Both the position numbers and the translations under genes were made by a program. From contig NZ_JAMHFY010000002.1 in assembly GCF_023897015.1 (NCBI RefSeq), positions 124,001-188,000 of the forward strand: a stretch of 64,000 nt of DNA, in the 5' to 3' direction. Source of the DNA: Desulfosporosinus nitroreducens (lineage in GTDB: Bacteria > Bacillota > Desulfitobacteriia > Desulfitobacteriales > Desulfitobacteriaceae). Under the pieces are notes generated by a model. That model had not been told where the DNA came from. It searched no databases and saw only the letters and a list, made by a program, of their open reading frames with translations. This document shows positions 1 to 64,000 of the stretch, one piece after another. How positions within the stretch are numbered: the first letter of the stretch is position 1; the number at the start of each line of letters is the position of its first letter.

Positions 1-189
1 GCCGATGGCAATAAAAAAAATGCTTCTTAGAAAACCAAGAACTATTAATCATTATGTGTTTATCCTTTAATTAAATTTCATTTATAACGTACTTAGTATA
101 ACAAAAGATGTATATTGTATCAAGGATTGTCTGCAAAGTAACATTGGAAACCAGCTAATAATGTCACATAATGGCAAATAATTGAAAAT

Positions 190-210
190 GAGCCGTAATT
201 AAAACGGCTC
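190..210 (-). terminator. Terminator of the OsmC-family gene
   Basis: A 7-bp stem (GAGCCGT/ACGGCTC) with a 7-nt loop lies 12 bases after the stop codon of the minus-strand gene ending at 222. A T-rich stretch follows in the minus direction. Bases 1-189 are AT-rich, and I see no gene there. Confidence 0.7.
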
Positions 211-221
211 AAATCTTACGC

Positions 222-635
222 TTAAGGGTTAATTTCAATTCGGTATGTGAGATTGGCTGCTTTATCAATCATATTAGCGATACTGCAATATTTTTCCATA
301 GAGAGTTGCACGGCACGATCAAGCTTATCTTTGGGTAGAGACTCCCCCCAGAATTTATAGACAACTTCGATATCTTTAAATACCCGAGGATGATCACTGG
401 CACGTTCCCCCTCTACGGTCGTTTCAAAACGATGGACTTTAACCTTCATCTTGTCAAGAATCGTAACAATATCCATTCCACTGCATCCGGCAATTGTCAT
501 CAACAAGAGTTCCATAGGACTGGTTCCATGTCCCGTTCCTCCAGCTGTTACACTGGCATCCATATTAGTCAAGACTTTAGAACTTCCTTCGCCTTGGAAA
601 TGCATACCCTTTATGTGTTTAACAGATACTTTCAT
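222..635 (-). CDS. OsmC family peroxide/hydroperoxide reductase
   Basis: The 137-residue length and layout fit the OsmC/YhfA family of thiol-dependent peroxidases, which reduce organic hydroperoxides in the cytoplasm. The two family cysteines are visible: C51 in AGCSGMD and C117 in EKYCSIA. The GGTGHGTSPMELLL segment before C51 is typical of the family. An AAAGGAG ribosome binding site sits 8 bases before the ATG. The gene is monocistronic and has its own terminator. Family assignment is firm; the natural substrate cannot be read from the sequence. Confidence 0.9.
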   Translation of the reverse strand: MKVSVKHIKGMHFQGEGSSKVLTNMDASVTAGGTGHGTSPMELLLMTIAGCSGMDIVTILDKMKVKVHRFETTVEGERASDHPRVFKDIEVVYKFWGESLPKDKLDRAVQLSMEKYCSIANMIDKAANLTYRIEINP

Positions 636-694
636 TGACGCAACTCCTTTCAGTAAAACATCAAAGCTTTTGGAGATCCAAATTCTGATTAGTG

Positions 695-1420
695 TTATTT
701 TGCGACAGCGTCAAGTTGCTTTTCTTCCTTACTATACTCCGAATTCTGCAAAATAACCGATTGTGCAGGCAAAGGTGTTTCTAATCTGAGAGGAAATATA
801 AGGAGCATCAAAGATAACCCACCTATAGCAAGCGAAAGATATTGCAACGATAAAATGGAAAACATAACTGATGCCAGTTTAGCAGAGGTACCAATCGCAT
901 AGCTGAACGGCTGAATAAGTTTCAAATTTGCATTCTGTCGTTGATCAAAGGATGCCTCAGAACCAGTACCGTTAAAATTGTGAATCCATACTGGTTTCCC
1001 TTCTAAATCTACGGAATTAATCAGTTCTTTTCCCATCTTATAAAAGGGATCCAACGACGAAAGATAAATAAAACCTTTGGTCGTATATATCTTAAATAAT
1101 TCAACGGTTGAACTAGTCATCCCTGTTTTTTTAGATGTTCTTTCAATTCTTAAAATATCATCCTTACCAATATTCACTGGACCATTATCCGTAATAACCG
1201 AATATAAGCCCCGATCAATTAATTCGATATTTGTCACTTTAACATTTAAGAACCTAACCCCGACCAATGTCATTAGTATAACAAATAGACTTATAAATAT
1301 TATAACTCCCGATATACGTTCACGATCTATCTGTCCTCGTTTAAAAAGCACTATTACACGTCCTTTACTTTTGCTGTACGTATGTACTAGTTTATCAATT
1401 ACTTTATATAGTTTACCCAC
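695..1420 (-). CDS. Membrane protein of unknown function (two membrane segments)
   Basis: This 241-residue protein has a basic N-terminus, a first membrane segment near residues 37-57 (a run like FISLFVILMTLVGV), an extracytoplasmic or soluble middle of about 120 residues, and a second hydrophobic stretch near residues 180-212. The middle holds a lysine- and threonine-rich part but no motif that I recognise. The start is probably GTG at 1420, but no good ribosome binding site precedes it, so the start is uncertain. Neighbours give no functional clue. Confidence 0.6.
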   Translation of the reverse strand: MGKLYKVIDKLVHTYSKSKGRVIVLFKRGQIDRERISGVIIFISLFVILMTLVGVRFLNVKVTNIELIDRGLYSVITDNGPVNIGKDDILRIERTSKKTGMTSSTVELFKIYTTKGFIYLSSLDPFYKMGKELINSVDLEGKPVWIHNFNGTGSEASFDQRQNANLKLIQPFSYAIGTSAKLASVMFSILSLQYLSLAIGGLSLMLLIFPLRLETPLPAQSVILQNSEYSKEEKQLDAVAK

Positions 1421-1556
1421 AAAACTTATTGTACTATAAATAATTTAGTGAAACAAATTAATTTATTATAAACAACGAATAAGGAAAGGCATTTTGCCTC
1501 CCCTTAGACGATGATTATACTATTATCTTGGTTTTTAGACAATCTCTTTTAGGAAT

Positions 1557-2270
1557 TTAATCTGAGCCGAAGTGCTTTCCAAATCTAGTTAACAATTTCA
1601 GGAGATCGTTGGGCGTAAAGGTAAGCGGCATATTACTTTTAGTCAATGTGTTCGCTTTTACCAGAGGCTTTGCACCTGTTGTTTCGGGTGGGACAACTGC
1701 TCTAACAAAAATCGTAGCTAACAGTCCCACGATTAGGAGCGGAAGTGCTCCTCGAAGGCCAGGAAAGGTGAGTATCGGAAGAATAATCTCATTAGCAGGC
1801 GTAAAGGGCTTATTCGAAAAGTTTGCAATGAGAAATAATGCAAGGACTATTGGGGCTTCGGGGCTTTCGGGAGTTATGAAGCCTCTATCTCCTAATTCAA
1901 CAGCAGCTTCAGTATCTGAATTAATAAGTCTATTTCTTTCATTAGGTAAACTGTTTAAGTTTAAAGAAGAATTCGCTCCGTTGGTCATCCATCTCAAGAA
2001 GTCCTGAAGCTCAGAAAGAGGTAACTGTACTGTTTGTTCATTCTTCGAGTCAAGAATAGGAATGCTTTTAACACCGAAAAAGTGGTGAGCGATTAAGAGG
2101 ATAAGTTGAGCCCCAATTAAAACAGCGGCGGATTCAAACACTTCTCCAGTTAAGAGTGGTTGAGCAAATATTATTGTTGAACTTCCTGCGACTGAACTGA
2201 TGGGAGCAAGAAGTTCGATTCCCAGCAGCATAGGTTCTCCGCAAAGGTTATCTGGCTGATTGCCGGACAT
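1557..2270 (-). CDS. Hypothetical membrane-associated protein
   Basis: This 237-residue protein is not one I recognise. A strong GGAGGGG ribosome binding site precedes the ATG. Hydrophobic stretches occur near residues 15-65 and near residues 140-190 (PLLIVGLLATIFVRAVV), separated by a polar, asparagine-rich linker of about 60 residues. The C-terminal 45 residues are basic. The opposite strand also carries an open frame over the middle of this gene (1609-2007), but without a comparable ribosome binding site. I therefore prefer the minus-strand reading. Confidence 0.5.
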   Translation of the reverse strand: MSGNQPDNLCGEPMLLGIELLAPISSVAGSSTIIFAQPLLTGEVFESAAVLIGAQLILLIAHHFFGVKSIPILDSKNEQTVQLPLSELQDFLRWMTNGANSSLNLNSLPNERNRLINSDTEAAVELGDRGFITPESPEAPIVLALFLIANFSNKPFTPANEIILPILTFPGLRGALPLLIVGLLATIFVRAVVPPETTGAKPLVKANTLTKSNMPLTFTPNDLLKLLTRFGKHFGSD

Positions 2271-2358
2271 TTCTTCCCCTCCCTCAATACAATATATGGG
2301 TAGGAGAGGCTTCGTGTACCTATTAGATTGATTGGAAAATTAGTCTCATTTACATAGC

Positions 2359-3090
2359 TTAAGTAATTGTTGGGCGGTTTTTACGTCGGAAGGCTAAATA
2401 ATCCAGCACTCGATCTGGCGAGGTATTCATAACTTGCTCCTCCTTAATTCCTGCCTCTTCTACTAAAGCGAGGGCATGGCTAAATTCTCCGACACGATCA
2501 GTAAAGTGAGCATCGCTACCTAAAATGATCGGCCCTTTAAATTGAGCCATGTAACGGGCAAAACGTCGACAATTTCCCCAGGCGCCCCTCTTTTCGCTTG
2601 ACAGCGAACTGTTATTAATTTCGACTGGGATATTTAATTGTGCAGACATATGAGCAATCCGTTCCAGATCCAATTCGAATTCTGGTCGTCCCGGGTGAAC
2701 CATCATATCTGTAAAAGGATTTTTCATGGCTTTAATATAGGCCTCTGTATTTTGTTCAGAAGTTCCTCCAGGGTAACAAATAACATGAAGTCCGACCAGA
2801 ACGAGTTTCATATTGGCTAGATAATGTATTGGGATATCTAATTCTCCTTCATAGTTTGTTATATTTGCTTCAACTCCAGGTAAGATTTTGACTCCATGCA
2901 ACTCTTCTGGAATAATCGCTAAGTTCCCAAAATGATAGAGGTTTGGTGCGCCCGGCATTGAAGGTCCATGGTCAGTCATACCAAGTAACTTGATACCTTT
3001 ACGAGAGGCTGCAAGAGCATTTTCGGGAAGAGTACTATAGGCGTGTCCACTTGCAACCGTATGCGTATGTAAATCAACTCTTATTTCCAT
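2359..3090 (-). CDS. PHP-domain phosphatase, YcdX type
   Basis: This PHP-family metal-dependent phosphoesterase has 243 residues when read from the ATG 6 bases after GAGGTGG. The N-terminal DLHTHTVASGH motif supplies metal-binding histidines. Further family motifs are MTDHGP, GVEANI, HPGRPEF and GSDAHF, in the usual order for the single-domain YcdX group. Members hydrolyse phosphate esters and bind several zinc or manganese ions; the physiological substrate is unknown. A GTG three codons upstream is also possible. The gene appears to be monocistronic. Confidence 0.87.
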   Translation of the reverse strand: MEIRVDLHTHTVASGHAYSTLPENALAASRKGIKLLGMTDHGPSMPGAPNLYHFGNLAIIPEELHGVKILPGVEANITNYEGELDIPIHYLANMKLVLVGLHVICYPGGTSEQNTEAYIKAMKNPFTDMMVHPGRPEFELDLERIAHMSAQLNIPVEINNSSLSSEKRGAWGNCRRFARYMAQFKGPIILGSDAHFTDRVGEFSHALALVEEAGIKEEQVMNTSPDRVLDYLAFRRKNRPTIT

Positions 3091-3138
3091 TTTATCCACC
3101 TCACTTAAAGTTATTATATCCCTAAATGAAGTAAAAAC

Positions 3139-3169
3139 AAAAATAAGTGCTTAGACAGCACTTATTTTT
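3139..3169 (-). terminator. Terminator after the anchored protein gene
   Basis: Perfect 13-bp arms (AAAAATAAGTGCT and its complement) flank a 5-nt loop. A T-run follows on either strand. It lies 9 bases beyond the stop of the minus-strand gene at 3178-3756. Confidence 0.8.
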
Positions 3170-3177
3170 ATGGGAAT

Positions 3178-3756
3178 TTACTGTTTTTTCACAGTCGAGG
3201 GAACCTTTACTGTTGTATCTACATTGAAGCGAAAACTTGCTTCTGTTGCTTGTTCTACTCCCCCTTCAGGATTAGGATTAACTCTCAATGTAATCAAATG
3301 CTGTCCATCTGTGGCACTTTTACCCAATGCATCACCCAAAACATTAATTTGTCGAAATGCAATACGAGCAGTAGCACCTGGTTCTAATGTTTCTAAACTT
3401 CCGGGTGAAGTAACTTTTTTGCTGTCATTTCCAATTAAACTCACTTGTAATTCCACGGGTACATTCGTCATTTTTTTAGCAGTCATGTTCTGTACCGTAA
3501 CAATTAGGTCAAAGGTTTTAGTTGTAATCACCTGTGCGCCTTTTATAGTTACGCTTCCGTAAGTGAGATCCTTAACGATTGAAGCCGGCTCGACAGTAAC
3601 CCCAATCATTTTAATTTCAGGTGCAGCCATGTTCTTCGCTACATTTTCGTTCTTATTTTCCCAAAGGGAAAATCCTGCATACCCAATAAGACAAATAACA
3701 AAAACACTGGCGACCATGGCAATGTATTTACGGTTAATTGTAATGATTTTAGCCAT
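3178..3756 (-). CDS. Membrane-anchored extracytoplasmic protein of unknown function
   Basis: This 192-residue protein has a short basic N-terminus, one membrane anchor near residues 12-31 (AMVASVFVICLIGYAGF), and an outside domain of about 150 residues. The outside part (TFDLIVTVQNMTAKKMTNVP and following) alternates hydrophobic residues and contains a GSLETLEPGATARI-like stretch. That pattern resembles Ig-like CARDB or FxLYD domains, which is inference from pattern only. No catalytic motif is visible. It has its own terminator and lies after, but not overlapping, the primosome pair. Confidence 0.65.
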   Translation of the reverse strand: MAKIITINRKYIAMVASVFVICLIGYAGFSLWENKNENVAKNMAAPEIKMIGVTVEPASIVKDLTYGSVTIKGAQVITTKTFDLIVTVQNMTAKKMTNVPVELQVSLIGNDSKKVTSPGSLETLEPGATARIAFRQINVLGDALGKSATDGQHLITLRVNPNPEGGVEQATEASFRFNVDTTVKVPSTVKKQ

Positions 3757-3796
3757 AGCAGAAAACCTCCTATTAATTTTTATTCACTCTTTTAAA

Positions 3797-3834
3797 AAAC
3801 CTATGCACGTCCGTGTGAGGACATGCATAGGTTT
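3797..3834 (-). terminator. Terminator of the dnaD-dnaC-like operon
   Basis: Arms of 16 nt (AAACCTATGCACGTCC pairing with GGACATGCATAGGTTT, one mismatch) enclose a 6-nt loop. Six T follow on the minus strand. The hairpin lies 76 bases after the stop at 3910. Confidence 0.8.
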
Positions 3835-3909
3835 AGAAAAATATTTTAAAAATTTTCGGAGTCAGATTATATTTACCCGATTTCCTTTTTCTATATTGAG
3901 GCCGTTTGA

Positions 3910-4719
3910 CTAAATTTTACCTTCCCGTTCCTGATAAATCTGAAGACGAATATCCTTTTCCACCGTTAATCGGAAAATTCGCGAAGACTGAATTATGCGT
4001 GATGTAGTGCGTATACCAATATAATCTTCCATTTCATCGAGAGAAAGATTGGACGTAATAACTGTAGGGAGTTGCTCATTTAGGCGATAATTAATAATTG
4101 AGTAGAGTCTGTTTCTTGTCCAATCTGTATAATTGTGCGCTCCTAAATCATCAAGGATTAAGATTGGCACAGATCGGGCTGTATCTAATAAATCAAGTTC
4201 GTTAAGTTCCGATTTGTAGGTTGCTCTCAATTCATCCAAGAGGTCGGGAACAACAAGAAAAAGTACCTTTAACTGAGACTCCATAAGTTCATTAGCTATG
4301 GAAGCAGCAAGATACGTTTTTCCTGAGCCAACGGGCCCAGTAAACAATAGTCCGAGACCATAAGGAGTGCGCAGACAATCATCAACGAAGCTTTTAGCTG
4401 CCTTTAAGGCCCTAACTGCTCCGTCACGATGTATATCTGTCATGTCATCGGAATAATAATCAAATCGAAACTTTTCCAATCTGCAGTTCATCAACTCTCT
4501 AGAGATACGGGCATGGCGAAATTGATTTTCGATTTTCCTCGATTGCATACAACTGCAGGGATAGGCAATATCTCCTTCAAGAACAATCCCTCGATCATCA
4601 CAAATAGAGCACCCAGACTTATCGTTGGAATTGGGATAATCAATAACAGGCTTGGGGTTAGTACTATTTGTTTTTGTTTTTAAGATATTACTTTTCAAAA
4701 TATCATTTACACTTTTCAT
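3910..4719 (-). CDS. DnaC/DnaI-like helicase-loader ATPase
   Basis: The 269-residue AAA+ ATPase has a Walker A motif GPVGSGKT near residues 128-135 and a Walker B motif ILILDDLGAH near 187-196. The N-terminal part carries cysteines in CSICDD and PCSC (C37, C40, C55, C57), consistent with the zinc site found in DnaC/DnaI proteins. The family loads the replicative helicase onto DNA during primosome assembly. The gene follows the DnaD-like gene by 41 bases in the same direction, the usual pairing for replication restart in Firmicutes. A phage origin is possible, but no phage genes are nearby. Confidence 0.85.
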   Translation of the reverse strand: MKSVNDILKSNILKTKTNSTNPKPVIDYPNSNDKSGCSICDDRGIVLEGDIAYPCSCMQSRKIENQFRHARISRELMNCRLEKFRFDYYSDDMTDIHRDGAVRALKAAKSFVDDCLRTPYGLGLLFTGPVGSGKTYLAASIANELMESQLKVLFLVVPDLLDELRATYKSELNELDLLDTARSVPILILDDLGAHNYTDWTRNRLYSIINYRLNEQLPTVITSNLSLDEMEDYIGIRTTSRIIQSSRIFRLTVEKDIRLQIYQEREGKI

Positions 4720-4760
4720 TTTGGATAACCTCCTCTAAAATCCAGACGTATCCAAACAAT

Positions 4761-5537
4761 TTAAAGATAGAAATTTTCATATTTATTGGATGTTGTTTTT
4801 GACCCTTTATTCTTTGGTTTTGTGGTCTTCTTTTCTTGACGAGATTGAAAATTAGCATCTTCAGCTTCGATTTCTGCACGTGTACGCAGTCCCTTTTTTT
4901 CCCATTCTCTAAGTATTGAATCTAAATAACGGAAATTTCGGATACCTGCACTAACCCCTCTTCTTAATGCCTCAATAATAAGTTCTTCAGTAAAATGAGA
5001 AGATAGCCATCGATCTAGATTTTCACACTCCAGACGTGTGAGCAACCGACCTAGTTCTTGCTCAAAAGTCTGAACTAAATTCTCCATTGCCGGATTTGTT
5101 GGATTGGGTAAAGGTGTGATATTTGGAGAGACTTGATTTTGTTTTAGGACTCGTTCTTCTTCCAATTGTTGAGAACGTTCAATGGCCCAAAGCTCGGCTA
5201 GTTCATCGATCAGCCCAACAAAACTATAACTATTTCCCCACTTAAGTTCAACTGGATTCCAATACCTTTCGATGGTCAAGAGTTTTCGCTCTACCAAACC
5301 GCCCAAATCTTCTTCTATATTCGAAGATGAAGCATTCATACGCCCAGCTAAAGTGGCAATTGAAGGATATGGATTTGATTCAGATTCGCATAGAATTTGA
5401 ATTATCACCATCATCTCATGATCACTGATTCCAATTTTAGTATAGTGAGTCAACAGGTATTTTGGAATTGAAACAACTCCGGAAAAGAAAAGAGCTTGTG
5501 TAAAGCTCCCATAAACGTTTACTTTATTCATTGGCAT
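4761..5537 (-). CDS. DnaD-domain primosome protein
   Basis: This 258-residue protein has an N-terminal winged-helix-like part (about residues 15-110, with KYLLTHYTKIGISDHEMMV) and a C-terminal DnaD/DnaB2 domain (about 155-225). The latter includes the conserved YLDSILREWEKKG signature. DnaD proteins bridge DnaA or PriA to the helicase loader. The C-terminal tail is rich in lysine and threonine. It is the first gene of a two-gene unit with the DnaC-like loader. Start assignment is fair; another ATG lies two codons downstream. Confidence 0.88.
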   Translation of the reverse strand: MPMNKVNVYGSFTQALFFSGVVSIPKYLLTHYTKIGISDHEMMVIIQILCESESNPYPSIATLAGRMNASSSNIEEDLGGLVERKLLTIERYWNPVELKWGNSYSFVGLIDELAELWAIERSQQLEEERVLKQNQVSPNITPLPNPTNPAMENLVQTFEQELGRLLTRLECENLDRWLSSHFTEELIIEALRRGVSAGIRNFRYLDSILREWEKKGLRTRAEIEAEDANFQSRQEKKTTKPKNKGSKTTSNKYENFYL

Positions 5538-5747
5538 TCATCTCCCCATGTACCGGTCACAGAATTATCTATAAAAATTATTCTCCTATATCAGACATTA
5601 TCCTTATTAAAACCTGCAGAGAAAGGATATTTTTTCTATTACATACAAATTAGAACAAAAAGCTTTTATCGTACTTGCCATATTATGGAAGGAGTATGAG
5701 GCTCTTTTGGCGTATATATTATGAAACGAAAAGGAGGATAACGAAAT

Positions 5748-6338
5748 ATGGATTTTAGAAAAGAACTTATTCAAATAGTCGAGAAATCAGGATCTCTCTC
5801 AGCTTGGGGGATTAAGCATTGCTTCAGGGTCTATCACTTGTCAAAAGAACTTTCCAGTCATCTTAGCTTAGATGATGAGGTTCTTTATACAGCTGCAATG
5901 TTACATGATACAGGTAAATATCCTGTCTATGCCCTTAAAAACATTGATCATGCCTTACGCTCAAAAGGGGTATCGGCAAACCTTCTGCAACAAATGATGT
6001 TCTCATCCGATAAACTGCCCCTTGTTTTAGACGCTGTTGAAAATCACATGTATTACTCGGAACCAGGACGGAGTGATGAAGCAGTTTATTTAAGAGAAGC
6101 AGATATTCTGGATAATATGGGTAATATTGGCTTGATGCGTCTATTTAGTCTCGTAGGGCAGGACGAACTAATACAGACTCCTGAAGACGCTATAGACCGC
6201 GCACGCCTTTTTGCGGATGCTCTTCCTGACAAAGTAGTCACTAAAGCAGGAAAGCGTTTAGCAATTAAGCGACGTGAAGAAAGCCTTCGCTTCCTTGCAG
6301 GTATAAAACGTCAAACCTTAGAATATGCGTGGCTGTAA
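5748..6338 (+). CDS. HD-domain phosphohydrolase
   Basis: The 196-residue protein has the HD-domain metal ligands: H24 in the first helix, the HD pair at residues 53-54 (AAMLHDTGKYP), and later histidines in IDHALRSKG and VENHMYYS. HD hydrolases act on nucleotides or phosphorylated small molecules; the substrate here is unknown. AAAGGAGG lies 8 bases before the ATG. The gene stands alone and converges with the RNA nuclease gene, whose stop codon lies only 10 bases away. Confidence 0.82.
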   Translation: MDFRKELIQIVEKSGSLSAWGIKHCFRVYHLSKELSSHLSLDDEVLYTAAMLHDTGKYPVYALKNIDHALRSKGVSANLLQQMMFSSDKLPLVLDAVENHMYYSEPGRSDEAVYLREADILDNMGNIGLMRLFSLVGQDELIQTPEDAIDRARLFADALPDKVVTKAGKRLAIKRREESLRFLAGIKRQTLEYAWL

Positions 6339-6348
6339 TTTTTAAAGT

Positions 6349-8073
6349 TTAACGCCTAGTTTTTCGTTCCTGTTCTTCAAGCCATCGTGTTATGCTGTCG
6401 AGTAGGTTAACGACCCGCTCAAAATCACGGGTTCTTTGACCCTCATCGATAAGGCTTTTAAGGTGATGTCGTAATCGTATATATGCTCTATTAACTTGTG
6501 AGCGTGATATTTTAGATGCCGATGTCTTAGATCGCTTATAAGAAGGTGCAGCAGGTATTGCAATATTCCTAAGAACCTTCTCTGTGGAAACCTCATTGCC
6601 ATCCTCAACCTTAATCCCTTTAGACAACCAAACTTTTTCAGGAGCATGCTGTAGAACTTGTTCTTGAGTAAATTCTATAGTTTCTCCAAGCTGGGGTATA
6701 AGAGGCGTTTTTGCGAACACTTCTAAAACTTTATCAGAAAAACTAGTCTGAGATTCTAACTCTCCGTGCACAAGAATAATTTGCTCTGCTTTTTTCCCCA
6801 GCAGAGAGAGCCAATGAATAAGTTCAGCCTGATCTGCATGAGCCGAAAATCCGTCCATGTGACTAATCTGTGCATTGACTGCGACTTTCTCCCCGTGTAT
6901 GGTTACAGTCTCAACACCATCTGAGAGAATTCGGCCCAATGTTCCTTGGGCCTGATATCCTACAAATAGAATTGTAGCATTTCTTCGCCATAGATTATGT
7001 TTCAGATGATGTTTAATTCGACCAGCATCAGCCATGCCGCTGGCAGCAATAATTATCGCTCCACCTTCAATTGAATTAAGAGCCATAGAATCCTGAGCTG
7101 TTTGACTAAAATGAACATTAGTCATATTTAGAGGATTATTTCCAGTTCTAATCAGTTCCTTAGTGATAGAATCAAAATTGTCTGTGTTTTCTTGGAAAAT
7201 CTTCGTAGCTGCAATAGCCAAAGGGCTGTCAATATAAATGGGCAATATTGGTATGCGATGTTCATTCTGTAGTTTTTGAAGGTAAAAAAGAAGGTCTTGA
7301 GTTCGTTCAATGGCAAAAGCAGGGATAACCAAATTTCCGCCAGCTTTGTATGTCTCAGTAATAATTTTAGCAAGTTGTTCATAACGGTCAATTTTGTTGC
7401 CCTCATTGCTTTCGGAATGGAGACGATTTCCATAAGTCGTTTCCATAACCACGATATCTGCCACACTTAATATGCTTGGATCTTGAATGTAGGGTTGGTT
7501 AACATTCCCTATATCACCTGAAAATACAATCGTTTTATGATAGTCAGATTCTTTGACGTGAAGAACTGCATGCGCTGAACCAAGTATATGACCGGCATCG
7601 AAGAATTCAAAGGAAATAGTCGGCACAAGGTCTACAATATCCTTGTAGGATACGGCTCGAAAGTATTGAATGGTATCGAGTGCATCCTGAACTGTATATA
7701 TTGGAACCAGGGGTTCGATCCCTGCTCTATTTCGCTTTCGATTTTTACGTTCCACTTCCATTTCTTGTATATGCCCACTGTCAGGAAGCATTATTGAACA
7801 TAATTTAATTGTCTCAGGTGTAGCCCAGATTGGACCCTTAAAACCAGCTTTAATAAGTTTAGGTAACATTCCAGAGTGGTCAGTATGAGCATGTGTCAAA
7901 ATAACAGCGTCAAGACTTGCTGGATTATAGGGGAATTCTCCATAATTTAACTCTTTGAGTGCCTTGGAACCCTGAAACATTCCACAATCAATTAAAATGC
8001 GTGATTTCCCTGATTCGACTAGAAAAGAAGATCCTGTGACAACCTGTGCTGCCCCCAAAAAGCTAATTTTCAT
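6349..8073 (-). CDS. MBL-fold/beta-CASP RNA-processing nuclease
   Basis: The 574-residue protein has the metallo-beta-lactamase motif HAHTDHSG at residues 61-68, then DAGHILGSA and SGDIGN, and the beta-CASP motifs in [17 protein letters not shown] and ILVHGE. This is the CPSF-73-like group of RNA-cleaving metallohydrolases. The core ends near residue 455. The last 120 residues are basic and unlike the catalytic part, perhaps an RNA-binding or dimerisation tail. The start was placed at the ATG after GGAGG; a TTG codon directly upstream is less likely. Confidence 0.88.
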
Positions 8074-8266
8074 CAATCAATCCTCCAAAAATAGCGCCTC
8101 ATTGCTTTTCCTTTCAGAATATTATTCTGTGAAGAATAGCATTTTGGACGCTTTACTTTAACAATGCTATTTATAGTTTTCAATCATATACTGCTAACTT
8201 ACATATCTCTACTTATTCTACCTGTTTATTCTAGGTTTAGCAATGACCATAATAAACTGTTGCTTT

Positions 8267-8905
8267 CTAATCAAGCTGAAAGAAATTCAGTTTAACAGCC
8301 TTTAGGGCAGCTTGCGTCCGATCTTCAACAGCTAGTTTACGATAAATGCTCGATAAATGATTCTTTACTGTTTTTTCACTAATAAATAAAGAGGTCCCAA
8401 TCTCACGATTGGAAGACCCTTTCACAACATAATGCAGAATTTCCATCTCCCGATCACTTAGACCGCATGTATCTTTCAAAGGGCTCGGTTGGCTCAACTG
8501 ATCAAGCAGTTTCCCCGTTACAGATGGAGATAAGATTGGTTCTCCGGAATAAACCTTGCGAATTGATTCAATCAGGGTTTTAGAATCTACATCTTTAAGT
8601 AAGTAACCTGCTACACCAATTTGCAGAACCTGGAAAACCTTTTCATCGGAATCATCAACAGTTAGCACTAAGATGCCAACGTTTGGACATTCACGACGAA
8701 TTACCCGACCTGCTTCTAGTCCATTAACCCCAGGCATATTTAAATCCATTAATAAAATATCAAATTTCATTGTCCGCGCTACATTGATGGCACCTTGACC
8801 ATCTCCCACTTCTGCAACGACTTCAATCCCATCTTCAAATTCTAAAATGCGACGAAGCCCTTCTCTTAATAAGGGATGATCATCTGCAATTACAATTCTT
8901 ATCAA
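8267..8905 (-). CDS. NarL/DegU-family response regulator
   Basis: The 212-residue protein has an N-terminal receiver domain with phosphoacceptor D54 (LLMDLNMPG) and an acidic pair near residue 8. A C-terminal LuxR-type helix-turn-helix (about residues 145-205, SDREMEILHYVVKGSSNREI) binds DNA. Its start overlaps the stop of the histidine kinase gene by 4 bases, so the two are translationally coupled and form one two-component pair. The signal and target genes are not shown by the sequence. Confidence 0.92.
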   Translation of the reverse strand: MIRIVIADDHPLLREGLRRILEFEDGIEVVAEVGDGQGAINVARTMKFDILLMDLNMPGVNGLEAGRVIRRECPNVGILVLTVDDSDEKVFQVLQIGVAGYLLKDVDSKTLIESIRKVYSGEPILSPSVTGKLLDQLSQPSPLKDTCGLSDREMEILHYVVKGSSNREIGTSLFISEKTVKNHLSSIYRKLAVEDRTQAALKAVKLNFFQLD

Positions 8906-10044
8906 GTTGTCGTTCCTCCCTCTTGGTTCGATGGAATTGACAGTTCAATCGTTGTCCCTTTTCCAATAGTTGATTGTATCGAAAAACACCCTGAAAACAT
9001 TTCAACTCGTTCCCGCATTCCCACAAGTCCAAAATGTTCCCCAGGAGAATTCATGGCTGTATTTACTTCAAAGCCTTTCCCATAATCACGTATTGTGGCG
9101 ATCGTCCATTCATCTTTATAAGTTAAACAAATCTCTACTTTAGCAGTCTGTGCATGTTTAGCGACATTCGTCATTCCCTCTTGAACTAATCTAAAGAGAG
9201 CAACTTCCATGGCTGGAAGAAGCCGCCTTTCTCTTCCTTCGATACGCAAATCACAGTTAATTCTATAGTTATCTTGAAAATTATCCAGGTATTTTGAGAT
9301 TGCAGGGACAATTCCTAAATCATCCAATGCCATTGGCCTAAGATCGAAAATTATCCTGCGAATGTCTTGCAAGTTAGCACGAACTAAATTCTTAAGGTCT
9401 TGAAGTTCGGACTTGGCCCGACTAGTATCTAATTCTAGTAATTTTTCGGCAATTTCTAAGCGTAAGACAATATTAGCAAGCGTTTGAGCAGGACCATCAT
9501 GGATTTCCCTCGCTACACGGCGACGTTCCTCCTCTTGAGCTTTAATAACACGCAGACCCATCTCTAGCCGTTGCTCGTGACTCTGAGTTTGAAGGGCCTC
9601 AACAACGCCACCTTGCAGTAAGCTGATTGCCATGCTGACCTGAGTCATAAGGTTTTGGGCACGTTCAATTGTTACTTCCATTTGAGTAAGAGATCTTTCA
9701 AGATCGTCGCGCCGCTTACGCAACTGAATTTCTTTTTGTTGCAAAAGTTGCAATTTAACTTGGGCATCTTTTGCTTCCGCATACGTCTTCATCATTTCTT
9801 CTTGAGTATGTTCTTGATACGCTCGATTTACCTCCATTAGATTTTGGCGCATGCGTCGTTCCACTTTTTCTTGAAAATCAACTTGTAAAATAATTTCTTC
9901 AATATCTGATTTAAGTTGAGAGAGTTCATTAACAAGCCGATGAGTCTCAGTTCGAGATGTTTCAGCTATTAAAAATATTTCTTCTTTTCCTGATTCGATA
10001 GCCTTCAAAGTATTTTTCAATATTTCTCCCAACTGATCAGACAA
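8902..10044 (-). CDS. DegS-like sensor histidine kinase (HisKA_3)
   Basis: The 380-residue kinase has no membrane segment, so it is cytoplasmic. Residues 1-150 are a long coiled coil of DegS sensor type. The HisKA_3 phosphoacceptor H182 lies in EEERRRVAREIHDGPAQ, and the C-terminal HATPase domain shows GMRERVEMFSG and GKGTTIELSIP. It is the partner of the overlapping response regulator. In Bacillus the DegS/DegU pair controls exoenzymes and motility; the role here cannot be inferred. Confidence 0.92.
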   Translation of the reverse strand: MSDQLGEILKNTLKAIESGKEEIFLIAETSRTETHRLVNELSQLKSDIEEIILQVDFQEKVERRMRQNLMEVNRAYQEHTQEEMMKTYAEAKDAQVKLQLLQQKEIQLRKRRDDLERSLTQMEVTIERAQNLMTQVSMAISLLQGGVVEALQTQSHEQRLEMGLRVIKAQEEERRRVAREIHDGPAQTLANIVLRLEIAEKLLELDTSRAKSELQDLKNLVRANLQDIRRIIFDLRPMALDDLGIVPAISKYLDNFQDNYRINCDLRIEGRERRLLPAMEVALFRLVQEGMTNVAKHAQTAKVEICLTYKDEWTIATIRDYGKGFEVNTAMNSPGEHFGLVGMRERVEMFSGCFSIQSTIGKGTTIELSIPSNQEGGTTT

Positions 10045-10161
10045 AATTATTCCTCATTTCAATAATATTAAACATTAACTTGCACTTCTATATTGTTTTA
10101 TTCGACATAGAAACAGTATTTCCTACTTCTAAGCAAGAAAAATTAGATAACTTATCCCCCA

Positions 10162-11031
10162 TTAGGCCTTTCGGCCTAAACGCAGAATAGTTCTAACTTC
10201 TCTCTCTAATCTTCTCGGATAAGAAAGATCATCCTCACGCAGGACCAAAATCCTCCAACCGTCTTTTATATATTTATTAGTCTCACTAGGACGGGCTGAA
10301 TCAAAGCGGCTGATTAGCACATCCTCTACTTGAGCTAAAAATTCCTGATTCAGTAATGAAACATTCCATAAGACAGTTGCTTTGGGGAAAATATAGCTTA
10401 GAACATCGTTAAGACGTTCCGCCCTATAAGGGATCTGGACAGTTTGAACTAACTCACTAGCTTTTGCTGATATTGAAACAATTTCATGTGAATCTTTATT
10501 AGAAGTATCTGATTTATTATCTGATTCAATGCACTCTTGCAACTTTTCCATGCTGTTAATCACTTCAAAATCCCCTGATGCGCTATAATTTTTTTCTTCA
10601 TTTTCTTCGATCAATACTTCGTTCTTATCACTCTCTTCAATTAAAATTTCGTTTTGGCAGATCGAAGCTAAGGCAGGAATTGATTCAGGCATTTCAATTA
10701 GTTCAGACTCTTCAGGGCTATCGCCCATCGCTTTTAACATACCTTCATTGAGCATTCTATTCATTGTTTCAATAAATGTAGAAAAATTACTAATAACACG
10801 TGGGTCAGGAAGTTGTTGTTCAATAATTTGTTCAAGTCCATCCGCTAGATACTCGGAAGGAAATGTAGAAAATCCCTGTAATAAAGATGAAAGCTTTCCT
10901 ACAATTTGACATCCCTTTTGATATTCTGCCTCTGAATCCTTACCGCTTAATAAACATGTCGTAAATATTGTTTCAATAATTTGCTCTACCCATTCTTGAA
11001 TTCTCGGATCGTTATGATAATAAGCCTCCAT
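10162..11031 (-). CDS. Hypothetical protein with acidic linker
   Basis: I do not recognise this 289-residue protein. I place the start at the ATG 6 bases after AAGGGG; the frame stays open 31 codons further up. The N-terminal 130 residues are predicted helical. Residues of about 130-190 are acidic and glutamate-rich with a near-repeat (EILIEESDKNEVLIEENEE). The C-terminal 70 residues look like a compact alpha/beta domain with a basic end (RRLEREVRTILRLGRKA). It lies just downstream of the acs operon terminator and is probably transcribed separately. Confidence 0.6.
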   Translation of the reverse strand: MEAYYHNDPRIQEWVEQIIETIFTTCLLSGKDSEAEYQKGCQIVGKLSSLLQGFSTFPSEYLADGLEQIIEQQLPDPRVISNFSTFIETMNRMLNEGMLKAMGDSPEESELIEMPESIPALASICQNEILIEESDKNEVLIEENEEKNYSASGDFEVINSMEKLQECIESDNKSDTSNKDSHEIVSISAKASELVQTVQIPYRAERLNDVLSYIFPKATVLWNVSLLNQEFLAQVEDVLISRFDSARPSETNKYIKDGWRILVLREDDLSYPRRLEREVRTILRLGRKA

Positions 11032-11187
11032 AATTATCCCCTTCCAAATTCTATAATCTTTAATAGCTATGCTTGTATCCTTGACGGTATGAACATTCAT
11101 GTTAATAAAAGGAAGCTGCAACAAACTATAAAATTAAAGTTTGTTAACAGCTTCTTTTTGCGAAATAGACGTATGATAGAGTGAAAA

Positions 11188-11219
11188 AGAACATCCACTT
11201 ACAAGAAGCGGATGTTCTA
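11188..11219 (-). terminator. Terminator of the acs operon
   Basis: A 13-bp stem with one mismatch (AGAACATCCACTT/AAGCGGATGTTCT) is followed by TTTTT on the minus strand. It lies 15 bases after the acsE stop. Confidence 0.8.
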
Positions 11220-11233
11220 AACTTGCTAAAATT

Positions 11234-12064
<831 letters not shown>

Positions 12065-12112
12065 CTAAATGAAGGTAATTTTACAGATAGAAGTTTGAAC
12101 CTATAATAGGGA

Positions 12113-13075
12113 TTATTTCCCCGTCATATCGGCAATGTTCTTTTTGACAACACTTACTGCAGCAGGGTTACGCATTACAAGAATACTAGCTCCGACTTGA
12201 AGTACGCCAGAAGCTGTTACAGCCTCCCAAAGAACGCTGCGATCTGCGAGATCTCCCCATCCGGGAAACTCTTCATTAGATGCATAAGCTTCTTTACAGC
12301 GGTTAGCTTCGTATCCAACTGTACAAATGATAGGCATTGAAAGCATTTTATCATTTGCCAAGGCTCCGAGACGTGCCCGCTCCATGATTGAATAGACATA
12401 CTCAATTCCAAATCCCAGACCGGCAACCGTAGGATCAATGACGATTTTGTTTAGGGGCAGTCCCATCTCATTGATCAAGATATTGAGCTGTTTGCAGATA
12501 TTAATGTCAAGTGGTGAACGGGCAATCAGAGTGTGTTTGTGTACCATCGCGGCAGCGGCAATGGACTTATAGTTATCTTGCTCAGCGATACCGATCAGGA
12601 GGTTTTCCCCTGTTGCAGCTTCAGCAATAACAGCCATAATCTCATTATTTTTTTCTGAGTCGTCGCACCCTTCCACAATGAGAGGTACCCCCACAGCTGC
12701 TAGGACGTCTTTTACGATACGTGCACAATCTTCTGGGGAACGGTTTTCTGCTTCGGGATCAGCGCCGTTCAGTTTTAGATAGATGAGATCTGCGCCAAAA
12801 TCATCAACGCATTTTTTAGCCCAAGCGGCTGGATCACTGATGACATCCCCAATTTGATTCATAATCATCTCATTCCAAGCAGGTACTACGTCTGTGACCT
12901 CCATTGCAATCACCGGACGGTTCTTCGTTTCTCCTTCAAAGTGGAGAAACGGTAAGGCACTGTCCCCTCCAACCGTAATTGTGGAGGTTCTTGTTCCTCC
13001 CTGTTCAGCAGTTGCGCCGAGTACTACCTCTCCAACTTTACTGGAATATTTTTCTTTTACTAACGTTACGGACAT
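12113..13075 (-). CDS. acsD: Corrinoid/iron-sulfur protein small subunit (CODH/ACS delta)
   Basis: The 320-residue subunit forms, with AcsC, the cobamide-containing methyl carrier between AcsE and acetyl-CoA synthase. Family segments include [17 protein letters not shown] near the start, [28 protein letters not shown] and [17 protein letters not shown]. The fold is a TIM barrel. It lies between the CooC-like ATPase (15 bases upstream) and acsE in one operon. No anomaly is seen. Confidence 0.95.
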
Positions 13076-13090
13076 GAACTTCTCTCCTTT

Positions 13091-13852
13091 CTAGTTAAAG
13101 ATTCCGGCACGGTTCAGAATGCTATCCACTGCCTGGACCGAGACGGCATCATCAGGCAAATCAAATAGTGGTTTGCCCGCCAAGTCATATTCCACAACTA
13201 AAGGATCTAACGGAATGTCTCCAATCACAGTAAGACCAGTACGGTCAATCTCTTCTCTCAATGATTCCATACTTCCCTCTGTAGTCTTGGTTACAATCAA
13301 AAATATGGTTTGTACAGCAGATTTTAGCCCCCGAATAAGATCGTGAACTCTTCCAGCTGAACGAATCCCTCGAGCCGAAGAATCACTAATTACAAACATG
13401 ACTTCAATGCGGGGAATCGTACGACGACTTATATGTTCCAAGCCTGCTTCAGAATCCACAGCCACAAAGTCATAGTTTTCCCCAATGTTCTCTAGATGTT
13501 TACGCAAGATGTCATTAGGATAGCAGTAACACCCGGCCCCTTGAGGCCCTCCCATGACAAGCAGATCAATTTCTTTTGACTCAACTAACGATTGTTGCAG
13601 TTTGTACTCGATAAAGATGTTTTTTGGCATACCCTCAGGAATTGCTTTAGGATCTTTACTTTGTTCAAGCAACTCCGATATTGTCGAAGTAACATTCAAG
13701 CCCAACGCTTCACCTAGATTTGCATTGGGGTCTGCATCGACTGCGAGTATTGAAGTCCCTTTTTTTCGACGAACCATTTGCCTTAATAATAAAGCGGTGA
13801 ATGTGGTTTTTCCTACTCCACCTTTACCTGCAACAGCTATATATTTAGACAT
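13091..13852 (-). CDS. CooC-type nickel-insertion ATPase (second copy)
   Basis: This 253-residue MinD/CooC-family P-loop ATPase has the deviant Walker A AGKGGVGKTTF near residues 8-18. The CooC cysteine pair is in GAGCYCYPND, near residue 108. CooC/AcsF proteins dimerise through this CxC motif and help mature the nickel clusters of CODH or ACS. The position between acsV and acsD, and the presence of another CooC at the operon head, suggest that the two serve different metalloenzymes (AcsA and AcsB). That division is inference. Confidence 0.9.
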   Translation of the reverse strand: MSKYIAVAGKGGVGKTTFTALLLRQMVRRKKGTSILAVDADPNANLGEALGLNVTSTISELLEQSKDPKAIPEGMPKNIFIEYKLQQSLVESKEIDLLVMGGPQGAGCYCYPNDILRKHLENIGENYDFVAVDSEAGLEHISRRTIPRIEVMFVISDSSARGIRSAGRVHDLIRGLKSAVQTIFLIVTKTTEGSMESLREEIDRTGLTVIGDIPLDPLVVEYDLAGKPLFDLPDDAVSVQAVDSILNRAGIFN

Positions 13853-13873
13853 AATTGACCTCCATTATAACGT

Positions 13874-15784
13874 TTATTGAAAAGATGGAAATAGGGACAT
13901 ATCCGTGTGAGGTAAAAACAAGGCGGCCATATATTCGTCCATATATGTCACTCCAACTGAAAGTTCGACATACGTCATTTTTCGTCCTAATTCTTCTGCT
14001 TCCCGCCAGGCATTCTGAGAAAGTAAGGCGAGGCGTGCACCTTTAACGGATGCATTTCCAATAAATTCAAACCGTTCCGGTTCAAGATCTGGAAGCAGTC
14101 CAATTTGAACAGAATCATGAATATTAAGGTAATTGCCGAAACCGCCTGCAATGACAATCCGGCTAATCATTTCAATATCCACTGCAACCATATTCAGTAA
14201 TGATCGGATTCCGGCGTAGATCGCACCTTTGGCACGAATGACATTCTTGACATCATTCTCAGTAATGACCACATCTTTTTCTCCACCGGCTTGATAAGCC
14301 CAAGCTAGGACAAACTCCTTATCATCCGTCGTAGCTCTTAATCGCTGTGAGCCCGACTTATGTCCGAGCTGGAAGTTCCCAGCGCGGTCGATAATACCTG
14401 CACTGAGAAGTTTGGCTATACAATCCACAAGCCCCGATCCGCATATTCCTACAGGAGTTTGGTTATTAATCACCTTAAGGGACACATCCAAGGTTTCAGG
14501 ATCAATGATGATCCGTTCTATCGCCCCGGGCATAGCTCGCATACCAAAAGTAATACCGCCACCTTCAAAACTTGGACCTGCAGAACAAGCGCAAGCAACA
14601 AGCCAATCCTGGTTTCCGAGTACAATTTCTCCATTCGTTCCGATATCAATAAAGAGAATAATATCTTCCCCATTGGCCAAGTCCGTCACCAGTGTTCCTG
14701 CTACAATGTCCCCTCCGACATAACTTGCTACTGAGGGGTAACAATGCACCATTGCCTCAGGCAACATATGGAGGCCAATCTCTCGAGCCGGGAATGAGGG
14801 AACGTTTGTCATAGTGGGAATATAGGGTTCCAACCGAATGTACCGCGGATCTACGCCTAAGAACAATTGGGTCATTGTTGTGTTTCCTGCCACCATTGCG
14901 CTAGCGATATTCATATTACTTAATGATTGACGAGCAAGAATCTTGTCAAGAAGTCCATTGACGGTTTCTACAACAGCATCTCTGATCTCTATTAAGTTCT
15001 GTTCGTTTTCAACTGCATACACTATCCGGGTTATTACGTCATCCCCATATTTCGCTTGTTTGTTATAAGTACCTTGTTGATCGACAATCTCTCCAGTTAA
15101 AAGATTAATGAGATAGACAACAACTGTTGTTGTACCTATATCAATAGCAAGCCCATAAGGGGGGACATCATTTCCCTGCTCAATATGCGTAATGGTTAAC
15201 CCGGCTTCTGTATCTGTCATGGTAATGGATACATCCCAATTTGCTTTGCGGAGTGATTCCGGCAGATGCTTAAGAATGGATAGAGGCATATGAATGGGTT
15301 TATCTCCGGTTTTTAGGACGCGACGGAGTTCAATACTTAGACGTGCCCAATCACTGGAATTTTCGGTCAAGGTCGGTATGGAAAGTGAAATCCTCTGTTT
15401 TATAGCTAAAGAGTGACGCCCGAATTTATCGAGTAAATCATGTTCGCTTTCCTGTAGGAGTCCTTTTTGAACATCTCCCATCAACACTTGGTGTTCTTGT
15501 AACCTAGACTCAGGAGGCACCTCAATTGTCATATCCCCCTGGACCAAGGTTTTACAGGCAAGCCGAATTCCTTTAGCAAGTTGCTCAGGTGTTAAATTAC
15601 CCGTCCCATTTACTAAGGGGTCTCCACTTAAAACGTCAACTTTACAAGCTCCGCATGTTCCCTTACCACCGCACCCAGATTTGATCATAATTCCGGCTTT
15701 CGCGGCTGCGTTAAGCAGAGATGTACCCTGATCAGCTTCAATAACACGGTTCTCTGGCATGAATTTAATTCTAAATTGGGACAT
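13874..15784 (-). CDS. acsV: Reductive activator of corrinoid protein (RACo), 2Fe-2S/ASKHA protein
   Basis: The 636-residue protein has an N-terminal plant-type [2Fe-2S] ferredoxin domain (SGCGGKGTCGACKVDVLSG plus a later RLACKT cysteine). A linker follows, and then a C-terminal ASKHA ATPase domain with GLAIDIGTTTVVVYL, FIDIGTNGEIVLG and VIAGGFGNYLNI. RACo uses ATP to reduce the inactive Co(II) form of the corrinoid iron-sulfur protein. The start is the ATG 9 bases after AAGGAA. It sits between acsC and the second cooC-like gene, as expected for an accessory factor of this operon. Confidence 0.94.
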   Translation of the reverse strand: MSQFRIKFMPENRVIEADQGTSLLNAAAKAGIMIKSGCGGKGTCGACKVDVLSGDPLVNGTGNLTPEQLAKGIRLACKTLVQGDMTIEVPPESRLQEHQVLMGDVQKGLLQESEHDLLDKFGRHSLAIKQRISLSIPTLTENSSDWARLSIELRRVLKTGDKPIHMPLSILKHLPESLRKANWDVSITMTDTEAGLTITHIEQGNDVPPYGLAIDIGTTTVVVYLINLLTGEIVDQQGTYNKQAKYGDDVITRIVYAVENEQNLIEIRDAVVETVNGLLDKILARQSLSNMNIASAMVAGNTTMTQLFLGVDPRYIRLEPYIPTMTNVPSFPAREIGLHMLPEAMVHCYPSVASYVGGDIVAGTLVTDLANGEDIILFIDIGTNGEIVLGNQDWLVACACSAGPSFEGGGITFGMRAMPGAIERIIIDPETLDVSLKVINNQTPVGICGSGLVDCIAKLLSAGIIDRAGNFQLGHKSGSQRLRATTDDKEFVLAWAYQAGGEKDVVITENDVKNVIRAKGAIYAGIRSLLNMVAVDIEMISRIVIAGGFGNYLNIHDSVQIGLLPDLEPERFEFIGNASVKGARLALLSQNAWREAEELGRKMTYVELSVGVTYMDEYMAALFLPHTDMSLFPSFQ

Positions 15785-15894
15785 CGCTTTCACTTCCTTA
15801 CTCTACCAAGAAATCCCATTAGTATGATGAATTTTCAGAAAAACATTGCCCGTCTCTCAACATAGCAATTTGCTTTAGTGTACCCTGCTCAGTC

Positions 15895-17220
15895 TTAAGT
15901 CAAAGATTTCGAGAAAGATACAATCCCGCTGGACTCACGTGGTCCAACAATGGTTTTCCAACCGGACAGTTCAGAAAGTTTTCCGGAAATTACTGCTACA
16001 TAACCCGGAATGATGATATTGCGGTGTTTTACCTTATCAGCAATTCCACATGCATTCATTGCTTCGACGATTTTCTCAGGCTCGAATTTACCAGCAGCGT
16101 AGGCTGTGAGGACGGATGTTCCGTCGGTATCAATTGGTAAGATATAGCTAGGAATTTTGGAGGTTTCAACTTCACCTTCGACACTATAGTACGTTAAGGA
16201 GAAGTTAGTGGTAATATAGAATGGCGAATTTTCATCCACATTGCCAACAGAATGCAGTTTTGGTTCAACTTGAATTGGTTTTTGAGGATCTGTATAAATG
16301 TTCTGCTTTAAGGTCATTAACGGTAAAAGGTGAGCCTTTTTGCTGGTTTTCAAGACGACAGCACTGGCATATTTAGCCACATATACTGAGGCTTCCATGA
16401 TTTCTTCCATTGGTTCAGTTTTGCTTGTATAGGCAATGACAGGGAAACCAAGCGGTCTGAATTTTTTCTTAATGGCTAAACGGCGAATATGGGTAAGATT
16501 TGCTAAAGTATCGACCGGTGTTCTGGAACCAGGATCCAAAACGAATTCTTTATAGCCCAAAGCTTGTGCCTTAACTACAAGTTCTTCGAGAGCATCCAGT
16601 CCATCTGCTTTAATGATGACAGGAACTGAGTTTTCTTTACCTAGGTTGACCATAGCTTCGTAGTTATCTGCAGTTGCCGCTCCAATAAGGGGTTTACGCG
16701 ATGCCAATGGTGCGAGAGCAGCTTTCATCGCCTCGGGATCACTGCTTAATAGAAGTAATGATTTATCTGTAGCTTCTGCCACAACAGCAGCTACTTTAGC
16801 AAAGCGGGCAGCATCTCCGGATTCTTGAACTACAGCTACACCATCAATAGAGTATTGAAGACCGACACGCTCAAATTCTAAGCCCTTAATCTCCTCAATT
16901 TTGGCATTCAATTCATCATCACTTAAGGTATCTGACACAGAAATAAGTAAAGTCGTGGGATGATAAAACGTTTTGTCATGACGGAAAAGAACGGTTTCAT
17001 CTCCGAGAACAGAATCCTTACCGAATTTTATTGCTTTAATCGGAGGAGCAGCAGCAGAATCCAAGTTCTCTCGGGCAGCTTCAGTTACATAGGGGCAAGA
17101 GTCTAGAGCTGCTTTTCCTGAGGCCAATGCCATGGCAAAGGCTAGGCAAGTTGGAACGCCACATTCTCCGCAGTTTTTCTTGGGCATTTGTTTATAGATT
17201 TCTAAACCTGTAAGAGCCAT
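15895..17220 (-). CDS. acsC: Corrinoid/iron-sulfur protein large subunit (CODH/ACS gamma)
   Basis: The 441-residue subunit carries a [4Fe-4S] cluster and binds the corrinoid. The cluster motif is N-terminal: KKNCGECGVPTCLAFAMAL followed by a fourth cysteine in DSCPYV. The middle is a TIM barrel (EFVLDPGSRTPVDTLANL), and the C-terminal domain of about 130 residues is the cobamide-binding part. I start it at the ATG following GAAAGGGG; the frame is open 15 codons further, but that start lacks a good binding site. An 80-base gap separates it from acsB. Confidence 0.95.
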   Translation of the reverse strand: MALTGLEIYKQMPKKNCGECGVPTCLAFAMALASGKAALDSCPYVTEAARENLDSAAAPPIKAIKFGKDSVLGDETVLFRHDKTFYHPTTLLISVSDTLSDDELNAKIEEIKGLEFERVGLQYSIDGVAVVQESGDAARFAKVAAVVAEATDKSLLLLSSDPEAMKAALAPLASRKPLIGAATADNYEAMVNLGKENSVPVIIKADGLDALEELVVKAQALGYKEFVLDPGSRTPVDTLANLTHIRRLAIKKKFRPLGFPVIAYTSKTEPMEEIMEASVYVAKYASAVVLKTSKKAHLLPLMTLKQNIYTDPQKPIQVEPKLHSVGNVDENSPFYITTNFSLTYYSVEGEVETSKIPSYILPIDTDGTSVLTAYAAGKFEPEKIVEAMNACGIADKVKHRNIIIPGYVAVISGKLSELSGWKTIVGPRESSGIVSFSKSLT

Positions 17221-17300
17221 TTTAAATCCCCTTTCTAATCGATCTAGGATGAAGCAGACCCTCAAGGTCCCTTTTGGGGACCTTGTCGTCTGCGGGAATA

Positions 17301-19481
17301 TTACATTAGTGGTTCAAGATTAAAGCATGGATGTCCATTTTCTTCAAGGAAAGGAATTATTTCTTCTACAGTTGTGCCAACAGACTCATCCGCAATCTTG
17401 TCTATGAAGTCTGCTCCTAAACCTTCATCGATGGAGCGTTGAATAAAGTCCTCACGCAAGAATTCTTTTAGTTCTTTTGGCATCCAGACAATACGGGAAA
17501 GTCCACCATCAGCAGGGATGAACTTTTTGCTGAGCAGATAAGTTCTTCCGATTCCCATGAACCCAGGGGTTTGCATTCCACCGCCGCATGTTCCAGCCAG
17601 TGATGAGAATGTCATACCGCAAGGAGTCATTCCGGAATGTTCGCGAGTCGTCAGCATGAGGCCGTTTGCTTCAGGAACGATTGCCATGATAGCCTCAAAG
17701 CAACCGCAAGAGGTCATCGGTTTATCCATTAAGGTATAGAGGTTGACCTCTTCTAAGGTGTTGTTCGAAGCTTTAAACAGATAATCATTCGTACTTTGCC
17801 ACATACCTTTTAGCTCATCAATTGCTGGCCCTTTAGGAATAGGTTGGTTGGGTCCGTTTGGTGCGATTTCAAAGGATGCTTTAGCATCTAACCAGCTCAC
17901 TGCACCGCACAAACCAACCCTTTCAGGAGTAACAATACAAACATGGTTTGGTGCAAAGGACTGACAAAGTAAACAGGAATAGAAATCTTCGACTGACTCA
18001 TCGGTTAAACTCCTCATACGATCGTCACGAGCACGATATCGTTCGCGTGCTTTGACAAGGCCTTCCTCAACTGCGGCCTGATCAGTAATAAGAGTCACTT
18101 GAACACGGTCTACGATAGCGGGGAATTCCTGTTTTAATTTCGCTAACAGGAGTTCTCCCAGATGCTTAATTAAGAAACCTTTCGCTCTGGCATCTTTGGA
18201 AATCCGTACCCAACATAAATCACGCTGAGCAACGTGCCAGATACCCTCTCCATAGTTTGCAAAGTAGTGGATTCGACGCTCCAAAACTCCTTCAAAATCA
18301 TCCTGCATTTTACGTCCAAAAATGTCGATCCTAATTCCCAATGGAAGTCTGGATCCTTCTGGGACAGTATCGATTTCAGGCCCGATGACTGTGACCTGAC
18401 CGTCAACAACTTCATCAGGTCCTACTGATTGAACAAGCTCAAAGGCTGTAGAACGACCGCCACCAAATTCTACATAGGTTTCAGCTTTACGGATAGATTC
18501 TCCTTCAAAAGCAGGTCCAAAGTTTACAGGAATCGGTATTTCGATATTAGTTAGTTTAATGCCCCGAACTTCCATGGCTAATGGAACGATTTTCTCATAA
18601 TCAGGTTCAGATACGTACCAATCAGGGATTTGCATGTCTTCCGGAAGCACTTGATCCGAAATAGTTGGGAAGCCCATGAAAATTGCGCCCATTGAAGCCG
18701 CTAACTTGACATCATCTGTCTCGCCGAGGCTAAGGACAAATGCCCGAATCCGACGACGTTGATAATCGCGATGGTTTTCACGTTCTCCAGCTGGAATTCC
18801 ACCGAAAGCAAGACCTGCGCGGAAGGCATAGTTTACAGCGTGAATAATCTGTGTAAAGTTTCCTAGAGGAAAAGCAATGTAGTCTTCCCCAATTTTGACG
18901 TTTACTTCGAGTAACTGCTCAATGACCTCATCACACAGAAAGATCATGAATCCTTTACCCATCAGATTATCAACGATTTTCTTGGCGGCTTGAGAATCTT
19001 TTGCTCGCCCAAGAATTACTGCAACTCCTGGAATGGTCCAGTCAACCATCTTGATTCCGTGTTTCCGTACTATCGGGTCACCTAAGAATCCAGTCCAAGG
19101 TTTAACTTTAGGTTCTTCTCCACGCAGATAATTGATTGTCTCAATGACTTCAGCCGCGTATAGGGTAGATTCACCCCAAAGCCTGGCATTTTCAAAGGTA
19201 AGTTCTGTACGAATTTGACTGCGCATACGGTTCAGAATAGGAACCAATTCACCTAATTTGGTCACCTTTTCTCCAGAAAGACAGGTGATAACTGGGAGGT
19301 GGTAGGCAGTATCTGGATAACCAACTTCTTGCTCAGTACCAAAATCCTTAATTGCCCGATTCAATAAGATTTCCGCATAAGTCATCGCAATGGTTGTACC
19401 ATCATACGTTCTTCGTAAGAGTTTTTTGGGTTGATTATTAGGATCTTTAATTGCGTCTGCGTAAATTTCCTCCATAGACAT
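17301..19481 (-). CDS. acsB: Acetyl-CoA synthase (CODH/ACS beta subunit)
   Basis: About 726 residues, the full length of the bacterial enzyme (729 in Moorella), so the N-terminal CODH-binding domain is retained. The A-cluster ligands are visible: CLLC plus later cysteines in NHVCIV and GLCGAV for the [4Fe-4S] cluster, and the SCGCFEA motif, whose Cys-Gly-Cys holds the distal nickel. It condenses CO, the methyl group and CoA to acetyl-CoA. Three ATG codons are clustered at the start; the middle one has the best spacing (7 bases) from AAGGAGG. Confidence 0.96.
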   Translation of the reverse strand: MSMEEIYADAIKDPNNQPKKLLRRTYDGTTIAMTYAEILLNRAIKDFGTEQEVGYPDTAYHLPVITCLSGEKVTKLGELVPILNRMRSQIRTELTFENARLWGESTLYAAEVIETINYLRGEEPKVKPWTGFLGDPIVRKHGIKMVDWTIPGVAVILGRAKDSQAAKKIVDNLMGKGFMIFLCDEVIEQLLEVNVKIGEDYIAFPLGNFTQIIHAVNYAFRAGLAFGGIPAGERENHRDYQRRRIRAFVLSLGETDDVKLAASMGAIFMGFPTISDQVLPEDMQIPDWYVSEPDYEKIVPLAMEVRGIKLTNIEIPIPVNFGPAFEGESIRKAETYVEFGGGRSTAFELVQSVGPDEVVDGQVTVIGPEIDTVPEGSRLPLGIRIDIFGRKMQDDFEGVLERRIHYFANYGEGIWHVAQRDLCWVRISKDARAKGFLIKHLGELLLAKLKQEFPAIVDRVQVTLITDQAAVEEGLVKARERYRARDDRMRSLTDESVEDFYSCLLCQSFAPNHVCIVTPERVGLCGAVSWLDAKASFEIAPNGPNQPIPKGPAIDELKGMWQSTNDYLFKASNNTLEEVNLYTLMDKPMTSCGCFEAIMAIVPEANGLMLTTREHSGMTPCGMTFSSLAGTCGGGMQTPGFMGIGRTYLLSKKFIPADGGLSRIVWMPKELKEFLREDFIQRSIDEGLGADFIDKIADESVGTTVEEIIPFLEENGHPCFNLEPLM

Positions 19482-19497
19482 AAACATTCCTCCTTTC

Positions 19498-21516
19498 TTA
19501 CCAACCTTGCGCTATTGCGGTGTCGTTTTTCTCCGCTGTTTGCCTGTGAATGCCTAATTTCCAAGTTCTATACTCTAAAGCATCTAAGAGTTTTGATGCT
19601 CCAATAACGGGATCGACTTCAAAAATAAAGTTCCCACCAAAAACGTCATGAGCAATTTGAGTAGTAATTCCATAAACAAGGTCACTGCCTTCAACAGGAG
19701 GCAAGGACCCGACATGGGTAGGCAGTCCCATGGTAATGCACCAAGAACCAATCGCTACCGCTTTTTCGTGCATTGCTTCCGGAGCAGAAGCAACAAACGG
19801 CACTTTAGGGATATCAACTCCAAGTTCATTAGCCATTGCGACGGCCAAATCTACAGCACGACTGTTATCAACACACGAGCCTACATGGAAAACTAGGGGT
19901 AGACCCGTGGCCAATTGAGGATTTGCTGCTTCCAGGGTTTGAATGAATGACTTAAGACCTTCTCCGGCATAGGTATCCACTGCTAAGGGGGACATAAGAC
20001 CAAATTTCGCAAACGCTCCTGAGGAACAGCCTGTGGAAATAACGAAAACGTCATTTTTCACGAGTTCTTTCAAGACAGTTATATGGGATTCATCTTGAGC
20101 CCGTTTAAGATTGTTACATCCGGCCATGAGACAAACTCCTTTGAGCTGTCCACTCTGAATGGCGTCTGTAAGCACAGATATCGGACGTTCGGGGTTGATC
20201 TTTGAGAATATTTCGGTAAGCGCTTCTACACTGAAACCAGCTACAAGCTTATGCTTTTCGTTAGGAATGGAAATTTTCTTAGGATCCCGATGCTTATAAG
20301 CTTCGATAGCAATCTTAATTAGCTTTTTAGCATCTTCCATTGCTGTGGTGGTATTGAAAGCGATGTGTTGAGCGCTTGGGACTTTCATAATAGCTTCTGT
20401 AGTAATAACTTTTGTATGATAGCATTCCGCTATGGTTTGCACAGCTGGGTAGATACACTGAATATCCACGACCATCGCATCTAAAGCACCCGTTAAGATG
20501 GCCATTTCTTGAGAGGCTGAAGATGTTGCTAAGTATACACCTTCCCGCATGAGCAACTCATTACCGGTACAACAGATTCCTACAATATTGACCCCTTCAG
20601 CTCCGACTTTTACTGCCTCTTCTTTCATCGCGCGTGCAGCTGCAACAACCATTTCGCTCAGAACTGGGTTATGCCCGTGAACGGCAATATTCACCATTTT
20701 GGGGTTGATTACACCTAAGTTTGCTTCCGATACGATAGGTTCGGGAATTCCAAACAACACGTCGCTTAGATTTGTGCCGATATATTCCCCGCCTAAGTCA
20801 GCAAGTGCACTTTTGAGTCCTCCGAAAATGATATTTACTGGATCACTGTCAACGCCCATGGCGGTTTGAGCAATAAGCTCGGTTATTGATCCGTCAATAT
20901 TTCTCGGCATAATATTAGTGTGCTGGAATTTCTTACGGCGTCCTTCAGTCATAAATGAATCAAGAAACGCTAACGGACGATCTTGATAACGTCCAAAATC
21001 TGCATATCCGATCTCAACAACGTCTCTGAGGATGTCCTTATCCCCACGGTCAAGAGTGGCTACTCCAAGTTTTTCAGCTAATTTATGAAGCTTTGCAGGA
21101 GATTTGATTTCGTAATCGTCGGCATGTCCATCGACTAATGCATGAGCTGTATGCAAAACATGGCGTGCATGCTCAGAGTGAGATGCGGCTCCTCCAGCAA
21201 TCATGCGGACAATGTTACGTGAAACAATGGTATAAGCTGAGGCTCCGCAGATTCCACGACTTCCAGGACCGTCCTCTTTTTTAACACGACAAGGGCCGGC
21301 GATACAGATACGGCAACATATTCCTTTGTATCCAAACGCACATTGAGGTTGTTGAGCAACTACCCGATCATAAACCGTCTCAATATTTTTATCCTTAATC
21401 ATTTCCAACATTTGAAGGGCACCGGGGTCGGTTGTACGAATGGGATTCTTAGGATCTACGACTCGCGGTGCGTCGGATGGTCGGGCGGTATGGGTTAAAT
21501 CCCGATATCTAGGCAT
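19498..21516 (-). CDS. acsA: Anaerobic carbon monoxide dehydrogenase catalytic subunit
   Basis: The 672-residue nickel-iron CO dehydrogenase matches the CooS/AcsA family in length. The N-terminal cysteines for clusters B and D are in GYKGICCRICIAGPCRVKK. C-cluster segments include ICCTGNE, CMAGCNNLK, STGCSSGAFAK and FHVGSCVDNSR. It interconverts CO and CO2 and, as it lies directly before acsB, most likely works in the CODH/ACS complex. It could also oxidise CO on its own. Confidence 0.96.
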   Translation of the reverse strand: MPRYRDLTHTARPSDAPRVVDPKNPIRTTDPGALQMLEMIKDKNIETVYDRVVAQQPQCAFGYKGICCRICIAGPCRVKKEDGPGSRGICGASAYTIVSRNIVRMIAGGAASHSEHARHVLHTAHALVDGHADDYEIKSPAKLHKLAEKLGVATLDRGDKDILRDVVEIGYADFGRYQDRPLAFLDSFMTEGRRKKFQHTNIMPRNIDGSITELIAQTAMGVDSDPVNIIFGGLKSALADLGGEYIGTNLSDVLFGIPEPIVSEANLGVINPKMVNIAVHGHNPVLSEMVVAAARAMKEEAVKVGAEGVNIVGICCTGNELLMREGVYLATSSASQEMAILTGALDAMVVDIQCIYPAVQTIAECYHTKVITTEAIMKVPSAQHIAFNTTTAMEDAKKLIKIAIEAYKHRDPKKISIPNEKHKLVAGFSVEALTEIFSKINPERPISVLTDAIQSGQLKGVCLMAGCNNLKRAQDESHITVLKELVKNDVFVISTGCSSGAFAKFGLMSPLAVDTYAGEGLKSFIQTLEAANPQLATGLPLVFHVGSCVDNSRAVDLAVAMANELGVDIPKVPFVASAPEAMHEKAVAIGSWCITMGLPTHVGSLPPVEGSDLVYGITTQIAHDVFGGNFIFEVDPVIGASKLLDALEYRTWKLGIHRQTAEKNDTAIAQGW

Positions 21517-21582
21517 ATTACACCCTCCTCTTTATTAAGATCTTGTCTCTTACAAATACACGTCTCTACTACGAAACCTCTG

Positions 21583-22347
21583 TCATCTCCCTTCGTCTAC
21601 AATTTTTTGGTAAATTGTATTGAGCTCAACTCCCAGAGACCCACCAGGCAACTCGATATTACCTGTATTTAAGGACATTTCCAACAGCTTGTCACTGTAA
21701 GGGATGATGCCAATAAGCTGTTCTTTAGGAAAGTGGTCTCTAAGAAAACTTTCATCTTTAGAATTGCGAACTTTGTTGCCAACTACAAGTACTCGAGGAA
21801 TACCCAGTTCTAAAGCGAGCTGTTGTATTACCTTTACGGTTTGAATGCTTACCTTACTCGGTTCTGTGACAATGACTAAAACATCGACTCCTAAAGCTGT
21901 CCCCCTGGTTAGTTGTTCAATTCCTGCACCCATATCTAAGATGACTGTATCTTTTTCCCCAAGGATAAGCGAATTAACTAAGGCTTGAAGAAAGCTGTTT
22001 TCTTTACAGTAACAAGAAGTGCCGCCTCCTTTTATGTTACCCATGCGAAAGAATCTAAGAGCGCCCAGCGAGATGCTGTAGTCATCAAGTATATCATCCA
22101 CGTTGGGATTAAGTGGATAATAAGTTCCACTTCCCCCCATGCGCTCTTCGATTAATTGTTTCATATCAACAATCGGCTTTAGATTCGCAAGAACATCATC
22201 AGAGATTCCTAAGATCGTCCCTAGACTGGCATCTGGGTCAGCATCAACTGCTAAAACAGATATCTCTTTATTTGAGAGCCATTGGGCAAAATTTGCAGCA
22301 AAGGTAGTTTTACCAACGCCACCTTTGCCAGAAATTGCTATTTTCAA
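21583..22347 (-). CDS. cooC: CooC-type carbon monoxide dehydrogenase accessory ATPase
   Basis: The 254-residue ATPase has the P-loop SGKGGVGKTTFAANFAQ at residues 7-23, switch residues in AVDADPDASLG, and the metal-binding CxC of the family in GGTSCYCKEN, near residue 113. CooC inserts nickel into the C-cluster of CO dehydrogenase. It is the first gene of the acs operon, 66 bases before acsA, which supports a role in AcsA maturation. It differs clearly from the second CooC at 13.1-13.9 kb, so this is not a recent duplication. Confidence 0.92.
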   Translation of the reverse strand: MKIAISGKGGVGKTTFAANFAQWLSNKEISVLAVDADPDASLGTILGISDDVLANLKPIVDMKQLIEERMGGSGTYYPLNPNVDDILDDYSISLGALRFFRMGNIKGGGTSCYCKENSFLQALVNSLILGEKDTVILDMGAGIEQLTRGTALGVDVLVIVTEPSKVSIQTVKVIQQLALELGIPRVLVVGNKVRNSKDESFLRDHFPKEQLIGIIPYSDKLLEMSLNTGNIELPGGSLGVELNTIYQKIVDEGR

Positions 22348-22842
22348 CGAGACTCAACTCCTTCTCTGCATTTAATCATAAGCCTATTAACCTAATGCTG
22401 CGCTTTTATTAATTATATATTCTTTTTTTGTTTCACAAATCCTGCAAAATTTCTGAATATATTTTTTATTTTAAGCAACTTTTTTTAAACACATAAAACT
22501 TAGTTTCATTGTTTAATATTTCTGTATATTCAGACAAATATTATAATCTTTTAATGCAACTGACAAATTAAACGATTCTACCTTTAAAATTATAGTATGC
22601 AACTTAATTTCTTTTTAGTTTTAATATACAAAATTAAATTTAGACTAAATTTATGTCTCCGTTATGTATGTTTCAATTCTAAGAGAATTAATCTCATGAA
22701 TTGCCCATTTAGAGTCATTAAATATTGCTCATACACGCCCATTATGTAAGCTTTCAATCGACCTGCTATAAAGGGCTCTAATAAATAAAACATTATTAAA
22801 TCCGACCCTTCCTGAAAACTAAAATTAAATTTCAGACCGTTC
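22348..22842. other. AT-rich leader of the acs operon, no convincing gene
   Basis: These 495 bases are strongly AT-rich. A possible minus-strand promoter is TATAAT (complement of 22412-22417) with TTTGTG 16 bases further upstream; the TTGTGAA within it resembles half of a Rex site. A 43-codon minus-strand frame (ATG near 22791, after AGGAAGG) ends near 22662 and might be a small gene or a remnant. I do not call it. Confidence 0.4.
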
Positions 22843-23700
22843 TTAATTAGAAGGCCAAGGGTGAAATACAAGCCCAAAAGCACCTGCTCCGACGTGAGTT
22901 GCTATGACTGGTCCAGCTTCAAACAAACGAACTTCATGCTCCGGATAGCGAACCTGAAGCTCGTTAAGCAATACTCTACCCTCTTCAGGTATATTGACGT
23001 GCATAACACAAATTCTATAACGTTTGCCGGTAGATAAAGCCCGGTCTAATTGGTCAAGAACAGTTTGCCAAGCCCGTGAACGTGAACGCACTTTATCAAA
23101 AACATCTATATGGGCACTTTTATTAAAATAAAGAATTGGTTTAATTTGAAGCAATGTCCCCACCAGAGCAGCTGCTCCACCAATTCGCCCGCCTTTTCGC
23201 AGGTTTTCTAATGTATCCACTATGAAATAAAGTTCCGTTTCTTGGATTAGCATTTTTAACTTGTCCATAATTTCCAAAGCACTAAAGCCCTGTTGTGCCC
23301 ACTCAGCTGACGCCCATGCCAAAACACCAAGACCCAATGCAGAGGATCTCGAATCAAAAATGTGAATATTTTGGTTTGAAGACAGCTCTTTGGCCATTTC
23401 CGCGGAATGTAATGTGCCGCTTATTGCTAATGAGAGATGAATACTCACGATATCCTCGATACCTTCAGAAAACATAGCTTCGTAAGTCTCTAAAAATTTG
23501 CCAACGGAAGGTTGAGATGTAGTAGAAAGACCGGAGATATAACTTAACTTTTTGAAATAAATCTGATTGGTCAATTCTGTTTCGGAATACGTTTCGTCTC
23601 CGATATTTACATTAAGAGGCACCACGCGAATTTGAAATTGCTCAAGGATATCCTTCGATAAATATCCTGTAGAATCCATAACAATCCCTATTTTGCTCAA
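22843..23700 (-). CDS. DegV family fatty-acid-binding protein
   Basis: The 285-residue DegV protein begins with the family signature IGIVMDSTGYLS. It also has LSTTSQPSVGKFLETYE, SIHLSLAISGT and DTLENLRKGGRIGGAAALVG. DegV/FakB proteins bind a fatty acid and present it to the kinase FakA; no fakA is in this window. A second DegV lies at 38.3-39.2 kb, which is common in Firmicutes, where paralogues differ in fatty-acid preference. It is monocistronic. Confidence 0.9.
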   Translation of the reverse strand: MSKIGIVMDSTGYLSKDILEQFQIRVVPLNVNIGDETYSETELTNQIYFKKLSYISGLSTTSQPSVGKFLETYEAMFSEGIEDIVSIHLSLAISGTLHSAEMAKELSSNQNIHIFDSRSSALGLGVLAWASAEWAQQGFSALEIMDKLKMLIQETELYFIVDTLENLRKGGRIGGAAALVGTLLQIKPILYFNKSAHIDVFDKVRSRSRAWQTVLDQLDRALSTGKRYRICVMHVNIPEEGRVLLNELQVRYPEHEVRLFEAGPVIATHVGAGAFGLVFHPWPSN

Positions 23701-23989
23701 ATATATTTCTCTCCCTTATGTATATACACCTTGGAATTTCTTAATCTATTGCTTGTATAAAGTATATCTTAAATCAAAAGGGGTAGCAATCAAAAGACCC
23801 AGCATTTGGATTAACAAACTGCCTTTTTCTACCTATATTTATCATTTTTTGTAGTTGTGGTAACAAATCGGTATAGGAGTATTCTATTATAAAAAGTAGA
23901 ATTTATCAATGAATCATCATTCATTTTTTGAATATTTTATAATTTTATGTATGATTTTAAATAAAAGAGATTGGTTATGCCAAAATAGG

Positions 23990-24018
23990 TTGACAGAATT
24001 AATATGATTTGTTAATAT
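23990..24018 (+). promoter_or_regulatory. Promoter of tRNA-Pro
   Basis: TTGACA at 23990-23995 and TAATAT at 24013-24018 are separated by exactly 17 bases and lie 19 bases before the tRNA. This is a near-consensus vegetative promoter. The rest of 23701-23989 is AT-rich and shows no gene. Confidence 0.8.
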
Positions 24019-24037
24019 GATAGACGTTCTTAAAATA

Positions 24038-24114
24038 CGGGGCGTGGCGCAGTTTGGTAGCGTGCTTGGTTCGGGACCAAGAGGCCGTGGGTTCGAATCC
24101 CGTCGCCCCGACCA
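24038..24114 (+). tRNA. tRNA-Pro (anticodon CGG)
   Basis: The 77-nt cloverleaf has acceptor stem CGGGGCG/CGCCCCG, D-arm TGGCGCAGTTTGGTAGCG, anticodon stem CTTGG/CCAAG with loop TTCGGGA and anticodon CGG at 24072-24074. The T-arm contains GTTCGAATC, and CCA is encoded at 24112-24114. It reads the proline codon CCG. An open reading frame on the other strand across it is a well-known artefact of tRNA sequence. Confidence 0.97.
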
Positions 24115-24218
24115 CTTTGAACTCCCTACAAGGGATACAGGGGTTTGAAATAAATAGTAATCAAGCACCTGCAGGTTAACGACATTTGGCTTAAGGTCAG
24201 CGATTTCTTGCTATACTG

Positions 24219-24262
24219 AACCACTTTGTTCTTGCATATTTTAGAGGACAAAGTGGTTTTTA
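24219..24262 (+). terminator. Terminator downstream of tRNA-Pro
   Basis: An 11-bp stem (AACCACTTTGT/ACAAAGTGGTT) with an 18-nt loop is followed by TTTTTAT. Its left arm repeats the ACCACTTTG found at the tRNA 3' end. Confidence 0.75.
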
Positions 24263-24654
24263 TAATTCTATCACCATCTTTCAGCAGGTACTGTCTGCCA
24301 TGAGACATTGTTTTTCTTCATGATAAATATGTCTTCTTTAAAGATATCATCTATGTCAATCATTTGATGAATTTAAAAGCAATCTATCAATTAGAAACCT
24401 CTAATTTCAATGTTTTCAGTATATTAAGTTTAATCTAAGCTAATTAAAACTCGCTTAATACAAAATCCTTATAATTCAAAGAACGAATATTTATTATAAA
24501 AAGCCCTCAATGAAAATACTTCTTTTTTTGATTACTAATACTCCCTGAGTTGCTCTTAATCTGAAAATAATTATAAAATAAATACTAAGTAGCTAACTAG
24601 TTTAAAGTGCAATACTGAGACGATTGGGTTAATTTAATAAAGGAGTCTTTTGTA
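24263..24654. other. AT-rich gene-free stretch
   Basis: I see no gene, repeat or strong hairpin here. The last 15 bases hold the AAAGGAG ribosome binding site of the acetyltransferase gene. Confidence 0.5.
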
Positions 24655-25194
24655 ATGTTAAAAGGTCTAAAAACATTCGTTCGGACAGTTGAGGAAGATG
24701 ATATTGACACAATATACCGATGGTATAATGATCAAGAGGTTAATTTTTGGTCCTCTGGCGCTTGGCCTCTAAATACTATGCAGAGCAAAGATCAGATTGC
24801 TGTTAAATTTCTTGACGGGTCACCAGATATTTACCGCTATTCTATACTCGATGAAAATGATCACCTCATCGGAACTATTGGTTTTAAAGAACTCAATATA
24901 CCTGGTCGATCAGCGACAATTTATATTGTTATTGGCGATAAAGCTTATTGGGGAAAAGGGTATGGAACAGATGCCTTAATTGTATTTGCGCGTTTTCTCT
25001 TCACGCAGTGGAATTTCCACCGACTCTCGCTAGATACTTGGGATGAGAATATCCGAGCTATAAAAGCGTATGAAAAAGTTGGGTTCAAAGTTGAAGGCCG
25101 TCAACGTGAAGCTCGCTACGTGTTAGGAAACTATCATGATGCCATTCTCATGGGTTTATTAAGCAGTGAGTTTCTGGCCCTACACGGAAAATAA
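24655..25194 (+). CDS. GNAT family N-acetyltransferase (RimJ/RimL-like)
   Basis: The 179-residue protein belongs to the Acetyltransf_3 branch of GNAT enzymes. Visible features are the N-terminal RTVEEDDIDTIYRWYND, the acetyl-CoA-binding segment YWGKGYGTDALIVFARF near residues 98-114, and the C-terminal NIRAIKAYEKVGFKVEGRQR. The substrate may be a protein N-terminus or a small molecule. AAAGGAG precedes the ATG. It stands alone between tRNA-Pro and the riboflavin locus. Confidence 0.88.
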   Translation: MLKGLKTFVRTVEEDDIDTIYRWYNDQEVNFWSSGAWPLNTMQSKDQIAVKFLDGSPDIYRYSILDENDHLIGTIGFKELNIPGRSATIYIVIGDKAYWGKGYGTDALIVFARFLFTQWNFHRLSLDTWDENIRAIKAYEKVGFKVEGRQREARYVLGNYHDAILMGLLSSEFLALHGK

Positions 25195-25254
25195 TCCGAA
25201 GTTAAACTAGAATCTTGGTAATAGGGTTGCTAAAATCAACAGCCTGGAGTAAAC

Positions 25255-25260
25255 TATAAT
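25255..25260 (+). promoter_or_regulatory. Probable -10 element of the rib operon
   Basis: TATAAT lies 20 bases before the riboswitch. The -35 region at 17-bp spacing (AAAATC) is poor, so the promoter is weak or uses another contact. Confidence 0.5.
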
Positions 25261-25279
25261 AAATTCAATAATCGTATAC

Positions 25280-25386
25280 TCCTCTGGGGTTGGGTGAGAT
25301 TCCCTACCGGCGGTAAAGCCCGCGAGCCTTTTTGGCAGATCTGGTGAAATTCCAGGGCCGACAGTACAGTCTGGATGAGAAGAGGA
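25280..25386 (+). promoter_or_regulatory. FMN riboswitch (RFN element)
   Basis: This is a classic RFN aptamer: P1 is formed by TCCTCT (25280-25285) and AGAGGA (25381-25386). Between them lie the conserved GGGTGAGATTCCCTACCGGC, GGTAAAGCCCGCGAGCC, GATCTGGTGAAATTCCAG and GCCGACAGTACAGTCTGGAT. It binds FMN and controls the ribD-ribE-ribBA-ribH operon directly downstream. The terminator that follows is the expression platform. Confidence 0.97.
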
Positions 25387-25434
25387 ACAGTTTCAAATTG
25401 CGTGCTTACGCTTATTTTGAGCTGCGTCTTATTC

Positions 25435-25465
25435 AACACCTAGAGAAAATTGGGTGTTTTTTTGT
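25435..25465 (+). terminator. Riboswitch-controlled terminator
   Basis: A stem of about 8 bp (AACACCTA pairing with TGGGTGTT, one G-T pair) is followed by TTTTTTT. It lies 48 bases after the aptamer and 74 bases before ribD, consistent with transcription attenuation by FMN. Confidence 0.85.
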
Positions 25466-25538
25466 TTTCATTTTATCTTTATCTAATTTATCGCTTTTTG
25501 GAGACACTAAATCCGAAATAATTAGAAAGGGAATTATC

Positions 25539-26657
25539 ATGAACAAATCAAGTCCCTCCAATCTTAATGATGAACAATTTATGAAAAGAGCACTCGAGTT
25601 AGCGGCCATGGCATTGGGCAGAACCAGCCCCAATCCTTTAGTTGGGTGTGTTATCGTTAAAGATGATAAGATTTTAGGTGAGGGGTTTCATCATAAGGCA
25701 GGAACTCCTCATGCCGAAATTCACGCCCTGGCAGCCGCAGGTGATCATGCACATGGAGCTACAGCGTATGTTACACTGGAACCGTGTTCCCATTTTGGCC
25801 GAACTCCACCCTGTGCTGATGCATTAATCCGCGCTAAACTCAGGCGGGTTGTCGTTGCCATGAAGGATCCTAATCCACTGGTCGCAGGTCGAGGTCTAGA
25901 ACGCTTGCGAGAAGCTGGAATACAAGTTGACGTAGGGTTATTGTTAAAAGAAGCCTTACTCCTAAACGAAACCTTCATTAAATCAATAACTGCAGGCCTG
26001 CCATTTGTTGTTTACAAATCGGCAATGACCTTAGATGGAAAAATTGCCACAGAAACTGGGGATTCGCAGTGGATAAGTAATGAAATCTCACGCCAATACG
26101 TTCATCAGCTTCGTGATCGTTATGATGTTATCCTAGTAGGCAGTCAAACCATTCTTCAGGATAACCCTGCCCTCACTTGCCGTCTTCCCAGTGGAAAAGA
26201 CCCCATTCGACTTATTGTAGATGGAAAATTAATCATTGACGAACATGCCCAAGTGCTTACCTCTTCGAAATTCAGTCCTTGTATAATAGCCACTTCGCTT
26301 TCGGCATCGAGAGAGAAGGTTGAACGTCTGCAAAGCCTCCATCAAGTTGAAGTGTGGCAATACAATACAGAGAGACATGTCCCTCTGGAAAAACTGATGC
26401 GTGATCTTGTCCAGCGCGGTTGGATAAGTGTCTTATTAGAAGGAGGAGGCGGACTGGCGGGAGCGCTTCTTCAAGAAAAGTTAGTCGACAAAGCAGAGTT
26501 TTTTATTGCACCTAAACTTGTTGGCGGAAATGGTCCTTCTCCCCTTTCAGGTTTACATATCGGGCGCATGGCTGATGCTATAGGTCTAGACAATCTCTGC
26601 GTTGATATGGAGACAGGCGACCTGCACGTTACAGGGTATATACGCCCAAAGGTTTAG
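25539..26657 (+). CDS. ribD: Bifunctional riboflavin deaminase/reductase
   Basis: The 372-residue protein has an N-terminal zinc deaminase domain (HAEIHAL, then TLEPCSHFGRTPPC with the metal ligands) and a C-terminal reductase domain (FVVYKSAMTLDGKIAT, ILVGSQTILQDNPALTCR). It carries out the second and third steps of riboflavin synthesis. The frame is open further upstream, through the riboswitch. The true start is the ATG preceded by AGAAAGGG and followed by MNKSSPSNLNDEQFMKRAL. First gene of the rib operon. Confidence 0.96.
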   Translation: MNKSSPSNLNDEQFMKRALELAAMALGRTSPNPLVGCVIVKDDKILGEGFHHKAGTPHAEIHALAAAGDHAHGATAYVTLEPCSHFGRTPPCADALIRAKLRRVVVAMKDPNPLVAGRGLERLREAGIQVDVGLLLKEALLLNETFIKSITAGLPFVVYKSAMTLDGKIATETGDSQWISNEISRQYVHQLRDRYDVILVGSQTILQDNPALTCRLPSGKDPIRLIVDGKLIIDEHAQVLTSSKFSPCIIATSLSASREKVERLQSLHQVEVWQYNTERHVPLEKLMRDLVQRGWISVLLEGGGGLAGALLQEKLVDKAEFFIAPKLVGGNGPSPLSGLHIGRMADAIGLDNLCVDMETGDLHVTGYIRPKV

Positions 26658-26705
26658 ATTAGACTATTATCCTATCGACGCAGATGCATTAGGGAGGAGA
26701 AAGAT

Positions 26706-27359
26706 GTGTTTACCGGAATTGTAGAAGAACTAGGCATCGTCCGAGCCCTTCGACTCTTGCCAGAATCAGGTCAACTTACTCTTGAAGGAAAAAAGGTTCT
26801 TGATGGAACCCGAATTGGAGACAGCATTGCTGTCAATGGAGTTTGCTTAACCGTTATTCGGCTAGGTGATCGAGAATTCACAGTAGATGTAATGGCTGAA
26901 ACATTAGCAAAAACGAATTTAGCTGAACTAAAGAGTGGCAGTCGTGTTAACCTGGAACGAGCTTTACAGCTTCAAACCCGTTTAGGCGGACATTTGGTTA
27001 GCGGGCATGTTGACGGGGTCGGCAACATTCGTCGAATTGTTCCATGGGGCATCGCTCAAGTCTATGAAATCAATGCTCCCCCTGCTCTTATTTCCTATAT
27101 GTTGCCGAAAGGTTCAATTGCTATTGATGGAATTTCTCTTACCGTGATTGACGTAGAAGCCGATTATTTTACAGTCTCTCTGATACCCCATACTTCCAAA
27201 GAGACTACCCTGGGATTCAAGGGAATTGGAGCGAGCGTCAATCTTGAAACAGACCTCATTGGTAAATACGTTGCTCGTTTTATGGGGCTTAATGCGACTT
27301 CAAGCGATAACAAAAAAGATTTGTCACTAGGTTTTCTAGCTGAACATGGATTTATCTAA
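26706..27359 (+). CDS. ribE: Riboflavin synthase alpha subunit
   Basis: The 217-residue enzyme starts with FTGIVEELG, the hallmark of the family, read from a GTG after GGGAGGAG. The two internally homologous barrels are seen in [14 protein letters not shown] and [14 protein letters not shown], and [12 protein letters not shown] lies between them. It makes riboflavin from two lumazine molecules. Its last codons run 44 bases short of the ribBA start. Confidence 0.95.
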
Positions 27360-27402
27360 TTCGGATCATCCGATAGATGGAACAATGAGGAGAGTGCAAA
27401 CA

Positions 27403-28605
27403 ATGTCATTTAATACAATAGAAGAAGCTTTAGTAGATATACGACAAGGTAAAATGGTTGTAATGGTGGATGACGAGGACCGCGAGAACGAAGGTGACCT
27501 GGTTATGGCTGCCGAAATGGCTACTCCAGAAGCAATTAATTTTATGGCAACCTACGGACGAGGTTTAATTTGTGTTCCGATGACCAAGGATCGAATTCAT
27601 GACTTACAACTTGAGCAGATGGTAACTAATAATACCGATCCTCATGGTACGGCCTTCACTGTAAGCGTTGATTCCGTCACAAGTTCTACTGGAATTTCAG
27701 CTTTTGAACGAGCGGAAACTGTCAAGGTTCTTGTGAACCCTCAGAGCAAACCGACCGATTTACAACGTCCCGGGCATATCTTCCCACTTCTGGCTCGAGA
27801 AGGCGGAGTTTTGGTTCGTGCAGGTCACACGGAAGGCTCTGTAGATTTAGCACGTCTTGCCGGACTGAAACCAGCGGGCCTGATTTGTGAGGTCATGAAT
27901 GAAGACGGAACAATGGCTAGAGTACCTGATCTGCAATTATTTGTTGAAAAGCACAATCTTAAATTGATTACCTTAAAAGATCTAATCAGTTACAGGCGCC
28001 AAGCGGAAAAACTGATTGAAAAGGTTGAAAGTATTCAGCTCCCTACCGGTTTTGGTGAATTCCGTGCTGTAGGTTATCTCAGTATTCTTGATAAAGAAGA
28101 ACATGTTGCATTAGTTAAAGGTACAGTTGACGATGGTAAACCTGTGCTAGTCAGGGTTCACTCAGAATGTTTAACCGGAGATGTTTTTCATTCCCGTCGC
28201 TGTGACTGCGGAGACCAACTTTCTGCCGCTATGCAAGAGATTGAGCGCGAAGGACGCGGAGTGTTGCTTTATATGCGTCAAGAAGGCCGTGGAATCGGCT
28301 TGTTAAATAAATTAAGAGCGTATAAACTGCAAGAAGAAGGTAAAGACACTGTGGAGGCAAATCTTGCCTTAGGATTTCCGGAAGATTTAAGAGACTATGG
28401 CGTTGGTGCCCAAATTTTAGCCGACCTGGGAATTTCTCAAGTCCGTTTAATGACCAATAATCCACGCAAGATCGTCGGACTAGAAGGGTATGGCTTAAAA
28501 GTAGTTGAACGTGTCCCTTTAGAGATCTCGTGTAAACCAGAAAACACAAAATATCTTTGCACTAAGAAACAAAAGATGGGACATTTTTTATCAGAAGTAC
28601 AGTAG
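27403..28605 (+). CDS. ribBA: Bifunctional DHBP synthase/GTP cyclohydrolase II
   Basis: The 400-residue fusion has an N-terminal 3,4-dihydroxy-2-butanone-4-phosphate synthase ([19 protein letters not shown]) and, from about residue 205, GTP cyclohydrolase II with zinc ligands in [18 protein letters not shown] and the RQEGRGIGL motif. The start is the ATG 9 bases after GAGGAGAG; the frame is open 19 codons upstream and would overlap ribE, but lacks a binding site. It supplies both precursors of riboflavin. Confidence 0.95.
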
Positions 28606-28676
28606 TGAATCATTAGTATTACTAGATCATTTAAGGATAAGCTTAGTTCCAGATACTGAAAGGATGGTTATAAAAA

Positions 28677-29138
28677 ATGAAAACTTATGAAGGAAATTTA
28701 ATTGCTCAAGGGCTAAAGATTGGAATTATTGCTGCGCGTTTTAATGAGTTTATTACAAGTAAATTAGTAGGTGGTGCAATTGATGCACTGCAGCGACACG
28801 GGGTAACGGAAAACGATATTGAATTAGCCTGGGTCCCCGGAGCCTTTGAAATCCCCTTAGTTGCTCAAAGAATGGCCCTCTCCAAAAACTATGATGCAGT
28901 CATTTGTCTTGGGGCTGTTATTCGTGGGGCAACACCTCATTTTGACCTTGTCAGCAATGAAGTCAGTAAAGGAATTGCCCAGGTTGGCTTACAAACCGGG
29001 ATACCAGTAATTTTTGGTGTCATTGCAACTGACAGTATTGAACAGGCGATTGAACGAGCGGGAACTAAGGCAGGAAACAAAGGCTTTGACGCTGCTATGA
29101 CCGCAATAGAGACTGCAAATTTACTCAAATCATTTTAA
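28677..29138 (+). CDS. ribH: 6,7-dimethyl-8-ribityllumazine synthase
   Basis: The 153-residue enzyme shows [12 protein letters not shown], the substrate loop [26 protein letters not shown] and the catalytic-region histidine in that last motif. It forms the icosahedral or pentameric lumazine synthase and is the last gene of the rib operon, 71 bases after ribBA. The operon holds all of the dedicated synthesis enzymes. Confidence 0.96.
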
Positions 29139-29202
29139 CCATAAACCGTTTATCGCTTAAACAATAAATCAATTAGAATAATATGGAGGTTTGTCCACTA
29201 AA

Positions 29203-29268
29203 AACTCCTTGTCAAATGACATATTCTTTATTAAACTCTTATAGGTGTCTATTTTTTGACAAGGAGTT
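29203..29268 (+). promoter_or_regulatory. Inverted repeat that can sequester the sigma-factor ribosome binding site
   Basis: AACTCCTTGTCAAA (29203-29216) is the exact complement of TTTGACAAGGAGTT (29255-29268), separated by 38 nt. The right arm contains AAGGAG, the ribosome binding site of the sigma-factor gene starting at 29278. In RNA the 14-bp stem would hide it. No T-run follows, so it is not a terminator. Confidence 0.7.
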
Positions 29269-29277
29269 GAGAGTGCC

Positions 29278-29898
29278 ATGACTTCGAACATTTGCAACTT
29301 AGCCAAGGAGACAGCCATGCTTGAAGCAGCGCGCTCCGGCAATAAAGATGCTTTAAATGAGATTATTCAACATTATGAACCTGAAATTCGTATGATTGCT
29401 TCTAAGTATTTCTTACCTAGAGCAGACTATGAGGATTTGTTACAAGAAGGACGAATCGCGATATATCGGGCGATCCTATCGTATGACGAAGAATCTGGTA
29501 TTCCCTTTCTTCATTTTTTAAGGATGGTTATTAAACGGAAACTTATCGATGGGCTGCGTAAATATACACGCCAAAAACACGCTAACCTTAATGAAGCCTA
29601 TTCCCTCAATAACGTAGTTTCTGAGACAGAGGAAACAAGCTTTTTAGAATTATTACCAAACGCTGAGGACCCAGCATCAACGGTTATCGCCAACGATGAA
29701 GTCCATTCCATGATTCAAGATTTAAATAAGAATATGTCAAATCTTGAACGCTTGGTATTTGAACACTATTTCATCCAAGGATTTAAACAACGGGAAGTGT
29801 CCGAGCACTTAGGGCTTCATCCGAAATCCTTGGATAATGCAATCCAACGCATACGCCACAAAACTGCACTTTATCGCTCTAGACAAGTTGCAGGTTAA
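29278..29898 (+). CDS. RNA polymerase sigma-70 family factor (SigH-like)
   Basis: The 206-residue factor has region 2 (YFLPRADYEDLLQEGRIAIYRAI, the core-binding DLLQEG motif) and region 4 with a helix-turn-helix near residues 165-200 (GFKQREVSEHLGLHPKSLDNAI), and no region 1 or 3.0. Size and motifs resemble the sigma-H (sigma-30) group of sporulation-initiation factors. The 14-bp inverted repeat upstream can cover its ribosome binding site, which suggests translational control. Target promoters are unknown. Confidence 0.85.
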   Translation: MTSNICNLAKETAMLEAARSGNKDALNEIIQHYEPEIRMIASKYFLPRADYEDLLQEGRIAIYRAILSYDEESGIPFLHFLRMVIKRKLIDGLRKYTRQKHANLNEAYSLNNVVSETEETSFLELLPNAEDPASTVIANDEVHSMIQDLNKNMSNLERLVFEHYFIQGFKQREVSEHLGLHPKSLDNAIQRIRHKTALYRSRQVAG

Positions 29899-29920
29899 TT
29901 TTCCAAAGTATCATAAATAA

Positions 29921-29962
29921 AAATAAAGAACCGGGAATTTATTGATTCCCGGTTCTTTATTT
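29921..29962. terminator. Bidirectional terminator
   Basis: Perfect 17-bp arms (AAATAAAGAACCGGGAA and its complement) with an 8-nt loop lie between the converging sigma-factor gene and the coat-like gene. T-rich sequence is available on both strands. Confidence 0.9.
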
Positions 29963-29971
29963 ACGCTTGAA

Positions 29972-30169
29972 CTATGCAATTCCACCACTTTGAGTAATCA
30001 ATTTACTCACTTTACTATGCGCATTAGTCGCTTCGTTGGCTAAGCGTAAGTATATATCTCTTAAATTAGCATGATGAGCACGCGTGGCTAAAGTCATGTA
30101 CCCAGTAGCAGCAGCCGCAGCGTCTTTTTCATAATCATAAAGCATATCCAAATCGCTAAATTGGCTCAT
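29972..30169 (-). CDS. Small CotF-like spore coat protein
   Basis: This 65-residue helical protein (MLYDYEKDAAAAATGYMTLAT and RLANEATNAHSKVSKLI) matches the small CotF/coat-like proteins that occur in pairs in clostridial spore formers. The ribosome binding site is GAAAGGGGG. It follows the next gene by 15 bases, so both are one transcript. Exact location in the spore is not shown by the sequence. Confidence 0.7.
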   Translation of the reverse strand: MSQFSDLDMLYDYEKDAAAAATGYMTLATRAHHANLRDIYLRLANEATNAHSKVSKLITQSGGIA

Positions 30170-30184
30170 TTTTGTACCCCCTTT

Positions 30185-30397
30185 CTATTGAAGTTCTACC
30201 ATTCCTTTTTTAAAATAACCTACCACATCTTCTAAACCTTTGGCTTGTTCTTTAAAAAACCCCTTAACAGCAGCGTCTTTTGCCATTTCTGTGTAAACTT
30301 GGCACTTTTTCATAGCGGTTTCGGTCTCAATTAAGCTTCGGGTTAACATGCCTTGGTCAAGGATTTTCTTCGTTTCCATATCATTTAGTTGCATCAA
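30185..30397 (-). CDS. Small CotF-like spore coat protein, second of pair
   Basis: The 70-residue helical protein (GMLTRSLIETETAMKKCQVY, AAVKGFFKEQAKGLEDVVGYF) has the spacing of polar and hydrophobic residues seen in coat protein F-related proteins, with one cysteine. AGGAGG precedes the ATG. It is the first gene of the two-gene unit. The 220 bases upstream, between divergent genes, should hold its promoter; I could not fix it. Confidence 0.65.
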   Translation of the reverse strand: MMQLNDMETKKILDQGMLTRSLIETETAMKKCQVYTEMAKDAAVKGFFKEQAKGLEDVVGYFKKGMVELQ

Positions 30398-30617
30398 GAT
30401 CCCTCCTTCTGAAAAACTAATTTACATAACATTCTCAGGATGTGTAAATAGACCATAAATTATTCATAATAAATGAACACAAAGTATGTTCAAATAGATA
30501 CTATGCTAGACAGGCAGGATGTTCATGAGTTAAACTGAAAAGGTACAAGGATTATTATACACATTTTCTATAGAAACATTACATAATTTTGGGTTTTGAG
30601 AATGGAGGTATAAACAT

Positions 30618-31115
30618 TTGGAGACGCCAGAATTCAAGCGTGGTTTCCGTGGGTATGATTCCGATGCTGTTGACCAAGCGTGGGCAGAAAGCGAACGACA
30701 ATTATCTGAAGCAAATGCAGCTCACAAGGAACTGCGCTTACAGATTAACAGTTTAAGGGAACAAAACTCAGAATGGGGAAATCGCCTAAAGTATTATGAG
30801 CAGATTGAAAAAGATCTAAGAGATGCCCTTGTAAGCGCCCAAAGAATCGCAAATCAAGTAAAAGATGAAGCAACAATACAGGCAGAAGAGCTTCTTCAAT
30901 CCGCACGCAGCGAGAGTGAAGTCATACTAAGTGAAGCAGCGCATCTTTCGGAGTCCAAGGAAATTGAAGCAGACAATATGCTCATTGAAAAGCGGATGGA
31001 AATTGTACAACTAGAGGAACAGATTCAAGGACTGATTGAGCAAAAAACAGAACTTCAGACTCTTGCTGATCAAGTCAGGCAATATTTGGATAAAATTAAG
31101 GACTTAATTATGTAA
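30618..31115 (+). CDS. DivIVA-domain coiled-coil protein
   Basis: The 165-residue protein starts with the DivIVA-type FKRGFRGYDSDAVDQAW, the N-terminal membrane-binding motif of DivIVA/GpsB/SepIVA proteins. About 130 residues of coiled coil follow. Proteins of this family mark curved membrane at septa and poles. Start is TTG at 30618, 8 bases after GGAGGT. It is monocistronic, and its exact role (division or sporulation) is open. Confidence 0.8.
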   Translation: METPEFKRGFRGYDSDAVDQAWAESERQLSEANAAHKELRLQINSLREQNSEWGNRLKYYEQIEKDLRDALVSAQRIANQVKDEATIQAEELLQSARSESEVILSEAAHLSESKEIEADNMLIEKRMEIVQLEEQIQGLIEQKTELQTLADQVRQYLDKIKDLIM

Positions 31116-31134
31116 ATAATATCCCATAGATTTT

Positions 31135-31190
31135 AAAGGCAGAATACCTCGATCTAATGAAAATTAGTCAAGGGATTCTGCCTTTAATTA
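31135..31190. terminator. Nested hairpin terminator between divIVA-like gene and clpB
   Basis: AAAGGCAGAAT and ATTCTGCCTTT form an 11-bp outer stem, and CTAAT/ATTAG an inner hairpin. It lies between two converging genes, only 3 bases from the clpB stop. Confidence 0.75.
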
Positions 31191-31193
31191 TTA

Positions 31194-33800
31194 TTAACTC
31201 ACTTTATCTTTAAGGAGAGAAAATGAATAGTTCCCCACTTCGTCAACATCTACAAAGATTTCTTGCCCCTCCTTAAATTCTCCTTTCAGGAGTTTGAAAG
31301 CTAAAGAGTTTTGCAAACGTTGTTGAATCACTCGTTTAAGAGGCCTCGCTCCGTAAATTGGGTCATACCCTTCATTCGTAAGTTGTTCCTTTGCCTTTGA
31401 TGATAGGGTCAGTGTCAGTTTGCTTTCACTTAAGCGTTTACGTAGCTGACCAAGCTGAATATCGACAATCTGACCAATATGCTGACGTCCAAGTGGATGG
31501 AAGATTATAATTTCATCAAGACGATTGAGAAATTCCGGCCGGAAATAATGTCGAAGTTCTTCATTAATGCTGGATCGTACTTCTTCCTTGCCAGCGTTGC
31601 GTTGGGTTAATTCTTGAATAGTCGGGCTGGCAATATTACTGGTTAAGATCACTACTGTGTTTTTAAAATTTACTATTCGGCCCTGACCATCGGTTAACCT
31701 TCCATCATCTAGAAGTTGCAATAATATATTGGAAACATCGCTATGCGCTTTCTCTACTTCGTCAAAGAGAATGACACTGTAAGGTTTACGTCGGACGGCT
31801 TCTGTGAGTTGTCCACCCTCTTCATAACCGACATATCCGGGAGGAGCTCCGATCAGTCGTGACACAGAATGTTTTTCCATATACTCGGACATGTCAATCC
31901 GAACCATTGCTTGTTCATCATCAAAGAGGAATTCTGCCAACGCCCTTGAAAGCTCTGTCTTCCCTACCCCCGTAGGGCCTAGGAAAAGGAATGAACCTAG
32001 GGGTCGATTTGAGTCTTGCAACCCTGCTCGCGCTCGACGCACGGCATCGGCAACAGCACGAACAGCTTCTTCTTGACCAATAACTCGCTGATGAATTCGA
32101 TCTTCCATCTGAATGAGCTTTTGCATCTCACTTTCCATTAATTTGGAAACGGGAACATGGGTCCAAGTTGCCACGATTTCCGCAATGTCTTGTTCAATTA
32201 CTTCTTGTTTCAGTAAAGTATTTTTCTTATCTTGCAGTTTTTCCTCCGTGCTTTTCAGTTCTTTTTCCAAATTAGGGATTATTCCGTATTGGAGCTCTGC
32301 AGCTTTATTATAGTCAAGTTGCTGTTGAGCTTGCTCCATTAAGATACGTGAACGATCTACTTCTTCTTTTAGTTGTTGAATCCTAACAAGAGTTTCACGT
32401 TCTCCCTGCAACTGAGCCTCCATGCCAAAACGTTCTTCCTTAAGATTACCTAATTCTTCCTCAATTTTCGCTAAGCGCTCTTTACTGGCCTCATCCTTTT
32501 CTTTCCTCAAGGCTTCCCGTTCTATTTCGAGTTGCATCATTCGACGTTTAATTTGGTCTAAATCATGAGGGTCACTAGTAATTTCCATACGCATGCGTGC
32601 ACCGGCTTCATCAATTAAATCAATTGCTTTATCAGGCAGGAAGCGGTCACTAATATAACGATCTGAAAGAACAGCTGCCGCAATAATTGCCCCGTCAGTA
32701 ATTCGTACACCGTGATGTGTTTCGTAGCGTTCTTTAAGACCGCGCAGAATTGAAATAGTATCTTCCACTGTGGGGGCTTCCACCATAATAGGTTGGAATC
32801 GCCGTTCGAGAGCGGCATCCTTCTCAATGTGCTTGCGATATTCTGCGAGTGTTGTAGCTCCCAGCATACTGAGTTCTCCTCGAGCAAGCATCGGCTTGAG
32901 CATATTACTGGCATCCATTGCTCCTTCAGCAGCTCCGGCCCCTACAACTGTATGCAGTTCATCAATAAATAAGATTACATCATCACGGTCCTGGATTTCT
33001 TTGAGTACGGCTTTCAATCGTTCTTCGAACTCCCCACGATACTTGGCTCCAGCAATTAAGGTTCCCATATCAAGAGAAATCACCTGTTTATCCTTAATTG
33101 CCTCTGGGACATCTCCACGCACAATTCTTTGAGCTAAACCTTCTGCGATGGCTGTTTTACCAACCCCTGGCTCACCAATGAGGACAGGGTTATTTTTCGT
33201 GCGTCTGGATAGAGTTTGAATAACCCTGCGAATTTCTTCGTCACGGCCAATAACTGGATCTAGACGTCCACGCCTTGCTTGTTGCACTAAGTTAAGCCCA
33301 TATTGCTCGAGAGCAGCGTAGGTCCCTTCAGGATTAGGACTCGTGACACGTTGGGTTCCCCTAACTTCACGCAATGCTTGAAGCAATTTTTCCCGAGTTA
33401 ATCCGGCTTGCTTTAGAACTTGTTGGGCAGACCCTCCGGCCTTTTCCCAGATCCCAAGCAGTAAATGTTCTGTACTGACGTATTCATCGCCAAACGGTGC
33501 CATCTCATCATGAGCAGCTACCAAAACACTGCGCAAGCGGGGAGAAATGCTCATTTGCACATTGCCGCCGCTAATTCGGGGAAAGCGGTTGATCTCTTGA
33601 CGCATAGTTTGGATGAGGGATCCAACTGCCATGCCTAGTTTAGTTAATACTTGAGGAACAACGCCATCACCTTGCTCTAAGAGGGTGAGTAATAGATGCT
33701 CCGGTTCAACTAGACTGTTCCCGTTGCGTTCCGCCATTGTTTGGGCACCTGTGATTGCTTCCTGTGATTTCTGGGTAAAACGGTTGGTATCAAATGACAT
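31194..33800 (-). CDS. clpB: ATP-dependent disaggregase ClpB
   Basis: The 868-residue chaperone has the Clp N-domain repeats (residues 1-145), a first AAA+ module with GEPGVGKT near 210, the long coiled-coil middle domain (about 410-525), and a second AAA+ module with GPTGVGKT near 610 and [11 protein letters not shown]. It disentangles protein aggregates together with DnaK/DnaJ. It follows the J-domain gene by 54 bases and is probably cotranscribed behind the CtsR-like promoter at about 35 kb. Confidence 0.96.
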
Positions 33801-33854
33801 AATCGCTCACTCCTTTTCAAGCTAGTTTAAATTTAAGAGCGCCATGGTGTGACA

Positions 33855-34847
33855 CTACAGAACAACTCCTCGTTTATCAGCCAGGTCACGCAGAGCCGTA
33901 ATTTCTGAATCACTCATATTTTCGGGTAACTTAATTGAAACTTCCACAAAAAGATCCCCCTGTTGAGCAGGCTTTTCTAAATTTGGCATACCTTTGCCCT
34001 TCAGGCGAAATTTCTTTCCGTTTTGGGAAAGAGGCGGAATTTTTAGCAAGACTTCACCGCTAAAAGTTTTGACACTGACTTCTCCGCCTAAAACCGCTCG
34101 ATAAAAATCAACCGGGATCTCGGCCCTTAAGTCATCTCCATCGCGAACGAAATAGGGATGCGGGCTTACCGTTATAATTAAATAGAGGTTCCCAGCTGGT
34201 CCGCCCGAAATTCCCGGACTGCCTTGACCTGAAAGCCGTACCTTAGAACCGGTCCGTACCCCTTTTGGGATCTTAGCCTCAATTTGCTTTTCACCTGTTC
34301 GAATGACTCTCGTTGTACCAGTATAAGATTCCTCTAGAGTTACTTGAACTTCAACTTCAAGATCCTGGCCTTGACGGGGACGACCAGCAGCGGGCCCTCC
34401 GCCAAATCCTCGGCCTGGTCCTCCAACTCCTCCAAAGAGAGTTGAGAAGAAGTCAGAGTATCCTTCCCCTCCAAAATTAAATCCACCGGTTTTACCCGAG
34501 CCACCGAACATTTCTGCAAAATCTTCCGGGGACATGGTATAGGTATGTCCTCCGCTCCCTCCACTGGGATTCGATTGCCAACGATCCCAATTATAATCCC
34601 CACGTCCTCCACGAGCTTTCCATTGTTGATAGTCTTGACGCAACTCGTCGTATTTACGTCGCTTTTCAGGATCACTAATTGCTTGATATGCCTCCGTAGC
34701 CTCTTTGAATTTTTCTTCAGCAACTTTATCTCCGGGATTAACATCCGGATGATACTTTTTAGCTAGTTTCTGAAAAGCTTTCTTAATGGTTTTTTCATCG
34801 GCATCGGCTGAAACACCTAAGCTCACATAATAGTCTTTAAAGTCCAT
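33855..34847 (-). CDS. CbpA-type J-domain co-chaperone (no zinc finger)
   Basis: The 330-residue protein has an N-terminal J-domain with HPD at residues 33-35. A glycine/phenylalanine-rich stretch follows (about 90-155), then two C-terminal substrate-binding domains (GQDLEVEVQVTLEESYTGT and FLVEVSIKLPE-type ends). The CxxCxGxG zinc repeats of true DnaJ are absent, so it is a DnaJ class II/CbpA-like protein. It is the first gene of a two-gene unit with clpB, a sensible pairing for heat-stress disaggregation. Confidence 0.92.
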   Translation of the reverse strand: MDFKDYYVSLGVSADADEKTIKKAFQKLAKKYHPDVNPGDKVAEEKFKEATEAYQAISDPEKRRKYDELRQDYQQWKARGGRGDYNWDRWQSNPSGGSGGHTYTMSPEDFAEMFGGSGKTGGFNFGGEGYSDFFSTLFGGVGGPGRGFGGGPAAGRPRQGQDLEVEVQVTLEESYTGTTRVIRTGEKQIEAKIPKGVRTGSKVRLSGQGSPGISGGPAGNLYLIITVSPHPYFVRDGDDLRAEIPVDFYRAVLGGEVSVKTFSGEVLLKIPPLSQNGKKFRLKGKGMPNLEKPAQQGDLFVEVSIKLPENMSDSEITALRDLADKRGVVL

Positions 34848-34965
34848 ACTTTCACCTCATAACACTACGTTTAGTCAGCATTATTTTATATAGAGTAACT
34901 ATTCCCTAGATTTTTATATCCTAAAAGACTCTTAATAATTTAGAGTATTTTTCCTTGTTATCAAA

Positions 34966-35033
34966 ATTATAGTCTATTTTCTTTTAAAGGTCAATATTGG
35001 TCAGACATTTATTTGACCAATATTGACCTTTAA
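34966..35033 (-). promoter_or_regulatory. CtsR-like operator and sigma-A promoter of the J-protein/clpB operon
   Basis: On the minus strand TTGACC (34989-34994) and TATAAT (34966-34971) are 17 bases apart. A 20-bp inverted repeat (34984-35003 and 35014-35033) covers the -35. Within it GGTCAATATTGGTCAAA (complement of 35012-35028) differs by one base from the CtsR heptad repeat GGTCAAA-N3-GGTCAAA. The opposite arm carries a weaker copy. This fits heat-shock control by CtsR; the regulator gene is not in the window. Confidence 0.75.
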
Positions 35034-35090
35034 GTATTATCTTTTTACTCTTTAGAATACTTTTTTACCCAACAGAATTTGCAATTAAAA

Positions 35091-35132
35091 CAGAGATAGG
35101 TTTCATAGAACATCTATGAATACCTATCCCTG
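35091..35132 (-). terminator. Terminator of the lipid kinase gene
   Basis: An imperfect stem of about 15 bp (GATAGGT...TCATAGA pairing with TCTATGA...ACCTATC) is followed by TTTT on the minus strand. Confidence 0.65.
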
Positions 35133-35188
35133 AAATAAGCGGATGCACTCAATTAAATTTTCAGGCAGGTTTAGAGCCGGCAAATCAT

Positions 35189-36118
35189 TTAACCCCATAA
35201 ACAAAGAATACGAGGAATAACTTTAAGCTGGATAGGTCCTTGACCGGGTTGCTCCCCATCAATATCCAGCAGAATTTTTTCAGCTGAAGTAATGACTACG
35301 GAGCGACCGCGCAGCACGCTAACCCCAGGGATCGAAAGATGAGTGCCCCGATAGATTTTTGGTATATGCCGTAAAATAGTCCAGGTTGAAAAGTCTCCTA
35401 AGAATACTATATCAAAACGACCATCATCAAGTTCTGCATGCGGTGCGATCATCATTCCACCACCAATATAACGACCGTTTGCTACCATAATACTATTAAG
35501 GCGACCATTACAAATTAGTTTCCCATCGATTTGACAGCTCATAACTTTATTACTGTAACGAAGTATGCTTATTACTGATCCAATAAGAAAAGATAGTTTA
35601 CCTCCAAGCAACTTACTTTGCTGATTGACGCGAGCAACTGTCTCCCCACCTAAACCAACGTCTGCAACGTTAAGGAAATAACGGTGGATCTGCTGTCCAT
35701 AATTATCATGAAAGAGGACTTCCCCGACATCGATTTTTCGTTTTCGACCTTGTTTCAGAATATCGATAAAACCCTCAATTCCTTTAGGAATTTGTAAGGT
35801 GCGAATAAAGTCGCATCCAGTACCATGTGAAAAAACGGCTAGCTCTGCCTGCGGGTTAATCAGCTGATTATTAGAGAAAAATCCATTAACTACTTCATTC
35901 ATAGTCCCGTCTCCCCCGACAGAAATGATGCGATTACACCCTTCTTTCAAGGCTTTTTGAGTGATATGAATTGCATCCCCAGGTCCAGAGGTATAAGTGA
36001 AGTCGATAGGATATCCTTCTTCTCGCAGTCGTTTCAAATACTGAGGCCATCGTTTAAGAGTACTGCCATTGGATGAATGCGGATTTACAACAGCGAACCA
36101 GTAGTTACTTATTTGCAT
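35189..36118 (-). CDS. YegS/BmrU-type lipid kinase
   Basis: The 309-residue protein has the diacylglycerol-kinase catalytic motif ISVGGDGTMNEVVNG and the N-terminal FAVVNPHSSNG of the YegS/DgkB family. Members phosphorylate lipids such as diacylglycerol at the membrane. I start it at the ATG 8 bases after AAAGGGAG; nine upstream codons stay open but have no binding site. The C-terminal domain (ILLDIDGEQPGQGPIQLKVIPR) is typical. Monocistronic. Confidence 0.9.
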   Translation of the reverse strand: MQISNYWFAVVNPHSSNGSTLKRWPQYLKRLREEGYPIDFTYTSGPGDAIHITQKALKEGCNRIISVGGDGTMNEVVNGFFSNNQLINPQAELAVFSHGTGCDFIRTLQIPKGIEGFIDILKQGRKRKIDVGEVLFHDNYGQQIHRYFLNVADVGLGGETVARVNQQSKLLGGKLSFLIGSVISILRYSNKVMSCQIDGKLICNGRLNSIMVANGRYIGGGMMIAPHAELDDGRFDIVFLGDFSTWTILRHIPKIYRGTHLSIPGVSVLRGRSVVITSAEKILLDIDGEQPGQGPIQLKVIPRILCLWG

Positions 36119-36343
36119 TAAGAAAACTCTCCCTTTTGCAGACACATATATAATGTACAGTCAGTTTATACTTTCTGACTAGTATTAGCGATAAAAAATG
36201 CCTATATATGCCTCATCTCGAGAGAATTCGACGTTTAGAACGAAAAATCCTTTTCGTTAGTTTACCCTCCATCGCAATTCGCTAAGAGTGTTCTTTATAT
36301 GTTATTGGAAGAGCCAATAAGACAGCCATTTAAATTTGTTTAT

Positions 36344-38086
36344 TTAGACAGAACGTATTTGATTGATACGTTGCATGACATCCTCTTTCACTTTGCGAAG
36401 GAAATCTTCTGCCCCAGCTAAGGTATCAGCTTTCACTGAGAAGTAAAATTTAATTTTGGGTTCCGTACCTGAGGGTCGCACCATCACAAATCCTCCACCC
36501 GCAAAAGAATATCTTAAAACATTTGACCGAGGAAGTTTGAGAGGATATGTTTGTCCTGTTTCAAAGTTTTTGCCTATTCGCAGTTCGTAGTCGTCAAATC
36601 TTTCAATAGACATCCCACACAATTCATGAATCTCTTCTTGACGGAGTGAATCCATAATTAAAGCCATCTCTTCTTTTCCAAGTTTCCCTTCTAGGGCAAG
36701 GGATTCTTGGTCATCAAGGTAAAATCCAAATTGTTGATAGATGCTTTCGAGAACAGCAAAGAAATTGCGTCCTTCAATCTGCTGATAATAGAGGGCAGCT
36801 TCAGCTAAGATGACAGAAGCGATAATTCCATCTTTATCTCGGACAAAATCCCCTGCCAAATATCCGTAACTTTCTTCAAAACCAAATTCGAAGGTTCCCC
36901 AACCGCCCTCCTCCATTTCCTTTTCCTTTTCAGCAATGAATTTAAACCCTGTCAGCACGTTTTCAACTTGAACATTAAAATATCTGGCAACTTCATCTGC
37001 CAAATCAGTTGAGGCAACAGTTTTAATAATCGTTGCATTTTCCGGAAGGGTTCCTAAAGCCTTTTTCTGAGATAGGATATAGTATGTTAACAGTATTCCG
37101 ATTTGATTCCCCGTAAGCTGTATATAGTCCCCTTGAGGAGTACGTAAGGCAACCCCCAAACGATCCGCATCAGGATCTGTAGCTAGAAGAAGATCTGCTT
37201 TCACAGCATTTCCATATTTTCGAGCAAGTTCAAACGTTGCCGGAATTTCAGGATTGGGATACGGGACGGTTGTGAATTCCGGATCAGGATGCTCTTGTTC
37301 GAGAACAACATTGACCGAACTGAAACCGAGTTCAGACAAAGCCCTTCGGACTAGGATATTTCCCGCTCCGTGAAGCGGCGTATAGACGATACTGAGTTCC
37401 TTCCCTTTTTGCTTATCAAGATCTGGGTACAGTGCCAATTTCCTGACACGAGCAAGATAGGGTTTATCAATTTCTTCTCCAATTATTTGAAGCAGTCCAC
37501 ATCGCTTAGCTTCTTCAAGGGATAGAGGTTCGATTCCCAACCAGCTCTCACGGGCTTCTATGCGGGCAAGAATTTGATCTGCTTTTACAGGAGGCACCTG
37601 TCCTCCATCATCCCAATATACTTTGTACCCATTGTAGATTTTAGGGTTGTGACTCGCTGTCACAACAATCCCCGCCAAAGCACGCAAATGGCGGACCGTA
37701 AAGGAGAGTTCCGGTGTGGGACGAAGTGCATCAAAAAGATATACTTTGATTCCGTTCTTGGCAAGCACCAGGGCGGCCTCGAGAGCGAATTCAGGTGAAT
37801 ACCTGCGCGAGTCGTAAGCAATCACGACCCCTCGCCGCATTCCTTCTTGCCCATGATCACAAACACATTCAGCCAACCCTTGGGTTACTTTTCGAATAAC
37901 ATATTTGTTCATACGATTTGTGCCTGCGCCAATAATACCTCTTAACCCACCTGTGCCGAATTCTAGATCCGTATAAAAACGGTCCTCAATTTCTTGTGGA
38001 TCGGTGATTTCTCTTAGCTCTTGCCGTGTTTCTTCATCAAAATAGGGGTCTTCCGTCCATAAGCGATAGCGATCTTGAATACTCAC
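36344..38086 (-). CDS. Alpha-D-phosphohexomutase (PgcA-like phosphoglucomutase)
   Basis: The 580-residue enzyme has the phosphoserine loop VTASHNPKIYNGYKVY, the magnesium loop TDPDADRLGV, the sugar-specificity loop with FGFEESYG, and the C-terminal phosphate loop VMVRPSGTEPKIK. It interconverts glucose 1- and 6-phosphate or a related pair. A GTG 10 bases after GGGAGG is the best start; an ATG eleven codons upstream lies before the ribosome binding site. FGFEESYG favours the phosphoglucomutase branch. Confidence 0.92.
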   Translation of the reverse strand: MSIQDRYRLWTEDPYFDEETRQELREITDPQEIEDRFYTDLEFGTGGLRGIIGAGTNRMNKYVIRKVTQGLAECVCDHGQEGMRRGVVIAYDSRRYSPEFALEAALVLAKNGIKVYLFDALRPTPELSFTVRHLRALAGIVVTASHNPKIYNGYKVYWDDGGQVPPVKADQILARIEARESWLGIEPLSLEEAKRCGLLQIIGEEIDKPYLARVRKLALYPDLDKQKGKELSIVYTPLHGAGNILVRRALSELGFSSVNVVLEQEHPDPEFTTVPYPNPEIPATFELARKYGNAVKADLLLATDPDADRLGVALRTPQGDYIQLTGNQIGILLTYYILSQKKALGTLPENATIIKTVASTDLADEVARYFNVQVENVLTGFKFIAEKEKEMEEGGWGTFEFGFEESYGYLAGDFVRDKDGIIASVILAEAALYYQQIEGRNFFAVLESIYQQFGFYLDDQESLALEGKLGKEEMALIMDSLRQEEIHELCGMSIERFDDYELRIGKNFETGQTYPLKLPRSNVLRYSFAGGGFVMVRPSGTEPKIKFYFSVKADTLAGAEDFLRKVKEDVMQRINQIRSV

Positions 38087-38292
38087 CCTGACAAACCTCC
38101 CATATAGTTGTATTTTCAATATAATTAGATTTTCAAGACTTTACTGGATTTGCCTCATTGGATAATCTTCCCTTTTAAGTGAGTATAGCATAACCTTGTT
38201 AAATTTAACAAATTATTATAGCGGGTAAGGCACTTGTTGAATGAGTGCCCTTTTCCTCTGCAAACGCTCAGTAAAAAAGAAATATGCCCAGT

Positions 38293-39177
38293 CTAAGACT
38301 GAGCTGTAAGTACTGGAGAAATTATAACACCAACAAGTCCGGGTCCTGTATGGACCCCCATAACCGGACTGATCTGATTGAACAACAATTCTTTAATATT
38401 TGGAAGTTCTTTAGCATTTTGCCACAGCTTACGAGCTTCCTGCTCTGCTCCTCCATGTACAATAGCCACATTATATTGTCCATCCTGAATACTTTCTATG
38501 AGTATATCGTATAATTTTTTGAGTGATTGGTCTCTGCCGCGGACTTTCGAATATGTAATATATTTTCCTTCTGAATTTATAGAGATTATTGGTTTTATGT
38601 TAAGAAGCTCTCCTATGGTACCTGAAACATATCCGATGCGGCCACCCCGCTTTAGATACTCCAATGTAGATAAGACAAAATATAGCTTAGTCTGCTCAGA
38701 AACTTTCTTAGCTACCTTGAGTACGGCCTGAAAATCAATAGATTTGCGAAGCTCGCGAGCCGCCTGGAGAACGGGAAAACCGAGGCCCATGGAAAGCGCT
38801 TTAGAATCCAAGACTTCAATTTCCATTTCCTTATAATCTTTGGCTACCTGACATACAGTTTCATAAGTACCGCTTAAACCACTTGATATGTGCATTGTGA
38901 GAATATGAGTAAACTTCTCCTCTCTTAGTCGGTCAAACAAATTAGAGATTTCTGCTGGAGAAGGTAATGATGTTGTGGGAACTTCAATATCCATATTGTC
39001 ATATACCTCATTTGGACTGATACTGACCCCGTCGAGATACTCTCGATCTTTATATACAACGTGCAAAGGAAGAATCTCAATCCCAAACTCCTTAGTCATA
39101 TCTGAGTCTAGATCACTTGTACTGTCTGTAACAATTGCAATTTTTGGGACGCTTAAAGGTATTGAAGTTTCTCGCAT
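38293..39177 (-). CDS. DegV family fatty-acid-binding protein (second copy)
   Basis: The 294-residue DegV protein carries IAIVTDSTSDLDSDMTKEFG, VPTTSLPSPAEI, HISSGLSGTYETV and LSTLEYLKRGGRIGYVSGTIG, all family hallmarks that surround the bound fatty acid. It is only moderately similar to the copy at 22.8-23.7 kb, so the two probably serve different acyl chains through a FakA kinase encoded elsewhere. Monocistronic. Confidence 0.9.
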   Translation of the reverse strand: MRETSIPLSVPKIAIVTDSTSDLDSDMTKEFGIEILPLHVVYKDREYLDGVSISPNEVYDNMDIEVPTTSLPSPAEISNLFDRLREEKFTHILTMHISSGLSGTYETVCQVAKDYKEMEIEVLDSKALSMGLGFPVLQAARELRKSIDFQAVLKVAKKVSEQTKLYFVLSTLEYLKRGGRIGYVSGTIGELLNIKPIISINSEGKYITYSKVRGRDQSLKKLYDILIESIQDGQYNVAIVHGGAEQEARKLWQNAKELPNIKELLFNQISPVMGVHTGPGLVGVIISPVLTAQS

Positions 39178-39267
39178 GAGGCATAGTTCCTTTCCATCAA
39201 AACTATAGTATTTTAATAATTAGTATATCATAATAGTCAACGATTCGACTAGAAAGTTTTTGTAATA

Positions 39268-39849
39268 TTAGGTTATCAAAAGAGCTTGGGTAGCTTTACG
39301 CACTTCTTCCAATGAAGACGGAGAAGCTTCAATATCACCGACTTTATCAACTCCACTATATAGGCAAGCTTGAGAATATTTAATATCTAACATATGATAA
39401 AACGTTTTGACGGAACGCTCGGCACACTCAAATACATTTGGGAGACGTGTTCCCGCCGTAGAAATAAAAAGTCCAATTCGTTCAGGTCCAGCTGGATTTA
39501 GTAGCGTTTGATTAAGAAGATATTTGCGCGCCCAAAACGTTTGCATTCGATCAATCATTGTTTTGGTTTGAGCATTGACCCCCATAAAATATATAGGCGC
39601 GGCTAGAATGAAACGGTCGGAGTGAATTAACTTCTCTTGAAGCTTTAGGATATCGTCATTTATTACACAAATTCCCTTAGCAGAGCACGCACCACATCCT
39701 TGGCAGGGACTGATCTTTAGGTCAGTAAGATAAACCAACTCCGTGCTGTGTCCCTCGGCCTGGGCAACTCTAATTCCCTCTAATAGCAATTTTGTCGTAT
39801 TGCCGTTGCGTCGTGGACTGCAGGCAATTCCAAGTAATGATAATGCCAT
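39268..39849 (-). CDS. NADPH-dependent FMN reductase/iron-sulfur flavoprotein-like
   Basis: The 193-residue flavodoxin-fold protein has the FMN-phosphate loop SPRRNGNTTKLL. A compact cysteine motif follows (CQGCGACSAKGIC), spaced C-x2-C-x2-C-x5-C like archaeal-type iron-sulfur flavoproteins, where it binds a [4Fe-4S] cluster. It then has APIYFMGVNAQTKTMIDR. It probably moves electrons from ferredoxin or NADPH. The start is the ATG 9 bases after GGGAGAG rather than seven codons upstream. Confidence 0.82.
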   Translation of the reverse strand: MALSLLGIACSPRRNGNTTKLLLEGIRVAQAEGHSTELVYLTDLKISPCQGCGACSAKGICVINDDILKLQEKLIHSDRFILAAPIYFMGVNAQTKTMIDRMQTFWARKYLLNQTLLNPAGPERIGLFISTAGTRLPNVFECAERSVKTFYHMLDIKYSQACLYSGVDKVGDIEASPSSLEEVRKATQALLIT

Positions 39850-39914
39850 AATTAGTTTCTCTCCCATCAATTATAGTTTCTCGCTTATATACAAAATATA
39901 ACTCATCCAAGTAC

Positions 39915-39952
39915 AAAAGCGAGGTTCTTAATTATTTAAGAATCTCGCTTTT
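39915..39952 (-). terminator. Terminator downstream of the 34-codon gene
   Basis: A 17-bp stem (AAAAGCGAGGTTCTTAA with its complement, one G-T pair) ends in TTTT on the minus strand. Its position after 40045-40149 supports transcription of that small frame. Confidence 0.75.
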
Positions 39953-40044
39953 ATATTTGGCTTTTTCCGAATGGGTTTAAGCTCATTAGGTTACACTTTA
40001 GGATTAGGATCTGGGTCAAAATACCGCTCCCTTTCTGTAACTAC

Positions 40045-40149
40045 TTATCCTTCTTCATGAACTTGCCTTAGGGTCTGAGTAGACTTAATGGGTTCTAGTC
40101 CAACAGACTCTAAAATTGCATTAATCATTAACTGCTCTTTTTTCGTCAT
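40045..40149 (-). CDS. Possible small protein, 34 residues
   Basis: A short frame (MTKKEQLMINAILESVGLEP and following, ending HEEG) has GGAAAG about 8 bases before its ATG. A clear terminator follows at 39915-39952. The composition is charged and helical, with no membrane segment. I do not recognise it. The order ribosome binding site, frame, terminator is the only support. Confidence 0.4.
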   Translation of the reverse strand: MTKKEQLMINAILESVGLEPIKSTQTLRQVHEEG

Positions 40150-40328
40150 ACGCACTCTTTCCTTTCATTTTCTGGGTAACTAGATTAGTATATACCTTCT
40201 TTGATACAATTGCAAGTTTTTCGTAAAATTAATAATTTTTTACATCTGCCGTTTAAAACGAACCAAAATGACCCCGCTTTTGTGTCGTTTCATCCGGACT
40301 AAATTAGCCTATGTGCGGAGAATGCGGT

Positions 40329-41159
40329 TTATGACAGTTCAATACACATTTCTAGTTGTTTGGCACTGGGGTTAATTCCATGAGCCCGGAGAAAGGTGGA
40401 AATCCAATCATTTGGTTGATTAGTAAGTGAGAAAGATGCACCTGACCATTGAAGTATAGTGGGAAGAACTTCTTCTATTCCCGCTAAATTTGAACTCCAA
40501 ATATCAAGCAAAAGACCCGATTTTTCCTCTGCAAACAAGGCACCCGCAGTTTTAGTTTGATTAATGTAAGCTAAAAGGTTACCATGTCGTCTGAGATACC
40601 CCTCTCTTCGTTGCCAAGCCGGATTAAAAAAAGCATGGTTGCGATTTTGAAAGTATTCGTCTACTGATATTAGTGCAACCGGATGAATCTGAAGCATCTT
40701 ATCGTTAAAATCAGCGATGCTTTGAGCACGGTAAACATTAAGCTGACGCACATCGACAAAACCGACGGACTGATAAATTTTTCTTGCATAATTCTGTTCC
40801 AGTACTTCAAGGTAAATCCGTTTAAGAAAAATACTTTTTGCCATATTCAACTGGGAACGCAACAGGACTGTAAAAAGGCCATTTCGTCGGTAATCAGGAT
40901 CTATACAGGTGCCAGCAATCCATCCATCTTTATTATCTATTGCCAGCAAGGTAAACCCTACAACACGATTATCAACAAAAATGGCAACAGAACGCGACAA
41001 AGAAACTTGACTCAGAGCAAGCCAAGCTTTCATATGTTCTTGTTTATATGCCATATTATAATAATACCCGAGCCAACAGCGGTTCCACATCTCAGTAATA
41101 TCTTGCAAGTTAAAATCTTCAAGAGTTTTTACGTTGACATTTTTAATATTAATATTCAA
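40329..41159 (-). CDS. GNAT family acetyltransferase
   Basis: The 276-residue protein has a GNAT fold in its N-terminal 150 residues: VVGFTLLAIDNKDGWIAG, then the acetyl-CoA loop DPDYRRNGLFTVLLRS, then YARKIYQSVGF. The C-terminal 120 residues have no motif I know and may form a second, degenerate GNAT domain. The likely start is TTG. The substrate is unknown. Confidence 0.78.
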   Translation of the reverse strand: MNINIKNVNVKTLEDFNLQDITEMWNRCWLGYYYNMAYKQEHMKAWLALSQVSLSRSVAIFVDNRVVGFTLLAIDNKDGWIAGTCIDPDYRRNGLFTVLLRSQLNMAKSIFLKRIYLEVLEQNYARKIYQSVGFVDVRQLNVYRAQSIADFNDKMLQIHPVALISVDEYFQNRNHAFFNPAWQRREGYLRRHGNLLAYINQTKTAGALFAEEKSGLLLDIWSSNLAGIEEVLPTILQWSGASFSLTNQPNDWISTFLRAHGINPSAKQLEMCIELS

Positions 41160-41343
41160 TTTAATCCCACAATTCTATTATAAATAAATGGTCATTTCAC
41201 TTTCTATATGTTATGTCAAATATCCTTCAACCTTAAGGAATGCCAGCTAATTTATTTTAGAAGTGTGATTAATATTTGCTTATCTCTTGCTATTTACTTA
41301 TAGTAAGAATCACCAACAGAAATTTGAAAGGTGGTCCGACGTA

Positions 41344-42666
41344 ATGAAAACTTCATTTATTAATGACGCCGAGCTAACGTTCGCTCATGAACTCCTGGAT
41401 TTTATTGAGGAAAGCCCATCTTCTTTTCACGCCGTGGAAACTGTTAAGAAATTGCTCGCTCCTCAGGGATTTCAAGAGCTATCTCTTAACGGGAAATGGT
41501 CCTTGACTCCAGGTGGGAAATATTTCATAACTCGTAACAATTCAGCTCTAATTGCCTTTTCGCTTGGCCTGGGTGAGCCAGAAAAACATGGGTTTCGCCT
41601 GATTGCAGCGCATACAGACAGCCCTGCTTTCCGTATTAAAACCTTACCTGAAATATCAGTAGAAGGTCATTATCTCAAATTGAATATTGAAACGTACGGA
41701 GGTCCCATTCTTAATACTTGGCTAGACCGCCCTCTTTCTGTAGCTGGTCGAATTATCCAGAGGGGAGAATCTCCCTTTTCTCCAAAAACCAGACTTTTCC
41801 ATAGTGATCGACCCTTGCTTGTGATTCCCAATCTTGCGATTCATATGAACCGCAAAGTTAATGAAGGTTTAGAATTAAATAAACAGAAGGATATGCTGCC
41901 TTTATTGGCTCAAGTTACTAAAGACTTACATAAAGAAAATGTTTTAATTCATTACCTTGCTGAAAGCCTGCATTGTCTGCCTGAAGATATTATAGACTTC
42001 GACCTGTTCCTTTATGAAGCTGAAAAGGGTTGTCTTGTCGGACTTCAACAAGAGTTTATATCAAGCGCGCGTTTGGATGATCTGGCCATGATTCATGCAG
42101 GAATATGGGCCATTGCCAAGGTAAACCAATCATTGTCCACTAAGGTCCTTGCCTGTTTTGATCATGAGGAATGTGGAAGCACTTCCAAGCAAGGTGCGGC
42201 TTCTCCTCTTCTGTCCCATGTGTTGGAACGAATCCTGCTTGCTCAAAAGAAAGACCGAGAAGCATATTTCCAAGCCTTAGAGCATTCATTTCTCATTTCG
42301 GCTGATATGGCCCATGCGCTTCACCCCAATGCCGGTGAGAAGCATGATCCTAGTAATCGTCCTATCTTGAATGGCGGCCCAGTGATTAAAACTAGTGCTA
42401 ATCAGAGCTACACTACCGATGCAGAATCTGCCTCAATATTTTCTGCCCTATGTCACTTAGCAGATGTACCCGTCCAGAAATTTGTCAATCGTTCTGATGA
42501 ACGAGGGGGCTCTACCATTGGTCCGATATCCAGTACACACCTCGATATCCGTTCTGTAGATATTGGCAACCCTATCTTAGCAATGCATTCTGTACGCGAA
42601 CTCGGGGGCGTGAAAGACCACTTAGCTGCTGCAAAAGTCTTTAGTGCGTTCTATGAATCTGTTTAA
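41344..42666 (+). CDS. apeB: M18 family aspartyl-type aminopeptidase
   Basis: The 440-residue zinc aminopeptidase has the metal ligands in AAHTDSPAF, RLDDLAM, DHEECGS and ADMAHALHPN, and the C-terminal GGSTIGPISS. M18 enzymes remove acidic or neutral N-terminal residues in the cytoplasm and form large multimers. The start is the ATG after AAAGGTGG; an in-frame start 19 codons upstream lacks a binding site. Its stop codon overlaps the end of the cpaE remnant on the other strand. Confidence 0.93.
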   Translation: MKTSFINDAELTFAHELLDFIEESPSSFHAVETVKKLLAPQGFQELSLNGKWSLTPGGKYFITRNNSALIAFSLGLGEPEKHGFRLIAAHTDSPAFRIKTLPEISVEGHYLKLNIETYGGPILNTWLDRPLSVAGRIIQRGESPFSPKTRLFHSDRPLLVIPNLAIHMNRKVNEGLELNKQKDMLPLLAQVTKDLHKENVLIHYLAESLHCLPEDIIDFDLFLYEAEKGCLVGLQQEFISSARLDDLAMIHAGIWAIAKVNQSLSTKVLACFDHEECGSTSKQGAASPLLSHVLERILLAQKKDREAYFQALEHSFLISADMAHALHPNAGEKHDPSNRPILNGGPVIKTSANQSYTTDAESASIFSALCHLADVPVQKFVNRSDERGGSTIGPISSTHLDIRSVDIGNPILAMHSVRELGGVKDHLAAAKVFSAFYESV

Positions 42667-43021
42667 GGCTTAAGTATAATAAAATCAAATTCGCCCTACA
42701 CCTTAGACAGAATCTGTTCGACATGCTCTGCAGTGACCAATTCTGCATACTCTGGCCGTGTCGGGGCAGCTAAGACTTGAAGCCCAAAAAATGAGTCAAG
42801 AAATACGACTGAATCTCAGAATACTTGATAGTGCCTGATTGGGTTAAGTCCGCTATCGATCGTTTAGGAATTAGGTTTAAAAAAACCGCAACATCTCCAA
42901 ACTGAAGGTTTAGATCGATTAGAAGGACTCGCCATTTGCCGGAACTCGCTAATTGTACTGCAAGATCGGTAGCTAAAGTCGTATTGCCTACTCCGCCCTA
43001 TGTACTAAAGAACGAGATCAT
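42663..43021 (-). pseudogene. Remnant of a CpaE/TadZ pilus-assembly ATPase
   Basis: Starting one base after the receiver gene, the frame reads MISFFST, then a stop (TAG) exactly where the P-loop lysine should be, then GGVGNTTLATDLAVQLASSG and LLIDLNLQFGDVAVFLNL, the MinD-like CpaE core. A frameshift near 42779 leads into GLQVLAAPTRPEYAELVTAE, another stop follows LSKV, and the gene breaks off after FDFIILKP. About two thirds of the normal protein is missing. It is clearly dead. Confidence 0.88.
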
Positions 43022-43022
43022 T

Positions 43023-43463
43023 TCACAGTTTTCTAGTTTTAGGGCTGTTAGTTACCTTTATCTGTTCTCCCGAAACATCTCTTTTCCGTTGATCTAACTC
43101 ATAGACCTTGGCAATAACACTGAAAAGCTCATCTCCAGTAAAGGGCTTGACAATATATTCTCGTGCTCCAGCCATCATGGCTCGACGTAAATATGCCTGT
43201 TCTCCTTGTACTGACATAATAATGACAGAGCATTCCGGAGCACGGTGGGCGAGTAACTCTGTAGTACGTATTCCGTCCATTTCCGGCATGTTAATATCCA
43301 TCAAAATAATATCCGGCCTGTTTGCTTCGGCAAACAATATCGCTTCAGAGCCTAACCCTACATCACCCACGACCTCAATATTATCTTCAAACTGGAGAAG
43401 CCGTCGGATGCTGTCCCGGGTGTCACTGATATCGTCAACAATCAAGATATTGATGCGTCTCAC
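43023..43463 (-). CDS. Single-domain response regulator of the Tad locus
   Basis: The 146-residue receiver domain has the acidic pair VDD at residues 9-11 region, the phosphoacceptor in DIILMDINMPEMDG, a conserved K in IVKPFTGDELF, and no output domain. Such receivers precede, or are fused to, CpaE-type ATPases in Tad pilus loci. Here it ends one base before the cpaE remnant. It is still intact although its neighbours are broken. Confidence 0.85.
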   Translation of the reverse strand: MRRINILIVDDISDTRDSIRRLLQFEDNIEVVGDVGLGSEAILFAEANRPDIILMDINMPEMDGIRTTELLAHRAPECSVIIMSVQGEQAYLRRAMMAGAREYIVKPFTGDELFSVIAKVYELDQRKRDVSGEQIKVTNSPKTRKL

Positions 43464-43552
43464 AGTAACCCCTCCTTACTTATAGTTATTAATAAAATTG
43501 GGATCCATAAATATATTTTCCGTAAACGGGGTATCTTGGCGAATTTCTGTAT

Positions 43553-44264
43553 TTACCGGGTTTCGCATAACAAACGCAGACTGCCTTTTTCACCGCCGAG
43601 TGTGACAGCCATAGCTTGAGGTACGCTTAGCGCTAGTGTGTACGATTTAGTCTCAACCTTATTTTTCTCTTCTTTAAGTGTTTCTCCAATACTCAACACT
43701 AAGACATCCTGAGCTGCTAGAGTAGTTAAAGTCACTGCTTGTGTATTTGCATTGGAGTCATTAATATCTATTGTCACCAAGACATACGTGATCACCGAGT
43801 CTAATGGCATAACCCACTCCACTTACTAAACCTATCGGTATTGCTACAGCCCTTTTCCCATTCGGAACAGTCAGGGCTGCAGTACTTCCTGTCAAAAGCC
43901 CATCACCATTACTCTGAGGGGAAGGACGTTCTACCATTGAACTAACAACTAAATCACCCGCTGATAGATTTAATAGAGCTACTGAACCCACAACATTTTG
44001 GATTGTTGAAAATCCACCTTGAGGATACCCTTGGATTGGAATATCCTTCAACTCTAACTGACTGGCCGCAATTACAGTCCGAGCTGGGATGTCCGTCTTA
44101 ACGATTACCAAAGGTTTGAGTGTAGAAGTTGTATTAGTTGTCGCTTTGTTCAGATACATATACGTTGATCCAGCAGCGCTCAGACCGCAGATCAGTGCCA
44201 GAAGAAAAAAGCAATTTTTTATAGATTTTTTGTTCTCGCCAGTCGTTGAAGGCAACGATACCAA
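43553..44264 (-). pseudogene. Frameshifted cpaB (Flp pilus assembly, SAF domain)
   Basis: The upstream part has a membrane anchor (FFLLALICGLSAAGSTYMYL), then the SAF domain (IPARTVIAASQLELKDIPI) and IPIGLVSGVGYAIRLGDHV. The matching C-terminal half (VLVTIDINDSNANTQAVTL ... VPQAMAVTLGGEKGSLRLL) continues in another frame after about 43785. A two-base loss at that point would explain both. The upstream part also lacks a good start and ribosome binding site. Inner-membrane RcpC/CpaB family. Confidence 0.82.
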
Positions 44265-44317
44265 ATATGAATCCTAAAGCAAGGTCATTGACTCTCAAAG
44301 CGGCCTCCTAGTGTCAA

Positions 44318-44343
44318 GAACCCTACTGCGGCCAGTAGGGTTC
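44318..44343. terminator. Hairpin between flp and cpaB remnants
   Basis: GAACCCTACTG and CAGTAGGGTTC form an 11-bp stem with a CGGC loop. The T-rich side is on the plus strand; in the pilus direction it may instead be a processing or attenuation hairpin after flp. Confidence 0.55.
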
Positions 44344-44388
44344 GTTTTGTTTTATGTTAATTAGAAAAGGGTCCTAGTGGCAAATATT

Positions 44389-44561
44389 TTAAGCTGGTGT
44401 AAGCTTTGCTACTAAGGAATTAAATAGTGTGCTGAGTTGACCGCCCATGGCTGTTAAAGCAATAATAAATCCAACCGCTACGAGAGCGATAATGGGCCCA
44501 TATACTCTGTAATTGCCTGTCCAGTTTCGTCCTTCAGAAACCCTATTAATTTTGTTTTTAT
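44389..44561 (-). pseudogene. Frameshifted Flp pilin gene
   Basis: A type IVb pilin is readable in two frames: LKDETGQAITEYMGP, then, after a one-base loss near 44491-44500, IIALVAVGFIIALTAMGG and QLSTLFNSLVAKLTPA to a stop. The GQAITEY segment is the Flp processing and assembly motif, followed by the hydrophobic spine. No ATG is left at the expected start (an ATA stands there). The gene should come first in a tad locus, as it does here. Confidence 0.82.
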
Positions 44562-44920
44562 ACTCCCTTTTCTTAGTATTCCTATCTGCTTAATTTTATT
44601 ATAGTTATTAACCGTACAAAACGATATAAGGCAATAGTCGCAAAGTTAATATTAGTTAGTCCTAGTCTTTGGTCCTAGCTTAATTATTTAAATTCTATTG
44701 CTTTAAGAGCAAGTGATTTTGATTCGATACAAAAGGGTATTATTAAAAATTAACCTTTTGCTAAGCACGCCGTGGATTGGGAGAAAGAGAAGTTATTCCA
44801 TCCTGACGCACAAAAAAAGATAGAGCTGTTAGATAGCCCTACTTTCTTAACCATAATCTATTTGATTAAACTTAGGAGTTATTTTCGTTTTTTTAAAGCT
44901 GTACTTATTCAACTAACCTT
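44562..44920. other. Gene-poor stretch upstream of the pilin remnant
   Basis: AT-rich. A plus-strand frame near 44765-44915 reads HAVDWEKEKLFHPDAQKKIE and on, without a start or binding site. It may be a gene remnant; I do not call it. Confidence 0.35.
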
Positions 44921-45163
44921 TTAAATGCTTGAGATACATTTCTGCACAAATTCCAGCGCGCAGATACTGCTTACTGCTATGACATTATCTGTTGATGGAT
45001 TAAGCGGCAAGAAGACCGCTACGACTTCATTAAAGTCATAGATCCTTTCTCCACTTGACTGACATATTAAATAACCCTTCTGATTAAATAAGGTTTCAAG
45101 TCTCTGCATGCCAACGATTCGATTGGGAAGTGTCTCAATATCATTGTGCCTCAACGTGCCCAC
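44921..45163 (-). CDS. Hypothetical small protein
   Basis: An 80-residue frame read from GTG, or about 77 residues from a TTG that sits 8 bases after AGGGG. It includes GYLICQSSGERIYDFNEVVAVF and a hydrophobic, cysteine-containing C-terminal half (IAVSSICALEFVQKCISS). I do not recognise it. It may belong to the decaying pilus locus or be independent. Support is limited to frame length and composition. Confidence 0.4.
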   Translation of the reverse strand: MGTLRHNDIETLPNRIVGMQRLETLFNQKGYLICQSSGERIYDFNEVVAVFLPLNPSTDNVIAVSSICALEFVQKCISSI

Positions 45164-45478
45164 CCCTGTCTAACAGACCGTTACCCATCATTTCTGACTG
45201 GTACCGGTCTCTATACTTTCCAACTAATTACAATATAAAGACTTTAGGCTTATTATTATGCAAGAAGAGCATTATTTATTACAAATTACCTTAAACTTGC
45301 TAACAATGGCAATTTATAGGACAATTCCCAGGGAAGCATTGACTAATATTTGGTATTTAGTTTATAATTAAATTGCTCGAAGTACTTGAGGATTTAGACA
45401 AACTTCTCGATTGCCTAAGGCTGTGGGAAGATTCTGAACTTCCCATGTCGCGGGTAATAAAATTTCGGAGGTTTTTTA
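45164..45478. other. Leader region of the zinc-ribbon gene
   Basis: No gene seen. TGGGAAG/CTTCCCA (45424-45445) forms a 7-bp hairpin 33 bases before the ATG, without a T-run, so it may act in the 5' leader of the zinc-ribbon mRNA. Confidence 0.45.
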
Positions 45479-45787
45479 ATGTTTAGTGACAAAATTTTAG
45501 TTTGCAAAGATTGTGGTCGTGATTTTGAATTTACAGCTTCAGAACAAGAGTTCTATGCGGAAAAAGGGTTCACCAATGAGCCTGGCCGTTGCCCGGAATG
45601 TCGCGCTGCCAGAAAAGAACAGAATAGAAATAACAGTGGTGGCGGTTATTCTCGTCAACCCCGTGAAATGTTCCCAGCTATTTGTGCAACTTGTGGAAAA
45701 GAGACTACTGTACCTTTCCAGCCTTCCGGCGATAGGCCCGTATATTGCAGAGACTGCTACCAACCAAGATCACGAAACAATTGGTAA
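45479..45787 (+). CDS. Zinc-ribbon protein with two CxxC pairs per half
   Basis: The 102-residue protein has two similar zinc-binding halves: CKDCGRDFEFTASEQEFY with CPECRAARK, and CATCGKETTVPFQPSG with CRDC. The glycine/asparagine-rich linker and the YCRDCYQ end are typical of the CxxC-x17-CxxC domain family in Firmicutes. These are presumed nucleic-acid-binding proteins of unknown role. GGAGG precedes the ATG, and a terminator follows at 45853-45895. Confidence 0.8.
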   Translation: MFSDKILVCKDCGRDFEFTASEQEFYAEKGFTNEPGRCPECRAARKEQNRNNSGGGYSRQPREMFPAICATCGKETTVPFQPSGDRPVYCRDCYQPRSRNNW

Positions 45788-45852
45788 ATATAGCACTTAT
45801 CCTTTCATAAAGTATACTGACAGATTATCATCTTTAATGACTAGTTAAAAAC

Positions 45853-45898
45853 AAATCCCTTCTCAGGCGCATGCCTAGGAAGGGATTCTATTTTTTAT
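45853..45898 (+). terminator. Terminator of the zinc-ribbon gene
   Basis: AATCCCTTC and GAAGGGATT form a 9-bp outer stem, with AGGC/GCCT inside. CTATTTTTTATTT follows. It also lies at the 3' end of the converging amidase gene. Confidence 0.75.
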
Positions 45899-46746
45899 TT
45901 ATCCAAAATGTCCAATTCTATAAGCTCATGATAAAGCTCCTTGCGTCGATCGGCCAAAAAGAAACTATCTCGCATAGAAGTACGCTCGGGGCGGCGAATA
46001 TGATTAATCCGCTCGGCCGAAAGGATGGCAGTATATATGCCCTCATTCCCAATTTCCGTCTGCTCAACTAGCTCCCCCTTTGGACCTATTACTAAAGTTC
46101 CGCCACTGAATTTTTTTGATTTCCCGTTACTTCCTACTAAATTACAGGCACCTATATAAACAGAATTATCATAAGCTCTTGCTCCAAGGTAACGTAACCA
46201 AAGCTCTTTTCGATCTCCAGCCACTAAAGGTGAAGCATGGGGCGCAAATAAGACCTCGGCACCTTTGAGCGAATAGATTGCAGCCGTTTCGGGAAAGTGC
46301 CAATCCCAACAAATACCTACTGCGAATGAGGTACCGTGGGCTGAGAAAATCGGAAAATGATCTCCTGGAGAAAAGTATTCTAACTCACTCCGACCTAAAT
46401 GTACTTTACGATAAACCTTAAGTTCCTCTCCTGGAGATAAGATAACCTGTGATATGTAAGGTCTATGTTCTCCTGATCTTCGCTCTACCATACCAACCAA
46501 GAGAGTTATCCCTAAGTCCATTGAGCATTCTCTTAATTGCTTAATCCATTTAGAATCCAAAGGGTTAGCAATTGCTGTTGCATCATGTGGCGAATACCCA
46601 TCTAAAGCGCATTCTGGAAAGCACAACAGCGAAATTTCCTGCTTTTGAGCAATTTCGGCTAAATAAGTTATGTTTTGTAAATTCCGTTCAGTCTCCCCTA
46701 CCATAGACTCCATCTGAACGAGTCCAATCCGACAGTCCTGTTTCAT
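45895..46746 (-). CDS. Carbon-nitrogen hydrolase (nitrilase superfamily)
   Basis: The 283-residue enzyme shows the catalytic triad of the family: Glu in CFPECALDGYSP, Lys in VYRKVHLG and Cys in VGICWDWHFPE. It hydrolyses an amide or nitrile; the predicted substrate could be a carbamoyl- or omega-amide compound, which the sequence does not settle. It lies 44 bases downstream of the LysR gene in the same direction, so they probably form one unit. Confidence 0.88.
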   Translation of the reverse strand: MKQDCRIGLVQMESMVGETERNLQNITYLAEIAQKQEISLLCFPECALDGYSPHDATAIANPLDSKWIKQLRECSMDLGITLLVGMVERRSGEHRPYISQVILSPGEELKVYRKVHLGRSELEYFSPGDHFPIFSAHGTSFAVGICWDWHFPETAAIYSLKGAEVLFAPHASPLVAGDRKELWLRYLGARAYDNSVYIGACNLVGSNGKSKKFSGGTLVIGPKGELVEQTEIGNEGIYTAILSAERINHIRRPERTSMRDSFFLADRRKELYHELIELDILDK

Positions 46747-46790
46747 ATTATCTTGTACTCGCCCTTCCTTTTACTCACTCAGTCAAAATC

Positions 46791-47732
46791 CTATTCCAGA
46801 TCCACTAATTCATTGTAGTCCCTGCTTAGAACATCAGACAACAACCTATGATCGTGAAGCAGGTTAATTAAGATGCGTTCATCTTTAGTCTGTGTAGTTC
46901 TGGCATTGGTAAGAATACTAAGAGGGCGATAAATAGGCGCATCTTGAATTTTTAAAGTCTTAAATAACTTCTGGTCTCCTTCTCGACTTACAGTCAATGA
47001 AGAAATTATAGTTATCCCAAGCCCCGCAGAAACGAGCTGCTTAATCGCCTGAGTACTTCCGAGTTCCATTGCTACATTTAACTGCTCAGGATCGAGCCCT
47101 CTCTCTTGTAGAGCCATCTCCATTACCTTACGAGTTCCCGATCCATCCTCGCGTGTCACCAGGCGCTCATTTGGAAGTTCTGCAAGAGTAATGCTTTTCC
47201 TTGAGGCCCAAGGGTGAAAATTAGCAATTACGACTACCAACTCATCCTCCCAGAAATTCTCGACATTTAAATCTTTATGCTGAGGGACTGGCCCCTCAAT
47301 TAATCCAATATGCAATTTTTTTTCAAGGACATCCTGGGAAATTGACTCTGTATTAGCAATCTTTACTTTAAAATCTACGTCAGGATGAGTTTTGAACAAA
47401 AACGCTAGAATATTGGGAAGTATATATTCTCCGATGGTTAAAGTGGCTCCGAGATATATCAACCCTCTCTGATCTTTTGCTAAAGCACTTATCTGTTCTT
47501 TTGCATTTGATAGAATGTCTAAAACACTGCGAACATGGGCATAAAAAATTTTGCCCTCTTTAGTTAAAGTTACACCTTTATTGGTTCGATCAAAAAAGCG
47601 GGCACCATATTGGTTTTCTAAATTTTGAATTTGCAAACTTATACTGGGTTGACTCATGTGCAACTTTTTAGCAGCTAACGTAATGTTTCTAGTTTCTGCA
47701 ACCTCTTTGAAAACAAGAAGGTGTTGTTCCAT
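46791..47732 (-). CDS. LysR family transcriptional regulator (CysL/CbbR-like)
   Basis: The 313-residue regulator has an N-terminal winged helix-turn-helix (EVAETRNITLAAKKLHMSQP, SISLQIQNLENQYGARFF) and a C-terminal periplasmic-binding-type effector domain. Its profile (HVRSVLDILSNAKEQISAL, GATLTIGEYILPNIL) resembles CysL/CbbR proteins that respond to sulfur or carbon status; the ligand is inference. Its position next to the dsr locus is suggestive but not proof of a link. Confidence 0.86.
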   Translation of the reverse strand: MEQHLLVFKEVAETRNITLAAKKLHMSQPSISLQIQNLENQYGARFFDRTNKGVTLTKEGKIFYAHVRSVLDILSNAKEQISALAKDQRGLIYLGATLTIGEYILPNILAFLFKTHPDVDFKVKIANTESISQDVLEKKLHIGLIEGPVPQHKDLNVENFWEDELVVVIANFHPWASRKSITLAELPNERLVTREDGSGTRKVMEMALQERGLDPEQLNVAMELGSTQAIKQLVSAGLGITIISSLTVSREGDQKLFKTLKIQDAPIYRPLSILTNARTTQTKDERILINLLHDHRLLSDVLSRDYNELVDLE

Positions 47733-48142
47733 GATTGATGTATCCCCTTCCTAGATCTCTATATTAGTTCTCCATTTTAGTGCCTGTTATAAATATTTCC
47801 ATTCCATAATATTCATAATCATAGTATATAAGCTATAATACCCAATACTGGTAAGTTTGAGTTTGTCCATTAATCATAAGGAAATATAATGATTAGACAT
47901 TCTTACTCATCCAGAGACATGAATGATTTAATTTCATTCTAAAATGAACGCTTGTCATTATTATAATATCATCCAAAGGACTTATTAGCCAGATATAGAC
48001 TCATCTTTTCAAAAAAAAGGTTTAATAAACATATTAATAATACTAAATCTATAATAAAAAAGCCTTCCATTTGGAAAGCTTATATATTGATTAGTATAGT
48101 CATTTTTAATATATAAAAACTAATGATTGTTTAAGGAGCGCA
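47733..48142. other. Gene-free region between lysR and dsrN
   Basis: AT-rich leader of the LysR gene plus the terminator of the dsr operon at 48055-48081. I see no other structure. Confidence 0.5.
48055..48081 (-). terminator. Terminator of the dsrA-dsrB-dsrD-dsrN operon
   Basis: A 9-bp stem with one mismatch (AAGCCTTCC/GGAAAGCTT) and loop ATTT is followed by TTTTTT on the minus strand, 62 bases after the dsrN stop. Confidence 0.75.
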
Positions 48143-49606
48143 TTAGCTTAATAACTTATCTGCCTGTGCCCACTTAGACATGTGGTAATTTACAGATAAA
48201 TTCATCATTCCTTCAGCCCATTCGGGACAGCCTAAAGCATGAATATGATTGTATGCTGCAAATACATTTTTATAACAAATTCCATCATGCTGCCCATCAA
48301 TTCCATGACCGCGCTTAACAATTAACCCGAATTTCACATGAGGTGCTAAGTTAATCACTTTAGAGTTATGAAATTCATGACCCTTAATTTCTGCCTTTTC
48401 CTTAAACCAGGACTGATCAGGATTGGTTTCCATAATCGTATAGCCATGTCCTTGCGGCTTACCTTCCATTTGAGTGTCGAATGGCAGTAAACCAACCATC
48501 TCAAAGTTCTGAGAAGACGTCCGAATAGACCGTCCCAGGTACATAAGACCACCACACTCTGCATAAATCGGCAGACCCTTTTCTCCGGCTATTCTAATGT
48601 CTCCACGCAAAGTTTCATTTTCCTCTAGTTTTGCTGCAAAAACCTCTGGAAAACCTCCGCCAATGTAGAGTCCGTCAAGATCATCGGGAAGTTGATTATC
48701 TGAAAGAGCACTAATAGGAACCACTTCTGCTCCCAGTCCTTTTAATGCTTCAATATTTTCTGGATAATAAAAACTAAAGGCTGCATCCTGAATAATCCCT
48801 ATTTTGGGTTTTAAACCTCTATTTTTCAAGGAGTATTCAGCTGTTAAGTTAGGAACTATAGACTCCGAGCAACTCGGAAGTTCAGGTGCACTTCGAGCTA
48901 ATGTTAAAATTTTATCTAAATCAACATGTTCACTGATTACATCAGCAAAATAATCAAGCAATTTGTCTGTTTCATCAAACTCACCTTTTGTAACAAGTCC
49001 CAGGTGACGATCAGGGATACATAAGTTTACATCCTTTGGAATTGCACCTACTACAGGGATTTTGCAAAATTTTTCGATAGCTTCTCTAGCCATCTTCTCA
49101 TGACGAACTCGAGCAACTTTGTTAAGAACAACACCAACAATCTGAACATCCGGATCAAAGTGCTGATATCCCATCACCATTGCAGCTATACTCCTGGTCA
49201 TTCTAGTAGCATCTACAACAAACAATACGGGTGTACGTGTTACCTTGGCTATTTCGGCAGTTGAGCTGCTACCTTCTAAATCCAGTCCATCATAAAGTCC
49301 CATAGCGCCTTCTATAATAGTAATATTTTTTTCAACAGATTGATCAAATATGGATTTGCATATTTGATTTCTTTTCATGAAGAAAGAATCTAAGTTGCGG
49401 CAAATATAACCAGCTGCCGCAGTATGCCAACTGGCATCAATATAGTCTGGGCCCTTTTTAAAGGGCTGTACTGCCATTCCTTGCCGTGCAAAAGCTCTGA
49501 GTAATCCCAAGGTGAACGTTGTTTTCCCACTTCGCCCCTGAGGTGCTCCAATTACTAAGCGAGGGACATTTTTAATATTCTGTTCATTTAGTGATAATGA
49601 CAACAT
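48143..49606 (-). CDS. dsrN: DsrN/CbiA-type cobyrinate (siroheme) amidase
   Basis: The 487-residue protein has an N-terminal P-loop ligase domain (VIGAPQGRSGKTTFTLGLL) and a C-terminal glutamine amidotransferase domain with the catalytic cysteine in YAECGGLMYLG and a histidine in KGHEFHNS. The family includes cobyrinate a,c-diamide synthase. DsrN beside dsrAB is thought to amidate siroheme for sulfite reductase. The start is the ATG after AAAGGTG; the frame stays open 51 codons upstream. It follows dsrD after a 215-base gap. Confidence 0.92.
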   Translation of the reverse strand: MLSLSLNEQNIKNVPRLVIGAPQGRSGKTTFTLGLLRAFARQGMAVQPFKKGPDYIDASWHTAAAGYICRNLDSFFMKRNQICKSIFDQSVEKNITIIEGAMGLYDGLDLEGSSSTAEIAKVTRTPVLFVVDATRMTRSIAAMVMGYQHFDPDVQIVGVVLNKVARVRHEKMAREAIEKFCKIPVVGAIPKDVNLCIPDRHLGLVTKGEFDETDKLLDYFADVISEHVDLDKILTLARSAPELPSCSESIVPNLTAEYSLKNRGLKPKIGIIQDAAFSFYYPENIEALKGLGAEVVPISALSDNQLPDDLDGLYIGGGFPEVFAAKLEENETLRGDIRIAGEKGLPIYAECGGLMYLGRSIRTSSQNFEMVGLLPFDTQMEGKPQGHGYTIMETNPDQSWFKEKAEIKGHEFHNSKVINLAPHVKFGLIVKRGHGIDGQHDGICYKNVFAAYNHIHALGCPEWAEGMMNLSVNYHMSKWAQADKLLS

Positions 49607-49821
49607 AATACCCACACCTTTCTTGGAGATTTTATTCAGGAGAGAGTACGCTAGGCCTATCTCAAAATGGAGCTGGATAGAATGAAGATAAAATTGACCA
49701 CCCTGAAACCCGTCCCCATAATGCAGATACGAATCAGCAGAAACAGGGACATCGGGCATTTAGGATGGTCTATAACGCATATGATAACAATCTTTATCTC
49801 TGGTCCATCAGAAGATTAGGT

Positions 49822-50043
49822 TTAATCTGGTGTTTGGACCTTTCCTTTTAGGCAAATAAATGTTGTAGTAATATAGAGATATTCAACGAGGTCTTCAGCA
49901 GTAAGTTCCTTTACTGCGTTATCAACATCGCTTTTTGTCGCACCAATAGCTACTGCGACATCTCTACTCTTAGCTTTTTGGACTTTCGCAAGGTATTCTA
50001 GAACCTTGGCTTTGACTTCGGGATCTGCTGGTCCTCTTGCCAT
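49822..50043 (-). CDS. dsrD: DsrD winged-helix protein
   Basis: A 73-residue protein of the DsrD family: PEVKAKVLEYLAKVQKAKSR and GATKSDVDNAVKELTAEDLV form a winged helix, ending in YLYITTTFICLKG. DsrD is found almost only in sulfate reducers and stimulates sulfite reduction by DsrAB. It directly follows dsrB, by 33 bases. The chosen ATG sits 12 bases after GAAAG; a TTG four codons upstream is possible. Confidence 0.93.
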   Translation of the reverse strand: MARGPADPEVKAKVLEYLAKVQKAKSRDVAVAIGATKSDVDNAVKELTAEDLVEYLYITTTFICLKGKVQTPD

Positions 50044-50076
50044 TTTAAATACCAACTTTCTAAATTTTTCCTCAGA

Positions 50077-51138
50077 TTAGTACTTAAATGATGCTGAAGT
50101 ACGGAATGTCTCTCTGGAGAAGATATAATCATCAATCAACATATCTGAGAACGGTAGCTCAGCCAAGCTGAAGAACTTCTCCCAACCAATCCGCTCAACC
50201 CACTCACCCACACGCTCACCTTTTTGAGCATTTGCAATCCAGAGTTCAATGATTTTACGAATTGCTTCAGTTGTCTCAGGCCAACGAGGAGCAGTGTTCG
50301 GCAGGAATGGAATGACCATACGTGAGAAACTCGGTGCTGAACGAGCATTGGAGGTTTTACCACCAATTAGAATCGCAATTCCATCGTTCTTAGGATCATA
50401 TATTTCCATTCCTGGAGACATTGTATAGCAGTTACCGCAATACATACATTTATCTTCATTGACGATAACGCTCTTGTTCTTAGGATCTGGACGAATAGCT
50501 CCTGTTGGACAGCTAGCTACGAGACTTGGAATCTCTGTGCCTTTGCGAATTACATCGTGGTTGATACGAGGTGGAGTTCTGTGAACACCAACGATCGCAA
50601 TATCACTGCAGTGTGCAGCTCCACACATATTTAAGCAACAAGCTAAGCCCATTTTTAATTTAGCAGGGAGTACCATGGTATTGAAATACTCATATAAATC
50701 ATCCATTACGGCTTTAACAACACCTGAAGCATCGGTAGCCGGAGTATGACAGTGTACCCACCCTTGAGTGTGTACGATATTGCTAATGGATTGGCCTGTT
50801 CCACCAACACAGTAACCTTTAGCATTTAAAGCGTCCAGAAGAGGGTTTAGTTTAGCCTCATCAGAAACTAAAAATTCAACATTGTTACGGGTTGTAAAAC
50901 GAAGGAATCCATCACAGTATTCGTCAGCGATTACACATAAATCACGTACAAAATCAATACTGACTAAACGTGGAGAACCCACACGGACACTGTACAAAGC
51001 TGCGCCACTTTCGGCAACATGCTTTAGTACACCTGGCTGAGGAATCTCGTGATATTTCCACTGTCCATAGTTTTCTTGAATAATCGGAGGAAGCATCTTC
51101 TTATAATGCGGAGGTCCTTGATCTAAAACTGCCATCAT
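50077..51138 (-). CDS. dsrB: Dissimilatory sulfite reductase beta subunit
   Basis: The 353-residue subunit binds the catalytic siroheme-[4Fe-4S] centre: [15 protein letters not shown] supplies cluster cysteines, and a ferredoxin domain follows ([18 protein letters not shown]). With DsrA it forms the alpha2beta2 enzyme that reduces sulfite to the DsrC trisulfide level. It lies 37 bases downstream of dsrA. Two adjacent ATG codons follow AGGTGG, so the exact start is open by one residue. No dsrC is in the window. Confidence 0.97.
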
Positions 51139-51175
51139 TATCCACCTCTCGTTAGCTACTTATTATTTTAAAAAC

Positions 51176-52399
51176 TTAGAGCTTCGATCCATCGAGTGCC
51201 GTTCCAGACCTGTCAAGATCATCTTGATCCCAGAATACATATGGATTGGCACGTGGGCGGAAGACCATTTGCGGTACAGGCTCAACTTCAATTCCTTTGA
51301 GGAATTTGGTCATTCCTAAACGATAAATAGTTTCACCGATACGCTCGCGGGACTTACCGTGTTCATCCCACCACTCCCAGATACGACGCATAAGATCTTT
51401 GAATGGCTCGAAATCATCTTCAGTTTCCATTTTCATGAAAGGAACAATAACCCAAGACATGAATGCAGACTGAACAATTGTCGATTTACCACCGATTAGA
51501 ATGGTAGCACCTTTTTCTTTTCCTGCACGAACAGCTTTAGGCATCATATTGATACAATGCATGCAACGTGTGCAATCTTCACCTACTACGCTGAGTTCTT
51601 GAGTATCAGCATTGAATGTGAGACAGCCGGTTGGACATTTGTCACAAACCATTCCTTGAACATCAAATTTTTTAGCAACATACTCTTTAACAGCGTCTTG
51701 GTCAATTCTTAAAGTATCGCGCCAAGTACCGATTACAGAGCAATCAGAACGAGCAATTGAAGAAGTACAGTCATTTGCACAACCGGAAAACTTGATCTTG
51801 CTCTTATATGGCCACATAGGACGATGAAGCTCATCCATGAATTCGTTCGTAATATTATAGCATGCCTCAAGTGTATCGTAGCAAGCGTTTTCGCAACGGC
51901 CTGGTCCAACGCAACAGTTAGGAGTTCTTAGGCAAGATCCCGAACCACCGAGGTCAAATCCTGCTTCACTAAACTCGTCGAAAATTGGTTGAATTTGATC
52001 AGTTTTGCACCCTAAAAGAATTATATCTCCTGTAGAGCCATGCATATTGGTTAAACCGCTACCATGTTTCTCCCAAATATCACATACTGTACGAAGTGTT
52101 TTCGTGTTGTAGAACCATCCCGAAGGTTGAAGTAAACGGATCGTATGGAACTCAGCAACATGTGGGTAAGTTTGAGGCTCATCGACATAACGGCCAATTA
52201 CTCCACCGCCGTAACCTCTAACTCCAACAATTCCACCATGTTTCCAGTGTCCTCTACGCTCTGCATAGGATCTTTCCAAGACTTGGAGCAACTCGCCTGC
52301 AGCTTCACTCTTCACCGCAGCGCGCTTAATTTCCGTCACAAAACTGGGCCATTTACCTGATTCTAGCTCGTCCAGTAGTGGCGTTTTCTTTTCTGTCAT
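51176..52399 (-). CDS. dsrA: Dissimilatory sulfite reductase alpha subunit
   Basis: The 407-residue subunit has the siroheme/[4Fe-4S]-binding cysteines in CLRTPNCCVGPGRCENACY and FSGCANDCTSS. An inserted ferredoxin domain (CDKCPTGCLTF and EDCTRCMHCINMMPKAVR) and WEWWDEHGKSRERIGE near the C-terminus follow. Length is normal. GGAGGG precedes the ATG. A small ferredoxin gene lies 34 bases upstream and is probably in the same transcript. Confidence 0.97.
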   Translation of the reverse strand: MTEKKTPLLDELESGKWPSFVTEIKRAAVKSEAAGELLQVLERSYAERRGHWKHGGIVGVRGYGGGVIGRYVDEPQTYPHVAEFHTIRLLQPSGWFYNTKTLRTVCDIWEKHGSGLTNMHGSTGDIILLGCKTDQIQPIFDEFSEAGFDLGGSGSCLRTPNCCVGPGRCENACYDTLEACYNITNEFMDELHRPMWPYKSKIKFSGCANDCTSSIARSDCSVIGTWRDTLRIDQDAVKEYVAKKFDVQGMVCDKCPTGCLTFNADTQELSVVGEDCTRCMHCINMMPKAVRAGKEKGATILIGGKSTIVQSAFMSWVIVPFMKMETEDDFEPFKDLMRRIWEWWDEHGKSRERIGETIYRLGMTKFLKGIEVEPVPQMVFRPRANPYVFWDQDDLDRSGTALDGSKL

Positions 52400-52433
52400 G
52401 GCACACCCTCCGTCTTCTAGTTTATGGGATTAC

Positions 52434-52622
52434 TTACATTTCAGTAATACTGATAGCACCAGTTGGACAAACTGATGTACAGCTTTCACAACCCATGCAC
52501 TCTGATTCATCACCAGTTACATGAGCCTTGTCCTCACTAAAGCCAAGCAGGTGAGCTGGGCATCCTTCTGTACATGAGTCACATCCTGAGCACAGATCTT
52601 CATCGATTGATACAATAAACAC
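52434..52622 (-). CDS. Two-cluster [4Fe-4S] ferredoxin
   Basis: The 62-residue protein has two classic cluster motifs: CSGCDSCTEGCPAH and CMGCESCTSVCPTG, each C-x2-C-x2-C-x3-CP. Start is GTG, 8 bases after AGGAGG. It directly precedes dsrA, so it may supply or accept electrons for the sulfite reductase complex; that role is inferred from position. It lies behind the shared dsr motif at 52688-52702. Confidence 0.9.
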   Translation of the reverse strand: MFIVSIDEDLCSGCDSCTEGCPAHLLGFSEDKAHVTGDESECMGCESCTSVCPTGAISITEM

Positions 52623-52687
52623 AAATTACACCTCCTTAAACTATTAAAGAGAACAAACAAACATTGGACACTGGGAAACTTTTCACT

Positions 52688-52702
52688 TGTGTAAATTAAC
52701 AC
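52688..52702 (-). promoter_or_regulatory. Putative operator upstream of the ferredoxin-dsrAB unit
   Basis: TGTGTAAATTAACAC, in the context TTGTG-N8-CAC, lies 66 bases before the ferredoxin start. The half-sites look like those of Rex or HcpR/CRP-type regulators. A near-copy lies before dsrM at 56309-56323. A further pair, GTACAAT/ATTGTAC, occurs about 50 bases upstream of this site. Confidence 0.5.
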
Positions 52703-52811
52703 TAGTCCATGTACTTAATTTAACACCTTGAGTTCCATTCGTACAATATATAATACAGATTGTACTATATCGAAAACTAATTATCAACAAGTTATAAAGA
52801 AGTAAGGATTT

Positions 52812-53589
52812 TTACTTAAAGTACGCTTTCGTGACCGAGATGCCTCCTTGGAGAAAAGCGACCTCTTTTAGTCCTTTTCCCTGGAGCATGCAGGCTGCTT
52901 CATACCCTCTAATCCCTAATCCCTAATCCACAAACTGTAACAATTAATGAATCAGTTTGGATCTCTTCCCATCGGTCTCGCAATTCACCTAGACTGATGA
53001 CTACAGTACCCTCAATTGTCAGAGGACTGGCTTCAACCTCTTCTAACTCTCTGACATCAAGAATATACAGTTTTCGCTGGCTTGCAGGCGTTTTTGAACC
53101 GTTTCGGCAGTAATTCCTTTGGCTAACCCCAAGCGCATGTTTTCCAGGGTGGTAGCGGCATGAATCAGAACGTCAATAGCTGTGGCAAATGGCGGGTGCA
53201 TAAGCCAGATCCAGATCGATTAAATCTTCAACTTTGGCGCCAAACTTGAGGGCTGTTGCTAAAACATCAAGCCTCTTTACGCTCTCTCCCATGCCACAAA
53301 CTTGGGCATCAAGCAAACGTCCACTCTCTTGTTCGGCAATTAATTTAATCGTAATATTGGCATGCATTGGGTAATAATGAGTAGAATCAAGCCCGCTGCT
53401 CACACTGGTTACAACATTGTATCCCTTTTCTTTGGCTTCTTTTTCTCCCAGACCAGTGCGCCCAATATTCAAGTCAAAGGCCTGGAGAACAGATGTTCCC
53501 TCGACTGGTGCAAGGCGTGTATCTATTCCTCCAATATGATCTGCAATAACCCGCCCTTGTTTGTTAGCTGTAGACGCCAATGGAATCAA
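52812..53589 (-). pseudogene. Broken CoA-disulfide reductase/rhodanese gene fragment
   Basis: The upper part (LIPLASTANKQGRVIADHIGG, GLGEKEAKEKGYNV, LDLAYAP) is the C-terminal dimerisation domain of a CoA-disulfide reductase or NADH oxidase; the FAD and NAD domains are absent. A one-base insertion near 53190 leads to FATAIDVLIHAATTLENMRL; a second shift near 53080 leads to KLYILDVRELEEVEASPL, a rhodanese domain. A 7-bp tandem duplication (TAATCCC, 52910-52929) breaks it again before GYEAACMLQGKG. Dead gene with a truncated 5' end. Confidence 0.85.
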
Positions 53590-53596
53590 TTTTGGA

Positions 53597-53635
53597 AGAA
53601 TGGACCATTTCAGAAATTCTGAAATGGTCCATTCT
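53597..53635 (-). terminator. 39-nt near-perfect palindrome after dsrK
   Basis: Arms of 19 nt (AGAATGGACCATTTCAGAA and its complement) with a single central base. It lies 30 bases after the dsrK stop and touches the truncated oxidoreductase remnant. It lacks a strong T-run on the minus strand, so termination is likely but not certain. Confidence 0.6.
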
Positions 53636-53665
53636 AAAAAACATCGATTAATACCGACAGATCGC

Positions 53666-55267
53666 CTATTCTAAAAACTCAAGGAAAGGTTTTTTCAAAC
53701 TCACAAGAGCATTTACCATAAGTTCAACTAAACCGCCATATTGAAGGTTGTACTTCTCGGTTGCATCGTAATGCTCAAGAAGACCTCTCATAGCCCCTTT
53801 GCAGTTAGAACAAGGAGCACAGATGTATTTAGGGGTTGAGGTATCCTCCATAGTTCCTTTAAATGCTCCAAGAATCTGGTTGAATTTCACCCTTGAAGCA
53901 ACTTGCGTTCTAAACTCAGGGAAGTTAGCAGAATTCATGATAGCGAATCCGCTTCCTCCGCCACAACAATAGTTGTCTACACCATGGGGAGTCATTTCTC
54001 TAAACTGAGGACAAATAGCTTTAAGGACATTGCGTTGTGGTTCCACAATTCCCATTTGTCGTACGACATTACATGGATCGTGAAGAGTCACTGGAAAGTT
54101 ATTCTTACTGGGATCAAGGATTAGACGTTTACTCTTAACCATATCCCAAAGAAGAGGTAAACAGCTTTCCACAGGAAGTCTATCAGTACCCATACGATCA
54201 GCTGTAATCATCGAAGCCTTATGGGCGTGACCGCACTCTGCCACTACTAGTCTCTTAACACCAAAATCTTTGGCAACTTTCATCTGCATCGTAGCAATTT
54301 TCTTAGCCTGAACATCATCATACCAAAGACCGTAGTTTACGCTGTCATACCCCATGATTTCACTGCTAAGGGTCCAATTTAAGCCAGCTGCATCAAAAAG
54401 AATGGCGAAAGCAACGGGGTTTTCCGGCCAGGCCATAAACTCTCCGGCATTATGCAACACTAAGATATCGGCACCTTTTTTGTCTACCGGGAATTTAAGT
54501 TTAATACCAAATTTTTCTTCAGTATCTTCCTCTAAAAACTCCAAAGTATCTAAAAAAGCTGGTTTACTTAACCCTGTTGATGAACCAGTTTTAATCTGCA
54601 ACATCGTCCCTTTAGTATGAAGAGGAGTCGGGGCAATCCCCATTTCTTGGCTGAAAATCTTGCGAATTTCTTTCGTGAGGATGGCGTTATCCAATCCCAA
54701 TGGACATGTTTGAGCACAACGACGGCAAAGATTACAGCGATAAGCCAATTCTCCCAGCCGAGCAATCGTTTCCCAATTCACATCGATATCTGCCCCTACA
54801 AAACCTCCAAGAAGCTTTCCGCTCGTCGTAAAATACTTCTTTACGATTTTTCGCAAAACCTCGGAGCGGTAGATCGGGCGATACAGTTCATTGTTTCCTG
54901 CTGCTGTATAGATATGACAGGCATCTGAACATGTATTGCATTTCGCACAGTATTCGAAGGACAATAACAACGGTTGCAGAACACCATTATTAGCATCGGA
55001 AAAGATTTTTTCTAAACCGCTGAGGAACTTTCGAACGAATTCGTCTTCTTCCTCTTTAGATTTTGGGCGAGTCAGGGTATCAATTCCAATATAACCATCT
55101 AACGACGTGCAGTATTTCTCTTTCCAGGCAGGTTTAGGATCAGTCAAAGGGGACTCCATCCCTGGTTTATCATATGGGGCTAATAAAGGTATGAGATTGT
55201 CCAGCTTGATTAGTTGCTCATCTGAACGCCCCATATCCTTTGGACGTAAATCTTTTTGATCTAACAT
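53666..55267 (-). CDS. dsrK: DsrK, HdrD-like subunit of the DsrMK complex
   Basis: The 533-residue protein has two [4Fe-4S] motifs, CAKCNTCSDACHIYTAAG and CNLCRRCAQTCPLG. Two CCG domains follow (HDPCNVVRQMG ... CCGGGSGFA, and CAPCSNCKGAMRG) as in heterodisulfide reductase HdrD. DsrK is thought to reduce the DsrC trisulfide made by DsrAB with electrons from the menaquinone-linked DsrM. It follows dsrM by 44 bases. No DsrJOP genes are next to it, as in other Gram-positive sulfate reducers. Confidence 0.93.
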   Translation of the reverse strand: MLDQKDLRPKDMGRSDEQLIKLDNLIPLLAPYDKPGMESPLTDPKPAWKEKYCTSLDGYIGIDTLTRPKSKEEEDEFVRKFLSGLEKIFSDANNGVLQPLLLSFEYCAKCNTCSDACHIYTAAGNNELYRPIYRSEVLRKIVKKYFTTSGKLLGGFVGADIDVNWETIARLGELAYRCNLCRRCAQTCPLGLDNAILTKEIRKIFSQEMGIAPTPLHTKGTMLQIKTGSSTGLSKPAFLDTLEFLEEDTEEKFGIKLKFPVDKKGADILVLHNAGEFMAWPENPVAFAILFDAAGLNWTLSSEIMGYDSVNYGLWYDDVQAKKIATMQMKVAKDFGVKRLVVAECGHAHKASMITADRMGTDRLPVESCLPLLWDMVKSKRLILDPSKNNFPVTLHDPCNVVRQMGIVEPQRNVLKAICPQFREMTPHGVDNYCCGGGSGFAIMNSANFPEFRTQVASRVKFNQILGAFKGTMEDTSTPKYICAPCSNCKGAMRGLLEHYDATEKYNLQYGGLVELMVNALVSLKKPFLEFLE

Positions 55268-55311
55268 ACTTTGATCCCTCTTTCCATAAAGTTAAGACAC
55301 ACGAATCAGAG

Positions 55312-56202
55312 TTATTTCTCGGGTGCTACGGGTGGCTTAATATGAGGAGCAGACCATGAGGTGGTCGGACGGAATGACGCCGCATTTTTCACTTGTTGCT
55401 CAACACCACTCCCTTTGAGATTCGGGTTATTATCCCATAGAACCTTATGGAACGTAAAATACTTGCCAACATAGTGGCTCATTTTGCTGATTGGAATATA
55501 AGTTAACATAATGCCTACAAGGACAACATGTAAAGTGAGTAAGCCATCGGCAACAAAAGGCGTAAAAGTAACGAGGTTTCCAGTTACTTCCCTTGCATAG
55601 CCAAAGGATAAATCATTTCCCCATGTAAAAATTCCTGTAATGAGTGCAACAAAAATCAATAAAAGATTAAAATACTCTTGAGGAGTTGTGTATTTTTTCA
55701 ACGTATTATCGAACGCTCTGCGAAGAAACAGCATCCCAGAACCCAAAGCAGCCAAAGCAAGCCCGATATACCCAGTAACAATAGAAAGGTAGAAAACCAA
55801 CAGCCCCAAAATACTTGAACTGTCAGCTGCGACAAGAATCCCATTGAGTTCAAACATCGCTCCTATGACCAATAAGATTGTCCAAGCCATTATCAAGTAA
55901 ATTCCTAAATGCAACGCATAAGAAATCCACCAGAAAGGACGCTGATTTTCAAATAATTTTTTAATAAAAATAATTTCTTTAAGCATTTCAATTATTTCTC
56001 TCATGTGAGAAACTTCATGTGGCTTACTCCACCAAGCCGTTTCCTCGTAGTAGGAGCCTCCGTGTTCATACCCCTTTTCTTTAGGGACAGGATAGAGATC
56101 CATTCTACCATGAAAGGGCATTCCAGCAAATTGATACGCTTTGTAAACAGATATTCCTACGAAAAGAACAATGGATAGATACGCAATAATACTAAGAATC
56201 AC
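55312..56202 (-). CDS. dsrM: DsrM, NarI-like cytochrome b membrane subunit
   Basis: The 296-residue integral membrane protein has hydrophobic segments near residues 1-22, 90-115, 130-160, 185-205 and 220-245. Histidines in SYALHLGIYLIM, TLHVVLVGI and SHYVGKYFTFHKVLW fit the two b-type hemes of nitrate-reductase gamma subunits. It passes electrons between the quinone pool and DsrK. It is the first gene of a two-gene dsrMK unit and is preceded by the shared dsr motif 107 bases upstream. Confidence 0.93.
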   Translation of the reverse strand: MILSIIAYLSIVLFVGISVYKAYQFAGMPFHGRMDLYPVPKEKGYEHGGSYYEETAWWSKPHEVSHMREIIEMLKEIIFIKKLFENQRPFWWISYALHLGIYLIMAWTILLVIGAMFELNGILVAADSSSILGLLVFYLSIVTGYIGLALAALGSGMLFLRRAFDNTLKKYTTPQEYFNLLLIFVALITGIFTWGNDLSFGYAREVTGNLVTFTPFVADGLLTLHVVLVGIMLTYIPISKMSHYVGKYFTFHKVLWDNNPNLKGSGVEQQVKNAASFRPTTSWSAPHIKPPVAPEK

Positions 56203-56308
56203 AATCCCAACCTCCTTCTCTTGTTATCTATGCACACTTTATCTTAAGTGAGTTTGTATGGCTTGTAAAATTATCATTTCTCATTATACTATCGCAGAAA
56301 TTGATGAC

Positions 56309-56323
56309 TGTGTAAATTAGTAC
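56309..56323 (-). promoter_or_regulatory. Putative operator upstream of dsrMK
   Basis: TGTGTAAATTAGTAC agrees in 13 of 15 positions with the site in front of the ferredoxin-dsrAB unit. Its other half-site is less complete. Confidence 0.45.
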
Positions 56324-56378
56324 TTTCTAAGAAAAATAACTGTTTTATTACAATTTTCATTTATTTTAAAATAATAAA

Positions 56379-56413
56379 GAGCATCTCCGAAGAAATACCT
56401 TGCAGAGATGCTC
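56379..56413 (-). terminator. Terminator of the YjcZ-like genes
   Basis: GAGCATCTC and GAGATGCTC form a perfect 9-bp stem with a 17-nt loop. TTTATTATTTTA follows on the minus strand, 20 bases after the stop at 56433. Confidence 0.75.
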
Positions 56414-56432
56414 CTCATATTTTGATTAGTTT

Positions 56433-56534
56433 TTAAAAGATTACTCCTAGAGCGATGAGAATAAGGATAGCGATTGAGATTATGCCTACACCAATATAAC
56501 TCCCTACACCACAGCCGACTCCGTATCCGTACAT
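56433..56534 (-). CDS. YjcZ-like sporulation microprotein
   Basis: A 33-residue protein starting MYGYGVGCGVGSYIGVG, then a single membrane segment (IISIAILILIALGVIF). This is the layout of YjcZ/CsfE-type sporulation proteins: a glycine/tyrosine-rich head and a C-terminal hydrophobic helix. GAAAGGAGG lies 7 bases before the ATG. It is one of a tandem pair. Confidence 0.75.
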   Translation of the reverse strand: MYGYGVGCGVGSYIGVGIISIAILILIALGVIF

Positions 56535-56580
56535 GAAAGCTCCTCCTTTCAAATCGACGAACAATTATGCTTGATTTTTA

Positions 56581-56691
56581 CTAGAATACAATTCCCATTG
56601 CTATGAGCAGAAGGATAATAACCACTACAACAGCAATTCCGGATAACCAATTAGGTCCACAAGCTCCTTCGACAACTCCACCAAATGCCAT
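56581..56691 (-). CDS. YjcZ-like sporulation microprotein, second of pair
   Basis: A 36-residue protein (MAFGGVVEGACGPNWLSGIA followed by VVVVIILLLIAMGIVF) with the same head-plus-helix plan as its neighbour 46 bases downstream. The two share the IA-IVF ending. GGAGG precedes the ATG. Both are presumably made in sporulation and inserted in a membrane; the exact function of this family is not known. Confidence 0.72.
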   Translation of the reverse strand: MAFGGVVEGACGPNWLSGIAVVVVIILLLIAMGIVF

Positions 56692-56891
56692 TTTATATTC
56701 CTCCATTTCCTGTAATTTATGGTTAATTTTCTTAATTCAATGTATGCATAATGGGCAAAACTGTTACTAGATTATGGAAGTTCGAACTTGACCTAAGTCA
56801 ATACATCTTTTCTGAAACTTTATTATCCTATAGTTTTGATATAACATATAATTGGTTTTTAAGTAAGCCGAGAAAAATTAGGAGGAAATCA

Positions 56892-57644
56892 ATGAAAGCA
56901 CTGTTTACGTTAACTTCCAGTGAATCGAAACGACTAATTGCAAAAGGGATAAAAGGAATATCCAGTATACAGAATGCAATGGAAAAGCATACTATCATCG
57001 TAGCCGGCGGTACGACGAATGCCTTTGTAGCTGAAGAGTTACTTGGTATACAGCTTGAGGACAAAACCAGTTATACAATGGGTATCGTCACCGGAGGAGA
57101 GTTAGGAGTCAGTAAGTCTTCCAAAAAAATACCTCCCTATGTTATTTCTAACGGGCAGTCTCAAGAAATTTTTTGGAAAGATTGCTTACCTAAATTGCAA
57201 AGAGGAGACGTTTTTATCAAAGGTGGTAATGCCGTAGACCACACCGGCTTAGCAGCAGTAATGGTTTCGGATTCAATGGGAGGAACGATCGGAGCAGCTC
57301 AAGGGACCCTTTATGCCCGAGGTATCGAATTGATTGTACCTATTGGGCTTGAAAAAATGATTCCAGATGTGAGAGCAGCTGTTGAATTTATGACTAAATC
57401 TTCAGTCGACGAAGCGATTGGAAATAAGGTTGGCCTTATTCCAATGGTTGGAGCAACGGTTGTCACAGAATTGTCCGCTCTGGAAATTCTCTATGACCTT
57501 GAGGCGCGCTGTATTGCTGCGGGTGGAGTTGATGGTTCAGAGGGTTCTGTGACGATTGCTATTGAAGGGCTTGATGAAGAAGTTCAGCGGGCAATTAAGG
57601 ACATAAAATCTTTAAAAGGTGAACCCCAAGTGAAAGTTCACTAG
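56892..57644 (+). CDS. Conserved-looking protein of unknown function
   Basis: I do not recognise this 250-residue protein. It starts at the ATG after TTAGGAGG; the frame is open 47 codons upstream, through a region that resembles an upstream element elsewhere (61137-61180). Glycine-rich loops are regularly spaced: IIVAGGTTNAFVAEELLG, GIVTGGELG, FIKGGNAVDHTG, DSMGGTIGAAQG and CIAAGGVDGSEGS. They suggest an alpha/beta fold that binds a phosphate or nucleotide. No membrane segment. It ends before a strong terminator and is monocistronic. Confidence 0.75.
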   Translation: MKALFTLTSSESKRLIAKGIKGISSIQNAMEKHTIIVAGGTTNAFVAEELLGIQLEDKTSYTMGIVTGGELGVSKSSKKIPPYVISNGQSQEIFWKDCLPKLQRGDVFIKGGNAVDHTGLAAVMVSDSMGGTIGAAQGTLYARGIELIVPIGLEKMIPDVRAAVEFMTKSSVDEAIGNKVGLIPMVGATVVTELSALEILYDLEARCIAAGGVDGSEGSVTIAIEGLDEEVQRAIKDIKSLKGEPQVKVH

Positions 57645-57728
57645 ATTGATTAAACAAAAAGCTGTCTCAACAACTTCTTTTAGTTCTGAGATGGATAAGG
57701 ATCAATAAGTTACTTTCCGACTAATACT

Positions 57729-57782
57729 AAAGATGTTTGTTGTTTCATGAATGTTTTTACATCATAAACAACAAACATCTTT
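57729..57782. terminator. Bidirectional terminator
   Basis: AAAGATGTTTGTTGTTT and its exact complement form a 17-bp stem with a 20-nt loop between two converging genes. TTTTT follows on the plus strand. Confidence 0.85.
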
Positions 57783-57811
57783 TTAACTTTTTTAATTACT
57801 TTAATTATTTC

Positions 57812-58951
57812 TCATATGGCTCTTGGCGGACGAGGACCAAAAAATTGAAAATAATGACATTCCAATCGGCCATTATAGAGCTTACGACTTTTATCCCAGC
57901 GTCGCCCAATTAACCTTTCCGGGAATTGGTAAGTAGTAAGCATATGAAGTGACCAGTCATCTAATCGATTAAACGTTTCACCAAGTTCAAGATAAAGTCC
58001 TTCCACATCTTTGATATCCCCAAGCCGTTCACCATAAGGCGGATTAGCTATCATGTGTCCATATTTAAATCTGGACCTGACTTCTGCCACAGGTAATCGT
58101 TGAAAATGTATAACATCATCAACACCCGCCTCAACAGCATGTGTGCGAGCCAATGCCAGAGCATTAGGGTCAATATCAGAACCGTAGATATGTAATGGAG
58201 TATTGCGTTGCCAAAGATCTAAACCCTCCTGCCATGCCTCTTGCCAAAGCACTTTAGGAATACGCGGCCATTTCTCAGCTGCGAAGCTTCTTTTAAGGCC
58301 TGGGGCACGGTTTTGAGCTATAAAGGCTGCCTCAATGGGAATAGTTCCAGTTCCGCAAAAAGGGTCAATTAAGGTGCGATCCTTGTTCCAGAAGCTAAGC
58401 TGAATCATAGCCGCCGCTAAAGTTTCTTTAAGAGGTGCTTGACCGGCAAGTTCTCGATAACCGCGTTTATGAAGACCTGCACCTGATGTGTCAATGGTTA
58501 ATGTAACCTTATCGTTTAGCAAAGCAACTTCAATCTGATATCGAGGCCCAGTTTCTTCAAACCAACTTCGGCCGTACGTTTCTTTAAGGCGTTCAACAAT
58601 CGCTTTTTTTACTATGGCTTGACAGTCTGATACACTAAACAGCTTCGATTTTATAGATTTTCCTTGCACAGGAAAATTTGCATCTTCTGGCAACCATTCT
58701 TCCCAGGGAAGGGCTTTTGTTTGTTGAAAAAGCTCTTCGAATGTCTGAGCTTCAAATGATCCCATTTTTAACAACACGCGATCAGAACTTCGTAGCCAAA
58801 GGTTTGTTCTGCATATTCCCAACTCATCTGTAGTAAATGTGACTTTTCCATTTTCCACGACTAACTCTTCATACCCAATTTTTTTCAGTTCACGAGCAAC
58901 AATGGATTCTAAACCAAATGCGGCTGTTGCAATCAGCTCAATTTTTGCCAT
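57812..58951 (-). CDS. THUMP-domain RNA guanine-N2 methyltransferase (RlmL/YpsC-like)
   Basis: The 379-residue enzyme has an N-terminal ferredoxin-like and THUMP part (residues 1-155) for RNA binding, then a Rossmann methyltransferase with IDPFCGTGTIPIEAAF and the catalytic NPPYGERLG. This is the layout of 23S rRNA m2G2445 methyltransferases in Firmicutes. The start is the ATG 9 bases after AGAGAGG. Monocistronic. Confidence 0.9.
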   Translation of the reverse strand: MAKIELIATAAFGLESIVARELKKIGYEELVVENGKVTFTTDELGICRTNLWLRSSDRVLLKMGSFEAQTFEELFQQTKALPWEEWLPEDANFPVQGKSIKSKLFSVSDCQAIVKKAIVERLKETYGRSWFEETGPRYQIEVALLNDKVTLTIDTSGAGLHKRGYRELAGQAPLKETLAAAMIQLSFWNKDRTLIDPFCGTGTIPIEAAFIAQNRAPGLKRSFAAEKWPRIPKVLWQEAWQEGLDLWQRNTPLHIYGSDIDPNALALARTHAVEAGVDDVIHFQRLPVAEVRSRFKYGHMIANPPYGERLGDIKDVEGLYLELGETFNRLDDWSLHMLTTYQFPERLIGRRWDKSRKLYNGRLECHYFQFFGPRPPRAI

Positions 58952-59062
58952 CTGGATCAACCTCTCTCAATTCAAACGGTAAACCGCCATGTTTGACCGT
59001 AAAAATTCACTTAAACTTTTCTTTTACTATCATAAGTTGTGTTTGTCCAAATGGCAAGTTAG

Positions 59063-59416
59063 TTAAGTGTCTATACTCTTAATTCCATTTTTAATGTTTG
59101 CCGTTATCTGCTCTATTAACTCTTGAAATTTTGAATTAGCTTCGTTTGATAGTAATACTTGACGGTTTCTTACGCATGCAGTTTCCATTTCTTTAAGTTT
59201 TTCTTGTTCTACTTTACTCAATTCCAATCCCGCCATTTGTCTCCCATGATATTCCTGCTTCACCTTTTGTAAATTTTCAACTAACTTGCGGGCTTCCGTA
59301 TTATGAAGAAGATCATGTTCTGCCTTTTTGAAATCTCGATACACAGTTGTTTGAGCAATAGCCTCTCCAAGTTCTGTACTCTTCTTTATAATATCCTCAA
59401 GTTGATCCATATACAT
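59063..59416 (-). CDS. YlbF/YmcA family protein
   Basis: The 117-residue all-helical protein fits the YlbF/YmcA (DUF964) family: DIIKKSTELGEAIAQTTVYRDF, HDLLHNTEARKLVENLQKVK and QVLLSNEANSKFQELI. In Bacillus the YaaT-YlbF-YmcA complex carries Fe-S clusters and acts with RNase Y in mRNA processing, competence and sporulation. The CxxC tail needed for a cluster is not obvious here. Two start codons (codons 1 and 3) are possible. Confidence 0.8.
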   Translation of the reverse strand: MYMDQLEDIIKKSTELGEAIAQTTVYRDFKKAEHDLLHNTEARKLVENLQKVKQEYHGRQMAGLELSKVEQEKLKEMETACVRNRQVLLSNEANSKFQELIEQITANIKNGIKSIDT

Positions 59417-59483
59417 TATCCTTCCTTAATGAGTTCGATAATCAGTTATAACTATTCTTAGCCAAGAGCATTACTTTTAACCA

Positions 59484-59771
59484 TTACTCACTAACCGCAT
59501 CTACTTTTATCCCTACTGTCATAACTTCTAAGATCTCATTTTCCTGAATATCTTCCGAAAACATGTCTGCCAAGGGCTGGGATACCCATACCCCTTCTTC
59601 ATTTTTTAACAGTCTGCGTTTATTTTCTTCCACTTTCCACGTATCTTCAAGAATAGTTTCTGTAGATTGTTCTCTTAGAGACTCTTTCATAAGTTCTACG
59701 AGATGATTTAGCATTGAATCATCATAATCTTCAAGGGCTACATTTACATATGCGCTCAGTGTTCTTATCAT
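59484..59771 (-). CDS. Hypothetical protein
   Basis: A 95-residue acidic protein with AYVNVALEDYDDSMLNHLVE, a helical middle with many glutamates, and a beta-rich end (ILEVMTVGIKVDAVSE). GAGAGGG precedes the ATG. I do not recognise it. It is transcribed in the same direction as the YlbF-like gene, 67 bases before it, and may be its partner. Confidence 0.55.
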   Translation of the reverse strand: MIRTLSAYVNVALEDYDDSMLNHLVELMKESLREQSTETILEDTWKVEENKRRLLKNEEGVWVSQPLADMFSEDIQENEILEVMTVGIKVDAVSE

Positions 59772-59845
59772 TAATAACCCTCTCTTTTAATCAATTCCGA
59801 CACTCCCACTTCTTCAAGTGGGTGTTCCCTATTCTACTTCGGTGA

Positions 59846-59870
59846 CGATAGTCTCCAGCGGAGAGTATCG
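59846..59870. repeat. 25-nt hairpin repeat, copy 1
   Basis: CGATAGTCTCC and GGAGAGTATCG form a near-perfect stem with a 3-nt loop (AGC). The unit agrees with copy 2 in 22 of 25 bases. Confidence 0.7.
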
Positions 59871-60001
59871 CCGAGCGCCTTTCCCAATAGGAACACTTGG
59901 CGCAAAGGAGGTAGACTCCATCCTACGGCGCGAATGTATTCGTCTGTGGATATGCCCTATCCTCAGCGCAATTGTATTCGTTACGGGCCGTGCGCTTTCG
60001 G

Positions 60002-60026
60002 CGATAATCTCCACCGGAGACTATCG
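60002..60026. repeat. 25-nt hairpin repeat, copy 2
   Basis: CGATAATCTCC and GGAGACTATCG form the same stem with loop ACC. Flanking bases extend the match to copy 1 in inverted orientation, including TTCGGTGACG (59837-59846 and the complement of 60041-60050). Confidence 0.7.
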
Positions 60027-60234
60027 TACTGGGAGACTTACGTCACCGAAGTCTCGATGTTCAGCTTTAGCTGAACGAGTTCACTTGCCCGCCCGCAAAT
60101 CGTTTACTTCTATTAACTATACACGTACTGTGAGAAGCATCTATATCCCTATAAATTCAATTCCCAATACACAAGAGACATCTAGAGCATTTCAATTTAC
60201 ATGTCTCCTTGTGTTTTCACTTTAGGTAATTAAA

Positions 60235-60993
60235 TCAGTTCAAGGACAAAAAGTTATTAATAGCTTTATTAACCTGACCCGGTTGCTCTAGCATAGCCAT
60301 ATGTCCAGCCTCTGTTATAAGAGCTATGGTTGAATGAGGTAATTCTTTGCAAAGGTGTTTAGAGTATTTAAGGGGAGTCATTTGATCATCTTGCCCACAA
60401 ATGACTAAGGTTGGGTTGTTGATGTCTTGGATACGATCCATGATATTAAATTCATTACAAGCTTGTAAATCAGCTTGATAAACTTCGATTGGTACACTTT
60501 TCATTTCTTGAGTTGCTATTTCTAGAATATCTGGGGAAATAGTGCTTGCATAGCTGTATTTAACAATTTGGAGAGGATGTTTACCCATAGATAGTAAATC
60601 TAAAAACGAAGAGCTTACTGGCAGTCTTGCCCCACTGCCGATAATAATTAATCCTTTCAGCGCTTCTGAATGTTCTAAACCCAAATCTAAAGCTATTGCC
60701 CCGCCCATAGAATGCCCAACAATATAAAACATTTTCGACTCTAATGCTTGCGCAAAACCCCAAACAAATTCCCGATACCCGGTTATACTTTCAATTGCCG
60801 AACCTTCTGAACGGCCATGTCCAGGAAGATCTGGGGCAATCAAATTGCAGCCCTGGATTCCGGCTAACTGACAGACCCAATTTCCGCTGGTTCCTCCCGC
60901 ACCGTGGACAAATACTACAGTAGGGAGACCTGCCTGAAAATCACAACTTTGTCGATAATATGAGCTCTTTCCTAAAATTTTTATATACGGCAC
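60235..60993 (-). CDS. Alpha/beta-fold hydrolase
   Basis: The 252-residue hydrolase has the oxyanion loop VFVHGAGGTSGNW, the nucleophile elbow IVGHSMGGAIAL (Ser of GHSMG), an acid in VICGQDDQMTP and the histidine in EAGHMAMLEQP. It could be a carboxylesterase or a lactonase; the substrate is unknown. It stands alone. A hairpin (ACACAAG...AGACAT with ATGTCT...TTGTGT, about 60169-60215) lies after its stop. Confidence 0.88.
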   Translation of the reverse strand: MPYIKILGKSSYYRQSCDFQAGLPTVVFVHGAGGTSGNWVCQLAGIQGCNLIAPDLPGHGRSEGSAIESITGYREFVWGFAQALESKMFYIVGHSMGGAIALDLGLEHSEALKGLIIIGSGARLPVSSSFLDLLSMGKHPLQIVKYSYASTISPDILEIATQEMKSVPIEVYQADLQACNEFNIMDRIQDINNPTLVICGQDDQMTPLKYSKHLCKELPHSTIALITEAGHMAMLEQPGQVNKAINNFLSLN

Positions 60994-61289
60994 TATTTAA
61001 TCCCCTTTACATTCGTTTATAAGTTGATTTGAAAATCTTCCAATATTCTGATTACTACATTTAGTAAGCATGATAATAGCAGTTTAGTCAATAGTTGTTT
61101 TTCTTAACAATTATTTATAGTTCAAATTCTTAAGTGATGGGCAATTGGCATTAGATTACGAAATTCGGGAAACCTAAGTTAGTTTAACTCGTTCAATGAA
61201 AGTTGAACATCCACCTCCCTCTTGAAGGGAGAGACTTATGCTTGGATAAATTCAAATACATTTTCTTTTAAGAAAGGAGACGAAAACAG
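60994..61289. other. Leader of the 42-residue gene
   Basis: No larger gene. It contains a segment (61137-61180) similar to the leader of the gene at 56892, and a small hairpin CTCCCT/AGGGAG (61213-61230). AAAGGAG lies 10 bases before the GTG of the next gene. Confidence 0.45.
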
Positions 61290-61418
61290 GTGGGCAATAA
61301 GAAAACGGATAAATCGAGAACTCATGCCGCCAATCTTGATGACAAACGTCCAAACTCAGATAACGATAAGAAAAAGGTTCCAACCAATACAACAAATAAT
61401 CCCAAGAACCCCTTATAA
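61290..61418 (+). CDS. Small hydrophilic protein, 42 residues
   Basis: A very polar microprotein read from GTG (GNKKTDKSRTHAANLDDKRP, then SDNDKKKVPTNTTNNPKNPL). It has no hydrophobic core and is rich in lysine and asparagine, like small acid-soluble or coat-associated spore proteins; that class is inference. The ribosome binding site AAAGGAG and a 15-bp terminator directly after the stop support it. A longer frame over the same bases (61222-61518) is its shadow. Confidence 0.6.
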   Translation: MGNKKTDKSRTHAANLDDKRPNSDNDKKKVPTNTTNNPKNPL

Positions 61419-61434
61419 GACTTTCAAGCATTAT

Positions 61435-61472
61435 AAAGTGGCTGTAACAAACTCTGTTACAGCCACTTTTTT
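61435..61472 (+). terminator. Strong terminator
   Basis: AAAGTGGCTGTAACA and its exact complement (15 bp) enclose a 5-nt loop, followed by TTTTTT. It ends the 42-residue gene. Confidence 0.9.
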
Positions 61473-61508
61473 AGTTATCACTTTTTCAGAAACCTTGACG
61501 TTCCGTTC

Positions 61509-61634
61509 TCAAGACTGATTCTCTGCGGCTTCTTTAGCTTTTTTCTGTTCTTGCTTAAATTCCGCACTTCTAGAATCATACTTAGCACTGGTATACCCTT
61601 TAGTATGTTTTTGTATTTCACCTGACTTTTTCAT
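61509..61634 (-). CDS. Small lysine-rich protein, 41 residues
   Basis: A microprotein (MKKSGEIQKHTKGYTSAKYD, then SRSAEFKQEQKKAKEAAENQS) with GGAGG 6 bases before its ATG. It is charged and probably helical in the C-terminal half. It converges with the previous small gene across the terminator. I do not recognise the family; similar tiny basic proteins occur in spore formers. Confidence 0.6.
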   Translation of the reverse strand: MKKSGEIQKHTKGYTSAKYDSRSAEFKQEQKKAKEAAENQS

Positions 61635-61798
61635 ACTTACCTCCACGAATCTTTATTCACTTCAGTACCTATGTTTAGTATGTTTCAGCAGTGTGAATAT
61701 CATGTGCGTTTCAAAAACTTCTGTCACCTTTTTGTCAATCAATAAATATCATGCTAGCAGAGTATAAAAACTGAATATTTCCAGATAGAGGTGATCAT

Positions 61799-63118
61799 AT
61801 GAATTTAAGCTTTAAATTATCCCGATCTAATTATAGAAATCTAGTTATAGGAACGGATACAAAAATCCCACTGAAGAGTGGTCAGTACACAACAGCCATC
61901 AATTTTGATAACGCAGCTTCTACCCCGCCTTTTGTTTCAGTTATGGAGGAAATAAATCACTTTGCTTCCATGTATTCATCCATTCATAGAGGCACAGGTT
62001 ATAAATCACAGTTTTCTTCTAAAGTCTTTGAAGAAGCACGATCAATTGTTCTAAAATTCGTTAATGCCGATCCCTCTCGAGATACAGTTATTTTTGTCAA
62101 AAATACCACTGAGGCAATTAATAAATTATCTTATCGTTTATGGGATGGAAACAAAAGAAGTGTTATCTTGTCAACCTGGATGGAACACCATTCTAACGAT
62201 CTTCCTTGGAGAAACAAGTTTCAAGTTGATTATGTTCAGACAGATTCCTCTGGAAAATTGAGTCTCGAGGATCTAGAGAGCAGATTAATCAAGCACAAAG
62301 GGAATGTTAAACTTGTAACAGTCACTGGAGCATCCAATGTCACAGGGTATGTAAATCCAATACATAAAATAGCTGAGTTGACTCATCGCTACCAAGCAAA
62401 AATACATGTTGACGGAGCACAATTGGTTCCTCATAACTCTGTCAACATGAACCCAAAAAATCCGCTTCAAAGCATTGACTATCTGACCTTTTCAGGGCAT
62501 AAGATGTACGCACCTTTTGGAACCGGAGTACTTATCGGTCCACAAGAAACCTTCAAAAAAGGAATCTCTGAGTACGTAGGAGGAGGTACAGCCGAAACTG
62601 TCACTCACGATTGGGTAGTATGGGAACCTCCCCCGCATAACGAAGAAGCAGGCACCCCCAATCTAATGGGTGTGGTCGCTCTGACAGCAGCGATTAAGAC
62701 ACTGACCACACTAGGGATGAAAAACATCGACCAATATGAAAACCAGCTTACAAACTATGCTAACTCAAAACTAAGATCGATTCCGGGTATAACAGTTTAT
62801 TCCCATACGGCCCCGGGTGAACCTCGAATCGGCGTAATCCCTTTTAATGTTAACGGTATTGCCCATGAACAAGCAGCTGCAATTTTATCCAATCAGGCGG
62901 GAATTGCGGTTAGAACCGGTTGTTTTTGCACCCAGCCCTATATTCAAAGACTGTTATCTATCTCCCCAAGGCAAATGGATTTATACAGAAAACGCAGAGA
63001 CATTTCCCGACCAGGCGTAGTACGTCTAAGTTTTGGATTGTACAACGATTTTAGTGAAATAGATATTCTGATGCAATTGTTAGAAAGAATCAGTAAGCAC
63101 CCAACATCTTACATTTAA
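61799..63118 (+). CDS. Class V aminotransferase, cysteine desulfurase-like
   Basis: The 439-residue PLP enzyme has INFDNAASTPPF, HVDGAQLVPH, the PLP-lysine motif SGHKMYAPFGTG and the desulfurase-type cysteine in VRTGCFCTQPYIQRLL. This matches the NifS/SufS (CsdA) family, which takes sulfur from cysteine. The first 35 residues are an extension before the core. GAGGTG precedes the ATG. It is 69 bases before a DsrE-like gene on the same strand; together they suggest sulfur trafficking. Confidence 0.87.
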   Translation: MNLSFKLSRSNYRNLVIGTDTKIPLKSGQYTTAINFDNAASTPPFVSVMEEINHFASMYSSIHRGTGYKSQFSSKVFEEARSIVLKFVNADPSRDTVIFVKNTTEAINKLSYRLWDGNKRSVILSTWMEHHSNDLPWRNKFQVDYVQTDSSGKLSLEDLESRLIKHKGNVKLVTVTGASNVTGYVNPIHKIAELTHRYQAKIHVDGAQLVPHNSVNMNPKNPLQSIDYLTFSGHKMYAPFGTGVLIGPQETFKKGISEYVGGGTAETVTHDWVVWEPPPHNEEAGTPNLMGVVALTAAIKTLTTLGMKNIDQYENQLTNYANSKLRSIPGITVYSHTAPGEPRIGVIPFNVNGIAHEQAAAILSNQAGIAVRTGCFCTQPYIQRLLSISPRQMDLYRKRRDISRPGVVRLSFGLYNDFSEIDILMQLLERISKHPTSYI

Positions 63119-63187
63119 TCAACTAATATAAATACCTATTTCTACTAATAATAGGATTTATATGACGATCATAAAGGGGTGCACAAA

Positions 63188-63664
63188 TTGAACAAGAAAA
63201 TGAACCTATTAATGTTTAGCGGCGATTATGATAAGGCTTTAGCAGCGCTTATACTAGCCAATTCCGCCCGAGAGCTTGATGTAGATGTGACTATGTTCTT
63301 CGCGTTTTGGGGGCTTTGTCTCGTTCGTGATCCGGAAAAGGGAAGCTCAGATGACAAAACTCTTTACGAAAAAATGTTTGGAATGGTCACGCCTAAAGGG
63401 CCTGAAGAATTGCATCTTTCGCGCATGAACATGGCAGGTCTAGGAAAACAAATGCTTCTAGAAATGATGGAAGATGATAAAGCTCCTTCTCTGACAGACT
63501 TTCTCAACGGTGCTCGGAAAAAAGGAGTCAAATTTTACGGATGTAAGCTATCTGTTGATGTTATGGGCTTTAAGGAAGATGAATTACTCCCGGAAGTTGA
63601 AATTATAACAGCCAAAGAGTATTTAAGCGATGCTCTTGAATCAGATATGCAACTCTTTATTTAG
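63188..63664 (+). CDS. DsrE/DsrF/DrsH-like sulfur-relay protein
   Basis: The 158-residue protein belongs to the DsrE-like family (DsrE2/peroxiredoxin-like group): NLLMFSGDYDKALAALILAN, VTMFFAFWGLCLVR with the first cysteine, and FYGCKLSVDVMGF with the second. Such proteins carry persulfide sulfur between enzymes. TTG at 63188, 9 bases after AAAGGGG, is the likely start. It probably shares a transcript with the desulfurase-like gene. Confidence 0.85.
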   Translation: MNKKMNLLMFSGDYDKALAALILANSARELDVDVTMFFAFWGLCLVRDPEKGSSDDKTLYEKMFGMVTPKGPEELHLSRMNMAGLGKQMLLEMMEDDKAPSLTDFLNGARKKGVKFYGCKLSVDVMGFKEDELLPEVEIITAKEYLSDALESDMQLFI

Positions 63665-64000
63665 TTATTTCGTTTTTATCCCCAAAGCTTTTTTGGCCAG
63701 CCGGTCAACGTAATCGTTAAACTGATCTCCGCTATGACCGGCAACCTTTTTAAACTCATACAATCCATGGTGCGCGCGCATAAATTCAACATAAGCTTGA
63801 GTAAACTTATTTTTTGCTTGCCAGTCTCCGGTCACCCAAAGAGAAATACCAGAATAGTCATGATAGATACGGATACGTGAGTTCAGCGACTTGGCTTTTT
63901 CTACAGCATGAAGTACTGCGGCAATTTCGCCCGCAACATTTCTCATACTAGCTGCTTCAAGGTCTTCCCCTATCCCGAAACTTTCGAGAACGACTTCACC
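63665..64000 (-). CDS. RNase HI-like protein, 3' part (gene runs off the window)
   Basis: The last 111 codons of a ribonuclease H are present; the frame is open to the window edge. Visible are the catalytic Glu in NVAGEIAAVLHAV, the Asp in IYHDYSGISLWV and AGHSGDQFNDYVDRLAKKA with the last acidic ligand. The motif order fits RNase HI of the viroplasmin-linked type found in Firmicutes, so an N-terminal RNA/DNA-hybrid-binding domain may lie outside. It degrades RNA in RNA-DNA hybrids. Its stop codon abuts the end of the DsrE-like gene. Confidence 0.88.
   Translation of the reverse strand, partial: GEVVLESFGIGEDLEAASMRNVAGEIAAVLHAVEKAKSLNSRIRIYHDYSGISLWVTGDWQAKNKFTQAYVEFMRAHHGLYEFKKVAGHSGDQFNDYVDRLAKKALGIKTK

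Follow-up and report, generated by a model that had tools for sequence, protein, structure and literature searches.

CtsR is the main repressor of Clp and chaperone genes in many Gram-positive bacteria and has been described as a dimer bound to one direct repeat. Its classic operator, in Bacillus subtilis and other Firmicutes, is the heptanucleotide direct repeat RGTCAAA-NAN-RGTCAAA. According to the available text of two sources, the dimer sits on a direct repeat over the promoter and lets go of DNA on heating through a glycine-rich loop (PMC12634643, PMC5506225), and control is tighter where CtsR sites are more numerous (PMC5506225). The clpE promoter of B. subtilis has five such sites, linked with complete repression, their orientation being left unstated in the part of the source available (PMC12634643). 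In Streptococcus thermophilus, clpL rises about threefold in a ctsR mutant, and the accessible portion of that report names a single box, ATTGACTTTTACTGACC (PMC3192767).

Here we describe a site in a 64,000-nucleotide window from Desulfosporosinus nitroreducens, in which a promoter upstream of a cbpA-clpB operon is overlapped by a pair of CtsR-type boxes that face each other. Like the classic operator, the site has RGTCA half-sites in twos with a 10-bp period over a Clp/chaperone promoter, in a genome with ctsR-mcsA-mcsB-clpC; unlike it, the site has two facing repeats separated by a 10-bp gap, T rather than A as the middle base of the spacer, and cbpA-clpB as the target operon. It shares the use of several CtsR sites per promoter with B. 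subtilis clpE, but has two sites where five are reported there (PMC12634643, available text). The S. thermophilus clpL promoter is similar in that ATTGACTTTTACTGACC is a reverse-reading CtsR box holding TTGACT, with repression by CtsR shown through the mutant, and differs in the one box named in the text at hand (PMC3192767). The CIRCE operator of HrcA is likewise an inverted repeat at chaperone promoters, but its sequence is unrelated. Facing CtsR boxes are not described in the portions of the literature that we searched, including PMC12634643, PMC6305308, PMC1409795, PMC3192767, PMC3616900, PMC3828012, PMC5506225, PMC3842655 and PMC3472708; the founding and other key CtsR papers lie outside this set, so absence of the layout from print is not established. 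The same literature contains no paper joining CtsR with Desulfosporosinus or Desulfitobacterium.

Inverted repeat at the cbpA-clpB promoter

The operon lies on the minus strand and begins with a cbpA-type gene (33855-34847), whose 330-residue J-protein has DnaJ and DnaJ_C domains only (Pfam PF00226 and PF01556) and matches no NCBIfam equivalog above its cut-off. The second gene, clpB (31194-33800, minus strand), encodes 868 residues and scores 1,351 bits against NCBIfam TIGR03346, for which the cut-off is 1,232. Upstream of cbpA, a promoter search finds the -35 hexamer TTGACC (34989-34994) and the -10 hexamer TATAAT (34966-34971) on the minus strand, 17 bp apart; with 11 of 12 consensus bases, this is a near-consensus, strong promoter. 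The longest perfect inverted repeat, which comprises both boxes and their flanks (34984-35033), has 20-bp arms at 34984-35003 and 35014-35033 with 10 bp between them. Each arm contains the core GGTCA-N5-GGTCA. The near box reads on the plus strand, opposite to the operon (core 34989-35003; 17-mer GGTCAATATTGGTCAGA at 34989-35005), and its outermost half-site, also the outermost of the near arm, is the -35 of the cbpA promoter. The far box faces it across the 10-bp gap on the minus strand (core 35014-35028; 17-mer GGTCAATATTGGTCAAA at 35012-35028).

Both boxes are thus direct repeats of RGTCA-type heptads with a 3-bp spacer, as in CtsR operators, and the near box overlaps the promoter of its target gene. 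An earlier, sequence-only reading of this DNA had pointed to the 17-bp promoter spacing, to the -35 inside a 20-bp inverted repeat and to CtsR-type direct repeats facing each other from the two arms, all of which our analysis bears out. Its count of a single mismatch, in the near arm, needs correction: three positions of the near box and two of the far box depart from the strict consensus RGTCAAA-NAN-RGTCAAA, and one position in each, at the centre of the spacer, departs from the relaxed consensus of the literature, RGTCADN-NAN-RGTCADN. The window holds the four-half-site layout once, and 0 of 100 dinucleotide shuffles contain it; in the organism's own 5.46-Mb genome the facing pair is found once and its reversed control not at all.

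Such a repeat might instead be an intrinsic terminator or RNA hairpin belonging to the upstream lipid-kinase gene, and the minus strand can indeed form a stem of 20 bp (-29.6 kcal/mol, z -7.1). However, the terminator-like match is on the plus strand only, whereas the genes on either side are encoded on the minus strand; on the transcribed strand the stem is followed by AAGAAAATAG, with no T run, and so lacks the form of an intrinsic terminator. The stem is upstream of the -10, so that transcription of cbpA from this promoter begins beyond the repeat and yields an RNA without the hairpin, which is moreover absent wherever the far arm is absent. We regard a terminator or RNA hairpin as exceedingly improbable. 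The region 34500-35500 gives no Rfam match at the gathering score, and the CIRCE sequence TTAGCACTC-N9-GAGTGCTAA has no match in the window with up to three mismatches, so that the repeat does not belong to the HrcA operators.

CtsR and other CtsR-type boxes in the genome

The sequence-only reading would have been abandoned had the genome contained no ctsR, and it proposed looking for the gene near clpC. We find one CtsR gene (E = 6.8e-35) with both CtsR domains (PF05848 and PF17727), whose product aligns with the crystallised CtsR 3h0d over 149 residues, the GGGG loop included. The gene heads an operon in the order ctsR-mcsA-mcsB-clpC, where the McsA-type match scores below the NCBIfam cut-off, the McsB-type stretch is partial and the clpC-type gene was read from the sequence. 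Its own promoter carries a box, GGTCAGGAAAGGTCA, and an RGTCA-N5-RGTCA box reading in the same direction as the gene lies upstream of ctsR at all 30 loci compared from this and related genomes. The clpP box, GGTCAGTTAAGGTCA, reads against its gene, and its inner half-site is the -35 of TTGACC-17-TAAAAT.

A genome-wide motif scan, also suggested earlier, finds boxes at ctsR and clpP; the 25 exact matches to RGTCA-N5-RGTCA are not enriched over the 31 of the reversed control, and 4 of the 25 lie at three CtsR-regulon genes. Since single boxes are not enriched across the genome, the case made here is based on position and conservation and not on motif counts. CtsR itself was matched in 58 of the 60 genomes searched. 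One genome of the same genus (G043, 99% complete) has no CtsR match and so is a naturally occurring case in which to see whether the boxes disappear along with ctsR.

Conservation of the near and far boxes

We compared 30 cbpA upstream regions from this and related genomes (L002-L031; the underlying search matched 39 of 40 genomes, weaker matches being assigned no locus). The near box, as TGACC-N5-TGACC, is upstream of cbpA at every one of the 30 orthologous promoters, whereas the far box is intact at 12 and lost or degraded at the other 18. Averaged over columns, conservation is 0.96-1.0 for the near box and 0.49-0.60 for the far region, the within-genus value of the latter being 0.51. The far box is dispensable, given its loss or degradation at 18 loci, among them that of G018, whose CbpA is 98% identical. 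Judged by these alignments, the near box is the constant element and the far box a changeable addition. The gap beside the near box (35004-35013; operon-strand consensus aaaaatgtc) has a conservation of 0.80-0.84 in L002-L031, although most of these loci are without an intact far box.

Of the 60 genomes, 15 have a facing pair: 13 among 29 from the same genus, 1 among 7 from the same family and 1 among 24 from the same order. The same-family pair (G049) is again at cbpA-clpB; the same-order pair (G035) is at clpP, with a gap of 9 bp and a proximal box that provides TTGACC-17-TATAAT. On a quick tree of 32 CbpA proteins, the facing or not-facing state needs six changes.

These patterns fit a reading in which the near box alone is the operator and the far box is a functionless inverted copy, incidental or in decay: the near box is universal among the cbpA loci and the far box is not, the far region is poorly conserved even within the genus, and six changes on the tree mean a state that is easily gained or lost. 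We nevertheless consider this reading unlikely, since other groups have facing pairs at various genes of the CtsR regulon, with gaps that cluster, as set out below.

The pairing of CbpA with clpB under a CtsR box, which had been thought unusual, turns out to be standard in this lineage: the near box precedes cbpA at all 30 loci, and clpB stands directly behind it at 29. At the remaining locus (L016, from G022) other genes follow cbpA. The cbpA matches at L019 and L020 are reported with one internal stop codon each.

Facing pairs across bacterial species

To place the layout more broadly, we scanned 84,980 species, one genome each, for GGTCA-N5-RGTCA-N7..13-TGACY-N5-TGACC, with exact half-sites and gaps of 7-13 bp only. 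The scan returned 70 places, against about 6-7 expected by chance by our own arithmetic (38 bits, 7 gaps, 257 Gb). At 61 of the 70, a CtsR-regulon-type gene lies within 1,500 bp in the right direction, although these places share descent within genes and therefore represent fewer than 61 independent events. They comprise 29 clpL, 13 ctsR, 10 cbpA-clpB, 5 clpB or clpE and 4 hsp20 places (the ClpL, ClpE and Hsp20 references were derived from the matched loci themselves, and some families were checked by Pfam). The other nine are in Alteromonas (3), Planctomycetota (2), Chitinophagales, Leptothrix and Catenuloplanes, with one inside a Khoudiadiopia gene. Judged from these matches, the facing layout is one that recurs at heat-shock genes of several Gram-positive groups. 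Earlier it had been presented as a peculiarity of this promoter; it is found as well at clpL, ctsR, clpB, clpE and hsp20 promoters and, in one case, at clpP. The scan also rules out a layout unique to the genus.

The gaps at the 61 regulon places are 10 bp (27 places), 7 bp (14), 11 bp (11) and 9 bp (9), with none at 8, 12 or 13 bp within the 7-13 bp allowed; the 14 gap-7 places are all streptococcal clpL. The nine non-regulon places have gaps of 7 (4), 12 (3) and 13 bp (2). This clustering, together with recurrence at different genes, argues against the far box being incidental.

The promoters have a geometry in common. At all 61 places, the best promoter takes its -35 from a TTGACC or TTGACT of the gene-proximal box, but the promoter search favours TTGAC hexamers by design, and the -10 was therefore tested separately. 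A -10 with at least four of six bases exactly 17 bp on was present towards the gene at 58 of 60 places versus 16 of 60 in the direction away from it (L153, at a contig end, was excluded). The half-site used as -35 is the inner one at 50 of the 61, including the 29 facing clpL places, and the outer one at 11, namely the ten cbpA promoters and one Paradesulfitobacterium clpB; the outer position is 10 bp further on, or about one helical turn. With its 10-bp gap and its -35 in the gene-proximal box, the D. nitroreducens site belongs to the class of facing-pair operators that we propose here (gap 7-11 bp, -35 in the gene-proximal box).

The distribution of the pattern also bears on whether the resemblance to CtsR boxes is coincidental, the palindrome being the site of another regulator or a cruciform. 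Single CtsR-like boxes are frequent by chance, as the genome scan showed, and the cbpA arms agree even in their N5 linkers (0.96 within a locus versus 0.81 across loci), as the arms of an ordinary palindrome would. One arm may have been copied onto the other recently, giving rise to that agreement. The clpL arms behave differently, with linker matches of 0.52 within and 0.51 across loci, where the search itself fixes the half-sites. When a genome lacks the far arm, in turn, its near box remains an intact direct repeat, and 61 of the 70 places with the facing pattern are at CtsR-regulon-type genes. A coincidental likeness is very improbable on this evidence, and the boxes are very likely CtsR sites.

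Eight ctsR promoters (L127, L137, L151, L166, L167, L182, L185 and L186) carry three CtsR-like boxes, the facing pair and, just past the -10, one in forward orientation. Another place, L142, is on a contig titled as a Bacteroides sp. metagenome-assembled genome with a ctsR promoter typical of clostridia, and is probably mis-binned.

Gap classes and other multi-box forms

Allowing gaps of 0-30 bp in selected groups gave a finer view of the spacing. In Streptococcus, 23 of 197 genomes match, with gaps of 7 (9 places), 9 (5), 10 (5) and 11 bp (4). That all 23 have one of these four spacings when 0-30 bp was allowed argues further against an incidental far box, although all are at clpL and hence share descent. 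The order around a Ruminococcaceae genome has 10 places, spread over 9 of 212 genomes, nine of the places being at ctsR with gaps of 10, 10, 18, 18, 18, 18, 19, 4 and 7 bp; the tenth, with a gap of 21 bp, is not near a regulon-type gene. The L217 region contains a gap-7 and a gap-4 pair together. At the ctsR promoters L213-L216 and L219, where the gap is 18-19 bp, the best -35-like hexamer is located in the gap itself. This class, found at ctsR promoters of one clostridial order, is wider than the common class by about one helical turn. A single fixed gap is ruled out by the spacings of 4, 7, 10, 18 and 19 bp at ctsR promoters.

The order around a Calidifontibacillus genome has matches in 6 of 224 genomes, two at clpE with a gap of 9 bp and four at a gap-3 palindrome. 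The latter (L222-L225, 4 of 224 genomes) is conserved, with GGTCA and AGTCA half-sites, upstream of an apparent smpB; it looks unrelated to CtsR and is perhaps a terminator.

Among 398 genomes of the organism's own phylum, again with gaps of 0-30 bp, the facing pair occurs in 1, tandem boxes in 12 and back-to-back boxes in 4; in at least 4 of the 12 tandem genomes the match adjoins ctsR by its coordinates. Facing boxes are thus ruled out as the usual multi-box form in this phylum. By these counts, the facing pair is a minority arrangement that is used repeatedly, at various CtsR genes, and most of its gaps fall in two bands.

A predicted CtsR operator

We propose that the inverted repeat is the operator through which CtsR controls the cbpA-clpB heat-shock operon, its near box serving to block RNA polymerase and its far box to add a second dimer, and we put the probability of this reading at about 0.74. 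The prediction follows from the box sequences, their overlap with the promoter, a ctsR gene that has a box of its own, the conservation of the near box and the recurrence of the layout at CtsR-regulon-type genes. Weighing against it are the dispensability of the far box, the lack of enrichment of single boxes across the genome, the two to three positions at which the strict consensus is missed and the gaps of 4 and 18-19 bp at ctsR promoters elsewhere. The initial observation was right, and the oddities claimed for it are weaker than stated.

In the absence of stress, the near box would be occupied by a CtsR dimer that covers the -35 and keeps RNA polymerase from the promoter, a step that is well supported by analogy with described CtsR operators and by conservation. 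Repression would be strengthened by another dimer, bound to the far box in a symmetrical position 10 bp away; recurrence of the layout and clustering of its gaps suggest that the two dimers may touch and cooperate. On heating, by the release mechanism published for other species, the thermosensing glycine loop of CtsR would let the DNA go, and McsA, McsB and ClpC would remove the repressor. The near-consensus promoter would then fire and give a joint increase of J-protein and ClpB disaggregase, in keeping with the CtsR binding and heat induction that we predict for this operon.

More tentatively, facing CtsR boxes could be a separate class of operator in Firmicutes, on which two dimers bind in a symmetrical arrangement and assist each other, a broader proposal that we hold to be possible but doubtful. 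If it is true, such operators would repress more tightly than a single box and switch more steeply with heat. The allowed gaps, 7-11 bp and, about one turn wider, 18-19 bp, and the position of the -35 in the gene-proximal box would be fixed by contact between the dimers, and the Desulfosporosinus -35 would have shifted outward by one half-site (10 bp, about one turn) with the frame unchanged.

The recurring facing layout with its clustered gaps amounts to a concrete, testable hypothesis of contact between CtsR dimers on DNA. For the far box, close Desulfosporosinus relatives with and without it are natural variants in which its contribution to control of the cbpA-clpB operon may be compared.
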